Made by a program: the position numbers and the translations under genes. From assembly GCF_000320405.1 (NCBI RefSeq), contig NZ_KB291650.1:124001-188000 (forward strand): a stretch of DNA of 64,000 nt, read 5' to 3'. The first letter of the stretch is position 1. Each line of letters starts with the position of its first letter. The notes under the pieces were generated by a model, which saw only the letters and a list, made by a program, of their open reading frames with translations, was not told the origin of the DNA and did not search any database. Below are positions 1-64,000 of this stretch, piece after piece. The stretch is from Clostridium celatum DSM 1785. Its GTDB lineage: Bacteria; Bacillota; Clostridia; Clostridiales; Clostridiaceae.

Positions 1-1
1 T

Positions 2-2314
2 CATGTATCTGCAGCAAATATATTTGAAAGTACTTCTAATATTGAGGAAGGTAATATTACTAAAGCAGATATTTATAATATATATGGAAATGATAATAAT
101 CTTTCTACAATAAAAATTACAGGAAAACAGCTTAAAAAATTGATGGAATGGTCAGTTGCAATTTACAATAAATTTCAAGAAGGGGATTTAACAATATCCT
201 TAAATGAAAAAAGAAAAATATATCAATATTATATGTTTGATGGAATAAGTTATGAAATAAATATTTCTAATGATATAAATGATAGAATTGAGAATTTAAT
301 TTTTGAAAAAGATAAAAAAGAAGTTAAAGATGATGATACAGTTTATTTAGCAATAAATAATTTAAGCTCTAAATCTATAATTGATTCTGAAATAAATAGT
401 GTTTTTCATGGAGAAAGCTATGAAAAAATATGTGATACTAGCAATTATAGAATTTCAGCTATAAGAGATTTGATTTTTGACTATATTATTAATGTAAATA
501 ATGGAGAAATAAAGAGAAATGTAGATGAAAATTGGAAATTAACTGGGGTAAAATATGATAACGAAAAAAGAGAAGTAGCAATGCGATTAATTAATGAAGA
601 AAAGTTAAAGATTATGAAATCAAGTGATGAGAAAAATCCAATTATTAAAAGTATAACTTGGGATGATGTAATAGAGGTTTCAGATAAAACTATAGATATA
701 ATAGCCTTTAATGATTTTCATGGAAGTTTACAAGAAGGTGATAAAAGTATTGGAGCTGCAAAACTTCTAACTTTAATTAAAGAAAAGCAAAGTTTAAAAA
801 GTGATGATTATGATTCATTTATTGTTTCAACTGGAGATGTTTATGGAGGAGCACCTATATCTACACTTACATATGGCAAAGCAGTTTCAGAATTTTTAAA
901 AGAAATGGATTTGACAGTATCCTCAATTGGGATACATGAGTTTGATTTAGGAATTGATAAAATAAAGGCGTGGCAGAGAGAAGGGGAATTTTCTTTTTTA
1001 GCAGCTAATATAGTAGATAAAGAAAGTAGAAATCCAATAAGTTGGATAGAGCCATATTCAGTTATTGAAAGCAATGGTTTAAAAATAGGAGTTATAGGAG
1101 TAACTACTCCAGAAATAGTTTCTAGAATAAAAGATGAAAATATTGAAAATTTAGAGTTTATATCTCCGGAAAGTGTTATAAATAAATATGCTAAAAAGTT
1201 AAAAGAAGAAGAAAAGGTAAATGCTGTTGTTGTTTTAGGATATTTAGAAGCAATACAAAATAAAATAACAGATAAGGTAGAAGGAGAAGTCACTGAACTG
1301 GCAAAGAGTATTTATAATGTTGATGCTATAATTACAGGAAGTAATGGTAAGTATATATCGGGGAGTGTTAATAATATACCTATAGTTGAAGCAGGAGGTA
1401 ATGGAGAAGGATTATCTAATCTCAAATTTACTTTTAATGTAGAAGGAAAATTGCTTAATGTAGAAGGTATTAGTGAAAAAATATGTAAAACAGATGAAAA
1501 AATTATAGCTAATGACAATATGGAAAGGATAATAAAGTCTTATGAAGAAGAATTAAGTGATATATTATTAGAAAAAATAGCTTATTTAGATAGAGATTTA
1601 GACTATGACAAAGATAATGGATTAACTTACATTGGAATGGTTATTGCAGAGTCACTAAGGAGAATAGCAAATACAGATATAGTTCTTATTGATGGTAGAG
1701 AAATAACAGGAGGGTTAGAGCAAGGTGAGGTTACAGTAGAGGATTTATATACAATAGTACCTTATGATAATGAATTAGTTACTATAAATCTTACGGGTGA
1801 AGAAATTAAAAATATAATAGAAGATAAAATAAAACTAAATGATAATGAGTGTGTTCAATTTGCAGGAATAAATGTATATTATGATGAAAGTAGAGAAATA
1901 GGAAAAGGAGTAACGTCTATAAAACTAACTAATGGAACAAGCTTAGATATGAATAGAAGCTATAAAGTTTTGATAAGCGATTTTATGCTATCTAGCAAAA
2001 CAGAGAATAGCGTTGCAAATAATGAAGAGGTTATGGAAAATAATATAAATATTAGGAATTCAATAATGGAATTATGGAAAAATGAAGGTATTAATTTTGA
2101 GGTTGAAAATTTGCTAGTAGTAGAGGAAAGTCAGTGCTATAATTATATAAATAAAGATGAAAAAAAGTATTATTCAAAAGGAAGTATAGAAGAGTCAAAA
2201 GGTATAAATGAAAAATTGCCTATTACAGGTGGTGTAAATTCGATTTATATCATTATATCAGCTAATATTATTATGATTAGTGGAATGTGTATTAAAAAGA
2301 AAAGGTTAAAATAA
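2..2314 (+). CDS. Cell-wall-anchored nucleotide phosphoesterase, 3' part (YfkN/CpdB-like); gene starts outside the window
   Basis: The reading frame is open through the left edge, so the start lies upstream; the first ATG at 140 is internal. Residues coded by about 2-640 look like a 5'-nucleotidase C-terminal domain of the CpdB type. A second unit follows: a calcineurin-like metallophosphoesterase domain (FNDFHG at 707-724) and another nucleotidase C-terminal domain. The protein ends with LPITG (2216-2230), a hydrophobic segment and KKKR, a sortase signal. This tandem architecture is known from trifunctional YfkN-type enzymes that degrade extracellular nucleotides. The second unit has lost several catalytic residues (GIHE for GNHE, Tyr for the THS histidine, SNG for HNH), so it is probably inactive. 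The first catalytic domain is outside the window. Confidence 0.85.
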   Translation, partial: HVSAANIFESTSNIEEGNITKADIYNIYGNDNNLSTIKITGKQLKKLMEWSVAIYNKFQEGDLTISLNEKRKIYQYYMFDGISYEINISNDINDRIENLIFEKDKKEVKDDDTVYLAINNLSSKSIIDSEINSVFHGESYEKICDTSNYRISAIRDLIFDYIINVNNGEIKRNVDENWKLTGVKYDNEKREVAMRLINEEKLKIMKSSDEKNPIIKSITWDDVIEVSDKTIDIIAFNDFHGSLQEGDKSIGAAKLLTLIKEKQSLKSDDYDSFIVSTGDVYGGAPISTLTYGKAVSEFLKEMDLTVSSIGIHEFDLGIDKIKAWQREGEFSFLAANIVDKESRNPISWIEPYSVIESNGLKIGVIGVTTPEIVSRIKDENIENLEFISPESVINKYAKKLKEEEKVNAVVVLGYLEAIQNKITDKVEGEVTELAKSIYNVDAIITGSNGKYISGSVNNIPIVEAGGNGEGLSNLKFTFNVEGKLLNVEGISEKICKTDEKIIANDNMERIIKSYEEELSDILLEKIAYLDRDLDYDKDNGLTYIGMVIAESLRRIANTDIVLIDGREITGGLEQGEVTVEDLYTIVPYDNELVTINLTGEEIKNIIEDKIKLNDNECVQFAGINVYYDESREIGKGVTSIKLTNGTSLDMNRSYKVLISDFMLSSKTENSVANNEEVMENNINIRNSIMELWKNEGINFEVENLLVVEESQCYNYINKDEKKYYSKGSIEESKGINEKLPITGGVNSIYIIISANIIMISGMCIKKKRLK

Positions 2315-2388
2315 TAAAAAAATAGATAGTATTAAAAACATTAAGTACTGTAGATAAGTATGTATAATTAGTATTATATAAAAATTTA

Positions 2389-2422
2389 AAATACCACTAT
2401 GCTAAAAAGCATAGTGGTATTT
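2389..2422. terminator. Bidirectional intrinsic terminator
   Basis: Perfect 15-bp stem (2389-2403 with 2408-2422) and a 4-nt AAAA loop between two convergent genes. A/T-rich flanks on both sides let it work for the phosphoesterase on + and the symporter on -. Confidence 0.85.
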
Positions 2423-2424
2423 CT

Positions 2425-3876
2425 TTAAGCTATATTAGAGCTTTTTTCATTTTCTCTCCATTCTTCAACTTCAGGTCCAAGTTCTTCTATTGAAGAAGCG
2501 TAGAATACTGGATCTTTACCAGCTTTCTTTTGTTCGTTATAATCTTTTAATGCTTTTATAGCAATTTTGCTAAGTAATACTATAGCTATTAAGTTAAGGA
2601 TTGCCATAAGACCCATAAATACATCAGCTATATTCCATACTAATTTCATTGAAGCTACAGAACCAAATAAAACCATACCAACAACTAATATTCTGTATAT
2701 GTAAAGATATATTTTTTTGTTTGATATGAATTGAATATTTGTTTCTCCGTAATAATAGTTTCCAATGATTGAACTAAAAGCAAAGAAGAAAATACAAAAT
2801 GCAATAAAGTATTGCCCCCATGCTCCAACTTGAGAACCTACAGCTATTTGAGTAAGCTCTATACCAGCTATATCACCTAATGGAATATTATTTGAAGAAG
2901 CATGTTGTACTAATGTATCAGATGATAAAAGTATTATAAATGCTGTAGAAGTACATATTATTAGTGTATCAGTAAATACTCCAAGAGTTTGAATTAATCC
3001 TTGCTTTGCTGGGTGTGAAACAGTAGCAGTAGCAGCAGCATTAGGAGCTGATCCCATACCAGCTTCGTTAGAGAATAATCCTCTTTTAATACCATTTAAT
3101 AAAGCAGCACCAATTCCACCACCAATAATTTGTTTTACACCAAAAGCATTAGCAAAAATCATTTTCAATACTGCTGGAATTTGAGTTATGTTAGTTATTA
3201 TAATAAATAAAGCTACTAAGATATATGCTACAGCCATAATAGGAACTATTATACTTGAAATTTTAGCTATACTTTTAACGCCACCAAAAATTATAATTGC
3301 TGAAGCAATAGTGATTATAACACCAAGGAAAACTCTATTTATACCAAAAGCTGAATCGAAAGCAGCTGTAATTGTGTTTGATTGAACTGAGTTAAAAGCA
3401 AAACCAAAACAAATTATTATTAATATTGAAAAAGTAACACCCATCCATTTTTTCTTTAGGCCTTTTTCCATATAGTAAGCAGGACCACCTCTAAAGCTAT
3501 CTCCATCTTTAACCTTATATATTTGAGCTAAAGTTGATTCTATAAAAGCAGAAGCAGAACCTATTAATGCAATAAGCCACATCCAAAATACAGCACCAGG
3601 CCCACCAATTGCAATTGCAGATGCTACACCAGCTAAGTTTCCTGTACCAACTCTAGAAGCTGTACCAATACAAAATGCTTGGAATGATGAAATTTCACCT
3701 TTTTCTTTTGAAGATGTGCCTTCCCCCAGTAATTTGAACATAGATTTAATGTTTGTAAATTGCACAAATTTTGTTTTCCATGTGAAGTATACGCCTATAG
3801 AAATTAACATTGCTATTAGGATATATGTCCATAGAAAATCATTGATTGAAAGAATAAAAGTATTAAATTTTTCCAT
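2425..3876 (-). CDS. Alanine/glycine:cation symporter (AGCS family, AlsT-like)
   Basis: 483-residue integral membrane protein that imports a small neutral amino acid, probably alanine or glycine, with Na+ or H+. About 10-11 hydrophobic helices are visible. The family segments are present: GTASRVGTGNLAGVA near residue 75, GGPGAVFWMWLIAL near 90, FRGGPAYYMEKGL near 130, and GLFSNEAGMGSAPNAAA near 265. Length and motif order are typical of the family. The ATG at 3876 follows an AAGGGGG ribosome binding site, and a good promoter lies just upstream. It is monocistronic and convergent with the phosphoesterase. The exact substrate cannot be read from sequence. Confidence 0.93.
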   Translation of the reverse strand: MEKFNTFILSINDFLWTYILIAMLISIGVYFTWKTKFVQFTNIKSMFKLLGEGTSSKEKGEISSFQAFCIGTASRVGTGNLAGVASAIAIGGPGAVFWMWLIALIGSASAFIESTLAQIYKVKDGDSFRGGPAYYMEKGLKKKWMGVTFSILIIICFGFAFNSVQSNTITAAFDSAFGINRVFLGVIITIASAIIIFGGVKSIAKISSIIVPIMAVAYILVALFIIITNITQIPAVLKMIFANAFGVKQIIGGGIGAALLNGIKRGLFSNEAGMGSAPNAAATATVSHPAKQGLIQTLGVFTDTLIICTSTAFIILLSSDTLVQHASSNNIPLGDIAGIELTQIAVGSQVGAWGQYFIAFCIFFFAFSSIIGNYYYGETNIQFISNKKIYLYIYRILVVGMVLFGSVASMKLVWNIADVFMGLMAILNLIAIVLLSKIAIKALKDYNEQKKAGKDPVFYASSIEELGPEVEEWRENEKSSNIA

Positions 3877-3922
3877 TGGAATGTTCCCCCTTTTTTATCT
3901 TAAGTAATATTCTATATTTTAT

Positions 3923-3951
3923 AGTATATAGGAAAAAAATAAAAAATGCAA
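3923..3951 (-). promoter_or_regulatory. Sigma-A promoter of the AGCS symporter
   Basis: On the minus strand: -35 TTGCAT (3946-3951), 17-bp spacer, -10 TATACT (3923-3928). It lies about 50 bp upstream of the start codon. The rest of 3952-4173 is AT-rich with nothing else recognisable. Confidence 0.6.
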
Positions 3952-4173
3952 GAAATATAATTAAAAAATTCATAAAAAATATTTTTAGTATCAAATATGC
4001 AAGAAAACGATAAAAAAATGAATAATGTGAAAGAAAACAATTCAAATATCAAATTTAACAGGATAATTTATTAAAAAAGTTATAGTTTTTTTGTGGTAAA
4101 TATTTACAAAGCTAGTTATAAAGAATATATACTTTATATTTCGGAAATTTAAAATAATACAATTAAATATAAT

Positions 4174-4214
4174 AAAAGCATCAAGTAAGATTTAATTTCT
4201 TACTTGATGCTTTT
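4174..4214 (-). terminator. Intrinsic terminator of the penicillin-binding protein gene
   Basis: Perfect 17-bp stem (4174-4190 with 4198-4214), 7-nt loop, and a T-rich tract on the minus strand. It starts about 40 bp after the stop codon of the upstream minus-strand gene. Confidence 0.88.
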
Positions 4215-4254
4215 TATTTTGAATAGAATATATGATTTTTATAATATTTAAATA

Positions 4255-6963
4255 TTAATCAATATTATCTGAAGAGTTTGAATCATTGTTATCATTACTA
4301 TCATCATTACCATTATTATTTTCATAAGAATTATTGTTATCTTCAGAAGGATTATTTCCTATTGAAGTATCATTTGAAGAAGATTTTGAAATAGTAAGGG
4401 TTACAGTGCCGTCTTCAAGAATTTCGCTTGTAAATCCTGTTAAAATATATTGTCCAGGTGATAAGCTACCAGATACTGATTGGCCATTAAATGTATATTT
4501 AATTTTTCTATCATTTAATAAAACTATAGCATCATATAAATCCATATTAGCTTTTAAGCCAATTTGAGATAGATTTATAGTTGTTTGAGCTTTTGTATCA
4601 TCCAGTTCTGTAGGGACAACATAAGCATAATCCTTTGCACCATAATATGCATTTGGTTTCTTTATAAATACTCTAGTTTCTATTAAACTCTTAGGAGTAT
4701 TATCAGATACTAGTTTATTATTTTCTTTATTAACTTGTACTGCTACATGCACATCACAATAAGATTTTGGTTCAGTTCCTTCGATAAATAATTCGGTTTT
4801 AACTCTATTACCTCTTTGATCTTGACTACAAAGATTAGTAGCAAGTTTTCCAGAGTCTTTACAAACTACAGCTTTAACTATTCCTGATGGTTCATCAATT
4901 TCTTTGTACTCAAGTCCTTCGTGAACAACGCTCATAACGCTACCAAATAAATCAGCTGCAGATGAACTATATCCATTACCCATAGGTGTTTGATCTTGAT
5001 ATCCAATCCAAACTGATCCAGAGTAATAAGGAGTTAAACCTGCAAACCAGAAAGAGTCAACATTATTAGTTGTTCCTGTTTTACCAGATACAGGCATATC
5101 ACTAAACTTAGCACCATTGGCATCAAAATAAACTAACGGATCTTTTAATATGTTATACATTATATAAGCTGTTTGTGGTGAGAATAATACAACTGGTGTA
5201 GCTTCTTTTTCTAAAATAACTTTTCCACTAGCATCTACAACTTTAGTATAAAGTATAGGCTCTATTCTAACACCATTATTTCCAAATGCACCAAATGCAG
5301 ATGCTAATATAGTTGTATTACCACCATCTCTATCACCTATAGGTTGCTCAAATTGCCCCATTGATGCAGCAGACATAGTATGAGAATCATCACTATATTT
5401 AAGACCAGCTCTTTCACCATATTCTATAGCTGTATTTAAACCAATTTTATCAACAGTTTTTATAGAAGTTAAGTTTTTAGAATAAGTTATAGCATCTCTA
5501 GGAGTTATATAACCATCCATAACACCATTATAATTTTGTGGAGGATTATTGGTATTAAATCCATACTTGTTAATTAATTCTGTTGATATAGGTGTATCAT
5601 CTATAGGAGTTGCAGCTGTCATAACTTTAGTATCTATAGCAGGACCATAAACAGTAAGCGGTTTAGTAGTAGAAGCTATTGATTTATGATCAAAGTAAGC
5701 ATTGTTAATTGAACCCGGTGGAGTATCTCCACGACCTCCAATTAAAACCTTAACTTGACCAGTTCTATAATCAATTACAGTTGCAGCAGCTTGTAATAAT
5801 GGAACACCTTCTTCAGAGTATTCTTCAATATATTCACCATTATATTGTTCTACATGTAAATTACTTCTTTCATCTAATACAGCTTGAACTTTATTTTGAA
5901 GCTCGGTGTTCATAGTAGTATATATTTTAAGTCCACCAGTTACAAAAAGTTTATCAACTTCATCATCTGTATATTTATATTTTTCTTTTAAATCTGTTCT
6001 AACTTGATCAAGAGCAGGGTATACAAACCATTCTTGATTTAATTTATAATCTGTATCAGTAGTTGAAAAAGCAAAATTATTTGCATCTGCTTCAGCAACA
6101 GTGCTATCATGTTCTTCTTGAGATATATAACCAAGTTCTAACATTTTATCAAGAACTGTTTTAGTTCTATTTATATAAGTATTGGGATAATCTTCTTCTT
6201 CAGTATTATAAGCACTATAATATGAAGGTGCTTGAGTAATACCTGCTAAATAAGCACATTGAAGTAAGTTAAGCTCATCTACTGATTTGCCGAAATAGTA
6301 TTTAGAAGCAGCTTCAACTCCATAAAGATATCCACCTAATGGAATAGTATTTAAATAAGCTCTCATAATTTCTTCTTTACTTAATTCTTTATCAAGTTGT
6401 ACTGAAAGAGCAATTTCTTTAATTTTTCTATTAATAGAATCAAGTGGTGTTGATTCTGCAGATGATTCTTCTAATAATATAGAATTTTTAACTAATTGTT
6501 GAGTTATAGTTGAAGCACCATGAATACCACCATCTTTTAAACCTAAGATAATTAAAGCATCTCTTGTAGCTGCACCTAATATTCTTTTTACATCTATACC
6601 GCCATGAGTCATAAAACGTTCATCCTCAATTGCGATATATGCATTAACTAAATTTTTTGGAAGTGTGTCATAATCTTCGACTACGTATCTTTCTTGAATA
6701 GATGGTAAATTGTCTATAAATTCACCTTTATCATCGTATAGCATAGAAGTTTCATCTAAATTATAAATAGCATTTATATCTAATGGTGGTGCAGTTTTAA
6801 TTACTGCATAAATATATCCAACACCTACTACTCCTGTTAATAATACTATTATTAAAATCGTTAAAAAAAAGTATTTTAAAAAACGTTTAACTCTAGATGG
6901 TTTTTTCTTTAACTTTTTAGAAGTGCTTGATTTTTTTTGCTGTTCATTTGAATTATTAGCCAT
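4255..6963 (-). CDS. ponA: Class A penicillin-binding protein 1A (glycosyltransferase/transpeptidase)
   Basis: 902-residue bifunctional peptidoglycan synthase. A Lys-rich cytoplasmic N-terminus is followed by one membrane anchor (about 30-55). The GT51 domain (about 85-250) has the catalytic IEDERF (Glu113), GASTITQQLVKN and the AYLNTIPLGG segment. The transpeptidase domain (about 390-690) has the SxxK serine in STTK (431-434), SKN (495-497) and KTGT (628-631). A PASTA-like region and a Ser/Asn/Asp-rich low-complexity tail (about 865-902) close the protein. It has a strong AGGAGG site before the ATG, and is divergent from yunB. The acidic disordered tail is common in clostridial PBP1 proteins. 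No missing active-site residue was seen. Confidence 0.95.
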   Translation of the reverse strand: MANNSNEQQKKSSTSKKLKKKPSRVKRFLKYFFLTILIIVLLTGVVGVGYIYAVIKTAPPLDINAIYNLDETSMLYDDKGEFIDNLPSIQERYVVEDYDTLPKNLVNAYIAIEDERFMTHGGIDVKRILGAATRDALIILGLKDGGIHGASTITQQLVKNSILLEESSAESTPLDSINRKIKEIALSVQLDKELSKEEIMRAYLNTIPLGGYLYGVEAASKYYFGKSVDELNLLQCAYLAGITQAPSYYSAYNTEEEDYPNTYINRTKTVLDKMLELGYISQEEHDSTVAEADANNFAFSTTDTDYKLNQEWFVYPALDQVRTDLKEKYKYTDDEVDKLFVTGGLKIYTTMNTELQNKVQAVLDERSNLHVEQYNGEYIEEYSEEGVPLLQAAATVIDYRTGQVKVLIGGRGDTPPGSINNAYFDHKSIASTTKPLTVYGPAIDTKVMTAATPIDDTPISTELINKYGFNTNNPPQNYNGVMDGYITPRDAITYSKNLTSIKTVDKIGLNTAIEYGERAGLKYSDDSHTMSAASMGQFEQPIGDRDGGNTTILASAFGAFGNNGVRIEPILYTKVVDASGKVILEKEATPVVLFSPQTAYIMYNILKDPLVYFDANGAKFSDMPVSGKTGTTNNVDSFWFAGLTPYYSGSVWIGYQDQTPMGNGYSSSAADLFGSVMSVVHEGLEYKEIDEPSGIVKAVVCKDSGKLATNLCSQDQRGNRVKTELFIEGTEPKSYCDVHVAVQVNKENNKLVSDNTPKSLIETRVFIKKPNAYYGAKDYAYVVPTELDDTKAQTTINLSQIGLKANMDLYDAIVLLNDRKIKYTFNGQSVSGSLSPGQYILTGFTSEILEDGTVTLTISKSSSNDTSIGNNPSEDNNNSYENNNGNDDSNDNNDSNSSDNID

Positions 6964-7007
6964 CTCTTCCTCCTTTTAATAAATAAAAAAATATAATATT
7001 CTTTTAT

Positions 7008-7035
7008 ATTATAGCATATTAATTGTAATAGTAAA
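7008..7035 (-). promoter_or_regulatory. Extended -10 promoter of ponA
   Basis: On the minus strand: TGC-TATAAT (-10 at 7008-7013 with the TG extension) and a weak -35 TTTACT (7030-7035), spacer 16 bp. It lies about 45 bp upstream of the ponA start in the divergent intergenic region. Confidence 0.55.
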
Positions 7036-7059
7036 ATAATAACTATGCTAGGTGGTTAG

Positions 7060-7734
7060 ATGAAATATTATACTCAAAGACAAAAAAGTATTCCAAAGTT
7101 TAAACCTAAAAAGAGACCATTTCCATTTAAGTTAATTCTACTAATAATGTTAATAATATTAATGAATTTTATTCTATATTTAATCAATAAAAGAATATTA
7201 CCTATGGTATTAAGTGTTGGAGAAATTGAAATGAAGGCAGAAGTTTCAAAAATAATTAATGAAGAAAGTGTAAAGGTCTATTCTGAAAACTTTAATTATG
7301 ATGATATTATACATATTGATAAAGACTTAGAAGGAAATATTACAATGGTTAGATCAGATACAGTAAAGCAAAATTCTTTAGCATCTCAAGTTGTTTTAAA
7401 ATGTAATGAAAGATTAAAAAGTTCAGATGATTTAAGTGTGAAAATTCCATTCGGGTATATAACTAATAACGTTCTTTTTTACAACTTAGGACCTAAAATA
7501 ACAGTTAAGATTCAGCAGGTTGGAGCCATAAATACATCATATGAATCTGTATTTGAAAGTGCAGGAATAAATCAAACTAGACATAAGATATATTTAGATG
7601 TAAAAACTACTATGAGAATTGTAGTACCATTTAAAAGTAAGGATATTGATGTTACATGTCAAATTCCAGTTTCAGATACTATAATTGTTGGTAAGATTCC
7701 GGATACAGCTATAAATATGAATAGTAATAATTAA
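7060..7734 (+). CDS. yunB: Sporulation protein YunB family
   Basis: 224-residue membrane-anchored protein. It has a basic N-terminus (KPKKRPFPFK), a single transmembrane helix (about 23-45) and an extracytoplasmic domain. The YunB-family segments near the middle (VKIPFGYITNNVLFYNLGPK) and the second half (GINQTRHKIYLDVKTTMRIV) are recognisable. YunB is needed for efficient sporulation in Bacillus, but its biochemical role is unknown. Its presence marks the organism as a spore former. It is monocistronic, followed immediately by a terminator, and was originally convergent with hpt, from which it is now separated by an integrated element. Confidence 0.88.
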   Translation: MKYYTQRQKSIPKFKPKKRPFPFKLILLIMLIILMNFILYLINKRILPMVLSVGEIEMKAEVSKIINEESVKVYSENFNYDDIIHIDKDLEGNITMVRSDTVKQNSLASQVVLKCNERLKSSDDLSVKIPFGYITNNVLFYNLGPKITVKIQQVGAINTSYESVFESAGINQTRHKIYLDVKTTMRIVVPFKSKDIDVTCQIPVSDTIIVGKIPDTAINMNSNN

Positions 7735-7737
7735 AAT

Positions 7738-7763
7738 AAAAAAGTGGCTTTTGCCACTTTTTT
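7738..7763 (+). terminator. yunB terminator
   Basis: 11-bp stem (7738-7748 with 7753-7763), TTTT loop and a run of six T. The T run is also the first part of the duplicated hpt 3' end, so this was probably the bidirectional terminator between yunB and hpt before insertion. Confidence 0.85.
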
Positions 7764-7790
7764 ATGATTCTCAATTAAATACTTAGAGAA
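7758..7790. repeat. Left att-like repeat: decayed copy of the hpt 3' end
   Basis: Matches 10535-10567 at 29 of 33 positions, and 24 of 25 in the first 25 bp. Read on the minus strand it gives VFN-stop-ES-stop where hpt has VFNWES-stop, so the Trp codon has become TGA. It is a non-functional copy that has drifted. Confidence 0.72.
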
Positions 7791-7901
7791 TTTTAATGTT
7801 GTTAAAAATTAACTAATGTTATTAGCTTTTATGTAAAGTTACTTAACATATTATTTAATGTTATTTATCATTGAATAAATTTGTATCAAATTATTTGTTT
7901 C

Positions 7902-7920
7902 GATACAAAATGCACACAAA
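7902..7920. repeat. Direct repeat, left copy, inside the hpt element
   Basis: A 19-bp sequence (GATACAAAATGCACACAAA) repeated at 10449-10467 with one mismatch. The left copy is about 110 bp inside the left att-like repeat. It also overlaps an 8-bp inverted repeat (7880-7887 with 7902-7909). It could be an integrase arm-binding site. Confidence 0.6.
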
Positions 7921-8043
7921 AATAGAGCAGTAGAAACCACTCTAAAATATCATTTAAGACTTGAGAAGATTCTTCTTTTAATTCTTATAAAAGATAAAAA
8001 ACAACAATATCCTTCAACCATAGTTGAAGTACTTATATTAGTT

Positions 8044-8085
8044 CTTTTAATCTTTAGTACTTATATAAGTACTAAAGATTAAAAG
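8044..8085. repeat. 42-bp perfect palindrome
   Basis: The 21-base halves are perfectly complementary with no spacer, centred between 8064 and 8065. A smaller hairpin (8013-8018 with 8023-8028) and a partial direct repeat of the palindrome arm (8029-8038) lie just upstream. No U-tract follows, so it is not an ordinary terminator. Confidence 0.75.
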
Positions 8086-8567
8086 TCTGAAAAACATTGA
8101 TATAAGTAGTTTTGAAGGAGAGGCTGGAACTTAAATAAGATTCAAATTAAGAGTTTGGACTTTTTTTCTATCGTATGTGATGTTTTCATTAATATGTTAA
8201 AAAGCTAGCAATAGAGCCATTTTATGAATTTAGGATAAGCATTTCATTTATTTGGAGTAGGTCATCTGATGGATGTTCTGCTGGGCAACATAATGATCAA
8301 AGCTAGTATTTTCAATGCTTTCATCTGAACTGTCTGTTGGTAATATTATCTACTCGTAAATTATTCCAAGCAAACAATAAAAAAGTATGATAATTAACTT
8401 AAGAAGCAAGTTACAAAGTTATTAGTGAAATTAAAATAATAACTTACAATTTAATTAAAACATGTCAGCTTTAGTTCATATGCAAAGCTTCTAAATGTTG
8501 AGATAATTAATTTAACAAATGGATGTTCTTCGAAAACTGAATATAGTTCAATGAGAGTTTTATTTAT

Positions 8568-8645
8568 AAGATAGAAACAGTCCAAGTTAAAAAAATATAA
8601 GCTATTGCAAAAGCATTTGGGCTAACTGCTAAAGAGTTATTATAA
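8568..8645 (+). pseudogene. Remnant of an XRE-family HTH regulator (C-terminal part)
   Basis: In this frame the codons read KIETVQVKKI-stop-AIAKAFGLTAKELL-stop. The pattern resembles the end of an XRE helix-turn-helix domain (recognition helix, then 'IAKAFGLTAKELL'). An in-frame stop at 8598-8600 interrupts it, and no start codon or HTH beginning could be found upstream. Such repressors are usual in phages and integrative elements, which fits the surrounding relic. The identification rests on one short segment. Confidence 0.4.
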
Positions 8646-9138
8646 AATTCAAGTTTAATAATTTAAGGGGAATAGGTATGACAAAGATATTAATAAAACA
8701 GTATTGCACGAGTAGGTGTTAAAAGTGGAAAAGGATTTTTGGGAATTGGTAAATTAACAGATTATAACTTTGAAAAATGGAAATATAATTTAAAATGCTG
8801 TCAGCATAAATACAAAAGCACTATAGATTAAAGATGGTATTAAGCAAAGATTTGCGTACTTTGAATAATCCTTAATTATTAACAGAAGCTACAGATGTAG
8901 AATATTTGATTTATCTTTTGAGCAGATAATAATGTATGTTAATTAGATGTGAATTTGAGGATTACAATTATTGAAAATGAACATTATTTTGTTAAAAAAG
9001 GTATCGTCAAATGTTTAGGAAGAAGCATATAATGAAATGTTAGGAAATTAAATTTTAAAGAACCTAAACAACAAGAACATAAACTAATAAACAAAAGCTA
9101 GCAAAAATTAAATTTTATAAATGAATGGGGGATTGTTT

Positions 9139-9915
9139 ATGAAAAAATTATTTGTTAGTTTATTAGTGTTAAGCGTAGTTGGTTTTGTAGGATGCGGTGA
9201 ATCCGTTACTGAAAGTGTTGAATATCAAGAATTGGAATCTAAATATAGTGAATTAGAAACTGAATATGAGGAATTAGAAACTGAATATGGGGAATTAAAA
9301 AAACAAGATGTAGAAGATGATAAGACTATTAAGAATTTACAATCACAAGTAGATAAAGCTAAAGACTATTTAGATTTAGATCAGGAAGAAAAGAAATTAG
9401 TAGATGAGAAAATAGTTGAAGTAAATAAAGCTACAGAAGAACGTATAGCTAAAGAAAAAGCTGAAAAAGAAGCTGCTGAAAAAGCTAAGAAGGAAGAAGA
9501 AGAAATTGCTAAAAAGGAAGCTGAAGAAAAAGCTGCAGCTGAAAAGAAAGCAGAAGAAGAGAGAAAAGCACAAGAAGAACAAGCCAAGAAAGAACAAGAG
9601 GAGAAAGAAAAACAAGAAAAAGCTAATTTAATAGAAAAGACTAATGCTATAGCAACAGCTAAAAACTATTTAAGCTTTACATCATTTAGCAGGTCAGGTT
9701 TAATCCATCAATTGGAATATGAAGGATATTCTACAGAAGCAGCGACTTACGCAGTAGATAATATTGATGTAGATTGGAATCAACAATGCGCTAAAACAGC
9801 TAAAAACTACATGGATTATATGGCATTTAGTAGAGATGGATTATATCAACAATTACAATATGAAGGATTTACAGATGAACAAATTCAATATGGTTTAAGT
9901 AGTGTTGGTTATTAA
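9139..9915 (+). CDS. Ltp-type superinfection-exclusion-like lipoprotein
   Basis: 258-residue predicted lipoprotein. The start is ATG 9139, with GGGGG ten bases upstream; the in-frame ATG at 9121 would put that site inside the coding region. A signal peptide ends in GFVGC, a lipobox-like site near residue 21. Next comes a long charged region with heptad-like YxELExxY repeats and a Glu/Lys/Ala-rich coiled coil (about 35-165). Two copies of the roughly 45-residue Ltp domain (PF07553) end the protein: AKNYLSF..FSRSGLIHQLEYEG and AKNYMDY..FSRDGLYQQLQYEG. In phage TP-J34, Ltp is a lipoprotein that blocks DNA entry of superinfecting phages. The same role here is inferred from domain and context. It is the only intact gene in the element. 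Confidence 0.8.
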   Translation: MKKLFVSLLVLSVVGFVGCGESVTESVEYQELESKYSELETEYEELETEYGELKKQDVEDDKTIKNLQSQVDKAKDYLDLDQEEKKLVDEKIVEVNKATEERIAKEKAEKEAAEKAKKEEEEIAKKEAEEKAAAEKKAEEERKAQEEQAKKEQEEKEKQEKANLIEKTNAIATAKNYLSFTSFSRSGLIHQLEYEGYSTEAATYAVDNIDVDWNQQCAKTAKNYMDYMAFSRDGLYQQLQYEGFTDEQIQYGLSSVGY

Positions 9916-9925
9916 AAAAATATAG

Positions 9926-9951
9926 AAAGAACTCTTTTTAAAAGGTTCTTT
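9926..9951 (+). terminator. Terminator of the Ltp-like lipoprotein gene
   Basis: Stem of at least 7 bp (9926-9932 with 9945-9951), extended inward by complementary CTTTT/AAAAG, followed by a short T tract. It starts 10 bp after the stop codon. Confidence 0.65.
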
Positions 9952-10019
9952 TGTGTTTATAATACCACAGGTTCGACCTGTAGTTCCAGAAAGTTTCTAG
10001 CTATGAGTGAATAAAAAAG

Positions 10020-10074
10020 GCCTCCTTTGGAAAAGTATTTTAAGTTTGACGACTAAAATAAATTAAAAGGAGGC
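10020..10074. repeat. Inverted repeat GCCTCCTTT/AAAGGAGGC
   Basis: Perfect 9-bp arms (10020-10028 and 10066-10074) separated by 37 bases, in the gene-free space after the Ltp gene. The right arm contains an AAGGAGG ribosome-binding-site-like sequence with no reading frame after it, consistent with a decayed leader. 9952-10170 otherwise holds nothing recognisable. Confidence 0.45.
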
Positions 10075-10170
10075 GTCGTTAATTAAAAAGATATTGTTAG
10101 TCGGGAGCATATAGGAAAGATTGAATAATAAGGGATTATGTTCATATAATCTATTAATTAAAAGGGAAAT

Positions 10171-10426
10171 ATGATGAAGAGGATTTTAATTGCTTCTCTT
10201 ATAGGAAGAGTAGTTTTATTTAATGGGTGTAACAGCAAAGGTAATACAGAAGGTGAAATCAGAGATATTGAGATACAAGAAACATTAGAAGCAACTGATG
10301 AAGATGGAATAAGTATTGATGATATAGAAATTTTTCTGCTGATATAATAGAATATTTAGAACTGATATTGAAAATTATCAAGTTTTAAATGAGAGCATAA
10401 GGGAAGTTGGAGAGTTGGTTGATTAG
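10171..10426 (+). pseudogene. Frameshifted small lipoprotein remnant
   Basis: ATG at 10171 (or 10174), after an AAAGGGA site, opens 58 codons beginning MMKRILIASLIGRVVLF and then NGCN, a degenerate lipobox, followed by acidic residues. The frame closes at 10347. A different frame continues similar hydrophilic sequence (RTDIENYQVLNESIREVGEL) to a stop at 10426, suggesting one or more frameshifts. It resembles the signal peptide and linker of small secreted lipoproteins such as the neighbouring Ltp protein. No domain is recognised. Confidence 0.45.
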
Positions 10427-10448
10427 CAGCATAAAAATAATTCCATTG

Positions 10449-10467
10449 GATACAAAATGTACACAAA
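10449..10467. repeat. Direct repeat, right copy, inside the hpt element
   Basis: 18 of 19 bases identical to 7902-7920 and in the same orientation. It lies about 70 bp inside the right att-like repeat. Confidence 0.6.
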
Positions 10468-10487
10468 GGCATAAAAACATATAAAAT

Positions 10488-10522
10488 AAAAGCTAGTTAA
10501 ACTATTGATATAACTAGCTTTT
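10488..10522 (-). terminator. hpt terminator (supplied by the element end)
   Basis: Perfect 12-bp stem (10488-10499 with 10511-10522), 11-nt loop and a T-rich tract on the minus strand. It lies inside the right end of the integrated element, so the element now terminates hpt transcription. Confidence 0.75.
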
Positions 10523-10534
10523 AACGTATTGTTA

Positions 10535-10567
10535 TTTTTTATGATTCCCAATTAAATACGTAAGGAA
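10535..10567. repeat. Right att-like repeat: functional hpt 3' end
   Basis: Contains the final codons of hpt (…VFNWES-stop) and six T/A bases. It is duplicated in decayed form at 7758-7790. Confidence 0.72.
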
Positions 10568-11063
10568 CATTTCTATAGAAACCTTCGTAGTCTAATCCAT
10601 ATCCAACTACGAATAAATCGTCAATTTCAAAGCAACAATAATCAGGTTTTAAATCAACTTTTCTTCTAGAAGGTTTATCTAATAAAACACAAGTTTTAAC
10701 TGATTTTGCACCAAGTTTTTTAACGTGATCTATAACAAATTCCATTGTGTAACCAGTATCGATTATATCGTCAACTATTAAAACATCTAAGCCTTCTATG
10801 TTGTCAGGAATGTCGTTAACAACAGTTACAGTACCAGAACTAACTTCGCTATGACCATAGCTTGAAGTAGTCATAAATCCTACTTTTGCTTTTAAATCTA
10901 GAGCTTTAAATATATCAGCACCAAAAACAAAGCTTCCTCTTAAAAGTGGTAATACATAAATTTCTTTACCTTCATAATCATTAGTTATTTGCTTACCTAA
11001 TTCTTTAACTCTTTCTTGAATTTGTTCTTGAGAAAAAAGAATATTACGCTTCTTATCTTCCAT
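10539..11063 (-). CDS. hpt: Hypoxanthine phosphoribosyltransferase
   Basis: 174-residue cytoplasmic purine-salvage enzyme converting hypoxanthine or guanine plus PRPP to IMP or GMP. The PRPP-binding loop is clear: VLIVDDIIDTGYTM, the acidic-pair signature of the family. LLRGSFVFGADI and the C-terminal DLFVVGYGLDY segment are also present. The start at 11063 is chosen because a GGAGG site (11071-11075 region) precedes it at proper spacing; a longer frame to 11090 would contain that site. The last codons form one arm of a duplicated sequence left by an integrated element, without altering the protein. Confidence 0.95.
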   Translation of the reverse strand: MEDKKRNILFSQEQIQERVKELGKQITNDYEGKEIYVLPLLRGSFVFGADIFKALDLKAKVGFMTTSSYGHSEVSSGTVTVVNDIPDNIEGLDVLIVDDIIDTGYTMEFVIDHVKKLGAKSVKTCVLLDKPSRRKVDLKPDYCCFEIDDLFVVGYGLDYEGFYRNVPYVFNWES

Positions 11064-11311
11064 GTCAAAACCTCCGTTAATACAATACAATTTTTATAAT
11101 ATATGAAAGAAAAATTATTAATAATATTATTTTAAATATTAACAATAATTTTCAAAATTTGCAACTTAAAATTTAAGATATAGTCAAATATTACATTTAT
11201 TTAGCGAAAATTGTTAACTTGAAAATTTAGTATAAATTAAAGAAGGTTTTTATCGCTAATAAATATATTATATGTGAATTTTAATATTGAACTATGAAAT
11301 TTAAAAGTTAA

Positions 11312-11447
11312 AACTAAATAGAGATAGAAAACTCCTTTTCCTAAACGTCAAAGGAGTAAGTTCCAGTAACCAAATATAAAATTAAATACAAATAGGAAAC
11401 TCCTTCTCCTAATCGTCGAATGAGTAAGTTCAACTTACCAAATTAAA
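11312..11447. repeat. Two tandem 68-bp hairpin-forming repeats upstream of hflX
   Basis: Unit 1 (about 11312-11379) and unit 2 (about 11380-11447) align along most of their length with scattered differences. Unit 1 contains an 8-bp stem, ACTCCTTT with AAAGGAGT; in unit 2 the stem is imperfect. A further AATTTGG-type hairpin lies at about 11438-11453. No reading frame was found in 11064-11585. It could be a leader or small RNA, or an intergenic repeat family. Confidence 0.6.
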
Positions 11448-11585
11448 ATTTGGAGTTTCACTTATGTTTACATTTACTTTGGAATAGGATAAAATAAAAT
11501 GAAAAATTACTTAATATATAGTTATTTGTATATAATTATAATAAATTTAAATAATATATTTAAAGTCTTAAAATGAGGTGAAAAG

Positions 11586-13382
11586 ATGATATATGGAAAT
11601 ATAGATGGAGTTAAAAAGTCAGCTTTAGAAGAGTTAGAAGCTCTTTATAAGGCAAAATGTCCTAAAGATGAAGTATGCTCTTTAAATATAATAGAAACAA
11701 TATCTAGAGTTTCAGCATTTATTGAAAGAGAAGTAAGTGTGGCTATAGATAGAAGAGGAAATATAAGAAGTATTGCAATAGGTGACTCAACATCAGTTGA
11801 AATTGAAACATTAGATATAAGAGAAAAAAAATTAGCAGGTGTTAGGATAATTCATACTCATCCTAATGGAATGAGTAACCTATCTGCCCTTGATATAAGT
11901 GCATTATTAAAGCTAAAATTAGATGCTATTGTAGCAATTGGAATTTATGAAGGAAAAATTTTAGATTGTTCATTAGGTCTTTTAACTGTATTAGATGATA
12001 AGTTAGATTATGAAGAAATACAAAATATAGCTTTAGAAGATTTAAGTAAGATTCATATATTAAATAAAATAAATTATATTGATTCTCTAATAAAGGAGAA
12101 AGATATAATTGAAGATGAGGGCGAAAAAGCTATTTTGGTAGGTTCAGATACAAGAGAAAGCCTAGAAGAATTAAAGGAATTAACTAAAGCTTGTGATATA
12201 CCAGTACTTGAAAGTGTTTATCAAAGCAGAAGTAAAATTGATGCAGCATTTTATATAGGAAGAGGAAAGGTTCTTGAAATTGCTCAACTTAGACAAAAAT
12301 TAAGAGCAAATGTAATTATATTTGATGATGAACTTTCGGGATCACAAGTTAGAAATCTTGAAGCAGCAATAGGAGCTAAAGTAATTGATAGAACAACGCT
12401 TATACTTGAAATATTTGCAAGAAGAGCGAAGAGTAGAGAAGCTAAAATACAAGTAGAACTTGCTCAACTTAAATATAGAATGAGTAGACTTCAAGGGCTT
12501 GGAACTATTATGTCTAGAACTGGTGGTGGTATTGGTACTAGAGGCCCAGGTGAAAAGAAGTTAGAAACAGATAGAAGACATATAAAAGAAGAAATCTATG
12601 ATTTAAATGATGAACTTAAAAAAATTAAAAAGATAAGAGAAACTCAAAGAGAAAAGAGAAATAAAGAAAGTATTCCAAAAGTATCATTAGTTGGATATAC
12701 TAATGCGGGAAAATCTACTTTAAGAAATGCCCTTTGTGATGTTGCTGCACAAAAGGAAGTTATAGGTAAGGAAAAAGTATTTGAAGCAGATATGCTTTTT
12801 GCTACCTTAGATATAACAACTAGAGCTATAGTGCTTAAAAACAAAGGTGTAATAACATTAACAGATACAGTAGGATTTGTTAGAAAATTACCTCATGATT
12901 TAGTTGAAGCATTTAAATCAACACTAGAGGAAGTAATATACTCTGATCTTTTATGTCATGTCGTTGATACTTCAAGTGATACTGCATTAGAACAAATAAA
13001 AGCAGTAGAGGAAGTGTTGTTTGAATTAGGAGCAAAAGATAAGGATACTATTTTAGTATTAAATAAAATTGATAAAGCTACAGAAGAACAAATAGCAACT
13101 GTTAAAGAAGCAACAGCTGAGTATAATACTATTGAAATTTCAGCTAGAGAAGGAATAAATTTAAATGAACTTCTAAATTTAATTGAAGAAAACTTACCTT
13201 ATAATATGAAAAAATGTGAATTCTTAATACCATATGATAAAAGTGATATATCATCATTCTTGCATAGAAATGGAAGAGTATTAGAAGAAGATTATAGGGA
13301 AAATGGAACTTTTATGATTGTTGAAGTAGATGATGAAAGTTATAATAAAACTAAAGATTATATTGTAAATATAATAGCATAA
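11586..13382 (+). CDS. hflX: GTPase HflX with N-terminal JAMM-like extension
   Basis: 598-residue ribosome-associated GTPase; HflX splits stalled or hibernating ribosomes under stress. The canonical part starts near residue 185: an HflX N-terminal domain, the TGGGIGTRGPGEKKLETDRR segment near 320, then the G domain with GYTNAGKST (370-378), DTVGF and NKID. The first 180 residues are extra compared with Escherichia coli HflX. They contain HTHP..S..D (His90, His92, Ser100, Asp103), matching the JAMM metalloprotease spacing, with Glu47 or Glu49 as possible catalytic acid. Start: ATG with GAGGTG upstream. Monocistronic, with a strong terminator. Whether the extension is active is unknown. Confidence 0.93.
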   Translation: MIYGNIDGVKKSALEELEALYKAKCPKDEVCSLNIIETISRVSAFIEREVSVAIDRRGNIRSIAIGDSTSVEIETLDIREKKLAGVRIIHTHPNGMSNLSALDISALLKLKLDAIVAIGIYEGKILDCSLGLLTVLDDKLDYEEIQNIALEDLSKIHILNKINYIDSLIKEKDIIEDEGEKAILVGSDTRESLEELKELTKACDIPVLESVYQSRSKIDAAFYIGRGKVLEIAQLRQKLRANVIIFDDELSGSQVRNLEAAIGAKVIDRTTLILEIFARRAKSREAKIQVELAQLKYRMSRLQGLGTIMSRTGGGIGTRGPGEKKLETDRRHIKEEIYDLNDELKKIKKIRETQREKRNKESIPKVSLVGYTNAGKSTLRNALCDVAAQKEVIGKEKVFEADMLFATLDITTRAIVLKNKGVITLTDTVGFVRKLPHDLVEAFKSTLEEVIYSDLLCHVVDTSSDTALEQIKAVEEVLFELGAKDKDTILVLNKIDKATEEQIATVKEATAEYNTIEISAREGINLNELLNLIEENLPYNMKKCEFLIPYDKSDISSFLHRNGRVLEEDYRENGTFMIVEVDDESYNKTKDYIVNIIA

Positions 13383-13425
13383 TAAAAATACTCCTTAAAA
13401 TAAATTGTTTTAAGGAGTATTTTTA
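13383..13425 (+). terminator. hflX terminator
   Basis: Perfect 18-bp stem (13383-13400 with 13408-13425) and a 7-nt loop, right after the stop codon, with flanking T/A runs. Confidence 0.9.
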
Positions 13426-13625
13426 TTAATATATATAAGATTTAATTAAAGTAATTTTATATATTTAATTTCAATTGAATATCATGAAGAAAAAGATAGG
13501 ACATTTTTATAAAATAAAGGATAAAATATTTATAATTGAAAAAAATAATCTTATCCGAATATTAAAAATAGATTTATATTAAGGTTAATTTAATTGTATT
13601 TTTATTTAAATAACAAAATAATATA

Positions 13626-13655
13626 TTGTACTATATAAAATAAATCTGATATTAT
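13626..13655 (+). promoter_or_regulatory. Possible promoter of the APC permease
   Basis: TTGTAC (13626-13631), 18-bp spacer, TATTAT (13650-13655), about 50 bp before the permease start. The match is moderate in a very AT-rich background. Confidence 0.4.
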
Positions 13656-13704
13656 ATAGTATGACGTAATTTGTCGAAATAAATAAAACAAAGGAGAAAA
13701 ACAA

Positions 13705-15198
13705 ATGAGTAAACAAAACAAAGGAAAAATGACTTTGATAGCCTTAATACTTATGATTTTTACGTCTGTATTTGGGTTTAATAATATTCCAAGAGCATTC
13801 TTTCTTATGGGATATTCAGCTATTCCATGGTATATATTTGGTGCAATAGCATTCTTTATACCATATGCATTTATGATGGCAGAATTTGGAGCTGCATATA
13901 AGGAAGAAAAAGGTGGAATTTATTCTTGGATGGAGAACTCAGTTGGAAGAAAGTTTGCATTCATAGGAACTTTCATGTGGTTTACATCTTATATTGTATG
14001 GATGGTAAGTGTTTCTTCATCAATATGGGTTCCACTTTCAAATTTAATTTTTGGTGTTGATAAAACATCAACATGGGAAATGTTTGGATTGAGCTCTACG
14101 CAAACATTAGGTATTTTAGGTGCAATTTTTGTTATATTAATAACATTCTTATCATCAAAGGGAATGAGTAGTATATCAAAGGTTGCATCTGTTGGTGGAA
14201 TTTTTGTAACTAGTGCCAATGTATTATTAATAGTAGGATCATTAATAGTATTTTTTGCCAATGGATTTAAAGCAGCACAACCATTAAACTTAGCACAATT
14301 TACACATTCACCAAATCCAGCTTATGGATCAGTTTTAGCAGTATTAGGATTTTTAGTTTTTGCTATATTTGCATATGGTGGATTAGAGGCAGTTGGAGGT
14401 CTTGTTGACCAAACTGAAAATGCTAATGTAACATTCCCTAGAGGAATTAAAATATCAGCAATAGTTATTGGTGTTGGATATTCTTTAGCGATATTAATGG
14501 TAGGATTATTTACAAATTGGGATGCAGTACTTTCATCACCAGATGTTAGAATGGCTAACGTTTCTTATGTAGTAATTAAAAATCTTGGAGTTGAACTTGG
14601 AAAAGTATTTGGACTTTCACAAGCAGGAATAGAAATAATGGGAACTTGGTTTGCTAGATATATAGGTTTAGCTATGTTTTTAGCATTACTTGGAGCATTC
14701 TTTACATTAATTTACTCACCACTTAAGCAATTAATTGAAGGAACACCAAAAGAAATTTGGCCAAAGAAATGGACTGAATTAAATGAAAATAACATGCCTG
14801 TAAGAGCTATGTGGGTTCAATGTATAACAGTTGTTGCTATTATAATGATTGCAGTGTTAACAAGTGGTAAATCTACAATGTTCTTAGATTATTTAATACT
14901 TATGGGTAATGTTTCTATGACTATACCTACAGTTTTCTTAGCTATAGCATTTATATATTTTAAGAAAAATGATAATATTAAAAAACCATTCATATTCTTT
15001 AAGAGTAAGACAATGGCTACATTCTGGGCCGTAGTTGTAATAGTTACAGTTGGATTTGCAAACATATTTACAATAATACAACCAGCAATTGAAAGTAAGG
15101 ATTATATTTCAACTGGTTTCCAATTAGCTGGACCTATAGTATTTGGAATAATTGCATTTATATTAATAACTATATATGAAAGAAAATATAGTTATTAA
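13705..15198 (+). CDS. yjeM: APC-superfamily amino acid permease (YjeM/glutamate:GABA antiporter-like)
   Basis: 497-residue inner-membrane transporter with about 12 hydrophobic helices. The N-terminal helix (LIALILMIFTSVFGFNNIPRAF) matches the unwound TM1 region of APC carriers, and FAIFAYGGLEAVGGLVDQTENA corresponds to TM6 of the YjeM/GadC group. The family exchanges or imports amino acids such as glutamate; the actual substrate is not determined by sequence. Start: ATG after an AAAGGAG site. It stands alone between hflX and a small unknown gene and has its own terminator. Confidence 0.85.
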   Translation: MSKQNKGKMTLIALILMIFTSVFGFNNIPRAFFLMGYSAIPWYIFGAIAFFIPYAFMMAEFGAAYKEEKGGIYSWMENSVGRKFAFIGTFMWFTSYIVWMVSVSSSIWVPLSNLIFGVDKTSTWEMFGLSSTQTLGILGAIFVILITFLSSKGMSSISKVASVGGIFVTSANVLLIVGSLIVFFANGFKAAQPLNLAQFTHSPNPAYGSVLAVLGFLVFAIFAYGGLEAVGGLVDQTENANVTFPRGIKISAIVIGVGYSLAILMVGLFTNWDAVLSSPDVRMANVSYVVIKNLGVELGKVFGLSQAGIEIMGTWFARYIGLAMFLALLGAFFTLIYSPLKQLIEGTPKEIWPKKWTELNENNMPVRAMWVQCITVVAIIMIAVLTSGKSTMFLDYLILMGNVSMTIPTVFLAIAFIYFKKNDNIKKPFIFFKSKTMATFWAVVVIVTVGFANIFTIIQPAIESKDYISTGFQLAGPIVFGIIAFILITIYERKYSY

Positions 15199-15228
15199 TA
15201 ATTAGAAATAAAACTTAAAGTGTGATGT

Positions 15229-15261
15229 AAATGACTCTATGCAATTTGTATGGAGTCATTT
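15229..15261 (+). terminator. Terminator after the APC permease
   Basis: 9-bp stem AAATGACTC/GAGTCATTT (15229-15237 with 15253-15261), followed by a T tract. Confidence 0.75.
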
Positions 15262-15325
15262 TTATTTATATGATAGGATATAAGGAGATTAAAAATTTTA
15301 ATATAGAGTGTACTAGGAGGAAGAA

Positions 15326-15520
15326 ATGATTAGTAAAAAACAATTAAAAGATGATATTATAACTTATGATATTATAACTTATACAGATGAAGATGGGAAG
15401 TTTATAGAATATGTAGAAGTTACTTTGGTTGATAGAATAATTGATGTATATATGGATACTAGAGAAGTTAATATAGGGTTAATTGCAAATAAAATAATAG
15501 AAGATAACTTATATAAATAA
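15326..15520 (+). CDS. Small acidic protein of unknown function
   Basis: 64-residue protein starting at an ATG seven bases after a perfect AGGAGG. No membrane segment, signal peptide or known domain is visible. Residues 10-19 read DIITYDIITY because of a perfect 15-bp tandem duplication (15353-15367 and 15368-15382), apparently a recent slippage event. The ribosome binding site and the terminator directly downstream support a real, separately transcribed gene. Function not recognised. Confidence 0.65.
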   Translation: MISKKQLKDDIITYDIITYTDEDGKFIEYVEVTLVDRIIDVYMDTREVNIGLIANKIIEDNLYK

Positions 15521-15539
15521 TAACTAAATTATAATAAGT

Positions 15540-15580
15540 GTGATGATATAATATTTCAAAAATAATATATCATCACTTTT
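15540..15580 (+). terminator. Terminator of the 64-residue gene
   Basis: 11-bp perfect stem (15540-15550 with 15566-15576) followed by TTTTT, 20 bp after the stop codon. Confidence 0.8.
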
Positions 15581-15683
15581 TGTTTATACTTAAAATTTAT
15601 TTAAGTTATATTTAGTACTTGCATTAGTTTGGAGGTAATTTCAGTTAAATAAATTAGTGGTGAGATATTTAGATTAATTTTAT

Positions 15684-16546
15684 TTATAAATTACTAAATG
15701 GAATAGAATCCATTTTAAATCGGCTCTTATTATTTTTATTTAATATAATAAGAAATAGTAGAGTAAAACTTATACCTAAAATTATAAAAAGCACATAAGT
15801 TAATATTGAATTTATATTTTTAGGTAAAAAATTGAATACTATTATAGCTGTTAAATTGTTAGAGATATGAGCAATAATAGATGAATAAAGTGATTTTGTT
15901 TTATAAATTAAATAACCAAAAACAATTCCTAAAAATGTAGTATAAATACATTGAATAATATTACCATGACATATGCCAAATAAAAATGCTTGTATAAAAA
16001 TTGTGGGTAATATAGGAAAACTTTTTAGAAGTGTATTATATACTAAACCTCTAAACAAAAGCTCTTCAGCAATAGGTGTTATTATACCAATAATTAATAT
16101 AGTTTCAGGTAAACCTCTTATTGTTAAAATATTGATTATACTATTGAAATTTTCCAAAATATTAGAAAAGAAAGTAGATGAATTCAAAATTCCTAAGAAG
16201 CCTATGTTAATACATAATATAGATACTCCTAAAAAACAGTCAGTAATAAAGTGTTTTTATTGGTATTTATTAGTGAAATATCTACAGTGATTTTTTTACC
16301 ATGAATATAATAAATAATAGCAATGGTGATAAAAAATATAACATATGCAATTAAATTTATATAAAGAATATTTTCTATAGCAACATTATTGAGAATGTTT
16401 GGTAAATTTAAAATGGAAGATTTATTGTAGATTAATAAATACAGTGTATATATAATTTCATATAAAATAACTGTTAATATTTGAATTAAAAATATAAATA
16501 AAATATAGAGTATAACTGTAAAAATATTTTTTATTTTTTCTTTCAT
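15684..16546 (-). pseudogene. CPBP-family intramembrane protease, split by a one-base frameshift
   Basis: Two minus-strand frames (start to about 16231, then to 15684) together make one complete CPBP (CAAX protease/bacteriocin-processing) membrane protein. The N-terminal part has transmembrane helices. The C-terminal part has the EELLFRG metal/catalytic motif, FGICHGN and HISNN. The break is at a run of six A on the plus strand (16231-16236; T on the coding strand). Adding one base restores a 287-residue protein, since 863 + 1 is divisible by 3. The start at 16546 follows AGGAGGT. It could be a pseudogene, a homopolymer phase switch or a sequencing error. Confidence 0.75.
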
Positions 16547-16623
16547 TTTAAATAATACCTCCAAGAAAAATAATATAATATAATATTACCATATAATGTA
16601 AAATAATAAAATGGGGGGAAGTT

Positions 16624-17709
16624 ATGAGGTTAAAAAGGTGTTTAGTGGGGGTATTGATATTAACTTTTGTAAGCTGTTTTTCAATCAAAGCATTTGCAGA
16701 ATCTACTAATAGTGCGAAAAATTTATTTGTGGCAGATGGAGAAGTTGATAAAAGGTTAGATATTGAAGGGGATGCCTATATTGCTGGAAATGGAATTAAA
16801 TTAAGTGGTAATGTTGCTGGTGATGTTATTGTTGCAGGAAATACATTAGATATTTATGTAGAAAATGTGGGAGGAAGTGTAAGGCTTGCAGGTTCAACTG
16901 TGAATATAGGAGGTAATATTAATAGAAATATTACTGCTATAGGTGCAACTATAAATATTAAAGAAGGTACTAGTGCTAATGGAGTATATGTATCAGCAGG
17001 TGAAGTAGAATTTTTAGGTGAAGCAGAGGATGTATTTATAAGTGCTGATAAAGTGAATTTAAATGGGATTATATATGGAAATGTCAATATTGAATGTAAT
17101 GAGTTGATAATAGGTGAAAATACAAAAGTCGATGGCGAAATTAAAGTTAAAGCAAGTACAGAGCCAACTATATTAGGTGAGTTTGACAGTGATAAAATAG
17201 AATTTACTTTAAGTAAAGAATATGAGAATAAAAGTGATACTTATAATAGAGCATTTTTTATTGAAAAAATTTTAAGTTTAATTACAGCGTTAATATTATC
17301 ACTGTTACTAGTATTGATGTGTAAAAGATATTTATTTAAAGCTAAAGAATATACAATAGATAGGCCATGGTTACCGTTTTTAATTGGGTTTGCTACTTTG
17401 ATTATATTACCTATATTAGCATTGCTGGTATGTATAACCATTATTGGAATACCTATAGCTTTTATAGCTTTAATTATTTATGGTGTTTTAATTTATTTAG
17501 CACCGGTAGTATCAGGTATAGTTTTAGGTGAAATTATTTTTAAAAACATGAATTTATATTTATCAGCATTAATAGGCACTATTTTTATAAAAGTTATTAT
17601 GTTTATACCATATGTTGGTGGAGTTGTATTGTTTGCTTGTGTATTATTATCATTAGGAGTATTTATACAAAATTTAATTTCAAGTATCACTTCAAAAGAA
17701 ATCATGTAG
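16624..17709 (+). CDS. Bactofilin-like polymer-forming membrane protein
   Basis: 361-residue predicted exported membrane protein. A signal peptide (about 1-25, ending AFA) is followed by a right-handed beta-helix-like region (about 35-180) with short repeats rich in G, N, I and V (GNVAGDVIVAGN, GGNINRNITAIG), as in bactofilins. Three or four C-terminal transmembrane helices (about 215-350) follow a charged linker. Clostridial proteins of this architecture are usually labelled 'polymer-forming cytoskeletal protein', but the beta-helix here would lie outside the cytoplasm. Start ATG after GGGGGG. It is divergent from the broken CPBP gene. The specific role is unknown. Confidence 0.75.
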   Translation: MRLKRCLVGVLILTFVSCFSIKAFAESTNSAKNLFVADGEVDKRLDIEGDAYIAGNGIKLSGNVAGDVIVAGNTLDIYVENVGGSVRLAGSTVNIGGNINRNITAIGATINIKEGTSANGVYVSAGEVEFLGEAEDVFISADKVNLNGIIYGNVNIECNELIIGENTKVDGEIKVKASTEPTILGEFDSDKIEFTLSKEYENKSDTYNRAFFIEKILSLITALILSLLLVLMCKRYLFKAKEYTIDRPWLPFLIGFATLIILPILALLVCITIIGIPIAFIALIIYGVLIYLAPVVSGIVLGEIIFKNMNLYLSALIGTIFIKVIMFIPYVGGVVLFACVLLSLGVFIQNLISSITSKEIM

Positions 17710-17736
17710 ATTAGTATAAAATATACTTAAGTATCA

Positions 17737-17775
17737 GAGTTAAGATGTGCTTTTATGTGTGTCTTAACTCTTTTT
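17737..17775 (+). terminator. Terminator of the bactofilin-like gene
   Basis: 9-bp stem GAGTTAAGA/TCTTAACTC (17737-17745 with 17762-17770) followed by TTTTT. Confidence 0.82.
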
Positions 17776-17857
17776 CAATTGACCAAAGAAGTATTATTTT
17801 TTATAATAAATTGTAATAATACAATTTAAATTTGTTTGTGGGGATAAAAAGAAATTT

Positions 17858-19270
17858 ATGAAGAGATATCATATTGAATTTAATGATTATGAACCAAAAT
17901 ATGTTCAAATTGCAGAAAATATAAAAAAACTTATTAATTCTAATGTAATTAAGGATGGAGATAAACTTCCTCCTATAAGGGAATTATCAAAAGAATTAAG
18001 TGTTAATAACGTCACTATAGTAAACTGTTACAATAAGTTGAAAAGCGAAGGATATGCCTATCAAAAAATGGGTTCAGGCACATTTGCAAAAAAGAGAGAG
18101 CTGGTAGATAACTTTAAAAAAGAATACTCAAAAGAAATTAAATTTATAAAAAGTAATGTAAATAATGAGATAATTGACTTTACAGGAGAGGGAAGTAAAG
18201 AAGTTAATTTCCCAATAGAAAAATTTAAGAATGTTATAAACGCAGTTTTAGATAGAGATGGTGCAGAAGCATTAATCAAAGAAGAGCCTTTTGGATATAC
18301 AAATTTAAGAGATACTATTAATAAGATTTTCTGGGAAAATCAATTAAATATTGATAATTTACTTATAGTTTCAGGCGCTCAACAAGGGATAGATATAGCA
18401 TCAAAAGCAATTTTAAATATTAATGATAATGTGGCAGTTGAAAGACCAACTTATGCAGGTGCATTATCTGTATTTAAGTTTAGAAGAGCTAATGTTTTTG
18501 AGATTCCAATAGAAGAGGATGGAATAAATATAAAGAAATTTGAAGAGATATTAAAAAAGAACAAAATAAAATGTTTTTATGTAATGAGTTATTTTCAAAA
18601 TCCTACAGGAATAAGCTATAGTTTAGAAAAGAAAGTTAAAATTTTAGAACTTGCGAAAAAGTATGATTTTTATATTATAGAAGATGATTATTTATCAGAA
18701 TTAATTTTTAGTGATGATTTAAAGCATCAACCATTTAAAGCATTAGATAATGATGATAGAGTAATATATATAAAAAGTTTTTCTAAAATATTTTTGCCTG
18801 GAATCAGACTTGGATATATAATTACTCCAGAAAAGTTTAGAGAGAGTATTCAAAATTCTAAAATTAATACAGATATAGCAACATCTACATTAATGCAAAG
18901 AGCATTAGAAATGTATATTAAAGAGGGATATTGGATTAATTATATAGAAGATTTAAAAAGTGAATATATAAAAAGATACAATATTATGAAAAATATAATA
19001 AATGAAGAACTTTATGAATATATAACCTTCACTCCACCTAAAGGAGGATTAAGTTTTTATTTACATTTAAAGAATAAGAATATTAAATCTAAAGAATTGT
19101 TTTATAAGTTAAAGAAAAGAAATGTTTATATTACACCAGGTGTTATTTTTTATAGAGGATCTACTGTTGGAGAAGAGTATTTTAAAATAGGATTTTCACA
19201 GGTTAATGAAGAGGAAATAAAAAGAGGAATACAGTTAATTAAGGAGGAACTAGAGAAGTGGCATATATAA
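17858..19270 (+). CDS. MocR-type GntR regulator with aminotransferase-like domain
   Basis: 470-residue transcription regulator. The GntR winged helix lies at about 10-75 (IKDGDKLPPIRELSKELSVN is the recognition segment). A fold-type-I PLP aminotransferase domain follows, with MSYFQNPTGIS, IEDDYLSEL and SFSKIFLPGIRLGYI, where the Lys would bind PLP. MocR members such as PdxR and GabR sense PLP or amino compounds. The target here is unknown; no pdx genes are adjacent. Start ATG with a weak GGGG site. Its last codons overlap the next gene by 13 bases, so the pair is translationally coupled. Confidence 0.9.
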   Translation: MKRYHIEFNDYEPKYVQIAENIKKLINSNVIKDGDKLPPIRELSKELSVNNVTIVNCYNKLKSEGYAYQKMGSGTFAKKRELVDNFKKEYSKEIKFIKSNVNNEIIDFTGEGSKEVNFPIEKFKNVINAVLDRDGAEALIKEEPFGYTNLRDTINKIFWENQLNIDNLLIVSGAQQGIDIASKAILNINDNVAVERPTYAGALSVFKFRRANVFEIPIEEDGINIKKFEEILKKNKIKCFYVMSYFQNPTGISYSLEKKVKILELAKKYDFYIIEDDYLSELIFSDDLKHQPFKALDNDDRVIYIKSFSKIFLPGIRLGYIITPEKFRESIQNSKINTDIATSTLMQRALEMYIKEGYWINYIEDLKSEYIKRYNIMKNIINEELYEYITFTPPKGGLSFYLHLKNKNIKSKELFYKLKKRNVYITPGVIFYRGSTVGEEYFKIGFSQVNEEEIKRGIQLIKEELEKWHI

Positions 19271-19908
19271 CAATAAGAGAATATGGGGAAGATAGTTTTA
19301 TAGAAAAAAAATCAGAATTTATAGGATATGCTAAAAGAGTTGAAAATGAAGAAGAAGCAAAAGCCTTTGTTGCAGAAATAAAATCTAAGCATAAACAAGC
19401 AAGACACAATTGTTGGGCATATGTTATAGGTGAAAATATGGGGATTCAAAGGTATAGTGATGATGGTGAGCCACAGGGAACTGCAGGTATTCCGATTTTA
19501 GAAGTTATGAAAAAATCAGATATAACAGATTGTGCTGTAGTAGTTACTAGATATTTTGGTGGAATACTATTAGGAACTGGTGGACTTACAAGAGCATATA
19601 CAAAAGGAGCATCTATAGCTTTAAAGGCAGCAGGTGTGGTAGAAAAGGTGCAAGGCGTTTGTGTATCACTTTATTTAGAGTATGATATGATAGGTAAGGT
19701 TCAATATTTCTGTGCTCAAAATAATTGGCATATAGAAGATACTGAATATACAGATAAGGTAGTAGTTAAGATATTAGCAGAGGAATATGTTGCAGAAGAA
19801 ATTGAAAAAGTTGCAACAGAAGCTAGTAATGGTAAAATAATTATAGAAAAAACTAAACCAGAAATATACTTTAAGGAAGAAAATAGATTATATAAAATAA
19901 TAGAATAA
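19258..19908 (+). CDS. yigZ: YigZ/IMPACT family protein
   Basis: 216-residue cytoplasmic protein. The N-terminal UPF0029 domain has the family signature: ARHNCWAYVIG, YSDDGEPQGTAGIPIL and VTRYFGGILLGTGGLTRAY. The C-terminal DUF1949-type domain covers about 140-205. The family is ubiquitous and related to the eukaryotic translation regulator IMPACT; its biochemical role in bacteria is unsettled. The start is GTG 19258, placed by AAGGAGG about ten bases upstream, inside the end of the MocR gene. It is the second gene of a two-gene operon. Confidence 0.92.
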   Translation: MAYITIREYGEDSFIEKKSEFIGYAKRVENEEEAKAFVAEIKSKHKQARHNCWAYVIGENMGIQRYSDDGEPQGTAGIPILEVMKKSDITDCAVVVTRYFGGILLGTGGLTRAYTKGASIALKAAGVVEKVQGVCVSLYLEYDMIGKVQYFCAQNNWHIEDTEYTDKVVVKILAEEYVAEEIEKVATEASNGKIIIEKTKPEIYFKEENRLYKIIE

Positions 19909-19931
19909 TATATGACAATAAAGTAGGAAAA

Positions 19932-19960
19932 TTGTTAAATAATAATTCTTATGGTATAAT
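19932..19960 (+). promoter_or_regulatory. yebC promoter (extended -10)
   Basis: -35 TTGTTA (19932-19937), 17-bp spacer, TGG-TATAAT (-10 at 19955-19960 with TG extension). It lies about 50 bp before the yebC start codon. Confidence 0.75.
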
Positions 19961-20008
19961 ATAATCGATTTTATTTAATATAATTTATAAATTTAGGAGG
20001 ATGAAATA

Positions 20009-20749
20009 ATGTCAGGACATTCAAAATGGCATAATATACAAAACAAAAAAGGTAAAGCTGATGCAAAAAGAGGGAAGATCTTTACTAAAATAGGTAGAGA
20101 GTTAATGATAGCTGTTAAAAATGGAGGACCAGATCCTGATAACAACCCTAAATTAAGAGATGCAATAGCAAAAGCAAAAGCAGCTAACATGCCAAATGAT
20201 ACAGTTCAAAGATCTATAAAGAAAGCTTCAGGAGAGCTTGGTGCAGTAGATTATGAAAGAATAGTATATGAAGGATATGGACCATCAGGTGTTGCTGTTA
20301 TAGTTGATACTTTAACTGATAATAAAAATAGATCAGCAGGTAATGTAAGAAGTGCTTTCACTAAAGGCGGTGGAAATATGGGAACTACAGGATGTGTAGG
20401 ATTCATGTTCCAAGAAAAAGGTGAAATTGTTATAGAAAAGGGAGACCTTGATGAAGAAGAATTAATGATGATGGCTTTAGATGCAGGAGCTGAAGATTTC
20501 AATAGTGATGAAGAAGAAGTATTCATAATTACAACTGAACCAGATGATTTTGGAACAGTAAGAGAAGCTTTAGAAGCAGAAGGATTAGAATTCTTAGAAG
20601 CAGCAGTTAAAATGATTCCAGATACATATACTGAAATTGATGAAGATGCAGCAAAGAAATTCCAAAAAATGTTAGATTTACTTGAGGATGATGATGATGT
20701 TCAGGAAGTTTACCACAATGCTGAATTCCCAGAAGGATGGGATGAATAA
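20009..20749 (+). CDS. yebC: YebC/PmpR family protein (translation factor/transcriptional regulator)
   Basis: 246-residue cytoplasmic protein of normal family length. The N-terminus [20 protein letters not shown] is the YebC signature, followed by the central [16 protein letters not shown] region and an acidic C-terminal domain. YebC proteins have been linked to transcription regulation and, more recently, to relief of ribosome stalling at proline stretches. Start ATG after AGGAGG. The last 18 codons form the left copy of a 56-bp repeat that recurs at 24374-24429. An integrative element has inserted here and supplied a replacement 3' end, without changing the encoded peptide. Confidence 0.95.
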
Positions 20750-20750
20750 T
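20695..20750. repeat. Left att repeat (attL), yebC 3' end
   Basis: 51 of 56 bases match 24374-24429. The five differences are all at third codon positions and leave the peptide [17 protein letters not shown] and its stop unchanged. Confidence 0.88.
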
Positions 20751-20956
20751 CCTGTTAAATGCAGTAATATTCAGTGTTAGCAGTGTTTTTACAATATGTT
20801 TTACAGAAGGTAAAAGTAATATGAAGTAGGTAAAAATCCTATTCATTATGATAAATGTTAACAAAAAGCATAGTTTTCACTATGATGTTCATTTATAAGC
20901 TACTTTTCAAAGCAGATTAACAGATAATTTGTTTTTGAAAGGTGGCTTTTTTATTT

Positions 20957-21871
20957 ATGTTAGTAGATGATATTGTAAAAGAATTTATTTTTGAATTACA
21001 GGTGCAGAATTATACACCTAGAACAATAAAGGGGTATAAGAACAATATTTTAAAGTTTATGGAATACTGTAAACAAGAATTTGAAATTTTTGAATTAGAG
21101 GAAATAAACCATATCCATATTAAAAAGTATTTTCAGTATTTATTAAGTAAAGGAAGAAGTTCTGTTTATGTAAATAATATATTAAAGAATATAAGGGCAT
21201 TTTTTAAGTATTGCTATAAGGAAGAATATATAAACAGAAATATAGCTTTAAAAGTAGAATGGCAAAGGGAAAAAAGAACAGTAATTAAAACTTTTAATGA
21301 TGATGAAGTACAGGGGATGCTAGGGGTGTACACCTATAAGAATTATCTTGAAACAAGGAATAAATGTATAATGGCAGTTTTATTTGATACAGGAATTAGA
21401 AACCTTGAACTTTGTACATTAGGTATGTTAGATATAAAGGATACTGTTATTTATATTAAAGGTAAAGGAAGAAAGGAAAGGGTAGTTCCAATAAGTCCAA
21501 TGCTTAAAAAGATAATGATAAGATATGAAAGAGCAAGAGAAGAATACATTAAAGATAGTATTATAAAGGATGATGCCTATTTCTTATCATATAGGGGTAA
21601 AAGAATGACAGGTGAAGCAGTTGAAAGAATAGTAAAGATTTGTGGCAAGGAAGCTAAAATAAGAAGTGAAATAAGATGTTCACCACATACTTGCAGACAT
21701 TATTTTGCACAAGCACAATTAAGAAATGGATTAGATGTTTATTCATTAAGCAGATTATTAGGACATGAAAATATAAGTATAACAAAAAGATATTTACAGG
21801 GATTAGAAGATAGAAATATTGTTGAAATAAGTGTTAAAACAAGTCCATTAATGAATTTAAGAATTAAATAA
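20957..21871 (+). CDS. Tyrosine recombinase/integrase of the yebC element
   Basis: 304-residue site-specific recombinase expected to integrate and excise the element at yebC. The N-terminal SAM-like core-binding domain is at about 1-100. The catalytic domain carries the full set: Arg148 (GIRNLEL), Lys170 (KGKGRK), His244 and Arg247 (HTCRH), His270 (GHENI) and Tyr279 (KRYLQ). ATG 20957 is preferred over the in-frame GTG 20942, because AAAGGTGG (20938-20945) gives correct spacing to the ATG. It lies next to the left att site, as is usual. No separate excisionase was identified. Confidence 0.93.
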   Translation: MLVDDIVKEFIFELQVQNYTPRTIKGYKNNILKFMEYCKQEFEIFELEEINHIHIKKYFQYLLSKGRSSVYVNNILKNIRAFFKYCYKEEYINRNIALKVEWQREKRTVIKTFNDDEVQGMLGVYTYKNYLETRNKCIMAVLFDTGIRNLELCTLGMLDIKDTVIYIKGKGRKERVVPISPMLKKIMIRYERAREEYIKDSIIKDDAYFLSYRGKRMTGEAVERIVKICGKEAKIRSEIRCSPHTCRHYFAQAQLRNGLDVYSLSRLLGHENISITKRYLQGLEDRNIVEISVKTSPLMNLRIK

Positions 21872-21882
21872 AATAGTATTTA

Positions 21883-21912
21883 GGCAATGAATTAAGTTTC
21901 ATTGTCTTTTTT
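21883..21912 (+). terminator. Integrase terminator
   Basis: 9-bp stem with one G-U pair (21883-21891 with 21898-21906), followed by TTTTTT. Confidence 0.8.
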
Positions 21913-22013
21913 ATGTCACAAATTTATAGCATCAAGTAACTTATCTTTATGTAAAAGGTAGTCACAGTTATTTAAGGTCTTTGAACCTAAATCTATGTAG
22001 GGGGATGAAAGAT

Positions 22014-22139
22014 ATGAAGTTAGTTCATGTAATTGATATAGAAAATGAAATAATATTAGATGTTTATTTTGTTGATGAACAAACAGGTATAAGAATTGAT
22101 TATAGTGTTGAGGAATTTTTAAAAAGTATTAAACAATAA
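22014..22139 (+). CDS. 41-residue acidic protein in the yebC element
   Basis: ATG 22014 lies eight or nine bases after AGGGGG and opens 41 codons: MKLVHVIDIENEIILD, then YFVDEQTGIRIDYSVEEF, ending SIKQ. An alternative in-frame ATG at 22005 is too close to the ribosome binding site. No domain is recognised and the beta-rich pattern is unlike typical excisionases. The gene sits 20 bp before the winged-helix gene, probably in the same transcript. Function unknown. Confidence 0.6.
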   Translation: MKLVHVIDIENEIILDVYFVDEQTGIRIDYSVEEFLKSIKQ

Positions 22140-22159
22140 GTATAGTGGAGGGTTTATAA

Positions 22160-22711
22160 ATGGAAAAGGTGTTGTATTTAGAACAAGGTGAAAAATATAG
22201 TGATAGACAAGAAGGGTATTTTATGGTTCCTAATTGGTTATTTGATGAAGGTGAACATATTGAATTAGATGTTTATGAAAGAATGGCACTGATATATATT
22301 ATTAGGTGTGTTAATAAAAAAGATAATAGTCAAGGTATGGGTGATATTTTCTTTTTATCAGCAGAGCAGTTAGCAAAGAGGGGGAATTTTTCATTAGGAA
22401 AAGCAAAGAAAGTATTAAAAAGATTACAGGAACATGGATATATCAAAAAAATAAGAACAGGAAATAACTTAATAAAACAAGCAAATTCTTATAAAGTTAT
22501 GAACTTACAACCAACATATATACAAGGTTTGAAAATTTCATTAAGTGAAGCAGAAAAGAATTTATCAGAGGAAGAATTTAATGAATTATTAATTAAAGGA
22601 AAAGGGAGTATTTATTACTATGAAGATGAAGAAAAATATTCACATAGAAAATCATTGCCACTATTAGTAAATACTAATAATGGAAAAATTGGTTGTTTTG
22701 TTGATATTTAA
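22160..22711 (+). CDS. Winged-helix (HTH_36-like) protein, possible replication or regulatory protein
   Basis: 183-residue protein. The N-terminal part (about 15-115) reads as a winged helix: YFMVPNWLFDE..., LDVYERMALIYIIRC and FFLSAEQLAKRGNFSLGKAKKVLKRLQEHGYIKKIR. This pattern occurs in phage and plasmid replication-initiation proteins and in HTH_36 proteins. The C-terminal about 60 residues are charged and unrecognised. ATG follows GGAGGG. The gene could initiate element replication or regulate the integrase or cargo; neither is shown by sequence alone. Confidence 0.7.
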   Translation: MEKVLYLEQGEKYSDRQEGYFMVPNWLFDEGEHIELDVYERMALIYIIRCVNKKDNSQGMGDIFFLSAEQLAKRGNFSLGKAKKVLKRLQEHGYIKKIRTGNNLIKQANSYKVMNLQPTYIQGLKISLSEAEKNLSEEEFNELLIKGKGSIYYYEDEEKYSHRKSLPLLVNTNNGKIGCFVDI

Positions 22712-23079
22712 ATAAATTGAACAATGATATATAAGTATATTAAGAATGGTATAAATTATAATTACTAAGATTTAGTGTAATTTAAATAGTCACTACATGT
22801 ACTCTATAAAGAACTATAATACAAAGAACATAAATAAAGAAATAATTAAGGAAGAAGTATTTGCATTAATTTCATTAATGGCAACAAAGTATATATTTTT
22901 TTATTAGTTTATAAGACATAATGAAACATAATATAAAACAAAATAATATGTGAATTGTGATATTATAAGATTTTAATAAGAGTATTGAAATATAGATGTT
23001 GCAATATAAAGATTTGTAGTGTAGTGATATATTAATGTGTTATAATATAACTGAGTTACATAATAATGGAGGGTGAAAT
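22712..23079. other. 368-bp gene-free interval inside the yebC element
   Basis: AT-rich, with no terminator hairpin after the winged-helix gene that I can support. A TATAAT (23041-23046) about 35 bp before the DUF262 start may be its -10 box, but no good -35 sits at normal spacing. A 36-codon frame at 22797-22907 has no ribosome binding site. Confidence 0.5.
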
Positions 23080-24243
23080 ATGGCACTTATAATACCAGAG
23101 GATGCTGTTAAGCAAGTTAAAAGTAAAAAGATGAGTAATGCAGATTGGAGTGTAAAATCTAATACATCCACTTACAATTTATCATCAATAAAAGAATTAA
23201 TAGAAAAGGGAGAAAAAGGGGAAGCTGGAGGTATAAAATTAAAACCTTTCTATCAAAGGGATTATAAATTCAATGAAGAAGATGAAAGTTTATTAATGGA
23301 ATCAATATTATTAGGAATTCCAATTCCAACAATATATACTGCTTCTAATTCTAGAAGTAATATACATTATTTTAATGTAATTGATGGACAACACAGACTG
23401 AGAGCTGTTTATAGATTCTTATGTGGTAAGTATAGACTTAAGGGATTAGAACATTTACAAGAATATAATAATATGAAGTTTGAAGATTTACCAACAGAAA
23501 TAAAAAATGAGCTTAATTTTCAGAAGACATTAGTTATTGAGAATATACATGTACAAAATAATCCAGAGCTAGAATGGGAAATATTTAAAAGATATAATAG
23601 AGGTGGAAACCCATTAACTGGACAAGAAATGAGAGGAATAGTATTTGCATCAGAATTTGATTCATGGGTTCAAAAGTATTTAGAGGAAATTAGAAATGAA
23701 TCTTTAGTAAAGAATGTAATGAATATTTCTAATAGTAGATTCCAAAATAAAACAATACATGAGGAGTTCTATGTGTTTTTAGGTTTATATGAATATGGAG
23801 TTAATGATGACTTTTATTCCTCATCTAATTATGCAGATAAATTTATGGAAGAAGTATCTATGTTAGATTATTCAACTTCTCAATCAGCAATTAACTTAGC
23901 TAAAACAACATTTGAAGATTTTTTAAATATGCTAGATTGTGTTTACTGTAAGAGGGGGATTCAATATCCATTATCCAAGGAAATATATAAAAATGTTGAT
24001 AAAAAGAACTATAAGTGTCAAGTAAGTATTTTAATGATTTTAACAATAGTATATAAGTATATTCAGAGTAGTGGAATTGATTATAGAATAGATAAATATT
24101 CAAATATAATATTCAATGCTATAAAAACAGGATTTACTAAAGGGGATTTTGAAAAGACTAATGCATCAACAACCAGACCAACAATTATTAGAAGCACTTC
24201 AAATTTAATAGTTGAAATAATAAAAAAAGAAATAAGTCTCTAA
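23080..24243 (+). CDS. Stand-alone DUF262 protein (GmrSD N-terminal/ParB-like fold), candidate defence cargo
   Basis: 387-residue cytoplasmic protein. The DUF262 core is clear: FYQRDYKF (Gln59-Arg60), the ESILLGIPIPTIY helix and strand, VIDGQHRLRAVYRFL (DGQHR 102-106), and YNRGGNPLTGQEMR near residue 175. The C-terminal half (about 200-387) is helical and unrecognised. It lacks the DUF1524 HNH nuclease domain that accompanies DUF262 in GmrSD and BrxU restriction enzymes. DUF262 proteins use NTP-dependent ParB/Srx-like chemistry and are frequent in antiphage loci. A defence role here is inference from family and from the mobile element. ATG after GGAGGG. Confidence 0.85.
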   Translation: MALIIPEDAVKQVKSKKMSNADWSVKSNTSTYNLSSIKELIEKGEKGEAGGIKLKPFYQRDYKFNEEDESLLMESILLGIPIPTIYTASNSRSNIHYFNVIDGQHRLRAVYRFLCGKYRLKGLEHLQEYNNMKFEDLPTEIKNELNFQKTLVIENIHVQNNPELEWEIFKRYNRGGNPLTGQEMRGIVFASEFDSWVQKYLEEIRNESLVKNVMNISNSRFQNKTIHEEFYVFLGLYEYGVNDDFYSSSNYADKFMEEVSMLDYSTSQSAINLAKTTFEDFLNMLDCVYCKRGIQYPLSKEIYKNVDKKNYKCQVSILMILTIVYKYIQSSGIDYRIDKYSNIIFNAIKTGFTKGDFEKTNASTTRPTIIRSTSNLIVEIIKKEISL

Positions 24244-24373
24244 ATATTGCCTATATTATAATATAATAATTATGTTTTTACTTATGTTTTTAGTTAAGGT
24301 AACTGTTAATATGCTTTGAAATTAAAAGTAGGCATAAACCTAGTAAAATATAGATTATAACTTTAAAGAACTG

Positions 24374-24429
24374 TGATGTTCAAGAAGTCTACCACAATGC
24401 AGAATTCCCTGAAGGTTGGGATGAATAAT
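24374..24429. repeat. Right att repeat (attR), second copy of the yebC 3' end
   Basis: Encodes the same 17 codons and stop as the yebC terminus, with five silent third-position changes. It is followed by the ancestral yebC terminator. Confidence 0.88.
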
Positions 24430-24467
24430 ATTTAATAAAATTTTAATATAAATCATTAAATAAGATG

Positions 24468-24531
24468 TCTATTAGTTATAACATAATTTTGTAATATGTT
24501 ACAAAAAGAACATAACTAATAGATGTTTTAT
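24468..24531 (+). terminator. Ancestral yebC terminator, displaced by the element
   Basis: 12-bp stem (24468-24479 with 24512-24523) with an internal smaller hairpin, followed by TGTTTTA and nine T. It lies 39 bp after the duplicated yebC stop codon, which is the normal distance for yebC's own terminator. Confidence 0.75.
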
Positions 24532-24622
24532 TTTTTTTTATAATGTATTTGAAAAAATAGTTTGATTATGAATTTTGTATTAGTAATTTAGAGAAAATAG
24601 GAATAGAACATATAATTTAAGA

Positions 24623-24652
24623 AAGGACAATCCTTTAAAAGGGATTGTCCTT
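24623..24652 (-). terminator. queT terminator
   Basis: 11-bp stem AAGGACAATCC/GGATTGTCCTT (24623-24633 with 24642-24652), directly after the queT stop codon on the minus strand. Confidence 0.8.
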
Positions 24653-24656
24653 AAAT

Positions 24657-25157
24657 TTATTTCATCGTTATTGCCTTTTTAAATCTTGAACCAGCTGCTA
24701 AGAATAATGGCACTCCTATAATTGTAATTACTACGAATTCTCCAACTGCAACTTCACCTATAGTAAGCCAAAGTGGTAATGCATATAATTTATTTAACAT
24801 TAGTCCTATAATAATACCATTAAATATTGTTGGCCAAATAGAAGCTATTAATAATTTAACTTTGTAATTTTTTATGATTTTACCTGTTAAATAAATTGCA
24901 TAAACGCTTATAAAAGTAGCTAATGTACCAAAAATTACATCCATTGGACCATTTGGGCCTAAGAGATTTGCAATTAAGCATCCAAGTGTTAATCCTCCTA
25001 TATATAGTGGATCAAATAATGCAAGTAATACTAACACTTCAGAAACTCTAAATTGAATATTCCCATAAGCAAATGGTGCAATTACCAGAGTAACTACTGC
25101 ATAGATTGCTGCAATTATTGCAGTTCTAGTAAGTCTTTTTGTTAAATTGTTTTTCAT
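24657..25157 (-). CDS. queT: QueT family transporter (queuosine-precursor ECF substrate-binding subunit)
   Basis: 166-residue membrane protein with about five hydrophobic helices, the S-component of an energy-coupling-factor importer for queuosine precursors. The family segment AYGNIQFRVSEVLVLLALF and the GLTLGCLIANLLGPNGPMDVIFGT stretch are both present. The shared ECF module is not in this window. The gene has its own promoter, a preQ1-type leader and an AGGAGG site. It connects with tgt and queA at 31-33 kb, which use the imported precursor to modify tRNA. Confidence 0.93.
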   Translation of the reverse strand: MKNNLTKRLTRTAIIAAIYAVVTLVIAPFAYGNIQFRVSEVLVLLALFDPLYIGGLTLGCLIANLLGPNGPMDVIFGTLATFISVYAIYLTGKIIKNYKVKLLIASIWPTIFNGIIIGLMLNKLYALPLWLTIGEVAVGEFVVITIIGVPLFLAAGSRFKKAITMK

Positions 25158-25164
25158 CTGAAAA

Positions 25165-25255
25165 ACCTCCTAATAATTATTATTAGGAACCTAAGGCATA
25201 AATATTTTACCTAGTTTTGTTTAGAGACAGGAGGTTCCCGAACTGTCTATATTTC
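25165..25255 (-). promoter_or_regulatory. preQ1 riboswitch-like leader with RBS-sequestering hairpin
   Basis: The aptamer (about 25210-25250, minus strand) has a 6-bp P1 stem (AGACAG/CTGTCT), a loop beginning TTC, and an A-rich tail CTAAACAAAACTAGG, the arrangement of class-I preQ1 riboswitches. Downstream, an 8-bp hairpin (25169-25176 with 25180-25187) overlaps the AGGAGG of queT, implying translational control. The loop differs in detail from the Bacillus consensus, so the exact class is less certain than the assignment. Confidence 0.7.
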
Positions 25256-25263
25256 AATGATAA

Positions 25264-25292
25264 ATTATACATTAAAATATACGATAAGGCAA
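25264..25292 (-). promoter_or_regulatory. queT promoter
   Basis: On the minus strand: TTGCCT (25287-25292), 17-bp spacer, TATAAT (25264-25269). The expected start of transcription is a few bases before the riboswitch aptamer. Confidence 0.72.
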
Positions 25293-25494
25293 TAAAATTG
25301 ATAGTAAAACACTTTAATGATAAAGTTTTAGTGAGTGTGTTATTAGGGTGAAATTTGATAAAAAACGACAAAAAGAAATAAAAAATATACGAATTATTAT
25401 AAAAGTATTGCAAAAAATATTCGTGTAGTATAAAATGGCAATAGAGCAAGAAAAAGATGGCAAAAATATTCATCTAAAAATGAGGGGGATAATA

Positions 25495-27333
25495 ATGATA
25501 AAAAACAAAAGAAGTATAATTTCACTTTTAACAGCACTTACGTTATCTGTAGGGTTAATAACTCCTACAAAATTAGTAAATGCAACAGAAAATCAAGAAG
25601 AGTTAAATGAAATAACTACACAAATAATAGAGGTTTTAAGCTTTAATGATTTCCACGGAAATGTTTTAGCTAGTGGGAAAAATGTTGGAGCTGCAACATT
25701 AACAGGAGTTATAAAAGAGTATCAAGCTAAAGATGTAGAAGATGATAAGTATGGAGTAGTAACAGTATCAGGTGGAGATATGTATCAAGGTACGGCTATT
25801 TCAAACATATTAATGGGTGAGCCAGTTAATGAAATGATTAAAGAAATTGGTATAGTTGCATCAGCTATTGGAAATCATGAATATGACTGGGGTGCAGATA
25901 AAATTAAACCATGGGCTGATGATGCAGGATTTAAATTTGTAGCAGCAAATTTAATAGATGAAGCTACTGGAGAATTACCAAACTATGCACAAGCCTATGT
26001 AATGACAGAAGTTGATGGAGTTAAAATAGCACTTGTAGGTATAGCAACTCCAGAAACATTAACAAGTACAAAAGCTGAAAATGTTGTTGGATTAAAATTC
26101 CTAGATATAGTTGAAACATTAGATAAATATTCTGAAATTGTTAGAGCAGAAGGTGCTGATATAGTTGTTGCATTAACACATTCACCAGCTACAGAAAATG
26201 TAGATGGAACAATTACAGGAGAGGCAGCTGAAATTGGAGAAAATGCAAAAGATGTTGATGCTGTAATTGCAGCACATAATCATAAATTTGTTGATGGTTT
26301 TGTAACAAATAATATAACAGGTAAACAAGTTCCAGTTGTTCAAGCTGGATATAATGGAAGAGGATTATCTTCTGTAAAGTTCACTTTAGATGATGATAAA
26401 AATATAGTAGATATAGAAGCTAAGACAAGAGAATTATATAATGAAGAGAATCTTCCAGTAGATGCTAATATAGAAACTATAATAAATGAATATAATGAGA
26501 AATTATCACCTATTTTAGCTGAAAAAATAGTAGATTTAGATTTTGATTTAGCACATGATAGAAATGAAGGAATTACACCACTTGGAGTAACTATAGCAGA
26601 AGCTATAAGAGAAGCAGGTGGAACACAAGTTGCAATTGTTAATGGTGGTGGAGTTAGAGCACCATTAAGTAAAGGAGAAATTACTTTAGGTGACATGTAT
26701 ACAATACTACCATTTGACAATAATGTAGTTACAATGAAGGTAACAGGGGCAAAGTTAAAAGAGTTAATTCAACATGGAATAGCTCCAGAAGGATTTGGTT
26801 GGGGACAATACTCAGGTTTAACAGTATGGTATGATTCAGCAACAAAAGAAATAACTTCTATGAGATTATCAGATGGAACTAAAGTTAAGGATGATGAATA
26901 TTATACATTAACAAGTATTGACTTCTTAATGACTGGTGGAGATAGTTATAATTTTGATGGATATATTGATGATGTTATTATTGGTGAAATGAGAGACGTA
27001 GTAATAAACAATTGGAAAGAAAATGGTATTAAAGAGTTAAATTACAACTTATTAATTGATGGTGAAGATACAACAATAGATACTCCATCAGAAGAAGTTA
27101 AACCAGAAGAAAAACCGGAAGAAAAACCAGAGGTTAAACCAGAAACTAAGCCAGAAGTCGATTCAGAAGTTAAACCAGAACAACCATCAAAAGATGAAAA
27201 TGTAAGTGCAGGTAAAGGGGATACACTTCCTAATACTGGAGCACCAATATCGTCAGCACAAGTTGTTGTAATGTCATTAGCAATGGTTGGTATTGGAGTT
27301 ACAATGTTTAAGAAAAAAGAAGATATTGCATAA
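25495..27333 (+). CDS. Cell-wall-anchored 5'-nucleotidase/nucleotide phosphoesterase
   Basis: 612-residue secreted enzyme that releases phosphate and nucleoside from extracellular nucleotides. A signal peptide (about 1-30) is followed by a metallophosphoesterase domain with all family motifs: FNDFHG, GGDMYQGT, GNHEYD, ALTHSP and AAHNHKF. The nucleotidase C-terminal domain has NGGGVRAP and GGDSYNFDG. A Pro/Glu/Lys-rich spacer (coded by about 27090-27195) precedes LPNTG (27226-27240), a hydrophobic helix and KKK, a sortase substrate. ATG 25495 is chosen over the in-frame ATG 25435, because GAGGGGG lies just upstream. It is a complete paralogue of the inactive-looking unit at the left edge of the window. 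Confidence 0.93.
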   Translation: MIKNKRSIISLLTALTLSVGLITPTKLVNATENQEELNEITTQIIEVLSFNDFHGNVLASGKNVGAATLTGVIKEYQAKDVEDDKYGVVTVSGGDMYQGTAISNILMGEPVNEMIKEIGIVASAIGNHEYDWGADKIKPWADDAGFKFVAANLIDEATGELPNYAQAYVMTEVDGVKIALVGIATPETLTSTKAENVVGLKFLDIVETLDKYSEIVRAEGADIVVALTHSPATENVDGTITGEAAEIGENAKDVDAVIAAHNHKFVDGFVTNNITGKQVPVVQAGYNGRGLSSVKFTLDDDKNIVDIEAKTRELYNEENLPVDANIETIINEYNEKLSPILAEKIVDLDFDLAHDRNEGITPLGVTIAEAIREAGGTQVAIVNGGGVRAPLSKGEITLGDMYTILPFDNNVVTMKVTGAKLKELIQHGIAPEGFGWGQYSGLTVWYDSATKEITSMRLSDGTKVKDDEYYTLTSIDFLMTGGDSYNFDGYIDDVIIGEMRDVVINNWKENGIKELNYNLLIDGEDTTIDTPSEEVKPEEKPEEKPEVKPETKPEVDSEVKPEQPSKDENVSAGKGDTLPNTGAPISSAQVVVMSLAMVGIGVTMFKKKEDIA

Positions 27334-27344
27334 ATTTTAAATTT

Positions 27345-27393
27345 ATACCTATATAAGAAAAGTTAAAAACTAACACTTATATAGGTGTTTTTT
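27345..27393 (+). terminator. Terminator of the 5'-nucleotidase gene
   Basis: 11-bp stem ACCTATATAAG/CTTATATAGGT (27347-27357 with 27376-27386), followed by GTTTTTTT. Confidence 0.85.
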
Positions 27394-27488
27394 TATAAAA
27401 AAATAATAATTTTCATAAATTTATACTATATATATATTAATGAGAGAGTTTTATGAAAATAATTTTTAAATAAAGGGGGAGGAAATGG

Positions 27489-27716
27489 ATGTTTTAAAAT
27501 AATGAAATAAAAGATAGATTTGAAGAAAATAAAAACAAAATTTTAGAAAATATTAAAATTGGAAAAGATATGGGGGTAAGTAAAATAAGTGCAATTTTAG
27601 CTATTGACGAAGAAGAGAGTGAAATGATAATGAATCTTGTTAATTGGCTGTTATTGGAAGGGTATAAAGTTTCTTTAAAAAATGAAGAATATAGTATATT
27701 AACAATTGAATGGTGA
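27489..27716 (+). pseudogene. Small gene with an early in-frame stop
   Basis: An AAAGGGGGAGG site is followed by ATG 27489, TTT and then TAA (27495-27497). The same frame continues open for 71 codons to TGA 27714, reading NNEIKDRFEENKNKIL..., SKISAILAIDEEESEM and NLVNWLLLEGYKV. A terminator follows at once. One base change would restore a 75-codon gene. Alternatively, translation starts at an internal ATG near 27573. No domain is recognised; the WLLLEGYKVS..E..S/TI pattern is like small phage or clostridial hypothetical proteins. Confidence 0.5.
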
Positions 27717-27744
27717 AGCTTAGAGAAATCTAAGCTTTTTTTTA
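27716..27744 (+). terminator. Terminator with GAAA tetraloop
   Basis: 9-bp stem AAGCTTAGA/TCTAAGCTT (27716-27724 with 27729-27737), a GAAA loop and a run of T. Confidence 0.88.
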
Positions 27745-27800
27745 TAAAATTGAATAAAAAGGCTAAATGTGGAAATGATTATTTGTAAGGAGTGATGTTT

Positions 27801-28418
27801 ATGAATAATTATTTCGATAAAAATAGCAATAATTTAAAAAATAATAATAAAAAAATAGCTAAACTTTCAGTCTTGATATTAGTGATTTTCTTAATTGTTG
27901 GTTTTGGAACTTATTTTGTAACAGATAAGTTAATGAATAATGAATATGAAAGCGAAGAAAAGACAGTATATAATAATACTCAAGCTTTAAGTGATGAAAT
28001 ACAAATAGTTTTAATGGATGATGGTATAGTAACAAAAGAGCAAAGCGTATTAGAATTTAAAGCGGAAAATTCTATAGATAGTGATATAAATGAACAATTT
28101 ATAGTGAATTTCTTTTTAGCCGAAGGATATGAATTGGAAGAACTTTTAGATTCAAAATTAGTATTTTCAAAAGAAAATACTATGGTTGTTGTAGAACCAA
28201 ATAAATACTATATTGGTGAAAAAGATGGTTATTTTGCAATTTATAAAAGTGATAGTGAAGGCAAATTAACTATAGAAAGTGAAGATGATATATATAAGAA
28301 TAGTAGACCTATAAGTTTTTTGCAAGATCAAGAGGATTTAAAGAGAATAAAAGAATTTAAAAATTGTTTCGATACTAAAGAAGAGGCGAAAGAAAGCTTG
28401 ACTGCCTATATTTCTTAA
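27801..28418 (+). CDS. Single-pass membrane protein of unknown function
   Basis: 205-residue protein. ATG 27801 is chosen because AAGGAG ends eight bases before it; the frame extends nine bases further upstream only through GTG/ATG codons inside the ribosome binding site. A short Asn/Lys-rich cytoplasmic tail, one transmembrane helix (about 20-42) and an acidic extracytoplasmic domain of about 160 residues follow. No family is recognised. No terminator of its own is visible, and 28419-28609 is AT-rich and empty. Confidence 0.65.
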   Translation: MNNYFDKNSNNLKNNNKKIAKLSVLILVIFLIVGFGTYFVTDKLMNNEYESEEKTVYNNTQALSDEIQIVLMDDGIVTKEQSVLEFKAENSIDSDINEQFIVNFFLAEGYELEELLDSKLVFSKENTMVVVEPNKYYIGEKDGYFAIYKSDSEGKLTIESEDDIYKNSRPISFLQDQEDLKRIKEFKNCFDTKEEAKESLTAYIS

Positions 28419-28609
28419 AACACAAAAAAATTTATGTAAACAACAAGAAAATTAGAATAAGTATAAGCAATATAATATAAATTATTTATTTATACATTTA
28501 AATTTATATAATAAAGGAAAAGGAATATAGTAAAGGAAGAGAAAGCTTGTATAACATTATATTAAAGAGGAGAAAATAAAACTGAAGATAAAGTAAAGGA
28601 GGCTAAGAT

Positions 28610-29023
28610 ATGAGTATTATACCGAGCTTTCAATATTTATTAGTAATGCCTAATGGAGATGTAAAGGGATTTGATGATGTTGAAATAGCAAAAGGATATA
28701 TAAATATTTATTATGATAAAAAAGTTCATAATTCAAAATATATATTCGAATTAAATGATTTGACAGATAGTAGTGATCAGTTTTTTAATACGATTTGTCA
28801 AAACCTCGGAGCAGGTGAAGGTGAATGTAAAGTATACAATACTTTAGATATAATTGAAAAAATTCAAGAAGAATTAGTATTTGATGAAGAGAAAGAAGAA
28901 GTTATATCTAAATTAATGTCATCACAAATAAATTTTAATATATATGATTATAGAGTGGATAATATTTTTAATGATGTAGAAGCTTTAGACATATTAGAAC
29001 CATATGGTGAGTTCTTTAAATAA
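28610..29023 (+). CDS. Acidic cytoplasmic protein of unknown function
   Basis: 137-residue acidic protein without signal peptide or membrane helix. It begins MSIIPSFQYLLVMPNGDVKGF and has Asp/Glu-rich segments around 75-95. The start is supported by AAAGGAGG eight bases upstream, and the end by a very strong terminator. No known domain was recognised. It is independent of the downstream ruvAB group. Confidence 0.65.
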   Translation: MSIIPSFQYLLVMPNGDVKGFDDVEIAKGYINIYYDKKVHNSKYIFELNDLTDSSDQFFNTICQNLGAGEGECKVYNTLDIIEKIQEELVFDEEKEEVISKLMSSQINFNIYDYRVDNIFNDVEALDILEPYGEFFK

Positions 29024-29038
29024 AATTTTATTTAATAA

Positions 29039-29096
29039 AAAATCATAAAAAAACAAGAAAGGTGAAACTTTGCTTTTCTTGTTTTTTTATGATTTT
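29039..29096. terminator. Very long perfect terminator hairpin
   Basis: Perfect 22-bp stem (29039-29060 with 29075-29096) and a 14-nt loop, rich in A on the left arm and T on the right. It could stop transcription from either direction and insulates ruvA. Confidence 0.88.
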
Positions 29097-29252
29097 AAGA
29101 GAACAGATATTTCTTTATTGTTGAAAAAAACTAATTTAAATGTTAAAGTAGAAGATAGACTTAAATATTAAAATAACTAAAAAATACTAAAAAAGTTTAG
29201 TGTTATGGATAAAGTCTTTGTCAAAGTTAAGACATAAGAGGGGGAAGGTTAG

Positions 29253-29858
29253 TTGTACGAATATATTAAGGGAAAATATATAGGCATTAACAAGGATTAT
29301 GTTATTGTAGAAAACAATGGTATAGGTTATAAGATATTTACTTCAGGAGCTACAATGGCTGAATTACCAAAAGTTTCAGAAGATGTGATACTTTATTTAG
29401 AGCAAATAGTAAGAGAAGATTTTATAGGCCTTTATGGGTTTAAAGATAGAGAAGAGCTTGAAATGTTTAAATTACTTATTTCTATAAGTGGGGTAGGAGC
29501 TAAAGCTGCATTGTCACTTTTATCTATAAGTAGAATTAATAATTTAAAATATGCTATTATGATGGAAGATGATAAACATTTATGTAGAGCACCTGGTATT
29601 GGTAAGAAAACTGCAGGAAGAATTATATTAGAACTTAAAGATAAGATTAAGAAAGATGATGTAGTAAGTGATGTAAATATTCAAGAGGGCTTTGAGGATA
29701 TAGTACCAGCTAATAATAATGCAGTTGGAGAAGCATTAGGAGCACTTTTAGCGCTTGGATATTCAGAAAAGGAAGCAGAAAGTGCATTAAAGAAAGTTAA
29801 CAAACATGAAAGTGTTGAAAATATTATTAAGGAATGTTTAAGAGTACTTATGGGATAG
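29253..29858 (+). CDS. ruvA: Holliday junction DNA helicase subunit RuvA
   Basis: 201-residue DNA-binding tetramer subunit that holds the four-way junction while RuvB drives branch migration. The N-terminal OB domain ([21 protein letters not shown]) is followed by tandem helix-hairpin-helix motifs ([15 protein letters not shown] and [19 protein letters not shown]) and the C-terminal RuvB-binding domain (about 155-201). The start is TTG 29253 after AGGGGGAAGG. It begins the operon ruvA-ruvB-queA-tgt, 13 bp before ruvB. Confidence 0.95.
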
Positions 29859-29871
29859 AGGTGATATAGCT

Positions 29872-30903
29872 TTGGAAAGAATTATCACTCCAGATGAGAT
29901 GCTGGAAGATGGAAATAGTGAATTAAGTTTAAGACCTCAAAGGATAAATGAATATATAGGCCAAGATAAAGTTAAGGAAAGATTGAATATTTTTATTACA
30001 GCGGCAAAAAGACGAGAAGAGGCACTAGATCATGTTCTTTTATATGGGCCTCCAGGGCTTGGTAAAACAACATTAGCAAATATTATTGCAAAAGAAATGG
30101 GTGGAGATTTAAAAATAACTTCTGGGCCAGCTATAGAGAGAGCAGGAGATTTGGCAGCAATACTTACTACTTTAAAAGATAATGATGTTTTATTTATTGA
30201 TGAAATACACAGATTAAATAGAAGTGTTGAGGAAATTCTTTATCCTGCAATGGAAGATTATGCTTTAGATATTGTAATAGGAAAAGGTGCTGCAGCAAAG
30301 TCTATAAGATTAGATTTGCCACAATTCACTTTAATTGGAGCAACAACTAGAATAGGTATGCTTACTTCGCCACTTAGAGATAGATTTGGAGTTCTTTGTG
30401 ATATGGTTTATTATACAGAAGAACAACTTAAAGAAATTATAGTTCGTTCAGCTTTTGTTTTAGGTTGTAATATTACAGAAGAGGGAGCTTATGAAATTGC
30501 AAGAAGATCTAGAGGTACACCTAGAATAGCAAATAGATTATTAAAAAGAGTTAGAGATTATGCAGAAGTTTACTCAGATTCTTTAATAAGTTATAAGGAA
30601 GCAAGAGCTGCATTGGAACTTTTAGAAGTAGATGCTCAAGGGTTTGATAGGGTAGATAATAAAATATTAGAAGCTATTATAGATAATTTTAATGGTGGAC
30701 CTGTAGGTATAGAAACATTATCTTACTTTATAGGGGAAGAACTTGGAACTATTGAAGATGTTTATGAACCATATCTTCTTCAAAAAGGTTTTATAGTAAG
30801 AACTGCTAGAGGAAGAACTGCTACAGATAAAGCTTATGAGCATTTAGGTAGAACAAGAGGAAAAAAAGATTTAAAAAGACAAACTAGTTTTTTTGAAAGT
30901 TAG
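29872..30903 (+). CDS. ruvB: Holliday junction branch migration ATPase RuvB
   Basis: 343-residue AAA+ motor. Walker [10 protein letters not shown] near residue 60, Walker B with FIDEIHRL, sensor GATTRIG and the arginine-finger region SPLRDRFG are in order; the C-terminal winged helix (about 265-335) is complete. It works with RuvA in recombination and fork rescue. The start is TTG 29872, preceded by AGAGGTG. queA follows after only 11 bp. Confidence 0.96.
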
Positions 30904-30914
30904 GAGATAAAAAA

Positions 30915-31940
30915 ATGAAAACAAGTGATTTTGACTTTTACTTACCAGAAGAGCTTATAGCTCAACATCCATTGGAAAAAAGAGATTATTCAAGACTAAT
31001 GGTGTTAGATAAAGAAACTGGAGAAATTGAACATAAACATTTTTATGATGTTTTAGATTATTTAAATGAAGGAGATACTTTAGTATTAAATAATACAAGA
31101 GTTATGCCAGCAAGAATTATTGGAGAAAAAGCTGAAACAGGTGGAAAAATTGAGTTTTTACTTCTTAAAAGAATTGAAGGCGATAAGTGGGAATGTTTAG
31201 CTAAACCAGGTAAAAGAGCAAAAATAGGTGCAGAGTTTACATTTGGGGAAGGAAAATTAAAATGTACTGTTGTAGATATTGTTGAAGAAGGAAATAGAAT
31301 AATTGAGTTTTCTTATGATGGAATATTTGAACAAGTGTTAGATGAGTTAGGTGAAATGCCACTTCCTCCGTATATAACAGAAAGACTTGATGATAGAGAA
31401 AGATATCAAACTGTTTATTCAAAGGAACAAGGCTCTGCTGCAGCACCTACAGCTGGATTACATTTTACCAAAGAACTTTTAGAAAAGGTAAAAGAAAAAG
31501 GTGTAAATATTGCATATGTAACATTGCATGTTGGTCTTGGAACATTTAGGCCTGTTAAAGTTGATGATGTTAATGCACATGTGATGCATTCAGAGTTCTA
31601 TCACTTAGATGAAGAAAATGCTAATATAATAAATGAAACTAAAAAGCGTGGTAATAAAGTTATATCCGTAGGAACTACATCTACAAGAACGTTAGAAACT
31701 ATTGGAGATGAGAATGGTTTTGTTAAAGAACAAAGTGGATGGACTAATATATTTATTTATCCTGGATATAAGTTTAAGGTTGTAGATAAACTTATAACTA
31801 ATTTCCATTTACCAGAATCAACATTAATAATGTTAGTTTCAGCTTTAGCTGGAAAAGAAAAAGTTATGAATGCTTATAATGAAGCTGTAAAAGAAAGATA
31901 TAGATTCTTCTCTTTTGGAGATTCAATGATAATAAAATAG
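30915..31940 (+). CDS. queA: S-adenosylmethionine:tRNA ribosyltransferase-isomerase
   Basis: 341-residue enzyme that moves ribose from SAM to the 7-aminomethyl-7-deazaguanine base in tRNA, making epoxyqueuosine. The N-terminus [27 protein letters not shown], the segments [20 protein letters not shown] and [13 protein letters not shown], and the C-terminal [16 protein letters not shown] are family signatures. It is co-transcribed with tgt, the preceding step in the same pathway, 28 bp downstream. Confidence 0.96.
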
Positions 31941-31968
31941 AAAACATAAGGCAAAAGGACGTGAAGTT

Positions 31969-33108
31969 TTGAGTAAAAGATATACTTTATTAAAGAAAGA
32001 TGGAAAAGCTAGAAGAGGAAGATTTGTAACTCCTCATGGAACTATAGAAACACCAGTATTTATGAATGTTGGAACTTTAGCTGCAATTAAGGGTGCAGTT
32101 TCTTCTATGGATTTAAAAGAAATAGGATGCCAAGTTGAACTTTCTAATACATACCACTTACATTTAAGACCTTCTGATAGAGTTGTGGCTAAAATGGGTG
32201 GATTACATAAGTTTATGAATTGGGATAGACCAATACTAACAGATTCAGGTGGATTCCAAGTGTTTTCTTTATCAGGAATGAGAAAGATTAAAGAAGAAGG
32301 TGTTTACTTTAACTCTCATATAGATGGAAAGAAAATATTTATGGGACCAGAAGAATCAATGCAAATTCAAAGTAATTTAGCATCAACAATTGCTATGGCA
32401 TTTGATGAATGTATTCCAAATCCGTCAACAAGAGAGTATGTAATAAATTCAGTTGCAAGAACAAATAGATGGTTAGATAGATGTATTGCGGAGATGAAAA
32501 GATTAAATTCTCTTCCAGAAACAATAAATAAGGAACAAATGCTATTTGGTATTAATCAAGGTGGATGCTATGAAGACATTAGAATAGAACATGCAAAACA
32601 TCTTGCTAAATTGGATATGGATGGATATGCTATTGGTGGATTAGCAGTTGGTGAAACTCATGAAGAAATGTACAGAGTAATTGATGCTGTTGTTCCTCAT
32701 CTTCCACAAGATAAACCAATATACTTAATGGGAGTTGGAACTCCAGAAAATATATTAGAAGCTGTTGAAAGAGGGGTAGACTTCTTTGATTGTGTTCTTC
32801 CTGCAAGAAATGGAAGACATGGTCATGTATTTAACAGTGAAGGTAAGATAAACCTTATGAATGCTAAATTTGAGTTAGATGAAAGACCAATAGATGAAGG
32901 ATGTCAATGCCCAGCATGTAAAAATTATACAAGAAGTTATATTAGACATTTATTTAAAGCTAAAGAAATGTTAGCAATGAGACTTTGTGTATTACATAAT
33001 TTATACTTCTATAATAAATTAATGGAAGAAATTAGAGAAGCAATAGATAATGGAAATTATGCAGAATTTAAAGCTAAAAAACTTAAAGAATGGAATATAA
33101 AAAAATAA
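31969..33108 (+). CDS. tgt: tRNA-guanine transglycosylase
   Basis: 379-residue enzyme exchanging guanine-34 of GUN-anticodon tRNAs for preQ1. The TIM barrel has TDSGGFQVFSL (Asp of the active site), GGLAVGE, and the nucleophile region DFFDCVLPARNGRHG. The zinc site is CQCPACKNYTRSYIRHLF. The start is TTG 31969 after AAAGGACGTGAAG. Last gene of the ruvAB-queA-tgt operon. Together with queA and the distant queT it covers precursor uptake and the tRNA modification steps. Confidence 0.96.
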   Translation: MSKRYTLLKKDGKARRGRFVTPHGTIETPVFMNVGTLAAIKGAVSSMDLKEIGCQVELSNTYHLHLRPSDRVVAKMGGLHKFMNWDRPILTDSGGFQVFSLSGMRKIKEEGVYFNSHIDGKKIFMGPEESMQIQSNLASTIAMAFDECIPNPSTREYVINSVARTNRWLDRCIAEMKRLNSLPETINKEQMLFGINQGGCYEDIRIEHAKHLAKLDMDGYAIGGLAVGETHEEMYRVIDAVVPHLPQDKPIYLMGVGTPENILEAVERGVDFFDCVLPARNGRHGHVFNSEGKINLMNAKFELDERPIDEGCQCPACKNYTRSYIRHLFKAKEMLAMRLCVLHNLYFYNKLMEEIREAIDNGNYAEFKAKKLKEWNIKK

Positions 33109-33163
33109 GAGTTAAAATATATGAATAAATTATTAATGTTTTACATATGTATACATATGATAA

Positions 33164-33192
33164 TTGACATATAATATTAAATAAAGTATATT
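33164..33192 (+). promoter_or_regulatory. yajC promoter
   Basis: Consensus -35 TTGACA (33164-33169), 17-bp spacer, -10 TATATT (33187-33192), about 75 bp upstream of the yajC start. It is the best -35 match seen in the window. Confidence 0.78.
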
Positions 33193-33267
33193 ATTTAATA
33201 CATAGTAATTATTAAAATGTAATTTAAAATATACTATATAAAGTAAAGATGAAGGGAAGGGATTATA

Positions 33268-33543
33268 ATGGCACAATTATTAGCTACATTATTACCTTTA
33301 ATAGCAATGTTTGCTATAATGTATTTCTTACTTATACTACCAGAAAAGAAAAGAAGTAAAAAATATAATGAAATGTTATCTGCATTAAAAGTTAATGATG
33401 AAGTTTTAACTAGAGGTGGAATAGTTGGAAAGATTATAACTATAGAAGAAGATCAAATGGTTATTCAATCAGGTCCAGATAGAGTTAGATTTAGAGTTAC
33501 TAAGAACTCAATTGCTCAAAAACTTAATAAAGAAACAGAATAA
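33268..33543 (+). CDS. yajC: Preprotein translocase subunit YajC
   Basis: 91-residue membrane protein. One N-terminal transmembrane helix (about 5-25) ends in LPEKKRSKKYNEML, the family signature, followed by the small cytoplasmic domain with LKVNDEVLTRGGIVGKI. YajC associates with SecDF near the translocon. secD and secF are 18 kb downstream here instead of adjacent. ATG after GAAGGGA; it has its own strong promoter. Confidence 0.95.
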   Translation: MAQLLATLLPLIAMFAIMYFLLILPEKKRSKKYNEMLSALKVNDEVLTRGGIVGKIITIEEDQMVIQSGPDRVRFRVTKNSIAQKLNKETE

Positions 33544-33555
33544 TTGTTGAATAAT

Positions 33556-33592
33556 ACCCCTTTTTACCTCATAAAATGAAGTAAAAGGGGGT
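33556..33592 (+). terminator. Hairpin between yajC and the next gene; terminator or attenuator overlapping an RBS
   Basis: Arms ACCCCTTTTTAC (about 33556-33567) and GTAAAAGGGGGT (33581-33592), followed by GTTTTT. The right arm contains AAAAGGGGG, the ribosome binding site of the gene starting at 33599, so the hairpin would also hide that site. Confidence 0.65.
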
Positions 33593-33598
33593 GTTTTT

Positions 33599-33979
33599 AT
33601 GGAATGGAAAAGTTATTTTAATAATGTGTTTAAAGGAGTAATAGGTGCTATTAGCATTACTATTTTGTTAACGGCGGTATTTTCACTTATTATGACTTTT
33701 GTAGACTTTAGTGATGCGGTATTTAGTGGTATTTATGTTGGGATTACAAGTGTGAGCTTGATACTTGGAACTATTATTGCATCTAAATTACAAGGGCATA
33801 TAGGATGGTTAGTTGGCTTAGCAGTTGGAGTATTATTTTACATAGCCTTATATGGAATAGGAGTTTTATTTGGAGCTGAAGCTACACTTGGAATTTATGA
33901 CTTGATAAAATTTCTTCTTTGTATTGTAGTTGGAATTCTTTCGGGAATGTTAGGTATTAATTTAGGAAAAGAAAAATAA
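33599..33979 (+). CDS. TIGR04086/YrzE-like small membrane protein
   Basis: 126-residue protein with four transmembrane helices (about 12-35, 40-62, 67-92, 100-122) and little else. It matches the pattern of the TIGR04086 (DUF3792) family, commonly found after yajC in clostridia. Function unknown. ATG 33599 follows AAAGGGGG, which is embedded in the hairpin after yajC, so expression may depend on readthrough and on unfolding of that hairpin. Confidence 0.78.
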   Translation: MEWKSYFNNVFKGVIGAISITILLTAVFSLIMTFVDFSDAVFSGIYVGITSVSLILGTIIASKLQGHIGWLVGLAVGVLFYIALYGIGVLFGAEATLGIYDLIKFLLCIVVGILSGMLGINLGKEK

Positions 33980-33994
33980 AGATTAGAATTAATT

Positions 33995-34050
33995 AAAAAT
34001 GAGATTATATTAAAGTGCAATTGCATAGCTTTTGATATAATCTCATTTTT
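33995..34050 (+). terminator. Terminator after the TIGR04086-like gene
   Basis: Perfect 16-bp stem (33995-34010 with 34035-34050), 24-nt loop, T-rich end. 34051-34266 is AT-rich with nothing recognisable. Confidence 0.85.
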
Positions 34051-34266
34051 ATTTTATATAATTAAAATTTCTAAAAAATATTTCAAAATAACATTTAACA
34101 CTATAAAAAGAAAAGTAATTAATGAATATAACACGAATTAAAATGTTAAATTTAATAAAAATGTTTACCTTTTTTGTCGATTATAATAAAATAAAGATAT
34201 TATTACTAATATAAAATTTAAAGTATATAATAATAAAATATAAATTGGTATTGTTTGGAGGTAAAA

Positions 34267-35400
34267 ATGGACAATCTAAAGAAAAATATAATTTCTATAA
34301 TTGGAGTAATTATATGTAGTAGTATAATAATATTATTATCTAAATTTATATTCACAGGAGGATTTCTGACTGATAAATATAATAAGGGAATGGAATATTA
34401 TAAAGGTGTTGTAACAAATATTGTAGAGGAAGATTTACAAGCTGATGAATTTTTAGAGGATGTAGAAGTTGGATTTCAAACTGTTTCAGTTGAAATAAAG
34501 GACGGGCCTCTAGAAGGTGGAGAGTTTGAGCTAGGAAATCCGGTAAGTAGACTTTATAATGTTAAGGTTAAAGTTGGAAGTAAAGTAATAGTTGGGTGTT
34601 ATGATAGAGATGGTGAAAATGTTGTAACTATATTTAGTTATGATAGAAGTAACACACTATATATGTTAATGGCTTTATTTGCTGTAATAGTAATTTTAAT
34701 TGGTGGTATTAAGGGGATAAAATCATTGGTATCATTAATATTTACGTTAGTATGTTGTATATTTTTAATGTTACCACTTATGTTTAGAGGGGTAAACCCT
34801 ATATTAGCAGGTATAATAATGGCAATATTAAGTATAAGTGTTACGTTATCACTTGTATCAGGAATTAATAAAAAGACATTAACTGCAATTTTAGGAACAA
34901 TAAGTGGGGTTATTATAGCAGGAGTTATTGCATATATATTTGGAAATTTATCTAATCTTTCAGGAATAACTATGGAAGATGCAGAAAGTCTTATGTATAT
35001 AGCAGAGGATACTGGTCTTAAAATAAAAGGAATAATGTTTACTGGGATATTAGTAGCATCTCTTGGAGCTGTTATGGATGTTGCTATGTCTATAGCATCA
35101 TCAATATTTGAAATACATTCTATAAATAATGATGCTACAATTGGTGAATTGTTTAAGAGTGCTATGAATATAGGAAAAGATATAATAGGTACAATGACTA
35201 ATACACTTATATTAGCATTTGCTGGTGGGTCTTTAAGTATATTAATATTAATTTATTCATCTAATATGCCATATAATAAATTAATAAATTTAGATGTTTT
35301 AGGTATTGAACTAATACAAGGTATTTCAGGAAGTATAGGTATAGTTTTAGCAGTACCTATTACTGCAGTCATAGGAAGTTATTTATGTAAGAAAAAATAG
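34267..35400 (+). CDS. YibE/F-like family membrane protein
   Basis: 377-residue membrane protein. One N-terminal helix (about 8-30) and an extracytoplasmic beta-rich domain (about 35-125, KGVVTNIVEED...) precede seven or eight helices (about 135-375). VTLSLVSGINKKTLTAILGTISG and ASLGAVMDVAMSIASS are typical of YibE/F-like proteins. The transported substance is not known. ATG 34267 is chosen because GGAGG lies five bases upstream; a TTG at 34255 would include that site. Monocistronic. Confidence 0.88.
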   Translation: MDNLKKNIISIIGVIICSSIIILLSKFIFTGGFLTDKYNKGMEYYKGVVTNIVEEDLQADEFLEDVEVGFQTVSVEIKDGPLEGGEFELGNPVSRLYNVKVKVGSKVIVGCYDRDGENVVTIFSYDRSNTLYMLMALFAVIVILIGGIKGIKSLVSLIFTLVCCIFLMLPLMFRGVNPILAGIIMAILSISVTLSLVSGINKKTLTAILGTISGVIIAGVIAYIFGNLSNLSGITMEDAESLMYIAEDTGLKIKGIMFTGILVASLGAVMDVAMSIASSIFEIHSINNDATIGELFKSAMNIGKDIIGTMTNTLILAFAGGSLSILILIYSSNMPYNKLINLDVLGIELIQGISGSIGIVLAVPITAVIGSYLCKKK

Positions 35401-35414
35401 TTTTAGATAAGATT

Positions 35415-35446
35415 AAAGGAGTCATAATTTAAGTTATGGCTCCTTT
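35415..35446 (+). terminator. Terminator after the YibE/F gene
   Basis: 13-bp stem with one G-U pair (35415-35427 with 35434-35446), directly after the stop codon, with a short T run. Confidence 0.78.
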
Positions 35447-35685
35447 GTTGCAATAAGTATAAAAGTATAAATTCATTAATATGTTTTGTTGTTTTGGCAA
35501 GGTACGGAATAGTTCAAAAAATAATATAAAAAATAACAAAAATACATGGATTATGACAAAAAAAGAGAAAAAAATACACATTCAACAGAACTTTAACGCA
35601 AAAAACTCTGGCAAATATTCGGATTATATGTTAGAATAATATTCGTTAACTGATGTAAAAGTATGTAAATAGGGGGAATAATAAT

Positions 35686-38600
35686 ATGAAAAGTAAAAGA
35701 TTGATAGCTTTGGTTATTGCAGCTACAATGACTACAGGACTAGCTACATTTCCTACAGAATCTGTAAAAGCAGAGAAAGCGTTAAATGTTGTTATAAGTG
35801 AAATTTATGGTGGCGGAGGTAATACTGGTGCCACATTAAAAAATGATTTCATTGAATTATATAATCCTACGGGAGAAGAAATAGATATTACTGGTTGGAA
35901 GGTTCAATATGCTTCTAAAACAGGTGAATTTGGAAAGAATGAAACTGAACTTACAGGTAAAATAAAAGCCGGTGGTTATTATCTTATAAAGCAAGCAGCC
36001 GGAAGTAATGGAACTGAAGAACTAGAGCATTATGATGCTGAAGGCAATATAGCGATGGCTGGAGCTGAATGTAAGGTAAGAATAGTTAATGCTAATAATG
36101 AAGTAATTGACCTTGTTGGTGTTGGATCATCAGCAAATCTTTCGGAAACAGCTCCAACAGTAGCTATGTCTAGTACTACTAGTGTACAACGTAGAGATAA
36201 TTTAGGTGGAGAATCTGGTGAAACAAATGGTTGGGACACAAATAATAATAGTGCAGATTTTTATGCAGCAGAGCCAACACCAAGAAGTTCTATGTATGAA
36301 GTTGAAGAAGAAATTGAAGGTGTAACTTCTATTAAAAATGCTAGAGAATTAGCAGATAAAGAAGAAGTAACAATAAGAGGGGTAGTTTCATTTAATGACA
36401 GAAATCAAACTCTTCATATTCAAGATAAGTCAGGAGCAATAGCTATTTCTAATTATTCTAGTAAAATAGATTTTTCTCAAATAGTTGTTGGTGATGAAGT
36501 GGAAATTACAGGAACATTAGATACATTTAATAAGTTACGTCAAGTACAGGCTACAGAGTTAGAGGTTATAGCAAAGAAAACTGCACCTACTCCGAAAGAA
36601 GTAACTATAAAAGAGTTAAAAGAAAAAAATTATGATTCATATTATGTTGAAATTAAAGGTGCAGTATTAGATACAACAGCAAAAACATTAACTCAAGGTG
36701 ATAATGTTTTAGATATATACTTCATTCCATCAGGATTAGAAGTACAAACTGGAGATACAGTGGATGTAGTAGGAACAGTTGGGAGATATGGTGATACTGT
36801 TCAAATTTATGGTTCATCTTGTACATTTACAAAAGTAGAAGTAGAAACACCAGATGTTCCAGAAGAACCAGAAGTTGATAAAGTTGGACCAACTATAGTT
36901 AAGGTTACTCCAGGGAACTCAGCAAATGTAGGAGATAACAGAAGACCAGAAATAACAGCTACATTTGAAGATGAATCAGGTGTAGACATGGAAAGTGTTA
37001 AAATGGTGTTTGATGGAAAAGATATTACATCTGCTTTAGTTAAAGAAGAAAACACTGTTAAATATACAGTTAGTGAAGACTTAGAAGATGGAAGACATAC
37101 TGTTAAGGTTGAAGTAAAAGATACTTTAGGTAATATAACTACAAAAGAATGGAGATTTACTGTAGGAAAGCAAGAAACTAATCTTTACTTTGGACAACTT
37201 CACTCACATACAAATTTATCAGATGGGCAAGGAACTATAGATGAAGCTTATACTTATGCTAAAAATATTGCAGGAGTAGATTTCGTAGCTGTTACTGACC
37301 ATAGTAACTGGTTTGATAATGATACAGCTGCTAATATGGGAGATGGTTCTGCAAGTGAGGAGTGGCAATTAGGATTAGCTACAGCAGATAAATATAACAA
37401 AGATGGTGAATTTACTGCTATTTATGGATATGAAATGACTTGGTCAGGTTCAACAGGTGGATATGGTCACATAAATACTTTTAATACACCAGGATTTGAA
37501 ACTAGAACAAATAAAAATATGAATTTAAAGAATTACTATGAAACTTTAAAGCAGTACCCAGAATCTTTATCTCAATTAAATCACCCAGGAAAAACTTTTG
37601 GTAACTTCTCAGATTATGCTCATTATGATGCAGCAATAGATGAAGTTGTTACATTAATAGAAGTTGGTAATGGTGAAGGTGCCATAAGAAGTTCAGGATA
37701 TTTCCCATCATATGAAGAGTACACAAGAGCTCTTGATAAAGGATGGCATGTATCACCTACAAATAACCAAGATAATCATAAAGGTAAATGGGGTAATGCT
37801 AATACTGCAAGAACAGTTGTTGAAGCGTCAGAACTTACAAGAGAAGCTATTTATGAAGCTATAAGTGAAAGAAGAACTTATGCAACAGAGGATGAAAATT
37901 TAAGAATTTCATATACTGTAAATGGAAATCCAATGGGATCTATATTAGATGATACAGGTTCTTTAGAATTTAATATTAGCGTTGAAGATATTGATAGTGG
38001 AGATAATATCAAAAAGATATCTATTATTGGAGATGGTGGTAAGGTTGTAAAATCAATAGATAATATAAATTCTACAACTAAGGATTGGTCATTTACTTTA
38101 GATAATAATGTAAGTTCATACTATTATGTAAGAGTTGATCAAGCTGACCAAGATATTGCCGTAACTGCACCAGTATGGGTTGGAGAAAGAGAAAATGTTG
38201 GAATAGAGTCAATTGATTGTGATACAGAACTTGTAGTAGAAAATGAAGAAATAAGCATTGATACAACTGTTTACAATAATGAAGCTACAGAATTAACAGA
38301 TGTTAAAGTTGAATATTATGTTGATGGAGCTACTGATCCAGAAGTAGTTACTATTGAAAAGATAGAATCTGCTACAGCAGGAAAAGCAACGTTTACTCAT
38401 AGATTTGAAAAAGCTGGAGAACATAAAATTGATGTAGTAGTTAAAGCAAATATCAATGGAAATGAAAGAGAATTTAAAGGAAGTATAGAGATAAAAGTAT
38501 CTAAGGCAAGTGCAGTTTCTAAGGTTGTCATTGATGGAGCTCATCAAAATCAATATGTTAGTGGAGATTATTCAGGAAAAATAACTACACTTACAGGTTT

Positions 38601-40362
38601 AATGACTCAAAATGGTATAAAATCTGTGATTAACAAAGAACCTATTACAGATGAAGTTTTAGAAGGAGCATCATTATTAATACTTTCAGATCCTCAAAGC
38701 ACAACTAAGGATTCAGTTGGGTTAACTCCACAAAAATATACTGAAGATGAACTTAAAGCTATAGCTAAGTTTGCAGAAAATGGTGGAAATATCATAATAA
38801 CATCAAAGGCAGATTATGGTGATGGTGTTGGTGAATACGGAAATGCAGCACAAGGAAATTCAGTTCTTGAGGCAATTGGAGCTAAAATTAGATTTAATGA
38901 TGACCAAGCTACAGATGATGTAGAAAATGGTGGACAAAGCTACAGACTATACTTCAATGATTATAATACTGAAAGTGCATGGTTAGAAGATGTTGATACA
39001 AGTAAAAATTATAGCTTCTATAGTGGTTCAACTTTAATTATGCCAGAAGACACTAATAATGTTGAAGTTTTAGTAAGAGGGCATGAAACTACTTATGGTA
39101 ATGATGCTGATAAGCAAGGAGATGCTACTCCAATTGAGCAAGGAGATGTTGTAGGACTGGCTGTTGAAACTTTAGAAAGTGGAGCAAAGGTATTTGTTTC
39201 AGGAGCAACATTCTTCTCGGATTTTGAAATTGATGGATATGTATATTCAAACTTTGATATAACAAGCAAGGTATTAAGAGAATTAGCACCAACACCTGAA
39301 TTACCAGTTAGCAAAATTGCTGATGTTAGAGTAGATTTAGATGGTGATAATAATCCAGATAGATTTGGTGAAACAGTAGTTGTTGAAGGATATGTTACAG
39401 CTGCATCTAATGCGGCGGCACCAGGGAATTCTTTCTTTGATGTAATATATATACAAGATGAAACTGCAGGACTTACTGTATTTGGAGTATCATCAACAGA
39501 AGTTAAATTAGGTCAAAAAGTAAAACTTACAGGTAAAGTTTCTTCATACTTAGGAGATGCACAAATTGCTCTTAATAATGAATCTTATGATTTAGAAATA
39601 ATTGATGAGAACATAAATTTAGTAGCTCCTACTAAGCTTTCAACTGCAGATAGTATGCTTGAAGAAAAAGAAGGGCTATTAGTTCAAGTTTCAGGTACTG
39701 TAACTAGAATTGAAGGGCAAAATATTTATGTTAATGATGGAAGTGGTGAATCAAGAGTTTATACTGAAGGATACATCAGAAATAGCCAAAATCCAAGTGT
39801 AGCTGATGAATGGAAGTCAAGAATTAAAGTTGGAGATAATGTATCTGCAATAGGGCTTGCATCAGAAGATCCAGAAGGACATAGATTAAGAGTTAGGGAT
39901 TCAGCAGAAATAGTTGTTTTAGCTGAAGATAAAGTTGATGAAGAAGCAATTGAAAAGGTAGAAGAACTTATATCTAAATTACCTGAAATATCTAATATAA
40001 CTTTAAATGATAAGCATAGAGTTGCTGCTGCAAGAGCTGCGTATAATGCATTAACTGCAGAAGAAAAAGCTTTAGTATCAGAAAAATTTGTTAAGATGTT
40101 AGAAGAAGCAGAAGCTAGAATAGCAGAACTTGAAAAAGAAGAGTCAGAAGAAAATAAACCACAAACTCCAGGTGTTGAAGTTAAACCAGAAGATGAAACA
40201 ACTAATGGAACAACTGATAATGAAGTAAGTGGTGGAAATACAAGTAAGCCAGGAAATTCTCTTCCAAATACAGGTGGAACTAATACAATTTATGTTGTAT
40301 TTGGTGCATTAGTATTAGTTGCTGCTGGAGCATTTGCATTATTTAAGAAGAAGAAAAAGTAA
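35686..40362 (+). CDS. Sortase-anchored multidomain CehA/McbA-type PHP metallohydrolase
   Basis: 1558-residue surface protein. Order: signal peptide (1-28), lamin-tail domain (about 32-200), OB-fold domain (about 215-395), Ig-like linker (about 405-495), PHP domain (about 500-765), CARDB-like domain (about 835-935), DUF4350-like glutamine-amidotransferase-fold domain (about 943-1200), second OB pair (about 1205-1412), helical spacer, then LPNTG (about 1526-1530), a hydrophobic helix and KKKKK. The PHP metal ligands are visible: LHSHTNLSDG, TDHSN, YEMTW, NHPG and QDNH. CehA/McbA members hydrolyse esters; lamin-tail plus OB domains are frequent in secreted nucleases, so a phosphodiester substrate is plausible. 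ATG after AGGGGG. Confidence 0.88.
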   Translation: MKSKRLIALVIAATMTTGLATFPTESVKAEKALNVVISEIYGGGGNTGATLKNDFIELYNPTGEEIDITGWKVQYASKTGEFGKNETELTGKIKAGGYYLIKQAAGSNGTEELEHYDAEGNIAMAGAECKVRIVNANNEVIDLVGVGSSANLSETAPTVAMSSTTSVQRRDNLGGESGETNGWDTNNNSADFYAAEPTPRSSMYEVEEEIEGVTSIKNARELADKEEVTIRGVVSFNDRNQTLHIQDKSGAIAISNYSSKIDFSQIVVGDEVEITGTLDTFNKLRQVQATELEVIAKKTAPTPKEVTIKELKEKNYDSYYVEIKGAVLDTTAKTLTQGDNVLDIYFIPSGLEVQTGDTVDVVGTVGRYGDTVQIYGSSCTFTKVEVETPDVPEEPEVDKVGPTIVKVTPGNSANVGDNRRPEITATFEDESGVDMESVKMVFDGKDITSALVKEENTVKYTVSEDLEDGRHTVKVEVKDTLGNITTKEWRFTVGKQETNLYFGQLHSHTNLSDGQGTIDEAYTYAKNIAGVDFVAVTDHSNWFDNDTAANMGDGSASEEWQLGLATADKYNKDGEFTAIYGYEMTWSGSTGGYGHINTFNTPGFETRTNKNMNLKNYYETLKQYPESLSQLNHPGKTFGNFSDYAHYDAAIDEVVTLIEVGNGEGAIRSSGYFPSYEEYTRALDKGWHVSPTNNQDNHKGKWGNANTARTVVEASELTREAIYEAISERRTYATEDENLRISYTVNGNPMGSILDDTGSLEFNISVEDIDSGDNIKKISIIGDGGKVVKSIDNINSTTKDWSFTLDNNVSSYYYVRVDQADQDIAVTAPVWVGERENVGIESIDCDTELVVENEEISIDTTVYNNEATELTDVKVEYYVDGATDPEVVTIEKIESATAGKATFTHRFEKAGEHKIDVVVKANINGNEREFKGSIEIKVSKASAVSKVVIDGAHQNQYVSGDYSGKITTLTGLMTQNGIKSVINKEPITDEVLEGASLLILSDPQSTTKDSVGLTPQKYTEDELKAIAKFAENGGNIIITSKADYGDGVGEYGNAAQGNSVLEAIGAKIRFNDDQATDDVENGGQSYRLYFNDYNTESAWLEDVDTSKNYSFYSGSTLIMPEDTNNVEVLVRGHETTYGNDADKQGDATPIEQGDVVGLAVETLESGAKVFVSGATFFSDFEIDGYVYSNFDITSKVLRELAPTPELPVSKIADVRVDLDGDNNPDRFGETVVVEGYVTAASNAAAPGNSFFDVIYIQDETAGLTVFGVSSTEVKLGQKVKLTGKVSSYLGDAQIALNNESYDLEIIDENINLVAPTKLSTADSMLEEKEGLLVQVSGTVTRIEGQNIYVNDGSGESRVYTEGYIRNSQNPSVADEWKSRIKVGDNVSAIGLASEDPEGHRLRVRDSAEIVVLAEDKVDEEAIEKVEELISKLPEISNITLNDKHRVAAARAAYNALTAEEKALVSEKFVKMLEEAEARIAELEKEESEENKPQTPGVEVKPEDETTNGTTDNEVSGGNTSKPGNSLPNTGGTNTIYVVFGALVLVAAGAFALFKKKKK

Positions 40363-40369
40363 ATAAAAT

Positions 40370-40406
40370 AAAAAAGAATCTTAGATTAAATCTAAGATTC
40401 TTTTTT
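40370..40406. terminator. Bidirectional terminator
   Basis: Near-perfect palindrome (40370-40387 with 40389-40406) with A-rich start and T-rich end, between the convergent metallohydrolase and molybdate-regulator genes. Confidence 0.88.
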
Positions 40407-40499
40407 TTAAATAAAGCTATAATTTGAATTATTCAAATATAAATGCAAATAGTTATTAAAAGATAATTGTATTTACTAAAGTATAATAAATAAAAGAAT

Positions 40500-41468
40500 T
40501 TAAGTATGAGATATAATTTTACCTAAATCTTTTAAATCATAGCCACCAATGCCAAGTAATTCATTTTTGAATTTTTCAGATTGAATAATTGAAATAATTG
40601 TTTTATATATAGGGTTATTTAAATCATTTTCTTTTATTATTAAATCATATCTTTCTGTTTGAACTGGAATAAAATCTATATTCTCTACCTGCATAGAAGC
40701 CTTTTTATTACCGATTCCAACATTGGCATCCCCTCTGGCAACTTTACTTGCAACAGCTAAATGAGATGTTTCTTCGTTATAATATCCATTTATATTATCT
40801 GAATTTATTTTTAATAATCTAAGTTTTTCATCAAGTAATACTCTAACTCCACTTCCTTTTTCTCTATTCACAAATTTTACATTTTTATTAAGTAAATCTT
40901 CAAAAGAGCTTATATTTAGAGGGTTTCCTTTAGTTACATAAAAGCCTTGTAATCTATAAGCTAAATTTATAATTACACAAGGAATACCTGGAAGAAGTCT
41001 TTTAACATAATTAATGTTATAATCATCATTATCTCCATCCCAAAGATGGCAAGAAGCAATAGATACTTTGTTATTATATAAATCATATAAACCGTTATAA
41101 CTACCTTTATAAGAACGAAGTACATTTAAATCAGGTATAACTTCTTCTATGTATCTAGCTAATATATCTAATATAATATCTTGGCCAGCAATAATTAGAT
41201 CGGTATGAGATTTATTGTTTAGTGAAATATTATTATTATCATTTGAAAAACTATATGTAGAAATATCATTTTTGTAAGCGTTGGATAGTTTTATATTATT
41301 TTTCTGCGAATTAATATAGTCTTCAACGTCATGCTTATCTATTCTAATTTTTTTGCCTATTTTATAACTAGGTATTTCACCACGTTTTATAAGCTCATAA
41401 ACAGTGTTTTTTGTTATTTTTAATAATTCTGCAACTTCTAACGGTGTTAAAGAAGATTCTAAGTTCAT
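40500..41468 (-). CDS. Molybdate-type regulator: excisionase-like HTH fused to a substrate-binding domain
   Basis: 322-residue putative transcription regulator. The N-terminal 50 residues (LTPLEVAELLKITKNTVYELIKRGEIPSYKIGKKIRI) form an excisionase/MerR-like winged helix. About 95-315 is a PBP-like domain of the ModA/TupA type (GSYNGLYDLYNNKVSIASCHL, REKGSGVRVLLDEKL, GDANVGIG). Proteins of this build next to mod operons regulate molybdate or tungstate uptake. It is divergent from modA across a 164-bp region with two direct repeats. ATG after GGAGGG. Confidence 0.85.
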   Translation of the reverse strand: MNLESSLTPLEVAELLKITKNTVYELIKRGEIPSYKIGKKIRIDKHDVEDYINSQKNNIKLSNAYKNDISTYSFSNDNNNISLNNKSHTDLIIAGQDIILDILARYIEEVIPDLNVLRSYKGSYNGLYDLYNNKVSIASCHLWDGDNDDYNINYVKRLLPGIPCVIINLAYRLQGFYVTKGNPLNISSFEDLLNKNVKFVNREKGSGVRVLLDEKLRLLKINSDNINGYYNEETSHLAVASKVARGDANVGIGNKKASMQVENIDFIPVQTERYDLIIKENDLNNPIYKTIISIIQSEKFKNELLGIGGYDLKDLGKIISHT

Positions 41469-41576
41469 ATTATCCCTCCTATTAGAATAATTTTAACATT
41501 ATTTATAAATTAATTCTAGAATGTAAAGTGCTATATTGCTAATAAGAATATATTATGGTAACATTTAATATGTATT

Positions 41577-41609
41577 AAACGTGACAAAACATTATAAAAC
41601 GTAACAAAA
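41577..41609. promoter_or_regulatory. Direct-repeat operator candidate in the mod intergenic region
   Basis: AAACGTGACAAAA (41577-41589) and AAACGTAACAAAA (41597-41609) are 20 bp apart, two helical turns, just before the modA ribosome binding site. They are likely binding sites for the divergent regulator. Confidence 0.55.
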
Positions 41610-41632
41610 AATGATTAAAAGGAGAAGGTGGA

Positions 41633-42433
41633 ATGAAAAAAAGATTTAAAGTGTTAAGTTTATTATTAGGATGTAGTTTGTTTTTAGTTGGATGTGGAAA
41701 TAAAAATACCAATGAAAATACAACTGTAGATGACAGTAAAAATAAAAGTGTAGAGTTGAATATTTCTGCTGCAGCTAGTTTAAAGGAAGTAATGGCAGAA
41801 CTTGAAACAGAGTATAATAAAGTTAATGAAAATGTAAAATTAGTAGTTAATTATGGATCATCAGGATCTCTTCAACAACAAATAGAACAAGGAGCACCTT
41901 GTGATTTATTTATTTCAGCAGGACAAACACAAATGAATAATTTAAAGAATGAAAATTTACTTTTAGATGAAACTACTAAAGATTTAGTAGAAAATGAATT
42001 AGTTTTAGTTAAAGCAGAAGGTATAGAAATTGAAAATTTTGATGACTTAAATAGTGATAAGATTAATAAAATTGCAGTAGGAGAGCCAAGTAGTGTTCCA
42101 GCAGGTAAATATGCTGATGAAGTATTAGTCAATACAGGAATTAAAGAAAAAATTGCTGACAAACTAGTATTTGCAAAAGATGTTAAAGAAGTATTAGCTT
42201 GGGTTGCATCAGGAAATGCAGATGTTGGCTTTGTATATTTAAGTGATGCTTTAAGTAGTGATAAAGTCACTATAGTAGAAAATGTTCAGGTAAATGAGCA
42301 TACTCCAATTACTTATCCAGTTTCTGTTATAAAAGATTCTAAAAATATAGATGAAGCAAAAGCATTTGAGGATTTCTTATTTAGCAGTACAGCACAAGAT
42401 ATATTTGAAAAGTATGGATATAAAGGACTTTAA
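41633..42433 (+). CDS. modA: Molybdate ABC transporter substrate-binding lipoprotein
   Basis: 266-residue lipoprotein. The signal peptide ends LFLVGC with Cys21. The mature domain starts with LNISAAASLKEVMAEL and has NYGSSGSLQQQIEQGAPCDLFISA, the oxyanion-binding region of ModA, then EPSSVPAGKY and NADVGFVYLSDAL. It captures molybdate (or tungstate) outside the membrane for ModBC. ATG after AGGAGAAGG. It is first in modA-modB-modC, separated from modB by a long hairpin. Confidence 0.94.
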   Translation: MKKRFKVLSLLLGCSLFLVGCGNKNTNENTTVDDSKNKSVELNISAAASLKEVMAELETEYNKVNENVKLVVNYGSSGSLQQQIEQGAPCDLFISAGQTQMNNLKNENLLLDETTKDLVENELVLVKAEGIEIENFDDLNSDKINKIAVGEPSSVPAGKYADEVLVNTGIKEKIADKLVFAKDVKEVLAWVASGNADVGFVYLSDALSSDKVTIVENVQVNEHTPITYPVSVIKDSKNIDEAKAFEDFLFSSTAQDIFEKYGYKGL

Positions 42434-42469
42434 GGTTAAAAAATATATTAATAAAATTTAAAGGCATAA

Positions 42470-42514
42470 GGAGTATATTAAGGTATACTAAATAAGTGTA
42501 TTTTAATATATTCC
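42470..42514 (+). promoter_or_regulatory. Intercistronic hairpin between modA and modB
   Basis: Imperfect 19-bp stem with G-U pairs (42470-42488 with 42496-42514) and a 7-nt loop, no U-tract. It may protect the modA transcript or lower modBC expression. Confidence 0.6.
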
Positions 42515-42557
42515 TATTAATTATATAAAGTTTAATAAGAAAGAAAAGGTAGATTAT

Positions 42558-43235
42558 ATGGATTTTTCACCATTATGGATATCGTTAAAAACAGCATTTG
42601 TTGCTACAGTTATTACATTTATAATAGGCATAGTTATATCTTATAAGATGGCAAATTATAGGGGGAAAGGAAGAGGGATAATAGATGGAATATTTACCCT
42701 TCCACTTATATTACCCCCAACAGTTGTAGGATTTTTTTTATTGCTTATATGTGGGAAAAATGGCGTTATAGGAAAAATAATAATGAGTTTTGATAAAAAT
42801 ATTATATTTACATGGAGTGCAACTGTTATTGCTGCAACAGTAGTTTCTTTTCCTATGATGTATAGGACATGTCGTTCTGCTTTTGAGCAAATAGATAAAA
42901 ATATGATATTAGCAGCAAGAACCTTAGGATTAAGTGAAAGCAAGATATTTTTTAAAATTGCAATTCCGTTAGCTTGGCCAGGAATAATTGGAGGATTAGT
43001 TTTAAGTTTTGCAAGAGCACTTGGGGAATTTGGAGCAACATTAATGATAGCAGGAAATATACCAGGAAAAACTCAAACAATGCCTGTAGCGATATTTTTT
43101 GCTGTTGAGGGTGGAGATATGAATAAAGCTTTATTATGGGTACTAATAATAGTTGCCATATCTTTTATAATGATATTTTTACTAAATTTTTGGAGTGATA
43201 AACAACAAAAGCTTATAGGTAATAGGAGAAAATAA
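42558..43235 (+). CDS. modB: Molybdate ABC transporter permease
   Basis: 225-residue inner-membrane permease with about five or six helices. The EAA loop is clear: AARTLGLSESKIFFKIAIPLAWPGIIGG, with SFARALGEFGATLMIAG after it, as in ModB. LPLILPPTVVGFFLL is the characteristic N-terminal segment. ATG follows a weak AAAGG. Only one base separates its stop from modC. Confidence 0.95.
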   Translation: MDFSPLWISLKTAFVATVITFIIGIVISYKMANYRGKGRGIIDGIFTLPLILPPTVVGFFLLLICGKNGVIGKIIMSFDKNIIFTWSATVIAATVVSFPMMYRTCRSAFEQIDKNMILAARTLGLSESKIFFKIAIPLAWPGIIGGLVLSFARALGEFGATLMIAGNIPGKTQTMPVAIFFAVEGGDMNKALLWVLIIVAISFIMIFLLNFWSDKQQKLIGNRRK

Positions 43236-43236
43236 T

Positions 43237-44331
43237 ATGAGTTTATATATAGATATTAATAAGAATTTATCCTCTTTTAAACTAGATGTTTTTATGGAGG
43301 GAAATGGAGAAATAATAGGGTTTTTAGGGGCATCTGGCTCAGGAAAAAGTATGACATTAAAATGTATTGCAGGATTAGAAAAGCCAAGCTCTGGAAAAAT
43401 AATAATAAATGATAAGGTTTTGTATGATAGTGAAAAGGGGATAAATATAAAAACCCAAGAAAGAAAAGTAGGATTTTTATTTCAAAATTATGCTTTATTT
43501 CCTCATATGACTATTAAGGAAAATATAGAAATTGGTTTGGGAAGTATAGATAAAAAAGAAAAGAGTAGATTATCTGCTACATATATTAAGAAGTTTAATT
43601 TAGAGGGATTGGAAAAAAGATATCCATGGCAGTTATCAGGAGGACAACAGCAAAGAGTTGCGTTAGCTAGAGCACTTATAACTTCACCAGAAATATTGTT
43701 ATTAGATGAACCATTTTCTGCTTTAGATAATTATTTAAGAACTAATATGGAAAGAGAATTAGTGGAACTTTTAAAAGATTTTAAAGGAACAGTTATTTTT
43801 GTAACTCATGATATAGAGGAAGCATTTAGAGTTAGTGATAAAATTATTGTTTTTGATAATGGAAAAGCAAATAATATTAGAAATAAAAATCAGTTATTTG
43901 AAACACCAAGTTCATTGGCTGAAGCGAAGCTCACAGGGTGTAAAAATATAAGTAAAGCTAAAAAGATAGATAGTAAAACTATATTTGCAGAGGAGTGGGG
44001 TGTTAAATTAAATACTTTAAATGAGTTAGATAAAGAAGTGAATTATATTGCAATAAGATCACATAATATAAAATTATATACTGAAGATAGGAATATAAAT
44101 GGATTTGAAAATATATTAGCAAAAGAAGATTATCAAAAGTCACAAAATGTTATAGATGTAAGAATAGAAAATATTATAGAGAACCCTTTTAATTACACAA
44201 TATATGTTAAGGCGATAAATGGCAATTGTGATAAATTAATTAACTATACAATAAATAAAGAAGAGATGAAATTTAAAATTAATGATATAATAAAAATTGT
44301 ACTGGAGAGTGAATATTTATTTTGTTTTTAA
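43237..44331 (+). CDS. modC: Molybdate ABC transporter ATP-binding protein
   Basis: 364-residue ATPase energising ModAB. Walker A GASGSGKS near residue 30, Q-loop FLFQNYALFPHM, signature LSGGQQQRVALARAL, Walker B ILLLDEPFSALD and the switch histidine VTHDIEEAF are in order. The C-terminal about 140 residues form a variable regulatory region where MOP/TOBE domains usually sit. The sequence there is divergent and less clearly a molybdate-binding domain. ATG after AGGAG inside the modB end. Terminator 20 bp downstream. Confidence 0.94.
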   Translation: MSLYIDINKNLSSFKLDVFMEGNGEIIGFLGASGSGKSMTLKCIAGLEKPSSGKIIINDKVLYDSEKGINIKTQERKVGFLFQNYALFPHMTIKENIEIGLGSIDKKEKSRLSATYIKKFNLEGLEKRYPWQLSGGQQQRVALARALITSPEILLLDEPFSALDNYLRTNMERELVELLKDFKGTVIFVTHDIEEAFRVSDKIIVFDNGKANNIRNKNQLFETPSSLAEAKLTGCKNISKAKKIDSKTIFAEEWGVKLNTLNELDKEVNYIAIRSHNIKLYTEDRNINGFENILAKEDYQKSQNVIDVRIENIIENPFNYTIYVKAINGNCDKLINYTINKEEMKFKINDIIKIVLESEYLFCF

Positions 44332-44351
44332 TTTTAGTTTCCGTATGGGTA

Positions 44352-44381
44352 AACACCTTAGGAAAATACTCCTAAGGTGTT
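44352..44381 (+). terminator. modABC terminator
   Basis: Perfect 12-bp stem (44352-44363 with 44370-44381) followed by TTTTT. Confidence 0.88.
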
Positions 44382-44423
44382 TTTGAATTTTAAATATTGT
44401 TGTACAAATTATAGGGGGATGGA

Positions 44424-45029
44424 ATGTATAAAAATATTATTTTTGATTTAGGAAATGTAGTTTTAAATTATAATCCAGAGGAATATTTAATAAAAAAAAT
44501 AAATGACAAGAATAAAGTAGAAATTGCATTAAATAATATTTTTAAAAGTAATGAATGGAAAATGCTAGATAGAGGTATAATTACTGAAGAAGAAGCAAAA
44601 AGAGTAATAAAGAACAGGGTAATAGATAATTCAGAAATAATTGATTTAGCTTTTGAAAATTGGTATGATATGTTAAGACCTATAGAGGAAACAATAGAGT
44701 TAATAAATAAATTAAAGAAAAATGGTTATAAGATTTATTATTTATCTAATTTTCATAGTAAAGCTTTTGAAGAGGTTACTAATAAAAATAAAGTTTTTGA
44801 AGAGTTTTATGGTGGCATAGTGTCTTTTAAAGAGAAATTATTAAAGCCAGAAAAAGAAATATATATGAAACTTTTAGAAGAATATAATCTGAATCCTGAA
44901 GAATGTATATTTATAGATGATATGTTAATAAATATTGAAGGTGCTAAAGCGGTTAATATAAAAGGAATACAATTTATAAGTACAAAAGATTTGATATATA
45001 AACTAAGAGAATGTGGGGTTGAAATATGA
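44424..45029 (+). CDS. HAD-superfamily phosphatase (YihX-like)
   Basis: 201-residue cytoplasmic hydrolase, HAD subfamily IA. Motif I IIFDLGNVVL (Asp8 nucleophile), motif II YYLSNFHS, motif III lysine in LLKPEKEIY and motif IV FIDDMLINIEGA are present. DLGN in place of DxDG is typical of the YihX group, which hydrolyses small phosphosugars or related metabolites. The substrate is unknown. ATG follows GGGGGATGG. It overlaps cutC by four bases (ATGA), so the two are translationally coupled. Confidence 0.88.
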   Translation: MYKNIIFDLGNVVLNYNPEEYLIKKINDKNKVEIALNNIFKSNEWKMLDRGIITEEEAKRVIKNRVIDNSEIIDLAFENWYDMLRPIEETIELINKLKKNGYKIYYLSNFHSKAFEEVTNKNKVFEEFYGGIVSFKEKLLKPEKEIYMKLLEEYNLNPEECIFIDDMLINIEGAKAVNIKGIQFISTKDLIYKLRECGVEI

Positions 45030-45640
45030 GTATAGTATTAGAAGCTTGTGTAGGTTGTTATGAAGATGCAAAAAAGGCAGTAGAAAGAGGAGCAAATAGA
45101 ATAGAACTTTGTGATAACTTAAAAGAGGGGGGGACTACACCTTCTTATGGAACGATAAATTTAGCGTGTAAGAATTTTGATATACCTGTTGCAGTTATAA
45201 TTAGACCAAGAGGTGGAAATTTTGTTTATAGCGATGATGAATTTGAAATAATGAAAAAAGATATAGAAATCTGTAGGGAACTTGGTGCTTATGCTGTTGT
45301 TTTTGGAATATTAACTAAGGATAATAAAATTGATATTGAAAGAAATAGAGAACTTATTAATTTATCAAAAGGACTTAAAGTAACTTTCCATATGGCTTTT
45401 GATGAAATAGAAAATAAGGTAGAAGCTATTGAAACTCTTATTGATTTAGGGGTAGATAGAATTTTAACTAAAGGTTGTAAAACTAGTGCTTTAGATGGAA
45501 AGGATATTTTAAAAAATCTTGTACAAATAAGTAATGGTAGAATTGAAATATTAATAGGTGGCTCAGTAACAAAAAATAATTACAAAGAACTTGTAGAGTA
45601 TATAGGATGTAATGAGGCTCAGGGTAGCAGAATAGTTTAA
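45026..45640 (+). CDS. cutC: CutC family protein
   Basis: 204-residue TIM-barrel protein. LEACVGCYEDAKKAVERGANRIELCDNLKEGGTTPS, the N-terminal CutC signature, is followed by IRPRGGNFVYSDDE, FHMAFDE, DRILTKG and a closing GSVT/QGSRI region. The family was named for copper homeostasis in Escherichia coli, but its true function is uncertain. It is somewhat shorter than the Escherichia coli protein (248 residues). It is the second gene of an operon with the HAD phosphatase. Confidence 0.9.
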   Translation: MSIVLEACVGCYEDAKKAVERGANRIELCDNLKEGGTTPSYGTINLACKNFDIPVAVIIRPRGGNFVYSDDEFEIMKKDIEICRELGAYAVVFGILTKDNKIDIERNRELINLSKGLKVTFHMAFDEIENKVEAIETLIDLGVDRILTKGCKTSALDGKDILKNLVQISNGRIEILIGGSVTKNNYKELVEYIGCNEAQGSRIV

Positions 45641-45898
45641 TGTAATTAATGTTTAAGGCTGAAAGTGTTAATAGTTAATAAAGGATGTTATTTTTCTATA
45701 AATATAACATTTTGGAAATAATTTATTTGATTAAATATATATATCGATTTGTTAACTAAAATAGGATCCATTAAGAAATTAAGTATGTAGAAAATAAATT
45801 TATTAAAGTGGAGGGAATACTTGCAATGAACTACAGAATTAATTATATAAATTTTAAGTTAAATTGCAATAAACCCAAAACTTTAATAAATTATTTTC

Positions 45899-46318
45899 TT
45901 ATAACTTTTTCTTAAAGAAAATTTCACCAACACCATCATCATTAATTCCACATAACATACCACATTCAATAAATCCCATTTTTAAATGCCATTTTTGAGG
46001 GGAAAGCGCATCTGTCATAGTAGAGCTCAAAAGGGTGTCTTGTCCATTTTCTTTTAGATAATCTTCCAAGAATGATAACATTTTTTTGCCGATTCCAGTA
46101 GATCTAAAATCCTTTTTTATTACTATATAGCTTATAAAAGGAAGATGAGTCCAAATATACTCAAGTTTTAGACAACCTATAATTTCATTATTAAATTCAG
46201 CAACTATAACTTCTTTCATAGAAATTTTATTTTCTATAATAGCGATGTTTTTATGTAGGTCCAATTCTACACAATGATGTAAATCCTCAATATTTGCAAA
46301 TCTTATTTTTATACCCAT
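45899..46318 (-). CDS. GNAT-family N-acetyltransferase
   Basis: 139-residue single-domain acetyltransferase. The acetyl-CoA-binding signature is KDFRSTGIGKKMLSFLEDYL near residue 70, preceded by strands including NEIIGCLKLEYIW, and followed by SSTMTDALSPQKWHLKMGF. The substrate could be a small amine or a protein N-terminus; the sequence does not decide. ATG 46318 follows GGAGG on the minus strand. Monocistronic; 45641-45898 on its 3' side is AT-rich and empty. Confidence 0.85.
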   Translation of the reverse strand: MGIKIRFANIEDLHHCVELDLHKNIAIIENKISMKEVIVAEFNNEIIGCLKLEYIWTHLPFISYIVIKKDFRSTGIGKKMLSFLEDYLKENGQDTLLSSTMTDALSPQKWHLKMGFIECGMLCGINDDGVGEIFFKKKL

Positions 46319-46682
46319 AGTAAATAACCTCCTAAAATAGTATATAATACATAATTATAAAACATTTACAATAAATAAGGAATGTTAAAATAATAAATTA
46401 AAATATGAAAAAGTAATAGTATTAAATTAGTTATATAAAAATACTTGAATAAATATAATATGCTTTAAGTATTTAGTAATAAAGAAACTGTAAGAAAAGT
46501 TACAAAAGCATTTCTAAATGTGATAAGAATATAAGGTATAAACTTATAAATTTTACAAGTCTTATAGTTAAATGTAGCTTGGAAAATATAAAAAATCCTA
46601 AAATAATATATGAAAGAGTTTAAAGAAGGGCGTAGAAGAATATGTTTGTAAGAATGTAGTTATAATATAGAAATTTTTATTG

Positions 46683-46722
46683 AACAAGTATAAAATATTT
46701 ATATAAATATTTTATACTTGTT
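46683..46722 (+). terminator. Orphan 40-bp palindromic terminator, possible small RNA end
   Basis: Perfect 40-bp palindrome (arms 46683-46702 and 46703-46722) followed by TTTATCG. No plus-strand gene ends upstream; the nearest plus-strand stop is cutC, a kilobase away. It could close an unrecognised small RNA transcribed from within 46340-46680. I see no coding frame in 46319-46788. Confidence 0.5.
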
Positions 46723-46788
46723 TTTATCGAAATAAAAATTGGTATAAAGATAAAATTATATATAGGAATAGGAAAAGGAATTTTTATT

Positions 46789-47205
46789 ATGAAAAGAGAA
46801 TTGACAGTATATGAATTAGGTAAACTACTTAAGGAAATTACAGAAAAAACAAAAGTAGAATTGTTAGTTAAAAGAAAGCTAAGTGGAGGATTTATAACTA
46901 TAAAGGGTGAAACAAGAGTTTTGAATGCACCAACAGAACAGAAAACCTTAAAGGGAAATAATATTATAAGTTTAAGTGTTAAAAATAAAGAGAATGGAGA
47001 AATGGTAATTAAGCTTACAGGAATAAAAAATTCTAAGTTTTCTGTAGAAGTAGCACCAACAAGATATAAAGAGATAAATATTGGTGGACTATCTATGGAT
47101 AAGATTAAAGAGAGTGATGAAGAGTGTAAGGTTAAAATTGATGAAGATTTAATATTTACAGTTCATGAGTCAAGTAGAGAAATAGAAAAATTACTTGAAG
47201 AATAG
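46789..47205 (+). CDS. Conserved-looking cytoplasmic protein of unknown function
   Basis: 138-residue basic-then-acidic protein with no signal or membrane helix. It begins MKRELTVYELGKLLKEITEK, a helical start, followed by a beta-rich central region (FITIKGETRVLNAP, NIISLSVKNKENGEMVIKLTG). ATG has AAAAGGAA upstream. No family recognised. The DNA composition matches its neighbours. Confidence 0.65.
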   Translation: MKRELTVYELGKLLKEITEKTKVELLVKRKLSGGFITIKGETRVLNAPTEQKTLKGNNIISLSVKNKENGEMVIKLTGIKNSKFSVEVAPTRYKEINIGGLSMDKIKESDEECKVKIDEDLIFTVHESSREIEKLLEE

Positions 47206-47401
47206 TAAATTTATAAAGTATTATAAAATTTATATGGGTTTGCATCAATAGCTATATCAAATTTATTTTAGTTATAGACTAAATAGATTTTGATATAGTT
47301 ATTTTAATGTATAATAATAGTATTTTTATAGTTAAATACATGATAAAATAATGTGTTGAATTAACTTTTAACAATAGAAAAAAAGTAGGGAGGAATAATA
47401 T

Positions 47402-48757
47402 ATGCTAATTAGCAAGGAAAAGAGTTTTTATAAGTTAATAATAAGTATTGCATTGCCAATAGCAGTACAAAATTTAATAACATTTGCAGTAAGTATGATA
47501 GATACTATGATGCTTGGTTCTTTGGGGGAAGTTGAGCTATCTGCAGCTGCTATTGGAAATAATTTATTTTTTGTTTTGATGGTTTTGTTATTTGGACTAG
47601 CTGGAGGATCAAATATACTTATATCTCAATATTGGGGGAAAGGTGAAGTTAATGCAATACATAAAATACTTTCAATAATGTATAGAGGATGCTTAATAAT
47701 TGCAGCAATATTTATAGGGATTGCTATGATATTACCAGAATTCTTTATGAAAATATATACAAGTGATATTAGAGTAATAGAAGCTGGTGTTACATATTTA
47801 AGAATTGTATCAATTGGATATATATTTTATGCTATAACCAACTGTACTATTATGATGTTACGTTCTGTAAAAACTGTAAGGATTTCTTTGGTTGTTTATA
47901 TATCATCATTAATAGTTAATGCCTTATTTAATTATATTTTGATTTTTGGTAAATTTGGCATGCCAAGACTAGGAGTGATGGGGGCAGCTATTGCTACAGT
48001 AATAGCTAGAATAACAGAATTTATCATAGTTATTATTTTTATGATTGTATTTGAGGAAAAAATTAATCTTAGAATAAAGCATTTAGTTAAAATAGACAAG
48101 CTTATGCTAAAAGATTTCATAAGTAATTGTACTCCTGTATTGTTCAATGAATTCCTATGGTCAACAGGTTCAACTATGATTTCTATAATTATAGGGAGAC
48201 TAGGAACAGAAACAGTTGCTGCTAATAGTATAAGTAATGTTGTTTTTCAATTTGTGACAGTATTTATATTTGGTCTTTCTAATGCAACCTCAGTGATTAT
48301 AGGAAATACAATTGGTGAGGGGCGAAATGAAAAAGCTAAAGAGTATGCTAATACAGTAGGAGTTTTAAGTTTAATAATGGGAATTATGGCGGCAATGGTA
48401 ATAGGAATCATTAGACCTATAGTTGTTGATTTTTACAATGTTTCAGAAAGTACTAAGAATATAGCTATGAATATTATGTCAGCAATGAGTATTATAGTGA
48501 TATTTCAAAGCTATGGAATTACTCTGATGATGGGAGTTTTAAGAGGGGGTGGAGATGCTAAGTTTGTTTTAATTAATGATATTGTATTCTTATGGCTTGT
48601 GGCTATTCCTTGTGGGTTTTTAGCAGCTTTTATATTTAATTGGCCTATTGCAGTAGTTTTCTTTATTTTAAAAAGTGATGAAATAATAAAATCTATAATA
48701 GCTGTAATAAGGGTTCTAAGCGGAAAATGGGTAAGAAATGTAACTAGGGATTTTTAA
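47402..48757 (+). CDS. MATE-family multidrug/cation efflux transporter
   Basis: 451-residue membrane protein with 12 helices in two similar halves, exporting drugs or organic cations with Na+ or H+ antiport. IALPIAVQNLITFAVSMIDTMMLGSLGEVELSAAAIGN at the N-terminus and the repeat-half segment CTPVLFNEFLWSTGSTMISIIIGRLGTETVAANSI are typical of the DinF/NorM-like group. ATG after AGGGAGG. Alone in its transcription unit. The substrate cannot be told from the sequence. Confidence 0.92.
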   Translation: MLISKEKSFYKLIISIALPIAVQNLITFAVSMIDTMMLGSLGEVELSAAAIGNNLFFVLMVLLFGLAGGSNILISQYWGKGEVNAIHKILSIMYRGCLIIAAIFIGIAMILPEFFMKIYTSDIRVIEAGVTYLRIVSIGYIFYAITNCTIMMLRSVKTVRISLVVYISSLIVNALFNYILIFGKFGMPRLGVMGAAIATVIARITEFIIVIIFMIVFEEKINLRIKHLVKIDKLMLKDFISNCTPVLFNEFLWSTGSTMISIIIGRLGTETVAANSISNVVFQFVTVFIFGLSNATSVIIGNTIGEGRNEKAKEYANTVGVLSLIMGIMAAMVIGIIRPIVVDFYNVSESTKNIAMNIMSAMSIIVIFQSYGITLMMGVLRGGGDAKFVLINDIVFLWLVAIPCGFLAAFIFNWPIAVVFFILKSDEIIKSIIAVIRVLSGKWVRNVTRDF

Positions 48758-48966
48758 ATGAACATAATATATTGAGAATTTTCTTGAGAAAATAAGGAAA
48801 GATTTATTTTAGTGGTTTATATTTCTAGTATTCTTATATGCTAATATGCACAATATAAATTTAACTAAGTTTTTATAAATATAAAATTAGTAACTTAGGT
48901 AAATTAAATTACATAGGAGCCCTATAGGGGAAATTTAGAATTAATATTAAAAGAGAGGTGAAAATA

Positions 48967-49050
48967 TTGGCTAAGAATAGAAATGAAAAGAAGCCCAAAA
49001 CTGCTAAAAAGGCAAAAACTAAAATAGTAAATAATGCTGAAAATCGGTAG
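48967..49050 (+). CDS. Small lysine-rich peptide (27 residues)
   Basis: TTG 48967 is preceded by AGAGAGGTG at good spacing and opens 27 codons beginning MAKNRNEKKPKTAKKAKTK and ending NNAENR. The Lys-rich composition and ribosome binding site suggest a real micro-gene. It is followed by a long hairpin with a poly-T end. The composition recalls small nucleic-acid- or spore-associated peptides, but no family is recognised. 48758-48960 is otherwise empty. Confidence 0.5.
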   Translation: MAKNRNEKKPKTAKKAKTKIVNNAENR

Positions 49051-49071
49051 GTTAAAGTTATAATTAAGTAT

Positions 49072-49172
49072 GGCTATATCAGAATTAACTATAAATATAT
49101 ACAAATTAAGATGCAACTAGTTTGCTTCATAATTTAGTTGAATTATTTATATATAGATATTTTGATATAGCC
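49072..49172 (+). terminator. Long imperfect inverted repeat with poly-T end
   Basis: Outer 14-bp stem with one G-U pair (49072-49085 with 49159-49172), and further complementary segments inside (AT-rich middle, central hairpin near 49103-49135), followed by nine T. It may be a terminator for the 27-residue gene, a structured RNA, or a MITE-like insertion. 49185-49320 contains nothing recognisable. Confidence 0.55.
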
Positions 49173-49321
49173 TAATTTTTTTTTATTAATATTATTTAGT
49201 TTATCTATGTTTAATATAAATGATTATTCTATTACATTTTTTTATAAAATCACTTCCTTTGTAGTATATTTTTTATATAAAAATTATATTTGCAAGGTAT
49301 TTTAGGCGTTTTTTGTAAAAT

Positions 49322-49331
49322 ATGATATAAT
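49322..49331 (+). promoter_or_regulatory. Possible extended -10 promoter of topB
   Basis: ATGATATAAT with TG one base before TATAAT (49326-49331). No good -35 at 17 bp. It lies 33 bp before the start codon. Confidence 0.4.
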
Positions 49332-49364
49332 AAATTTAAAATTCCTAGAAAAGAAGGAGAAAGT

Positions 49365-51557
49365 ATGAGTAAGATTTTAGTATTGGCAGAAAAGCCATCA
49401 GTAGGTAGAGATTTAGCAAAGGTTTTAAAATGTAATAGTAATAAAGGTTCATATATAGAAGGAAGCAAATATATTGTAACTTGGGCTATGGGACATTTGG
49501 TTGGACTTATGGATCCGGAAGGGTATGATAATAAATATAAAGAGTGGAAAATGGATACACTTCCAATGTTGCCTAAACACATGAAATTAGTAGTGTTAAA
49601 AAAGACTGGGAAACAATTTAATGAAGTAAAAAGACTTATGAATAGAGATGATGTAGTTGAAATAGTAATAGCAACAGATGCAGGGAGAGAGGGAGAACTT
49701 GTTGCAAGATGGATTATAGAAAAAGCAGGAGTTCATAAGCCACTTAAAAGATTATGGATTTCATCTCAAACTGATAAGGCAATTTTAGATGGCTTTAAAA
49801 ATTTAAAGGATGGAAAAGCATATGAAAATCTTTATAGAGCAGCTGTTTGTAGAGCAGAAGCAGATTGGTTAGTAGGTTTAAATGTAACAAGAGCTTTAAC
49901 TTGTAAATATAATGCTCAATTATCTGCTGGTAGAGTTCAATCACCAACTCTTGCTATGATAGTTCAAAGAGAGGAAGAAATCAAAAACTTTAAACCAAAA
50001 ACTTATTATACAATAAGTGCAAAAACTAAAGGATATAATTTGGCGTGGGTCAACAAAGATAACAATAGTAGAATTTTTGATGAAGAATTTGCAAATAAAA
50101 TTGTTTATAAAATAAAGAATGCAGAAGGTGAAATAGTAAATATAAGTTCTAGCAATAAGAAAAAATTTGCACCGGCTCTTTATGATTTAACAGAACTTCA
50201 AAGAGATGCTAATAAAATATTTGGATATTCAGCAAAGCAAACATTAAATATAATGCAAAGGCTTTATGAAAATCATAAGATATTAACATACCCAAGAACT
50301 GATTCAAGATATATTACAACAGATATAGTTGCAACCATTCCAGATAGACTTAAAGCAATTGCAATAGGAGAATATAGAATAACTGCAAATGAGTTATTAA
50401 AAACAAAAGTTAATGGAAACAAATCTTTTGTAGATAATTCCAAGGTAAGTGATCATCATGCTATAATTCCAACAGAAGAAAAACCAAATTTATCTAATCT
50501 TACTTCGGAAGAAAGAAAAATTTACGACTTGGTAGTTAAGAGATTTCTAAGTGTTCTTTTACCACCTTTTGAATACACTCAAACTACTATTGAGGGATCA
50601 GTTGAAAATGAAAGATTTATAGCAAAAGGTAAAGTTATATTATCTAAAGGATGGAAAAAACTTTATGATAAGTTAGAAGAGGAAAATCTAGAAGATGATA
50701 TAAGAGAGCAGGTATTACCTAAGGTTAATAAAGGAGATAGATTTACTATAGAAAATGTTTCGATAAATAAAGGTACAACTAAACCTCCAGCAAGGTTTAA
50801 TGAAGGTACGTTATTATCAGCTATGGAAAATCCACATAAATATATTAATGTAGGAAAGGATGCAGCTAAAACTTTAGGGGAAACAGGTGGACTTGGTACT
50901 GTTGCAACTAGAGCTGATATAATAGAAAAATTATTTAATTCATTTGTTATTGAAAAGAGAGGTAAAGAAATAATACCAACATCTAAGGGGAATCAACTTA
51001 TAGAACTTGTACCAGCAGAATTAAAATCTCCTATTTTAACTGCAAGATGGGAAAGACAATTAGATGAAATAGCAAAAGGGAAAAGAGAATGGAGTAGTTT
51101 TATTAAGGAGATGAAAAATTATTCTGTAGCTCTTGTTGAAGATGTAAAGGGAGCAAATAGTAAATTTGTCCATGATAATAAAACAGGTAAAAAGTGCCCT
51201 AATTGTGGAAAGTATCTTTTAGAAGTTAAGGGCAAGAATGGAACTATGAATGTTTGCCAAGATAGAGAATGTGGATATAGAGAAAATGTTGCGAGAGTTA
51301 CCAATGCAAGATGTCCTGAATGTAAAAAGAAATTAGAAGTTAGAGGACAGGGGGAAGGAAAGATATACGTTTGTACTGGATCTAATTGTAATTTCAGAGA
51401 AAAAGCATCTCAATTTGAAAAAAGATTTGATAAAAAAGGTAAAGTTGATAAAAGAGAAGTACAAAAGATAATGAAGAAAATGCAAAAGGAAAATGAAGAA
51501 GTTAATGATAATCCATTTGCGGCATTACTTGGAAATATGGATTTTGATGATAAATAA
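49365..51557 (+). CDS. topB: DNA topoisomerase III
   Basis: 730-residue type IA topoisomerase. The TOPRIM domain starts at once (ILVLAEKPSVGRDLAKVL; ATDAGREGELVARWI). The catalytic tyrosine lies in ILTYPRTDSRYIT. The 5Y-CAP region continues with SDHHAIIPTE and GTVATRADIIEKL. Two C-terminal zinc-finger-like repeats use CPNCGKYL..CQDRECGYRE and CPECKKKLEV..CTGSNCNFRE. The extra zinc ribbons are usual in Firmicute TopB-like proteins. ATG after AAGGAG. A weak 10-bp inverted repeat (51592-51601 with 51650-51659) may be its terminator. Confidence 0.94.
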   Translation: MSKILVLAEKPSVGRDLAKVLKCNSNKGSYIEGSKYIVTWAMGHLVGLMDPEGYDNKYKEWKMDTLPMLPKHMKLVVLKKTGKQFNEVKRLMNRDDVVEIVIATDAGREGELVARWIIEKAGVHKPLKRLWISSQTDKAILDGFKNLKDGKAYENLYRAAVCRAEADWLVGLNVTRALTCKYNAQLSAGRVQSPTLAMIVQREEEIKNFKPKTYYTISAKTKGYNLAWVNKDNNSRIFDEEFANKIVYKIKNAEGEIVNISSSNKKKFAPALYDLTELQRDANKIFGYSAKQTLNIMQRLYENHKILTYPRTDSRYITTDIVATIPDRLKAIAIGEYRITANELLKTKVNGNKSFVDNSKVSDHHAIIPTEEKPNLSNLTSEERKIYDLVVKRFLSVLLPPFEYTQTTIEGSVENERFIAKGKVILSKGWKKLYDKLEEENLEDDIREQVLPKVNKGDRFTIENVSINKGTTKPPARFNEGTLLSAMENPHKYINVGKDAAKTLGETGGLGTVATRADIIEKLFNSFVIEKRGKEIIPTSKGNQLIELVPAELKSPILTARWERQLDEIAKGKREWSSFIKEMKNYSVALVEDVKGANSKFVHDNKTGKKCPNCGKYLLEVKGKNGTMNVCQDRECGYRENVARVTNARCPECKKKLEVRGQGEGKIYVCTGSNCNFREKASQFEKRFDKKGKVDKREVQKIMKKMQKENEEVNDNPFAALLGNMDFDDK

Positions 51558-51781
51558 TTAAATATTAAGTATAGAACTTTTATATAAAGTTAAGAGTTAA
51601 TTAATATTAGAATAGATTTTATATAAAATATTTTTTAGGATTTATTTTTATTAACTCTTGACTTTTAAATAAAGAAGATTTATATATATTAAATAAAAAA
51701 TGTAGTAAAGATAGTAATATAATTAATTTTTGGAACAATGTGAAAAATAAGTGGAAAATTTGTAGAAAATATTAATGTTAC

Positions 51782-51810
51782 TTGATATTGGAAGATATAC
51801 ATAATATAAT
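51782..51810 (+). promoter_or_regulatory. secD promoter
   Basis: TTGATA (51782-51787), 17-bp spacer, TATAAT (51805-51810), 46 bp before the secD ATG. Confidence 0.78.
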
Positions 51811-51855
51811 TAATGTGAAACAAAATAGTACACTATAGTACAGAGGGGGAAAAAC

Positions 51856-53100
51856 ATGAAAGCAAAAGGTAGAAGCACGATTTTATTTATTCTAACCTTA
51901 ATTGTTATAGTTTCATTTGCTTTTGCAGGAGCTAAAGGTTTTGAAATAGCGGGATGGGAATTTAAATCATTCAACAAAGCTATTACTAAGGGACTAGACC
52001 TACAAGGTGGAGTTTCTGTGTTAATGGAAATACAGGATGAAAACGTAACAAATGAGGATTTAGAAAAGACAAGACAATTAATTGATTTAAGAGTTAATAA
52101 GCTAGGTGTTGCTGAAACTTCAGTATCAGTAGAAGGCGACAGAAGAATTAGAGTTGAAATTCCAGGGGAATACGATTCCAAAAATCTTGTAGATAGCTTA
52201 GCTAAAACAGGAAATTTAACATTTAAAGATTCAGAAGGTAATGAAGTTTTAAATGGTAAAGATGTAGCAGAAGCAAGTGTTATGATGGATAGCACTAGTG
52301 GTAAGCCAGTAGTTTCTTTAAAGTTAAATGATGAAGGAACTAAAAAGTTTGCTGAAGCAACAACAAATAATTTAAACAAAACAATAAGTATTTATATGGA
52401 TGATGAAGTAATTTCAAGTCCTAAAGTAAATAGTGTTATAACAGATGGAAATGCTATTATAGAAGGAAGTAGCAGTGTTGAAGAAGCACAAAATTTAGCA
52501 GGTCTTATAAATGCAGGTGCACTTCCTGTAACTGTTAAAGCTATTTCAATAGAAAATGTTGGTGCTCAACTTGGTGCAGAAGCGCTTCCAAATGCAGTAA
52601 AAGCAGGACTAATTGGTATAGCTATAATTTTCCTATTTATGATAGCTTATTATAGAATTCCAGGAATTATTGCAAGTATAGCTCTAACTTTATATGTATG
52701 TTTAGTATTATTAATATTTGCAGAAGCTGGGGTTGCATTAACACTTCCAGGTATTGCAGCCTTCTTATTAACTGTTGGTATGGCAGTTGATGCTAATGTT
52801 CTTATTTTTGAAAGAGTTAGAGAAGAACTTCAAAATGGTATGTCTGTTAAATCTGCAGTTGATAAAGGATTCCATAATGCATTATCTTCAATAGTAGATT
52901 CAAATGTCACTACTATAATTGCTGCACTTGTACTGTACTTTATGGGAACAGGTCCAGTTAAAGGATTTGCTGTTACTTTAATGATTGGTATAGCAGTAAG
53001 TATGTTTACAGCAGTAGTTGTGACTAAGACATTAATGAAATGGGCAGTTAACATGGGAATGTTAAGTAAGCCAGGACATTTTAGAGTAAAGAGGGGGTAA
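51856..53100 (+). CDS. secD: Protein translocase subunit SecD
   Basis: 414-residue membrane protein using proton motive force to complete protein export. The first helix (about 8-27) is followed by GLDLQGGVSVLMEI, the extracytoplasmic P1 domain (about 50-230) and a six-helix RND-like bundle. PGIAAFLLTVGMAVDANVLIFERVREEL holds the family motif with the conserved Asp. ATG after AGAGGGGG. secF begins four bases after the secD stop. Length is typical of short Firmicute SecD. Confidence 0.96.
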   Translation: MKAKGRSTILFILTLIVIVSFAFAGAKGFEIAGWEFKSFNKAITKGLDLQGGVSVLMEIQDENVTNEDLEKTRQLIDLRVNKLGVAETSVSVEGDRRIRVEIPGEYDSKNLVDSLAKTGNLTFKDSEGNEVLNGKDVAEASVMMDSTSGKPVVSLKLNDEGTKKFAEATTNNLNKTISIYMDDEVISSPKVNSVITDGNAIIEGSSSVEEAQNLAGLINAGALPVTVKAISIENVGAQLGAEALPNAVKAGLIGIAIIFLFMIAYYRIPGIIASIALTLYVCLVLLIFAEAGVALTLPGIAAFLLTVGMAVDANVLIFERVREELQNGMSVKSAVDKGFHNALSSIVDSNVTTIIAALVLYFMGTGPVKGFAVTLMIGIAVSMFTAVVVTKTLMKWAVNMGMLSKPGHFRVKRG

Positions 53101-53104
53101 TGAG

Positions 53105-53977
53105 GTGTTTAAAGTTATAGAAAAAACAAAAATTTGGTTTTCAATATCCCTAGCAATTATTTTAATTGGATCAATTTTTATGTTCACTAGAGGATTAAAC
53201 TTTGGTATTGACTTTAAGGGTGGTACTAAGCTTGTAGTTGAGCTTGGTGAAAATTTTAATAAAGTTGAGGCTGATGAAATAGTAAAGCAATATGCACCAA
53301 ATGCTGTTACAAAAACAGTAGAAAAAACTCAATATGAAATTAAGGCTAAAGATTTAGATGAAACTCAAAGTGCAGAAGTTTTCAATGCATTAAAGGAAAA
53401 GTATTCTTTAGAAGATTCAGCATTAGTTACACAAACTCAAGTTGGAGCTTCTGTAGGTAAAGAATTAACACGAAATGCAATTGTAGCTATTTTAATAGCT
53501 TGTATTGCAATGCTTATATATGTAGCTATAAGATTTGAATTTGCTTTTGGTGTAGCTGCAATTCTTGCATTAGTACATGATGTATTAATTACAATATCTG
53601 TATATGCAATATTTGATATTCCAGTAAATACACCATTTATTGCAGCTATATTAACTATAGTTGGTTATTCAATAAATGATACAATTGTTATATTTGATAG
53701 AATAAGAGAAAATGTTCGTTCAATGAGAAGAAAAACACCAACTGAAATTGCTAATATAAGTATTAATAAGACTTTAGCAAGATCTATTAATACATCATTA
53801 ACAACATTGATTATAATTGGTGCTGTTAATATATTTGTACCAACAGTAAGAGAATTCTCATTACCATTATTAGTAGGGATTGCAGTAGGTGCATATTCTT
53901 CAATATTTATAGCTGCACCTATTTGGGTAATATTAAAAGGAAAGAAAAAATCTAAAAAAAGTGTAAAAGCTGCTTAA
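53105..53977 (+). CDS. secF: Protein translocase subunit SecF
   Basis: 290-residue partner of SecD. TRGLNFGIDFKGGTKLVVEL is the D1 motif; the bundle includes ILTIVGYSINDTIVIFDRIREN and SINTSLTTLIIIGAVNIF. It starts at GTG 53105 with AGAGGGGG inside the end of secD. Last gene of the secDF operon, followed by a strong terminator. Confidence 0.96.
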   Translation: MFKVIEKTKIWFSISLAIILIGSIFMFTRGLNFGIDFKGGTKLVVELGENFNKVEADEIVKQYAPNAVTKTVEKTQYEIKAKDLDETQSAEVFNALKEKYSLEDSALVTQTQVGASVGKELTRNAIVAILIACIAMLIYVAIRFEFAFGVAAILALVHDVLITISVYAIFDIPVNTPFIAAILTIVGYSINDTIVIFDRIRENVRSMRRKTPTEIANISINKTLARSINTSLTTLIIIGAVNIFVPTVREFSLPLLVGIAVGAYSSIFIAAPIWVILKGKKKSKKSVKAA

Positions 53978-53990
53978 GAGTTATAAATAG

Positions 53991-54024
53991 AAAAAAGAAC
54001 CGTTAAAAATGACGGTTCTTTTTT
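53991..54024 (+). terminator. secDF terminator
   Basis: Perfect 13-bp stem (53991-54003 with 54012-54024), GC-rich core GAACCGT/ACGGTTC, followed by T. 54025-54290 is AT-rich with no other feature. Confidence 0.92.
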
Positions 54025-54310
54025 TGTGCTACTAAGTAATTAAAGTATATCTATTACAAATATAAAAATATTAAAGTAAATAATAAAAGAAAGATATATA
54101 TTTCATTAAAATGACAAAAATAAAATTATTTTTTAAAAATGTTTATATATGATTTAAATATAAACAATAAAATATCAAAAAATGATGAAAATAGCAATGA
54201 AAAATAAGAAAAATATTATAACTTACAAGAGTTTTGCAGAAAACATTTGTAATATAGATAATTATACATTATAATATAAATGTTTTCTTATTATTGTGGA
54301 GGAGTTTGTC

Positions 54311-55165
54311 ATGCGTAAGTTTTGGGAAAGTATATATGGTCCAAATTACATAACTGGATATAATCCCTTTATACTTAAAGATATGAATAAAGCAATAGAA
54401 CGTATGGTATCAGCAATTAATAATAGAAAAAAGATTGTTGTTTATGGGATACCAAATGTAGATGGATTATGTGCTATTTCATCCCTGATACTGGTTTTGA
54501 AATATTTAAATGCAGATATTGAATACGTAGTCCATGACGATTCTTTAAATAAATCGAAAATTTCCTCAAAGGATATAATAAATAATGTTCATTTTTTAGG
54601 TGGCGAGTTACTTATTACTTTAGGAATTGGTTTAAAATCAAAAGAAGAAGAGCAGCTTTTAAATAGTCTTGGTATAGATTTGATAGTTATAGAAAATATA
54701 GACACGAAATATGATGGTGATTACATATACATAAACCCTAATCAAAAGGGATGTCAATATAGATATAAAGACCTATCAATAAGTGGATTAACATTTAAGT
54801 TAATGCAAGCAATTGCAATTTATTATAATGTTAAAAGTATCAATAAGTATTTGGACTTAATTTTAATAGGTGAAAAATGGGCAAATGTGCCTAAAAAAGG
54901 TGAAAATGGTGTTATATTTAAAGAGGGAAAGAGATTTTTAGGAAATACTAATAATAATGGTTTAAGGTCAATTATGGATGCATACAATATGAATGAGATA
55001 AGTGATGATTCTATTAATAAAATAATAGAAGTTATTACACCAACTATTAATGTGGTAACAATGATGGATAATGCAAGAATAATAATTGAACTTTTAATCA
55101 CTAATAGAAAAGAGAGAGCAGAACAAATAACAAAATATTTAAATAAATCAAAATTAAATGTATAA
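54311..55165 (+). CDS. RecJ-like DHH-family protein lacking the catalytic motifs
   Basis: 284-residue protein at the position usually held by recJ between secF and apt. The fold pattern of the RecJ DHH domain is followed, but the metal ligands are gone: YGIPNVDG (45-52) for YGDYDVDG, LITLGIGL (101-108) for LITVDCGI, VIENIDT (126-132) for VTDHH, and GEKWANVP (187-194) for GTIADVVP. INPNQKGCQYRYKDLSISG is well kept. The DHHA1 and OB domains of full RecJ are missing. It is therefore probably a non-catalytic, DNA-binding or partner protein. ATG 54311 after TGGAGGAG; an in-frame GTG at 54296 overlaps that site. apt follows after 32 bp. Confidence 0.75.
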   Translation: MRKFWESIYGPNYITGYNPFILKDMNKAIERMVSAINNRKKIVVYGIPNVDGLCAISSLILVLKYLNADIEYVVHDDSLNKSKISSKDIINNVHFLGGELLITLGIGLKSKEEEQLLNSLGIDLIVIENIDTKYDGDYIYINPNQKGCQYRYKDLSISGLTFKLMQAIAIYYNVKSINKYLDLILIGEKWANVPKKGENGVIFKEGKRFLGNTNNNGLRSIMDAYNMNEISDDSINKIIEVITPTINVVTMMDNARIIIELLITNRKERAEQITKYLNKSKLNV

Positions 55166-55197
55166 TAAATATATGAATGGTAAATGGAGGATTATAT

Positions 55198-55716
55198 ATG
55201 GATCTTAAAGAAAAAATAAGAATAATAGAAAACTTTCCAAAAGAAGGAATTAGCTTTAAGGACATTACAACATTAATAGCTGATGGTGAAGCTTTTAGAT
55301 ATTCTATAGATAAGATAGTTGAACATTTAAAAGATAAAAATGTAGATTTAATTTTAGGGCCAGAAGCAAGAGGATTTATATTTGGGGTACCTGTTGCGTA
55401 TGCAATGGGAATTGGTTTTGTACCAGTTAGAAAAAAAGGAAAGTTACCTTATGAAACAGTTTCTGTAAGCTATGACTTAGAATATGGAACAGATGTATTA
55501 GAAATTCATAAGGATTCAATTAAAAAAGGTCAAAGAGTTGCAATAGTTGATGACTTATTAGCAACAGGTGGAACTATAGAGGCTGTTACAAGACTTGTAG
55601 AAGAAGCTGGTGGAGAAGTAGTTGCATTAGACTTTGCAATAGAATTAACGGAGTTAAAAGGAAGAGAAAAATTAAAGGGTTATGAAGTTATGTCACTAGT
55701 TAAATATGATATTTAA
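55198..55716 (+). CDS. apt: Adenine phosphoribosyltransferase
   Basis: 172-residue purine-salvage enzyme (adenine + PRPP to AMP). It begins [55 protein letters not shown] and the PRPP loop [16 protein letters not shown] are diagnostic. ATG 55198 is chosen since GGAGG (55186-55190 region) precedes it; the frame is open upstream to 55177. It probably shares a transcript with the RecJ-like gene. Confidence 0.96.
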
Positions 55717-55760
55717 CTTATTGAAATACCTTTATTTTTAATATATAATAAATGTAATGG

Positions 55761-55783
55761 TGGCTGGTTTATTTAACCAGCCA
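55761..55783 (+). terminator. apt terminator
   Basis: 9-bp GC-rich stem TGGCTGGTT/AACCAGCCA (55761-55769 with 55775-55783), followed by a weak T-rich tail. Confidence 0.65.
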
Positions 55784-55796
55784 TTGATTTTAAGTA

Positions 55797-55925
55797 AGAT
55801 TCCAAATTTTCAGTTTGGATAATGGAAGTTAGTTTAAACTTTCTAAATTGAAATTTGGAAAGTTAAAGTTACACGCTGTAAACATCTTTAAAGATAGAAA
55901 AAGATGTTTAATTTAACTAAGAGTA
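55797..55925. other. Hairpin-rich leader upstream of relA
   Basis: Three small inverted repeats lie in the 270-bp space before relA: CCAAA/TTTGG near 55802-55820, AACTTTC..GAAAGTT near 55838-55866, and AACATCTTT/AAAGATGTT near 55880-55911. Part of the middle one resembles the AATTTGG hairpin near 11440 before hflX. It could be a relA leader; no known riboswitch is recognised. Confidence 0.4.
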
Positions 55926-56056
55926 TGAAATTAAATCTTAATTAAAGTGATATTATAGATTAAAATTTACTAAGCTTAACGTATACATTAAAGAATAGAA
56001 GAATGTTTCGTTGAGAGTAATATTATTTTAATATTTATTTATAAAGGAGAGTCCGA

Positions 56057-58240
56057 ATGGTAGAGGTGTTGCTAGAGAAAATAAGAGAAAATTGTACCAA
56101 TGTTGATTTAAACATTGTAAAAAAAGCTTATAATCTTGCATTTGAAGCTCATAAAGAACAAAAGCGTGAGTCAGGAGAGCCATATATTATTCATCCTATA
56201 GAAGTTGCAACTATTTTGGCGGAATTAGGAATGGATACAAGCACTATAGTTGCGGGATTATTACACGATGTAATAGAAGATACAGATTATACATATGAGG
56301 ATATTAAAAATATTTTTAGTGAAGAAATAGCTAATTTAGTAAGTGGAGTAACTAAAATTACTAAAATGGAATATAAGTCTAAAGAAGAGCAACAAGCAGA
56401 TAATTTTAGAAAAATGTTACTTGCTATGGCTAATGATATTAGAGTAATCATTATAAAATTAGCGGATAGATTACATAATATGAGAACGCTAAAATATATG
56501 AGTAAGGAAAAGCAAAAGAAAACAGCAAAAGAGACATTAGATATTTATGCTCCACTTGCTCATAGGCTAGGTATTTCAAAGGTAAAGTGGGAATTAGAGG
56601 ATCTTTGCTTTAGATATCTTCATGAAGAGGAATATTATGATTTAGTTAAGCAAATAGCAGAAAAAAGGGTAGAAAGAGAGACGTATATTGCTAAAACAAT
56701 AAAGGATTTATACGAAAAGTTAGATGAGGCTGGTATAGATTCTGATATAGATGGACGTCCAAAGCATTTTTATAGTATCTATAGAAAAATGGTAACTAAA
56801 AATAAGAGTATTGAGCAAATATTCGATTTGACTGCTATTAGAATACTTGTAAATTCTGTTAAGGACTGCTATGAGGTTTTAGGTGTAGTACATACAATTT
56901 ATAAACCAATTCCAGGTAGATTTAAAGATTATATAGCTATGCCAAAGCCAAATATGTATCAATCATTACATACAACAGTAATTGGACCTCAAGGTAAGAC
57001 TTTTGAAATTCAAATAAGAACATTTGAAATGCATAAAACTGCTGAATACGGTATAGCAGCTCACTGGAAATATAAAGAGGGAGATTCAGGAGATAATAAG
57101 GAAAAGTCATTTGAAAATAAATTAGTTTGGCTTAGAGATATGCTTGAGTGGCAAAAGGAAACATCAGATGCAGAAGAGTTTATGGAAGGGTTTAAAATTA
57201 ATTTATTTACTGATGAAATATTTTTATTTACACCAAAAGGAGTTGTAATAGACTTACCAAATGGAGCAACACCAATAGACTTTGCATACAGAATTCATAC
57301 AGATGTAGGAAACAAATGTGTTGGTGCAAAAGTTAATGGTAAAATTGTACCACTTGATTATAAGTTAAAAACAGGTCAAATAGTTGAAATATTAACATCT
57401 AATAATTCTAAGGGACCTAACATGGATTGGCTTAGTATTGCGAAAAGCAATCAAGCCAAAAGTAAGATAAGAGCATGGTTTAAGAAAGCAAAAAAAGAAG
57501 AAAATATAAATAAAGGTAAAGAGTTATTTGAAAAAGAACTTAAAAAACAAGCCGTTCATTATGCAGATATAGCTAAGGGTGAAACTTATGAAAAGTTTAT
57601 AAAGAGATATAATGTTAATTCTATGGAAGATTTATATGCTTTAGTTGGTCTTGGTGCTGTAGTTGCATCCTCATTTATTGCAAAATTAAAAGAAGAAAAT
57701 TTATCTAAAGACGATAAGAGCCATGTTGAAAATTTAAGTAAAGCTATTGAAGAAAATATATCAAAGAATGCTAAGAAGAGAAAAGAAAGCAATTTTGGAA
57801 TTACAGTAAAAGGTGAAGATAACTTAATGGTTAGATTTGCAAAGTGTTGTAATCCCGTACCTGGTGATGATGTTCTAGGTTACATTACAAAGGGAAGAGG
57901 AGTTTCCGTCCATAGAAAAGATTGTAGTAACTTAAAAAATCTTATAAAAGAAGATGGAGACAAGGTTGTTGAAGTAGCATGGGGTACAGCTAAAGGAATG
58001 GCATATATGGCTGAAATTCAAGTTAAGGCTGATGATAGATCAGGAGTTTTAGCAGATATTATGAATATTATTATGGAAAGTAAGTTGCCTTTAAATGCTT
58101 TAAATGCAAAATCAGCTAAAGGAAATCTTGCATATGTAAATATAAAGATAAAAATAGACACCATAGAACAATTAAAAGAATTAATGAGAAAAATTAGAAA
58201 ATTAAATGGAGTTATGGATGTTTATAGAATGAATAATTAA
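56057..58240 (+). CDS. relA: Bifunctional (p)ppGpp synthetase/hydrolase RelA/SpoT
   Basis: 727-residue stringent-response enzyme. The HD hydrolase domain (about 25-180) has LLHDVIEDT and KLADRLHNMRT. The synthetase domain (about 230-340) has GRFKDYIAMPKPNMYQSLHT, with the RxKD motif of bifunctional enzymes. TGS (about 390-450), a zinc-finger-like CCNPVPGDD segment near 600 and a C-terminal ACT domain (about 650-727) follow. All catalytic segments are intact. ATG after AAAGGAGAG. dtd follows after 12 bp. Confidence 0.97.
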   Translation: MVEVLLEKIRENCTNVDLNIVKKAYNLAFEAHKEQKRESGEPYIIHPIEVATILAELGMDTSTIVAGLLHDVIEDTDYTYEDIKNIFSEEIANLVSGVTKITKMEYKSKEEQQADNFRKMLLAMANDIRVIIIKLADRLHNMRTLKYMSKEKQKKTAKETLDIYAPLAHRLGISKVKWELEDLCFRYLHEEEYYDLVKQIAEKRVERETYIAKTIKDLYEKLDEAGIDSDIDGRPKHFYSIYRKMVTKNKSIEQIFDLTAIRILVNSVKDCYEVLGVVHTIYKPIPGRFKDYIAMPKPNMYQSLHTTVIGPQGKTFEIQIRTFEMHKTAEYGIAAHWKYKEGDSGDNKEKSFENKLVWLRDMLEWQKETSDAEEFMEGFKINLFTDEIFLFTPKGVVIDLPNGATPIDFAYRIHTDVGNKCVGAKVNGKIVPLDYKLKTGQIVEILTSNNSKGPNMDWLSIAKSNQAKSKIRAWFKKAKKEENINKGKELFEKELKKQAVHYADIAKGETYEKFIKRYNVNSMEDLYALVGLGAVVASSFIAKLKEENLSKDDKSHVENLSKAIEENISKNAKKRKESNFGITVKGEDNLMVRFAKCCNPVPGDDVLGYITKGRGVSVHRKDCSNLKNLIKEDGDKVVEVAWGTAKGMAYMAEIQVKADDRSGVLADIMNIIMESKLPLNALNAKSAKGNLAYVNIKIKIDTIEQLKELMRKIRKLNGVMDVYRMNN

Positions 58241-58252
58241 AGGATGGTATAA

Positions 58253-58702
58253 ATGAGAGCAGTAGTACAAAGAGTAACCTATTCCAGTGTAAAAGTTGAT
58301 GGTGAAATTGTAGGTGAAATAAATAAGGGATTTAATGTACTGTTAGGAATTTCAAAGGAAGACACTGAAGAAGATATGAAGTATATTAAAGATAAGATAA
58401 TAAATCTTAGAGTTTTTAATGATGAAAATGATAAAATGAATTTATCATTATTAGATGTTAAAGGTGAACTTCTTTTAATATCACAATTTACTTTGTATGG
58501 AGATGCAAGAAAAGGTAGAAGACCTAACTTTATGAATGCTTTAGGTGGAGATGAAGCTAGAAAGTTTTATGAAAAGTTTATTGAAATGATGAAGGATACA
58601 GGATTAAAAGTTCAAACAGGAATTTTTGGTGCAGATATGAAAGTTGATATTAAAAATGATGGACCTGTCACTATACTTTTAGATAGTAGTAGAAATTTTT
58701 AG
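58253..58702 (+). CDS. dtd: D-aminoacyl-tRNA deacylase
   Basis: 149-residue homodimeric proofreading enzyme that removes D-amino acids (and glycine from tRNA-Ala). [18 protein letters not shown], the [17 protein letters not shown] active-site segment and the C-terminal DGPVTILLD (Gly-cisPro-like loop) are all canonical. ATG after AAGGATGG. Part of relA-dtd-MBL-hemZ-hisS-aspS. Confidence 0.96.
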
Positions 58703-58737
58703 TTATAATTTAATATATCAATGGATGAGGTGAAAAT

Positions 58738-59355
58738 ATGATAATAAAGACATATCCTATTGGAGTTTATGAAGAAAATATTTATGTTTTAATAGATGAA
58801 AACTCAAAAGATGCTTGTATAGTAGATCCAGGTGGGAATGGAGAGTTATTAATTAAAAACATTGAAGAGTTAAACTGTAATATTAAATATATATTATTGA
58901 CTCATGGGCATTTTGATCATGTTGAAGCATTAAATGAAGTTTATGAAAAGTTTAAAGCACCTATTTATATAAATGAAAATGAAATATATTTTATGAAAAC
59001 TGATAAAACTGTTTTTGGAAATGTTCCAAAAGAATATAACATAGTAAAGGATGGAGACACTTTACCTTTTGGTGATGATGCTATAAAATGTATTCACACA
59101 CCAGGTCATACTAAAGGTGGAATGTGTTATCTTTACAAAGATGTTATATTTACAGGAGATACTTTGTTTAAAGGGTCAGTAGGAAGAAGTGACTTTATAG
59201 GTGGAGATTTCAATGAACTTATAAAATCAATTAAAACTAAATTGTTGGTTTTAGATAAAGATATTAAGGTTTATCCAGGACATATGGAACCTTCAAGTAT
59301 TGGATTTGAAAAATTAAGAAATCCTTTCTTACAAGATGAGTTTGAGATTTTTTAA
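58738..59355 (+). CDS. MBL-fold metallohydrolase (glyoxalase II-like)
   Basis: 205-residue single-domain metallo-beta-lactamase-fold hydrolase. Zinc ligands: THGHFDHV, HTPGHTKGG, FTGDTLF and VYPGHM. The family includes hydroxyacylglutathione-hydrolase-like enzymes, but clostridia lack glutathione, so the real thioester substrate is unknown. It is conserved in this operon position in clostridia. ATG after GATGAGGTG. Confidence 0.92.
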   Translation: MIIKTYPIGVYEENIYVLIDENSKDACIVDPGGNGELLIKNIEELNCNIKYILLTHGHFDHVEALNEVYEKFKAPIYINENEIYFMKTDKTVFGNVPKEYNIVKDGDTLPFGDDAIKCIHTPGHTKGGMCYLYKDVIFTGDTLFKGSVGRSDFIGGDFNELIKSIKTKLLVLDKDIKVYPGHMEPSSIGFEKLRNPFLQDEFEIF

Positions 59356-59369
59356 ATAAAGGAGAAATC

Positions 59370-60803
59370 ATGGAAATAAAAATTAAATTAAATGAGATGA
59401 AATATAGATATGACGTATATCAAATGTTTAATATTTATTTTCCATTAGATGAAATTAAATTTTTAGATGATGGAGATTATATTGTTAATATTTTAGAAAA
59501 TAAGATAGAATTTATTAATAATGAATATTATAATGAATCTAGTATTTCTGAAAATATTAAAGAAGACATTAAAAGATTAGTATTTTCTTCATTAAAAGAG
59601 ATTACAAAAGAAGAATATCCATGGGGAATTTTAGTAGGAATAAGGCCTTCTAAAATAGCACTTAAATATTTAGAAGAAGGAAAATCAGAAGAAGAAATTA
59701 TTGAAATTTTTAAGGTTAAACATTTAGCATCAGAAGAAAAAGCCAGATTATGTATAGAAATTGCAAAAACAGAAGAAAGTTTTGTAAATAAGGACTCTAG
59801 AAGTATTGCAATTTATATTGGAATGGCATTTTGTCCTACAAGATGTTTTTACTGTTCCTTTGCAGCTAATCCTATAATGGGTAATAAAAAGTTAGTTACT
59901 TCTTATTTAGAAGCATTAATATATGAAATTAGAGAAATGAAGAAATATATTAATGAAAGAAAGCTTAATATAGAATCTGTATACTTTGGTGGAGGAACAC
60001 CTACTGCAGTAAATAATGAAGAATTTGAAATAGTAATGAAAGAGGCTTTTGAAGCTTTTGTTAAAGATAAAAATATAAAGGAATTTACTGTTGAATGTGG
60101 AAGACCAGATAGTATTACCAAAGAAAAACTTCAAACAATGAAAAATTATAATGTTACGAGAATTAGTATAAATCCTCAAACTATGAATGATGAAACATTA
60201 AAAATTATAGGAAGAGGTCATAATTCAAGTGATGTAGTAGAAAAATTTAATTTAGCAAGAAGTATGGGCTTTAATGATATAAATATGGATATGATTATAG
60301 GACTTCCAGGAGAAGGAATAAAAGAAGTACTTCATACAAAAGAAGAAATATTAAAAATGCAGCCAGATAGTTTAACTGTTCATGGATTATCTTTAAAGAG
60401 AGCTTCAATTCTTTATGAAAACTTTGTTCTAAAAAAAGGAATACAAGTTAAAAAACAAAAAGAATTAGCCCAAATGTATGACGAAAGTAGAATTTTATCT
60501 AGAGAATTAGGGTTAAAACCTTATTATATGTATCGTCAAAAAAATATGGTTGGAAATATGGAGAACTTAGGTTATTCTAGAGAAGGCGCAGAATGTATTT
60601 ATAATATTCAAATGATAGAAGATAAGCAAACTATTATTGCTTTAGGTGCGGATGCTGTTTCTAAAGTTGTTTTCTTAGATGAAAATAGAATAGAAAGATT
60701 TGCAAATATCAAAGATGTTAGAGAATACGTTAATAGAATAGAAGAAATGGTAGAGGGTAAAAAGAGATTATTAGATACCCTATACTTAAAAGAGGAGGAA
60801 TAA
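59370..60803 (+). CDS. hemZ: Radical SAM coproporphyrinogen dehydrogenase-like protein HemZ
   Basis: 477-residue radical SAM protein. The cluster-binding motif is CPTRCFYCSF (CxxxCxxC) near residue 155, followed by SVYFGGGTPTAV, TVECGRPDSIT and NMDMIIGLPGE. It has an N-terminal about 140-residue extension typical of HemZ compared with HemN. HemZ was proposed to oxidise coproporphyrinogen III without oxygen, but clostridial HemZ lies outside heme operons and may do something else. ATG after AAAGGAG. It ends five bases before hisS. Confidence 0.9.
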   Translation: MEIKIKLNEMKYRYDVYQMFNIYFPLDEIKFLDDGDYIVNILENKIEFINNEYYNESSISENIKEDIKRLVFSSLKEITKEEYPWGILVGIRPSKIALKYLEEGKSEEEIIEIFKVKHLASEEKARLCIEIAKTEESFVNKDSRSIAIYIGMAFCPTRCFYCSFAANPIMGNKKLVTSYLEALIYEIREMKKYINERKLNIESVYFGGGTPTAVNNEEFEIVMKEAFEAFVKDKNIKEFTVECGRPDSITKEKLQTMKNYNVTRISINPQTMNDETLKIIGRGHNSSDVVEKFNLARSMGFNDINMDMIIGLPGEGIKEVLHTKEEILKMQPDSLTVHGLSLKRASILYENFVLKKGIQVKKQKELAQMYDESRILSRELGLKPYYMYRQKNMVGNMENLGYSREGAECIYNIQMIEDKQTIIALGADAVSKVVFLDENRIERFANIKDVREYVNRIEEMVEGKKRLLDTLYLKEEE

Positions 60804-60807
60804 TTAG

Positions 60808-62055
60808 ATGGAAATGCAAGCACCTAAGGGTACTAAAGATATGTTACCACAAGATGCATATAAGTGGAATTTTGTTGAAAAAACATTTAGAGATGTAGCA
60901 AAATATTATGGAATGAGAGAAATTAGGACTCCTATGTTTGAACATACTGAACTATTTGCAAGAGGTGTCGGAGATACTACTGATATAGTTCAAAAGGAAA
61001 TGTATACTTTTAATGACAAAGGTAATAGAAGTATAACATTGAAGCCAGAAGGAACAGCAGGGGCAGGAAGAGCTTTTATAGAAAGTAGATTATTTAATGA
61101 AGCACAACCAACAAAGCTTTATTACATAACTCCATGTTTTAGATATGAAAATGTTCAAAAAGGTAGATTTAGACAATTCCATCAATTCGGAACAGAAGTG
61201 TATGGTTCTAAAGAACCTTCAATGGATGCAGAAGTTATAGCTTTAGCGATGCAAGTTTTAAAAACTTTAGGACTTCAAAGTTTAAGCTTAAATATAAATA
61301 ATTTAGGATGCCCAAGTTGTAGACCAAAATATAATGAAGCACTTAAAAATTATTTAAAAGAAAATTATGATAATTTATGTCCATTATGTCAATCAAGATT
61401 TGAAAAAAATCCAATGAGAATCTTAGATTGTAAGGAAAAGAAATGTAAGGAAATAACTAAAAATGCTCCTATAATATTAGATTATATGTGCGAAGAGTGT
61501 GATACTCACTTTGATGCTGTTAAGAAATATTTAACTGCATTAAATATTCCATATACAGTTGATCCAGGTATAGTAAGAGGATTAGACTATTATACTAAGA
61601 CAATATTCGAAATTTTAAATGACGAGTTCACTGTTTGTGGTGGTGGAAGATATGATAAGCTTATAGAAGAATTAGGCGGTCCTGAAATGCCAGCTGTAGG
61701 ATTTGGTATGGGAATTGAAAGACTTATCATGATATTAGAAAAAGAAGGCATAGAAATTCCAAATGAAAATCTTTTTGATTTATATATTGGAGCTAGAGGT
61801 GATGAAGCCAAATTTGCTGCATTTACTTTAGCTAATAAATTAAGAGAAGTTGGAATTAAAACAGAAGTAAATCATATGGGTAGAAGTGTAAAAGCTGAAA
61901 TGAAATATGCAAATAAAATTGGTGCAGCATTTACAACTATTTTAGGTGATGACGAACTTCAAAATAAAGTAATTAAGCTTAAAAGAATGAGCGATGGAGA
62001 ACAATTTGAAGTAAGTTTAGATAATATACAAGAAATAGCTAATGCTATTAAATAG
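60808..62055 (+). CDS. hisS: Histidyl-tRNA synthetase
   Basis: 415-residue class II synthetase. Motif 1 around [19 protein letters not shown], motif 2 [19 protein letters not shown], the HisA motif [15 protein letters not shown] and motif 3 [11 protein letters not shown] are present; the anticodon-binding domain is at about 325-415. A Cys-rich insertion ([25 protein letters not shown]) is usual in Gram-positive HisS. ATG after GAGGAGG. aspS follows after 18 bp, the common Firmicute pair. Confidence 0.97.
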
Positions 62056-62073
62056 TGAGGAGGAAGTTTTACC

Positions 62074-63858
62074 ATGGGTGAGGCATTAAATGGATTAAAA
62101 AGAACCATGATGTGTGGTGAACCTAGAGAAGCAAATGTAGGAGAAAAAATAACTCTTATGGGATGGGTTCAAAGAAACAGAAAGCTTGGAGGTCTTCAGT
62201 TTATAGATCTTAGAGATAGAACAGGAATTATGCAGATAGTTTTTGGTGAAGAAATTAATGCAGAAAGTTTTGAAAAAGCTAAGGCAGTAAGATCAGAATA
62301 TTGTATAGCTGTTACAGGAGAAGTTGTTTTAAGAGAAGCTCCAAATACAGCAATGGAAACTGGTATGGTTGAATTAAAATGTGAAAGCATTAAAGTTTTA
62401 TCAGAATCAGAAACTCCACCAATATATATAAAAGAAGGATTAGATGCAGCTGAAAATATAAGATTAAAGTATAGATACTTAGATCTTAGAAGACCAGATA
62501 TGCAAAAAATCTTTATGATAAGAAATAGAGCTTCAAAAGCTGTTAGAGATTACCTAGATAACAATGGATTTTTAGAAGTAGAAACTCCAATGTTAACTAA
62601 GAGTACTCCAGAAGGTGCAAGAGATTACTTAGTTCCATCAAGAAATTATCCAGGAATGTTCTATGCACTTCCACAATCTCCACAAATATTTAAACAATTA
62701 TTAATGGTATCAGGATTTGATAAATATTATCAAATTGTTAAATGTTTCAGAGATGAAGACTTAAGAGCTAATAGACAACCAGAATTTACTCAAATCGATT
62801 TAGAAATGAGTTTTGTAGAGCAAGATGATGTTATGGCTTTAAATGAAGGATTAGTTGCTCATGTATTTAAGGAAGTTTTAGGTCATGAAGTAAAACTTCC
62901 AATTAAGAGAATGCCATTTAAAGAGGCTATGGAAAAGTACGGTAGTGATAAGCCAGACTTAAGATTTGGTATGGAAATTACTGATATTACTGAATGTGTT
63001 AAGGATATGGATTTCGTAGTATTTAAATCAGCATTAGAAATAGGCGGAAGTGTTAGAGCATTATGCTTAAAAGGAGGAGCTGATTTAGGAAGAAAACCTC
63101 TTGATAAGTTAGTTGATTTTGTTAAAGGGTATAAAGCAAAAGGTCTTGCTTGGATTCAACTTAAGGAAGATGGAGTTAAGTCTTCAATAGCTAAATTCTT
63201 AACTGATGATGTTACAGAAAACATCATTAAGACTATGGGAGCAGAAGTTGGAGATGCAATACTTATAGTTGCAGATAAAAATTCTGTTGTATTCCAAAGC
63301 TTAGGAGCGTTAAGATTAGAGCTTGCTAAACAGTTTGATTTAATAAAAGATAAAAACGAATTTAACTTTACATGGATTACTGAATTCCCATTATTTGAAT
63401 ATGATGAAGAGGAAGGAAGATATCATGCAGCTCATCATCCATTTACATCACCAATGGATGAAGATTTAGATATGCTTGAAACAAATCCAGGAGCTGTTAG
63501 ATCTAAGGCTTATGACTTAGTATTAAATGGTGAAGAACTAGGTGGAGGATCTATAAGAATTCATGATTCAGCACTTCAAACTAGAATGTTCAAAGCATTA
63601 GGATTTACTGAAGAATCAGCATATGAAAGATTTGGATTCTTAATAGATGCATTTAAATTTGGACCACCACCACATGGAGGATTAGCATTTGGACTTGATA
63701 GAATGATAATGTTCTTAGCAGGAACAGAAAATATTAAGGATGTTATAGCATTCCCTAAAAATCAAAATGCTTACTGTTATTTAAGTGAAGCACCAAATGT
63801 TGCAGATTCAAAACAAATTGAAGAATTAGGTTTAATTATTAATAAAATAGAAAAGTAA
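62074..63858 (+). CDS. aspS: Aspartyl-tRNA synthetase
   Basis: 594-residue bacterial-type class II enzyme. The OB anticodon domain (about 10-115) contains GWVQRNRKLGGLQFIDLRDR. The catalytic core has FLEVETPMLTKSTPEGARDYLVP, QSPQIFKQLLMVSGFDKYYQI, CFRDEDLRANRQPEFTQID and motif 3 GLAFGLDRMIM; the GAD insertion domain is at about 290-420. ATG after GAGGAGG. Last gene of the operon. Confidence 0.97.
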   Translation: MGEALNGLKRTMMCGEPREANVGEKITLMGWVQRNRKLGGLQFIDLRDRTGIMQIVFGEEINAESFEKAKAVRSEYCIAVTGEVVLREAPNTAMETGMVELKCESIKVLSESETPPIYIKEGLDAAENIRLKYRYLDLRRPDMQKIFMIRNRASKAVRDYLDNNGFLEVETPMLTKSTPEGARDYLVPSRNYPGMFYALPQSPQIFKQLLMVSGFDKYYQIVKCFRDEDLRANRQPEFTQIDLEMSFVEQDDVMALNEGLVAHVFKEVLGHEVKLPIKRMPFKEAMEKYGSDKPDLRFGMEITDITECVKDMDFVVFKSALEIGGSVRALCLKGGADLGRKPLDKLVDFVKGYKAKGLAWIQLKEDGVKSSIAKFLTDDVTENIIKTMGAEVGDAILIVADKNSVVFQSLGALRLELAKQFDLIKDKNEFNFTWITEFPLFEYDEEEGRYHAAHHPFTSPMDEDLDMLETNPGAVRSKAYDLVLNGEELGGGSIRIHDSALQTRMFKALGFTEESAYERFGFLIDAFKFGPPPHGGLAFGLDRMIMFLAGTENIKDVIAFPKNQNAYCYLSEAPNVADSKQIEELGLIINKIEK

Positions 63859-63874
63859 GATAATATATTAAAAG

Positions 63875-63941
63875 ACTGTATTAAAATTAGATGTGAATAC
63901 AATGCAATTATTCATATTTATATTTTAGTGCAGTTTTTTTA
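63875..63941 (+). terminator. Terminator of the relA-aspS operon
   Basis: 13-bp outer stem with two G-U pairs (63875-63887 with 63922-63934), an inner stem (ATGTGAATA with TATTCATAT) and a run of T. The remainder to 64000 has no recognisable feature. Confidence 0.7.
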
Positions 63942-64000
63942 TGTAAAAATATAATTAGTTTTATGATAAAGGAATTCATTGTGAGGATAAAATTAATTAT

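Follow-up and report, generated by a model that had tools for sequence, protein, structure and literature searches.

The window, a stretch of 64,000 nucleotides from Clostridium celatum DSM 1785, very probably contains a compact integrative element whose tyrosine integrase belongs to a yebC-specific family and exchanges strands at a TGGG motif, and which carries an exchangeable cargo slot. As the preliminary description had proposed, a second copy of the final 56 bp of yebC lies 3.68 kb downstream, with 51 of 56 bases identical (20695-20750 vs. 24374-24429), and a tyrosine integrase with all six catalytic residues, a 41-residue gene, a winged-helix gene and a DUF262 gene lie between the copies. 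The features are as follows:

20009..20749, + strand: yebC (YebC/TACO1 family), the intact target gene (Pfam 6.8e-65 and 4.7e-33)
20695..20750, + strand: left repeat copy (attL side), the end of the working yebC, with host alleles at -40, -28, -19 and -13
20738..20741, + strand: TGGG, putative strand-exchange interval (right counterpart 24417-24420; limits set by the host-like base at -13 in the left copy of the window and the foreign one at -8 in that of G046)
20897..20948, + strand: terminator-like hairpin followed by a T run, with the integrase Shine-Dalgarno (AAAGGTGG) in its 3' arm; putative yebC replacement terminator and integrase translation lock
20957..21871, + strand: tyrosine integrase of the yebC-targeting family (Pfam Phage_integrase, E 1.2e-29)
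22014..22139, + strand: ORF of 41 residues; conserved counterparts lie at the same position, after the integrase and before the winged-helix gene, in the two closest elements
22160..22711, + strand: winged-helix protein, weakly similar to phage replication-initiation and DnaD-like helicase-loader N-terminal domains (PHROGs 8.1e-11 and 1.1e-10)
23080..24243, + strand: cargo, a DUF262 (GmrSD_N) protein that stands alone and has no DUF1524 domain (Pfam GmrSD_N, E 1.1e-20)
24374..24429, + strand: right repeat copy (attR side); the part through TGG is putatively element-borne, and the original last codons of the host follow
24458..24533, + strand: hairpin beyond the element, presumably the former terminator of yebC (-24.6 kcal/mol, z -5.6)

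The second-best ungapped match of the 56-mer within the window reached 31 of 56 bases, and one shuffled window gave 32 of 56. Counted from the end of the stop codon, the five mismatches between the copies lie at -46, -40, -28, -19 and -13; all are silent and at third codon positions, as stated earlier, and the chance probability of five out of five falling on third positions is about 0.0025. The repeat alone would permit a duplicated yebC end or an assembly artefact, but this is ruled out for practical purposes by the same arrangement in 18 left/right pairs from loci of different genomes and by an empty site in the close relative G059, in which yebC stands directly before the 5'-nucleotidase gene that is also found to the right of the window's element. 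The right repeat was not part of an unrelated duplicated yebC gene in the relatives. The old yebC terminator had also been placed beyond the right copy; a strong hairpin does lie there, but it was absent from the output of a simple terminator scan, and its ancestral identity is presumed. It showed a weak gapped alignment to the sequence 3' of yebC in G059, and a comparison of the region 20600-24700 with known RNA families yielded only two sub-threshold chance matches.

The catalytic residues of the integrase (R147, K169, H243, R246, H269 and Y278) did not vary in either of two alignments, of 11 and 17 rows. Among 32 named loci of Clostridia with integrases of at least 39% identity, yebC was located just upstream on the same strand at a distance of 118-458 bp in 29, while one of the remaining three lay behind htpG and two were interrupted by contig ends. 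A survey of 206 genomes gave 30 matches to the window's integrase family in 28 genomes, namely 22 behind a full yebC, two behind a bare yebC tail, three elsewhere and one cut by a contig end, with two left out. All 34 yebC-linked integrases in the tree share one clade of 41 rows (support 99/96), which includes the window's integrase, and the latter likewise lies directly downstream of yebC on the same strand, in an element that ends in a second yebC tail. Such a second tail was present in 18 elements of 3.5-37 kb. These comparisons support a family-wide preference for the yebC 3' end, which would serve as attB, and agree with the attachment site first suggested for this element; the family was not consistently found at another target without yebC repeats. 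Other targets of some members (htpG, efp and two unclear ones) count against this reading. As judged from sequence comparison, the yebC dock is common to elements ranging from tiny gene cassettes to whole prophages in many Clostridia.

The kind of element is already known. According to passages of PMC5704250, IMEs, ICEs and prophages are inserted by tyrosine integrases into the 3' ends of guaA, rpsI, rplL, rpmE, rpmG and trmE. The elements described in these passages resemble the window's in their single terminal tyrosine integrase, the direct repeat preserving the gene end and the small cargo, some of them also in a replication-type accessory gene, whereas the window's element is very small and no mobilisation gene was recognised in it. 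The word yebC is absent from PMC5704250, and yebC as an integration site was not found in the titles, abstract openings and passages searched (PMC4398514, PMC5883640 and PMC5704250 included), a scope outside which most subscription papers and preprints fall. A protein-gene attachment site that mini-elements, satellite-like elements and elements of prophage size have in common across several families of Clostridia should allow such elements to be delimited exactly in many genomes.

We compared alleles on both sides of the repeats to locate the crossover. The homology between left and right tails covered 40-414 bp in the 18 pairs. A crossover at the 5' edge of the repeat was rejected for the window, because the left copy has the host alleles at -40, -28, -19 and -13, as judged from five of five genomes with a yebC 93.8-95.3% identical, and because the 5' edge of the homology varied between pairs (-42 to -408) while its 3' edge stayed near the stop codon (-9 to +6). 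Support on the 3' side is uneven: at -8 in G046, seven of seven relatives side with the right copy, whereas position -9 is mixed, and four of seven relatives each give support at -7 in G007 and at -1 in G026. For hosts bearing the Trp codon, the comparison brackets the strand exchange to the TGGG of the last Trp codon, by which only the last two or three codons would be replaced. The earlier view that the element exchanges the end of yebC for a synonymous one therefore stands for these codons only, since yebC keeps its host alleles down to -13. In G046, the replaced part is non-synonymous (GWDE to GWSF). Likewise, an att site derived from the yebC of a different host is consistent with the right copy, which differs by one mismatch in 43 bp from the yebC of G035 and looks like the tail of a former host's gene, but the deviant silent alleles reside in this untranslated, element-borne copy and not in the translated yebC. 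As silent differences 5' of the exchange could not be returned to the reading frame by simple site-specific recombination, an extra process such as capture or gene conversion must be assumed. Elements e14 and phage 21 in icd also bring a homologous 3' gene end with mostly silent changes; there, the deviant copy is the replaced coding end over a long stretch, in contrast to the few codons replaced here.

Several further observations count against the proposed explanation. The left copy of the window has a base at -46 which is missing from all seven nearest yebC genes, the right copies of the window and C. sardiniense show three silent differences in the supposedly element-borne half, the two tails of G485 are unlike each other in the very Trp codon, and no Trp codon exists at this position in G051 and G138. 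According to the mechanism we propose, the integrase would join a circular attP to the yebC 3' end by strand exchange within the last Trp codon; yebC would keep its body, while the element would supply the last two or three codons together with the stop codon and a new terminator, and the att half at the right end of the element would be a stored copy of the yebC tail of a former host.

A hairpin abutting the integrase start was conserved in 20 of 26 family members, 17 of which have the Shine-Dalgarno inside the 3' arm. Control gene starts showed such a hairpin in five of 336 cases, none with a Shine-Dalgarno in the arm, and other tyrosine recombinases in one of 27, with a Shine-Dalgarno in the arm. 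We infer a dual function, in which the descending arm of the terminator doubles as the integrase ribosome-binding site; consequently, transcripts reading through from yebC should stop soon after entering the element and yield no integrase. Structures in IS10 and IS200 hide the ribosome-binding site of the transposase, which protects these elements from outside transcription. The presumed role here is similar in that host read-through could not be translated as a recombinase, but one hairpin in the integrase family would be both the terminator of the target gene and the lock on the ribosome-binding site. One Oscillospiraceae subclade, in which six of the seven members have no T run, counts against this function. 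A similar hairpin was kept in 10 of 48 genomes without a family integrase, as found by a pattern search only. A tentative extension to the whole family, to which we lend somewhat less than even credence, is that the hairpin provides safe docking: it would keep the element silent behind an active gene, decayed elements would leave it as the resident terminator of yebC, and prophages, satellites and mini defence islands would use the dock again, in some cases in tandem. The integrase-start hairpin was not found in the portions of the literature searched, and it offers a testable rule for the silencing of an integrase placed behind an active host gene.

Horizontal movement of the element is supported by the integrase DNA, which is 94.6% identical to that of C. 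sardiniense, vs. 82.0% for the yebC DNA. Transfer would be passive or depend on a helper phage or conjugative element. Packaging of the mini-element by a helper phage, which would make it a phage satellite, is quite possible, if short of probable: a C. saudiense relative of 12.1 kb with the same kind of integrase and att carries a small terminase, the G051 relative of 16.7 kb a major head protein and a large terminase, prophage-like viral records of 31 and 34 kb contain family integrases, and the winged-helix gene resembles phage replication initiators. However, no terminase, capsid or interference gene was recognised in the ORFs of the 3.68-kb element, viral contigs gave no match to the winged-helix protein, and no helper is known. 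PICI-type satellites combine an integrase with a replication gene, and here the integrase is present while the winged-helix protein is only weakly replication-like; the C. saudiense element resembles them in its small terminase, whereas the window's element showed neither that gene nor a recognisable interference gene. Anti-phage hotspots occur in P4-like satellites, which, as far as described in excerpts of PMC9122126, also combine a small integrated element with an exchangeable defence slot, but they have other hosts, integrases and targets, and no P4-type genes were recognised here.

We consider it rather unlikely that the element is moved in trans by a conjugative element as an integrative and mobilisable element. 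It has its own integrase and att sites, and IMEs do use tyrosine integrases at the 3' ends of housekeeping genes, some together with a replisome organiser (passages of PMC5704250), yet none of the four ORFs matched a relaxase or mobilisation gene. Decay of a larger prophage to an immobile relic is improbable: broken or contig-cut family integrases behind yebC in G008, G028, G038, G039, G048 and G053 and the hairpins kept without an integrase would fit it, but none of the four ORFs is interrupted, a species with just 82% DNA identity in yebC has an integrase 97% identical to the window's, and the same compact plan recurs in three genomes with different cargo.

These three close elements share a chassis of integrase, 41-codon ORF and winged-helix gene, and the slot between the latter and the right att holds DUF262 in the window, RelA/SpoT in C. 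sardiniense and the curated anti-phage pair DS32 in a MAG, a comparison that argues for cargo exchange. The DUF262 protein matched the PADLOC models NsnA (1.1e-40) and PD-T4-2_A (9.3e-17), and it had no match in NCBIfam or, by sequence, among solved structures. A GmrSD type IV restriction system combines DUF262 and DUF1524 in fused or adjacent form, and of these only GmrSD_N was found among the four ORFs. An anti-phage function is likely. Neither DS-32 nor DUF262 occurred in the parts of the main text of PMC13092281 that were searched. The cargo of the tiny elements, where recognisable, appears to consist of genes with a known or likely role against viruses. That the family as a whole carries defence cargo is not supported, because only a WYL regulator matched PADLOC among the 10 of 29 non-integrase ORFs scanned in four Oscillospiraceae elements; the cargo of the larger elements L022, L024, L025, L029, L042, L047 and L054 was excluded from the scan. 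The chassis of about 3.7-4.4 kb with its single slot, occupied in the three close elements by genes that are known to act against phages or are candidates for it, may be a way to find new defence genes.

The 41-codon ORF is 63% identical in C. sardiniense and 41% identical in a MAG, and its product might, as a guess, be a recombination directionality factor. After excision of the element, the winged-helix protein would probably help the circle replicate. Its match to Pfam DnaD_N was below the cut-off, and its AlphaFold2 model, with a mean pLDDT of 54.6 and the highest values in the winged-helix core, was of insufficient quality for a fold search. Beyond the window and C. sardiniense, 68 Clostridium genomes contained only weak matches to it, mostly in ORFs of more than 500 residues, and one of them in an ORF of 165 residues from the contig that carries the G057 element.

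The repeat reported at the two borders of the element was recovered at the claimed positions, with 51 of 56 bases identical and the next best match within the window at 31, and each of the five differences is a silent third-position change, as the preliminary description had stated. The six catalytic residues of the integrase are indeed complete, and they are invariant across alignments of 11 and 17 rows. The source genome is a Clostridium of 3.55 Mb in 121 contigs. The following features of the window are used below.

20695-20750, left repeat copy, the end of the translated yebC
20897-20948, hairpin at the integrase start
24374-24429, right repeat copy, a second yebC tail
24657-25157, queT

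Tyrosine integrases inserting into the 3' ends of housekeeping genes are well known, as set out in PMC5704250; the open-access literature searched yielded no report of yebC as a target. Integrase matches at E 1e-40 or better occurred in 14 of 68 genomes of the genus, the window's own included. Scanning the named collection with an alignment yielded 40 integrase loci, 32 of them at 39% identity or more, and in 29 of these 32 yebC precedes the integrase in the same orientation at a distance of 118-458 bp; the exceptions are L050, located behind htpG, and L061 and L066, which start at contig ends. None of the eight named loci below 30% identity has yebC nearby. Hosts of the family include Clostridium, Tepidibacter, Sedimentibacter, Intestinimonas, Oscillibacter, Acetanaerobacterium and one Lachnospiraceae MAG. 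In a class sample of 391 genomes, the 43 matches split sharply into four at E 1.3e-134 or better, all behind yebC, and the others at E 1e-56 or weaker. No yebC was found in the stretches examined for 26 of these 39 weaker matches (L113 with little upstream sequence). Searching 206 genomes of the family-rank group produced 30 matches, spread over 28 genomes. Apart from those in G472 and G557, a full yebC precedes 22 of them and a bare yebC tail two, three lie elsewhere and one is contig-cut (G488). In a tree of 54 recombinases, all 34 yebC-linked rows fall inside one clade of 41 (support 99/96). The other seven rows of the clade are four viral records truncated at or close to the integrase and three integrases whose neighbours differ, nested within it.

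Most members of the family lie after yebC, but L050 does not, nor do the three matches elsewhere, namely G479 (efp) and G032 and G046:C1 (no clear target). By Pfam, L208 of G479 follows efp and L050 follows an HSP90 gene; L016 of G032 has, by eye, a T-box-like leader upstream, and L019/L032 of G046:C1 lies behind an amidase ORF. These cases probably represent retargeting. The efp product has a role related to that of YebC, and the integrase behind efp may be there by chance. Two distant tyrosine recombinases, L185 (G016) and L089 (G032), sit immediately behind yebC in the opposite orientation and may be a second family using the same dock. According to a recent description (PMC12234827), YebC itself promotes the translation of proline-rich stretches.

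After site-specific recombination, host sequence remains in the left copy up to the point of exchange and in the right copy beyond it. With positions counted from the end of the yebC stop codon, the window's left copy carries at -40, -28, -19 and -13 the allele shared by the five closest genomes, whose yebC is 94-95% identical in DNA to that of the window; at -46 its base is found in none of them, and the common base stands in the right copy. The left copy of G002 likewise equals G012 (yebC 98.4% identical) at -61, -58 and -40, and G003, the next relative of G002, agrees at two of these three sites. The left copy of G046 is foreign at -8, where its right copy agrees with seven of seven relatives. 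Because the window's left copy is host-like to -13 and that of G046 foreign at -8, the sequences bracket strand exchange to -12 to -9, TGGG; G007 and G026 give weaker support, with four of seven relatives each. This rule is limited to hosts bearing the Trp codon, since G051 and G138 lack it in the yebC tail and G485 differs at it. The proposal that the element supplies yebC with a new end applies in the window to the last two or three codons only. In G046 (L009/L023) yebC ends in GWSF instead of GWDE, and GWDE persists in the right copy: an element has brought a non-silent change.

The proposed origin of the att site in another host's yebC stood in part: the element-borne half of the window's right copy has one mismatch in 43 bp to yebC of G035 and two to that of G043, but the foreign alleles lie in this right copy, which is untranslated owing to an in-frame stop just upstream, and the left copy has host alleles. 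Because this half is untranslated and yet its divergence is purely silent, it was part of a working yebC until recently, and we infer capture from, or conversion by, the yebC of a former host.

Second yebC tails were detected in 18 elements, 3.46-36.8 kb away, with 40-414 bp of homology. Their 33 left/right differences comprise 31 at third codon positions, of which at least two alter Asp to Glu (L029, L056) and the others inspected are silent, and two TAA/TGA stop-codon changes. For most loci lacking a second tail, the downstream sequence extends no further than about 11 kb; no second tail was found within about 17 kb in G187. The right repeat of L143 (G056:C202), ending near 38237, is a 414-bp yebC piece matching codons about 107-246 with third-position differences only, well beyond the length that an integrase should require. 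G485:C1 carries, at about 61.0-110.0 kb (L203, L217, L218, L220), one yebC, separated by 39.5 kb from a second tail and, 9.5 kb further, a third, with two family integrases, one of them after the second tail; this is probably two elements in tandem. In G481 an integrase follows a bare yebC tail, which suggests tandem arrays in both genomes. The comparison across relatives returned an empty site in G059, where yebC is followed by the 5'-nucleotidase gene that the window has to the right of its element. The window has queT separating the element from this gene, and in G008 and G039 queT lies beyond it; the position of queT in the window is a local rearrangement. Among 65 yebC-bearing Clostridium genomes, a full family integrase follows the gene in 11 and a broken or contig-cut one in six, in inspected stretches of 320 to 3951 bases.

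Of 50 family members examined, 42 have a stem of 12 or more pairs, with a T run after it, immediately next to the integrase start. Because the best stem within about 110 bases was taken in each case, pairing itself is no evidence, and other gene starts scored alike served as control: such a stem occurs in 20/26 family members vs. 5/336 other starts, and a Shine-Dalgarno in its arm in 17/26 vs. 0/336, with both present in 1/27 other tyrosine recombinases. The window's left arm folds better than all 200 shuffles (z -3.4). In one Oscillospiraceae subclade, all but one of the seven rows lack the T run (L051, L052, L054, L055, L056, L058; L053 keeps it), and so does L059; L106 has a short stem only. 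The hairpin would act as a replacement terminator for yebC and would keep read-through transcripts from being translated into integrase; no integrase with such a Shine-Dalgarno-bearing hairpin was found in the open-access literature searched. Among 48 genomes that lack a family integrase, 10 carry similar arms, by pattern without shuffled control, within 400 bases of yebC, G011 and G013 being doubtful; those of G004, G012, G017, G029, G037, G045, G047 and G064 resemble the element's left end with no integrase detectable. We read these arms as putative left-end scars, possibly domesticated terminators.

The window shares a chassis of integrase, 41-residue ORF and winged-helix protein with L033 (C. 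sardiniense) and L034 (same contig as L201). The winged-helix protein shows weak similarity to initiators of phage replication and to DnaD-like loaders (PHROGs 1e-10).

Cargo of the three elements sharing the chassis
Window: DUF262 protein alone; GmrSD_N, PADLOC NsnA 1e-40
L033: RelA/SpoT-domain protein (PADLOC candidate PDC-S33) and a second ORF without family match
L034: NADAR protein and PRTase-CE protein, both above curated cut-offs of NCBIfam DS32 anti-phage models

DNA identity between the window and L033 is 94.6% for the integrase, 82.0% for yebC and 85.3% for the winged-helix gene. Because the integrases are closer than the yebC genes and the DUF262 gene has no match within L033, this comparison shows horizontal transfer with cargo exchange. 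Larger relatives are different in their cargo: in L046, L051, L053 and L056, a WYL regulator was the sole PADLOC match among 10 cargo proteins checked out of 29 non-integrase ORFs. Among five proteins searched, a 12.1-kb element of C. saudiense carries a small terminase, and the 16.7-kb element of G051 a large terminase and a major head protein. In a viral record of 34 kb each end matches the YebC C-terminal part, weakly at the second (E 0.003), and the integrase of a 30.9-kb viral record is at zero distance from that of G002. The [Clostridium] viride element L042 contains at about 11800-16000 what appears by eye to be an arsenic-type cluster, and two of its proteins match the Pfam SBF transporter and LMWPc phosphatase families, compatible with this appearance.
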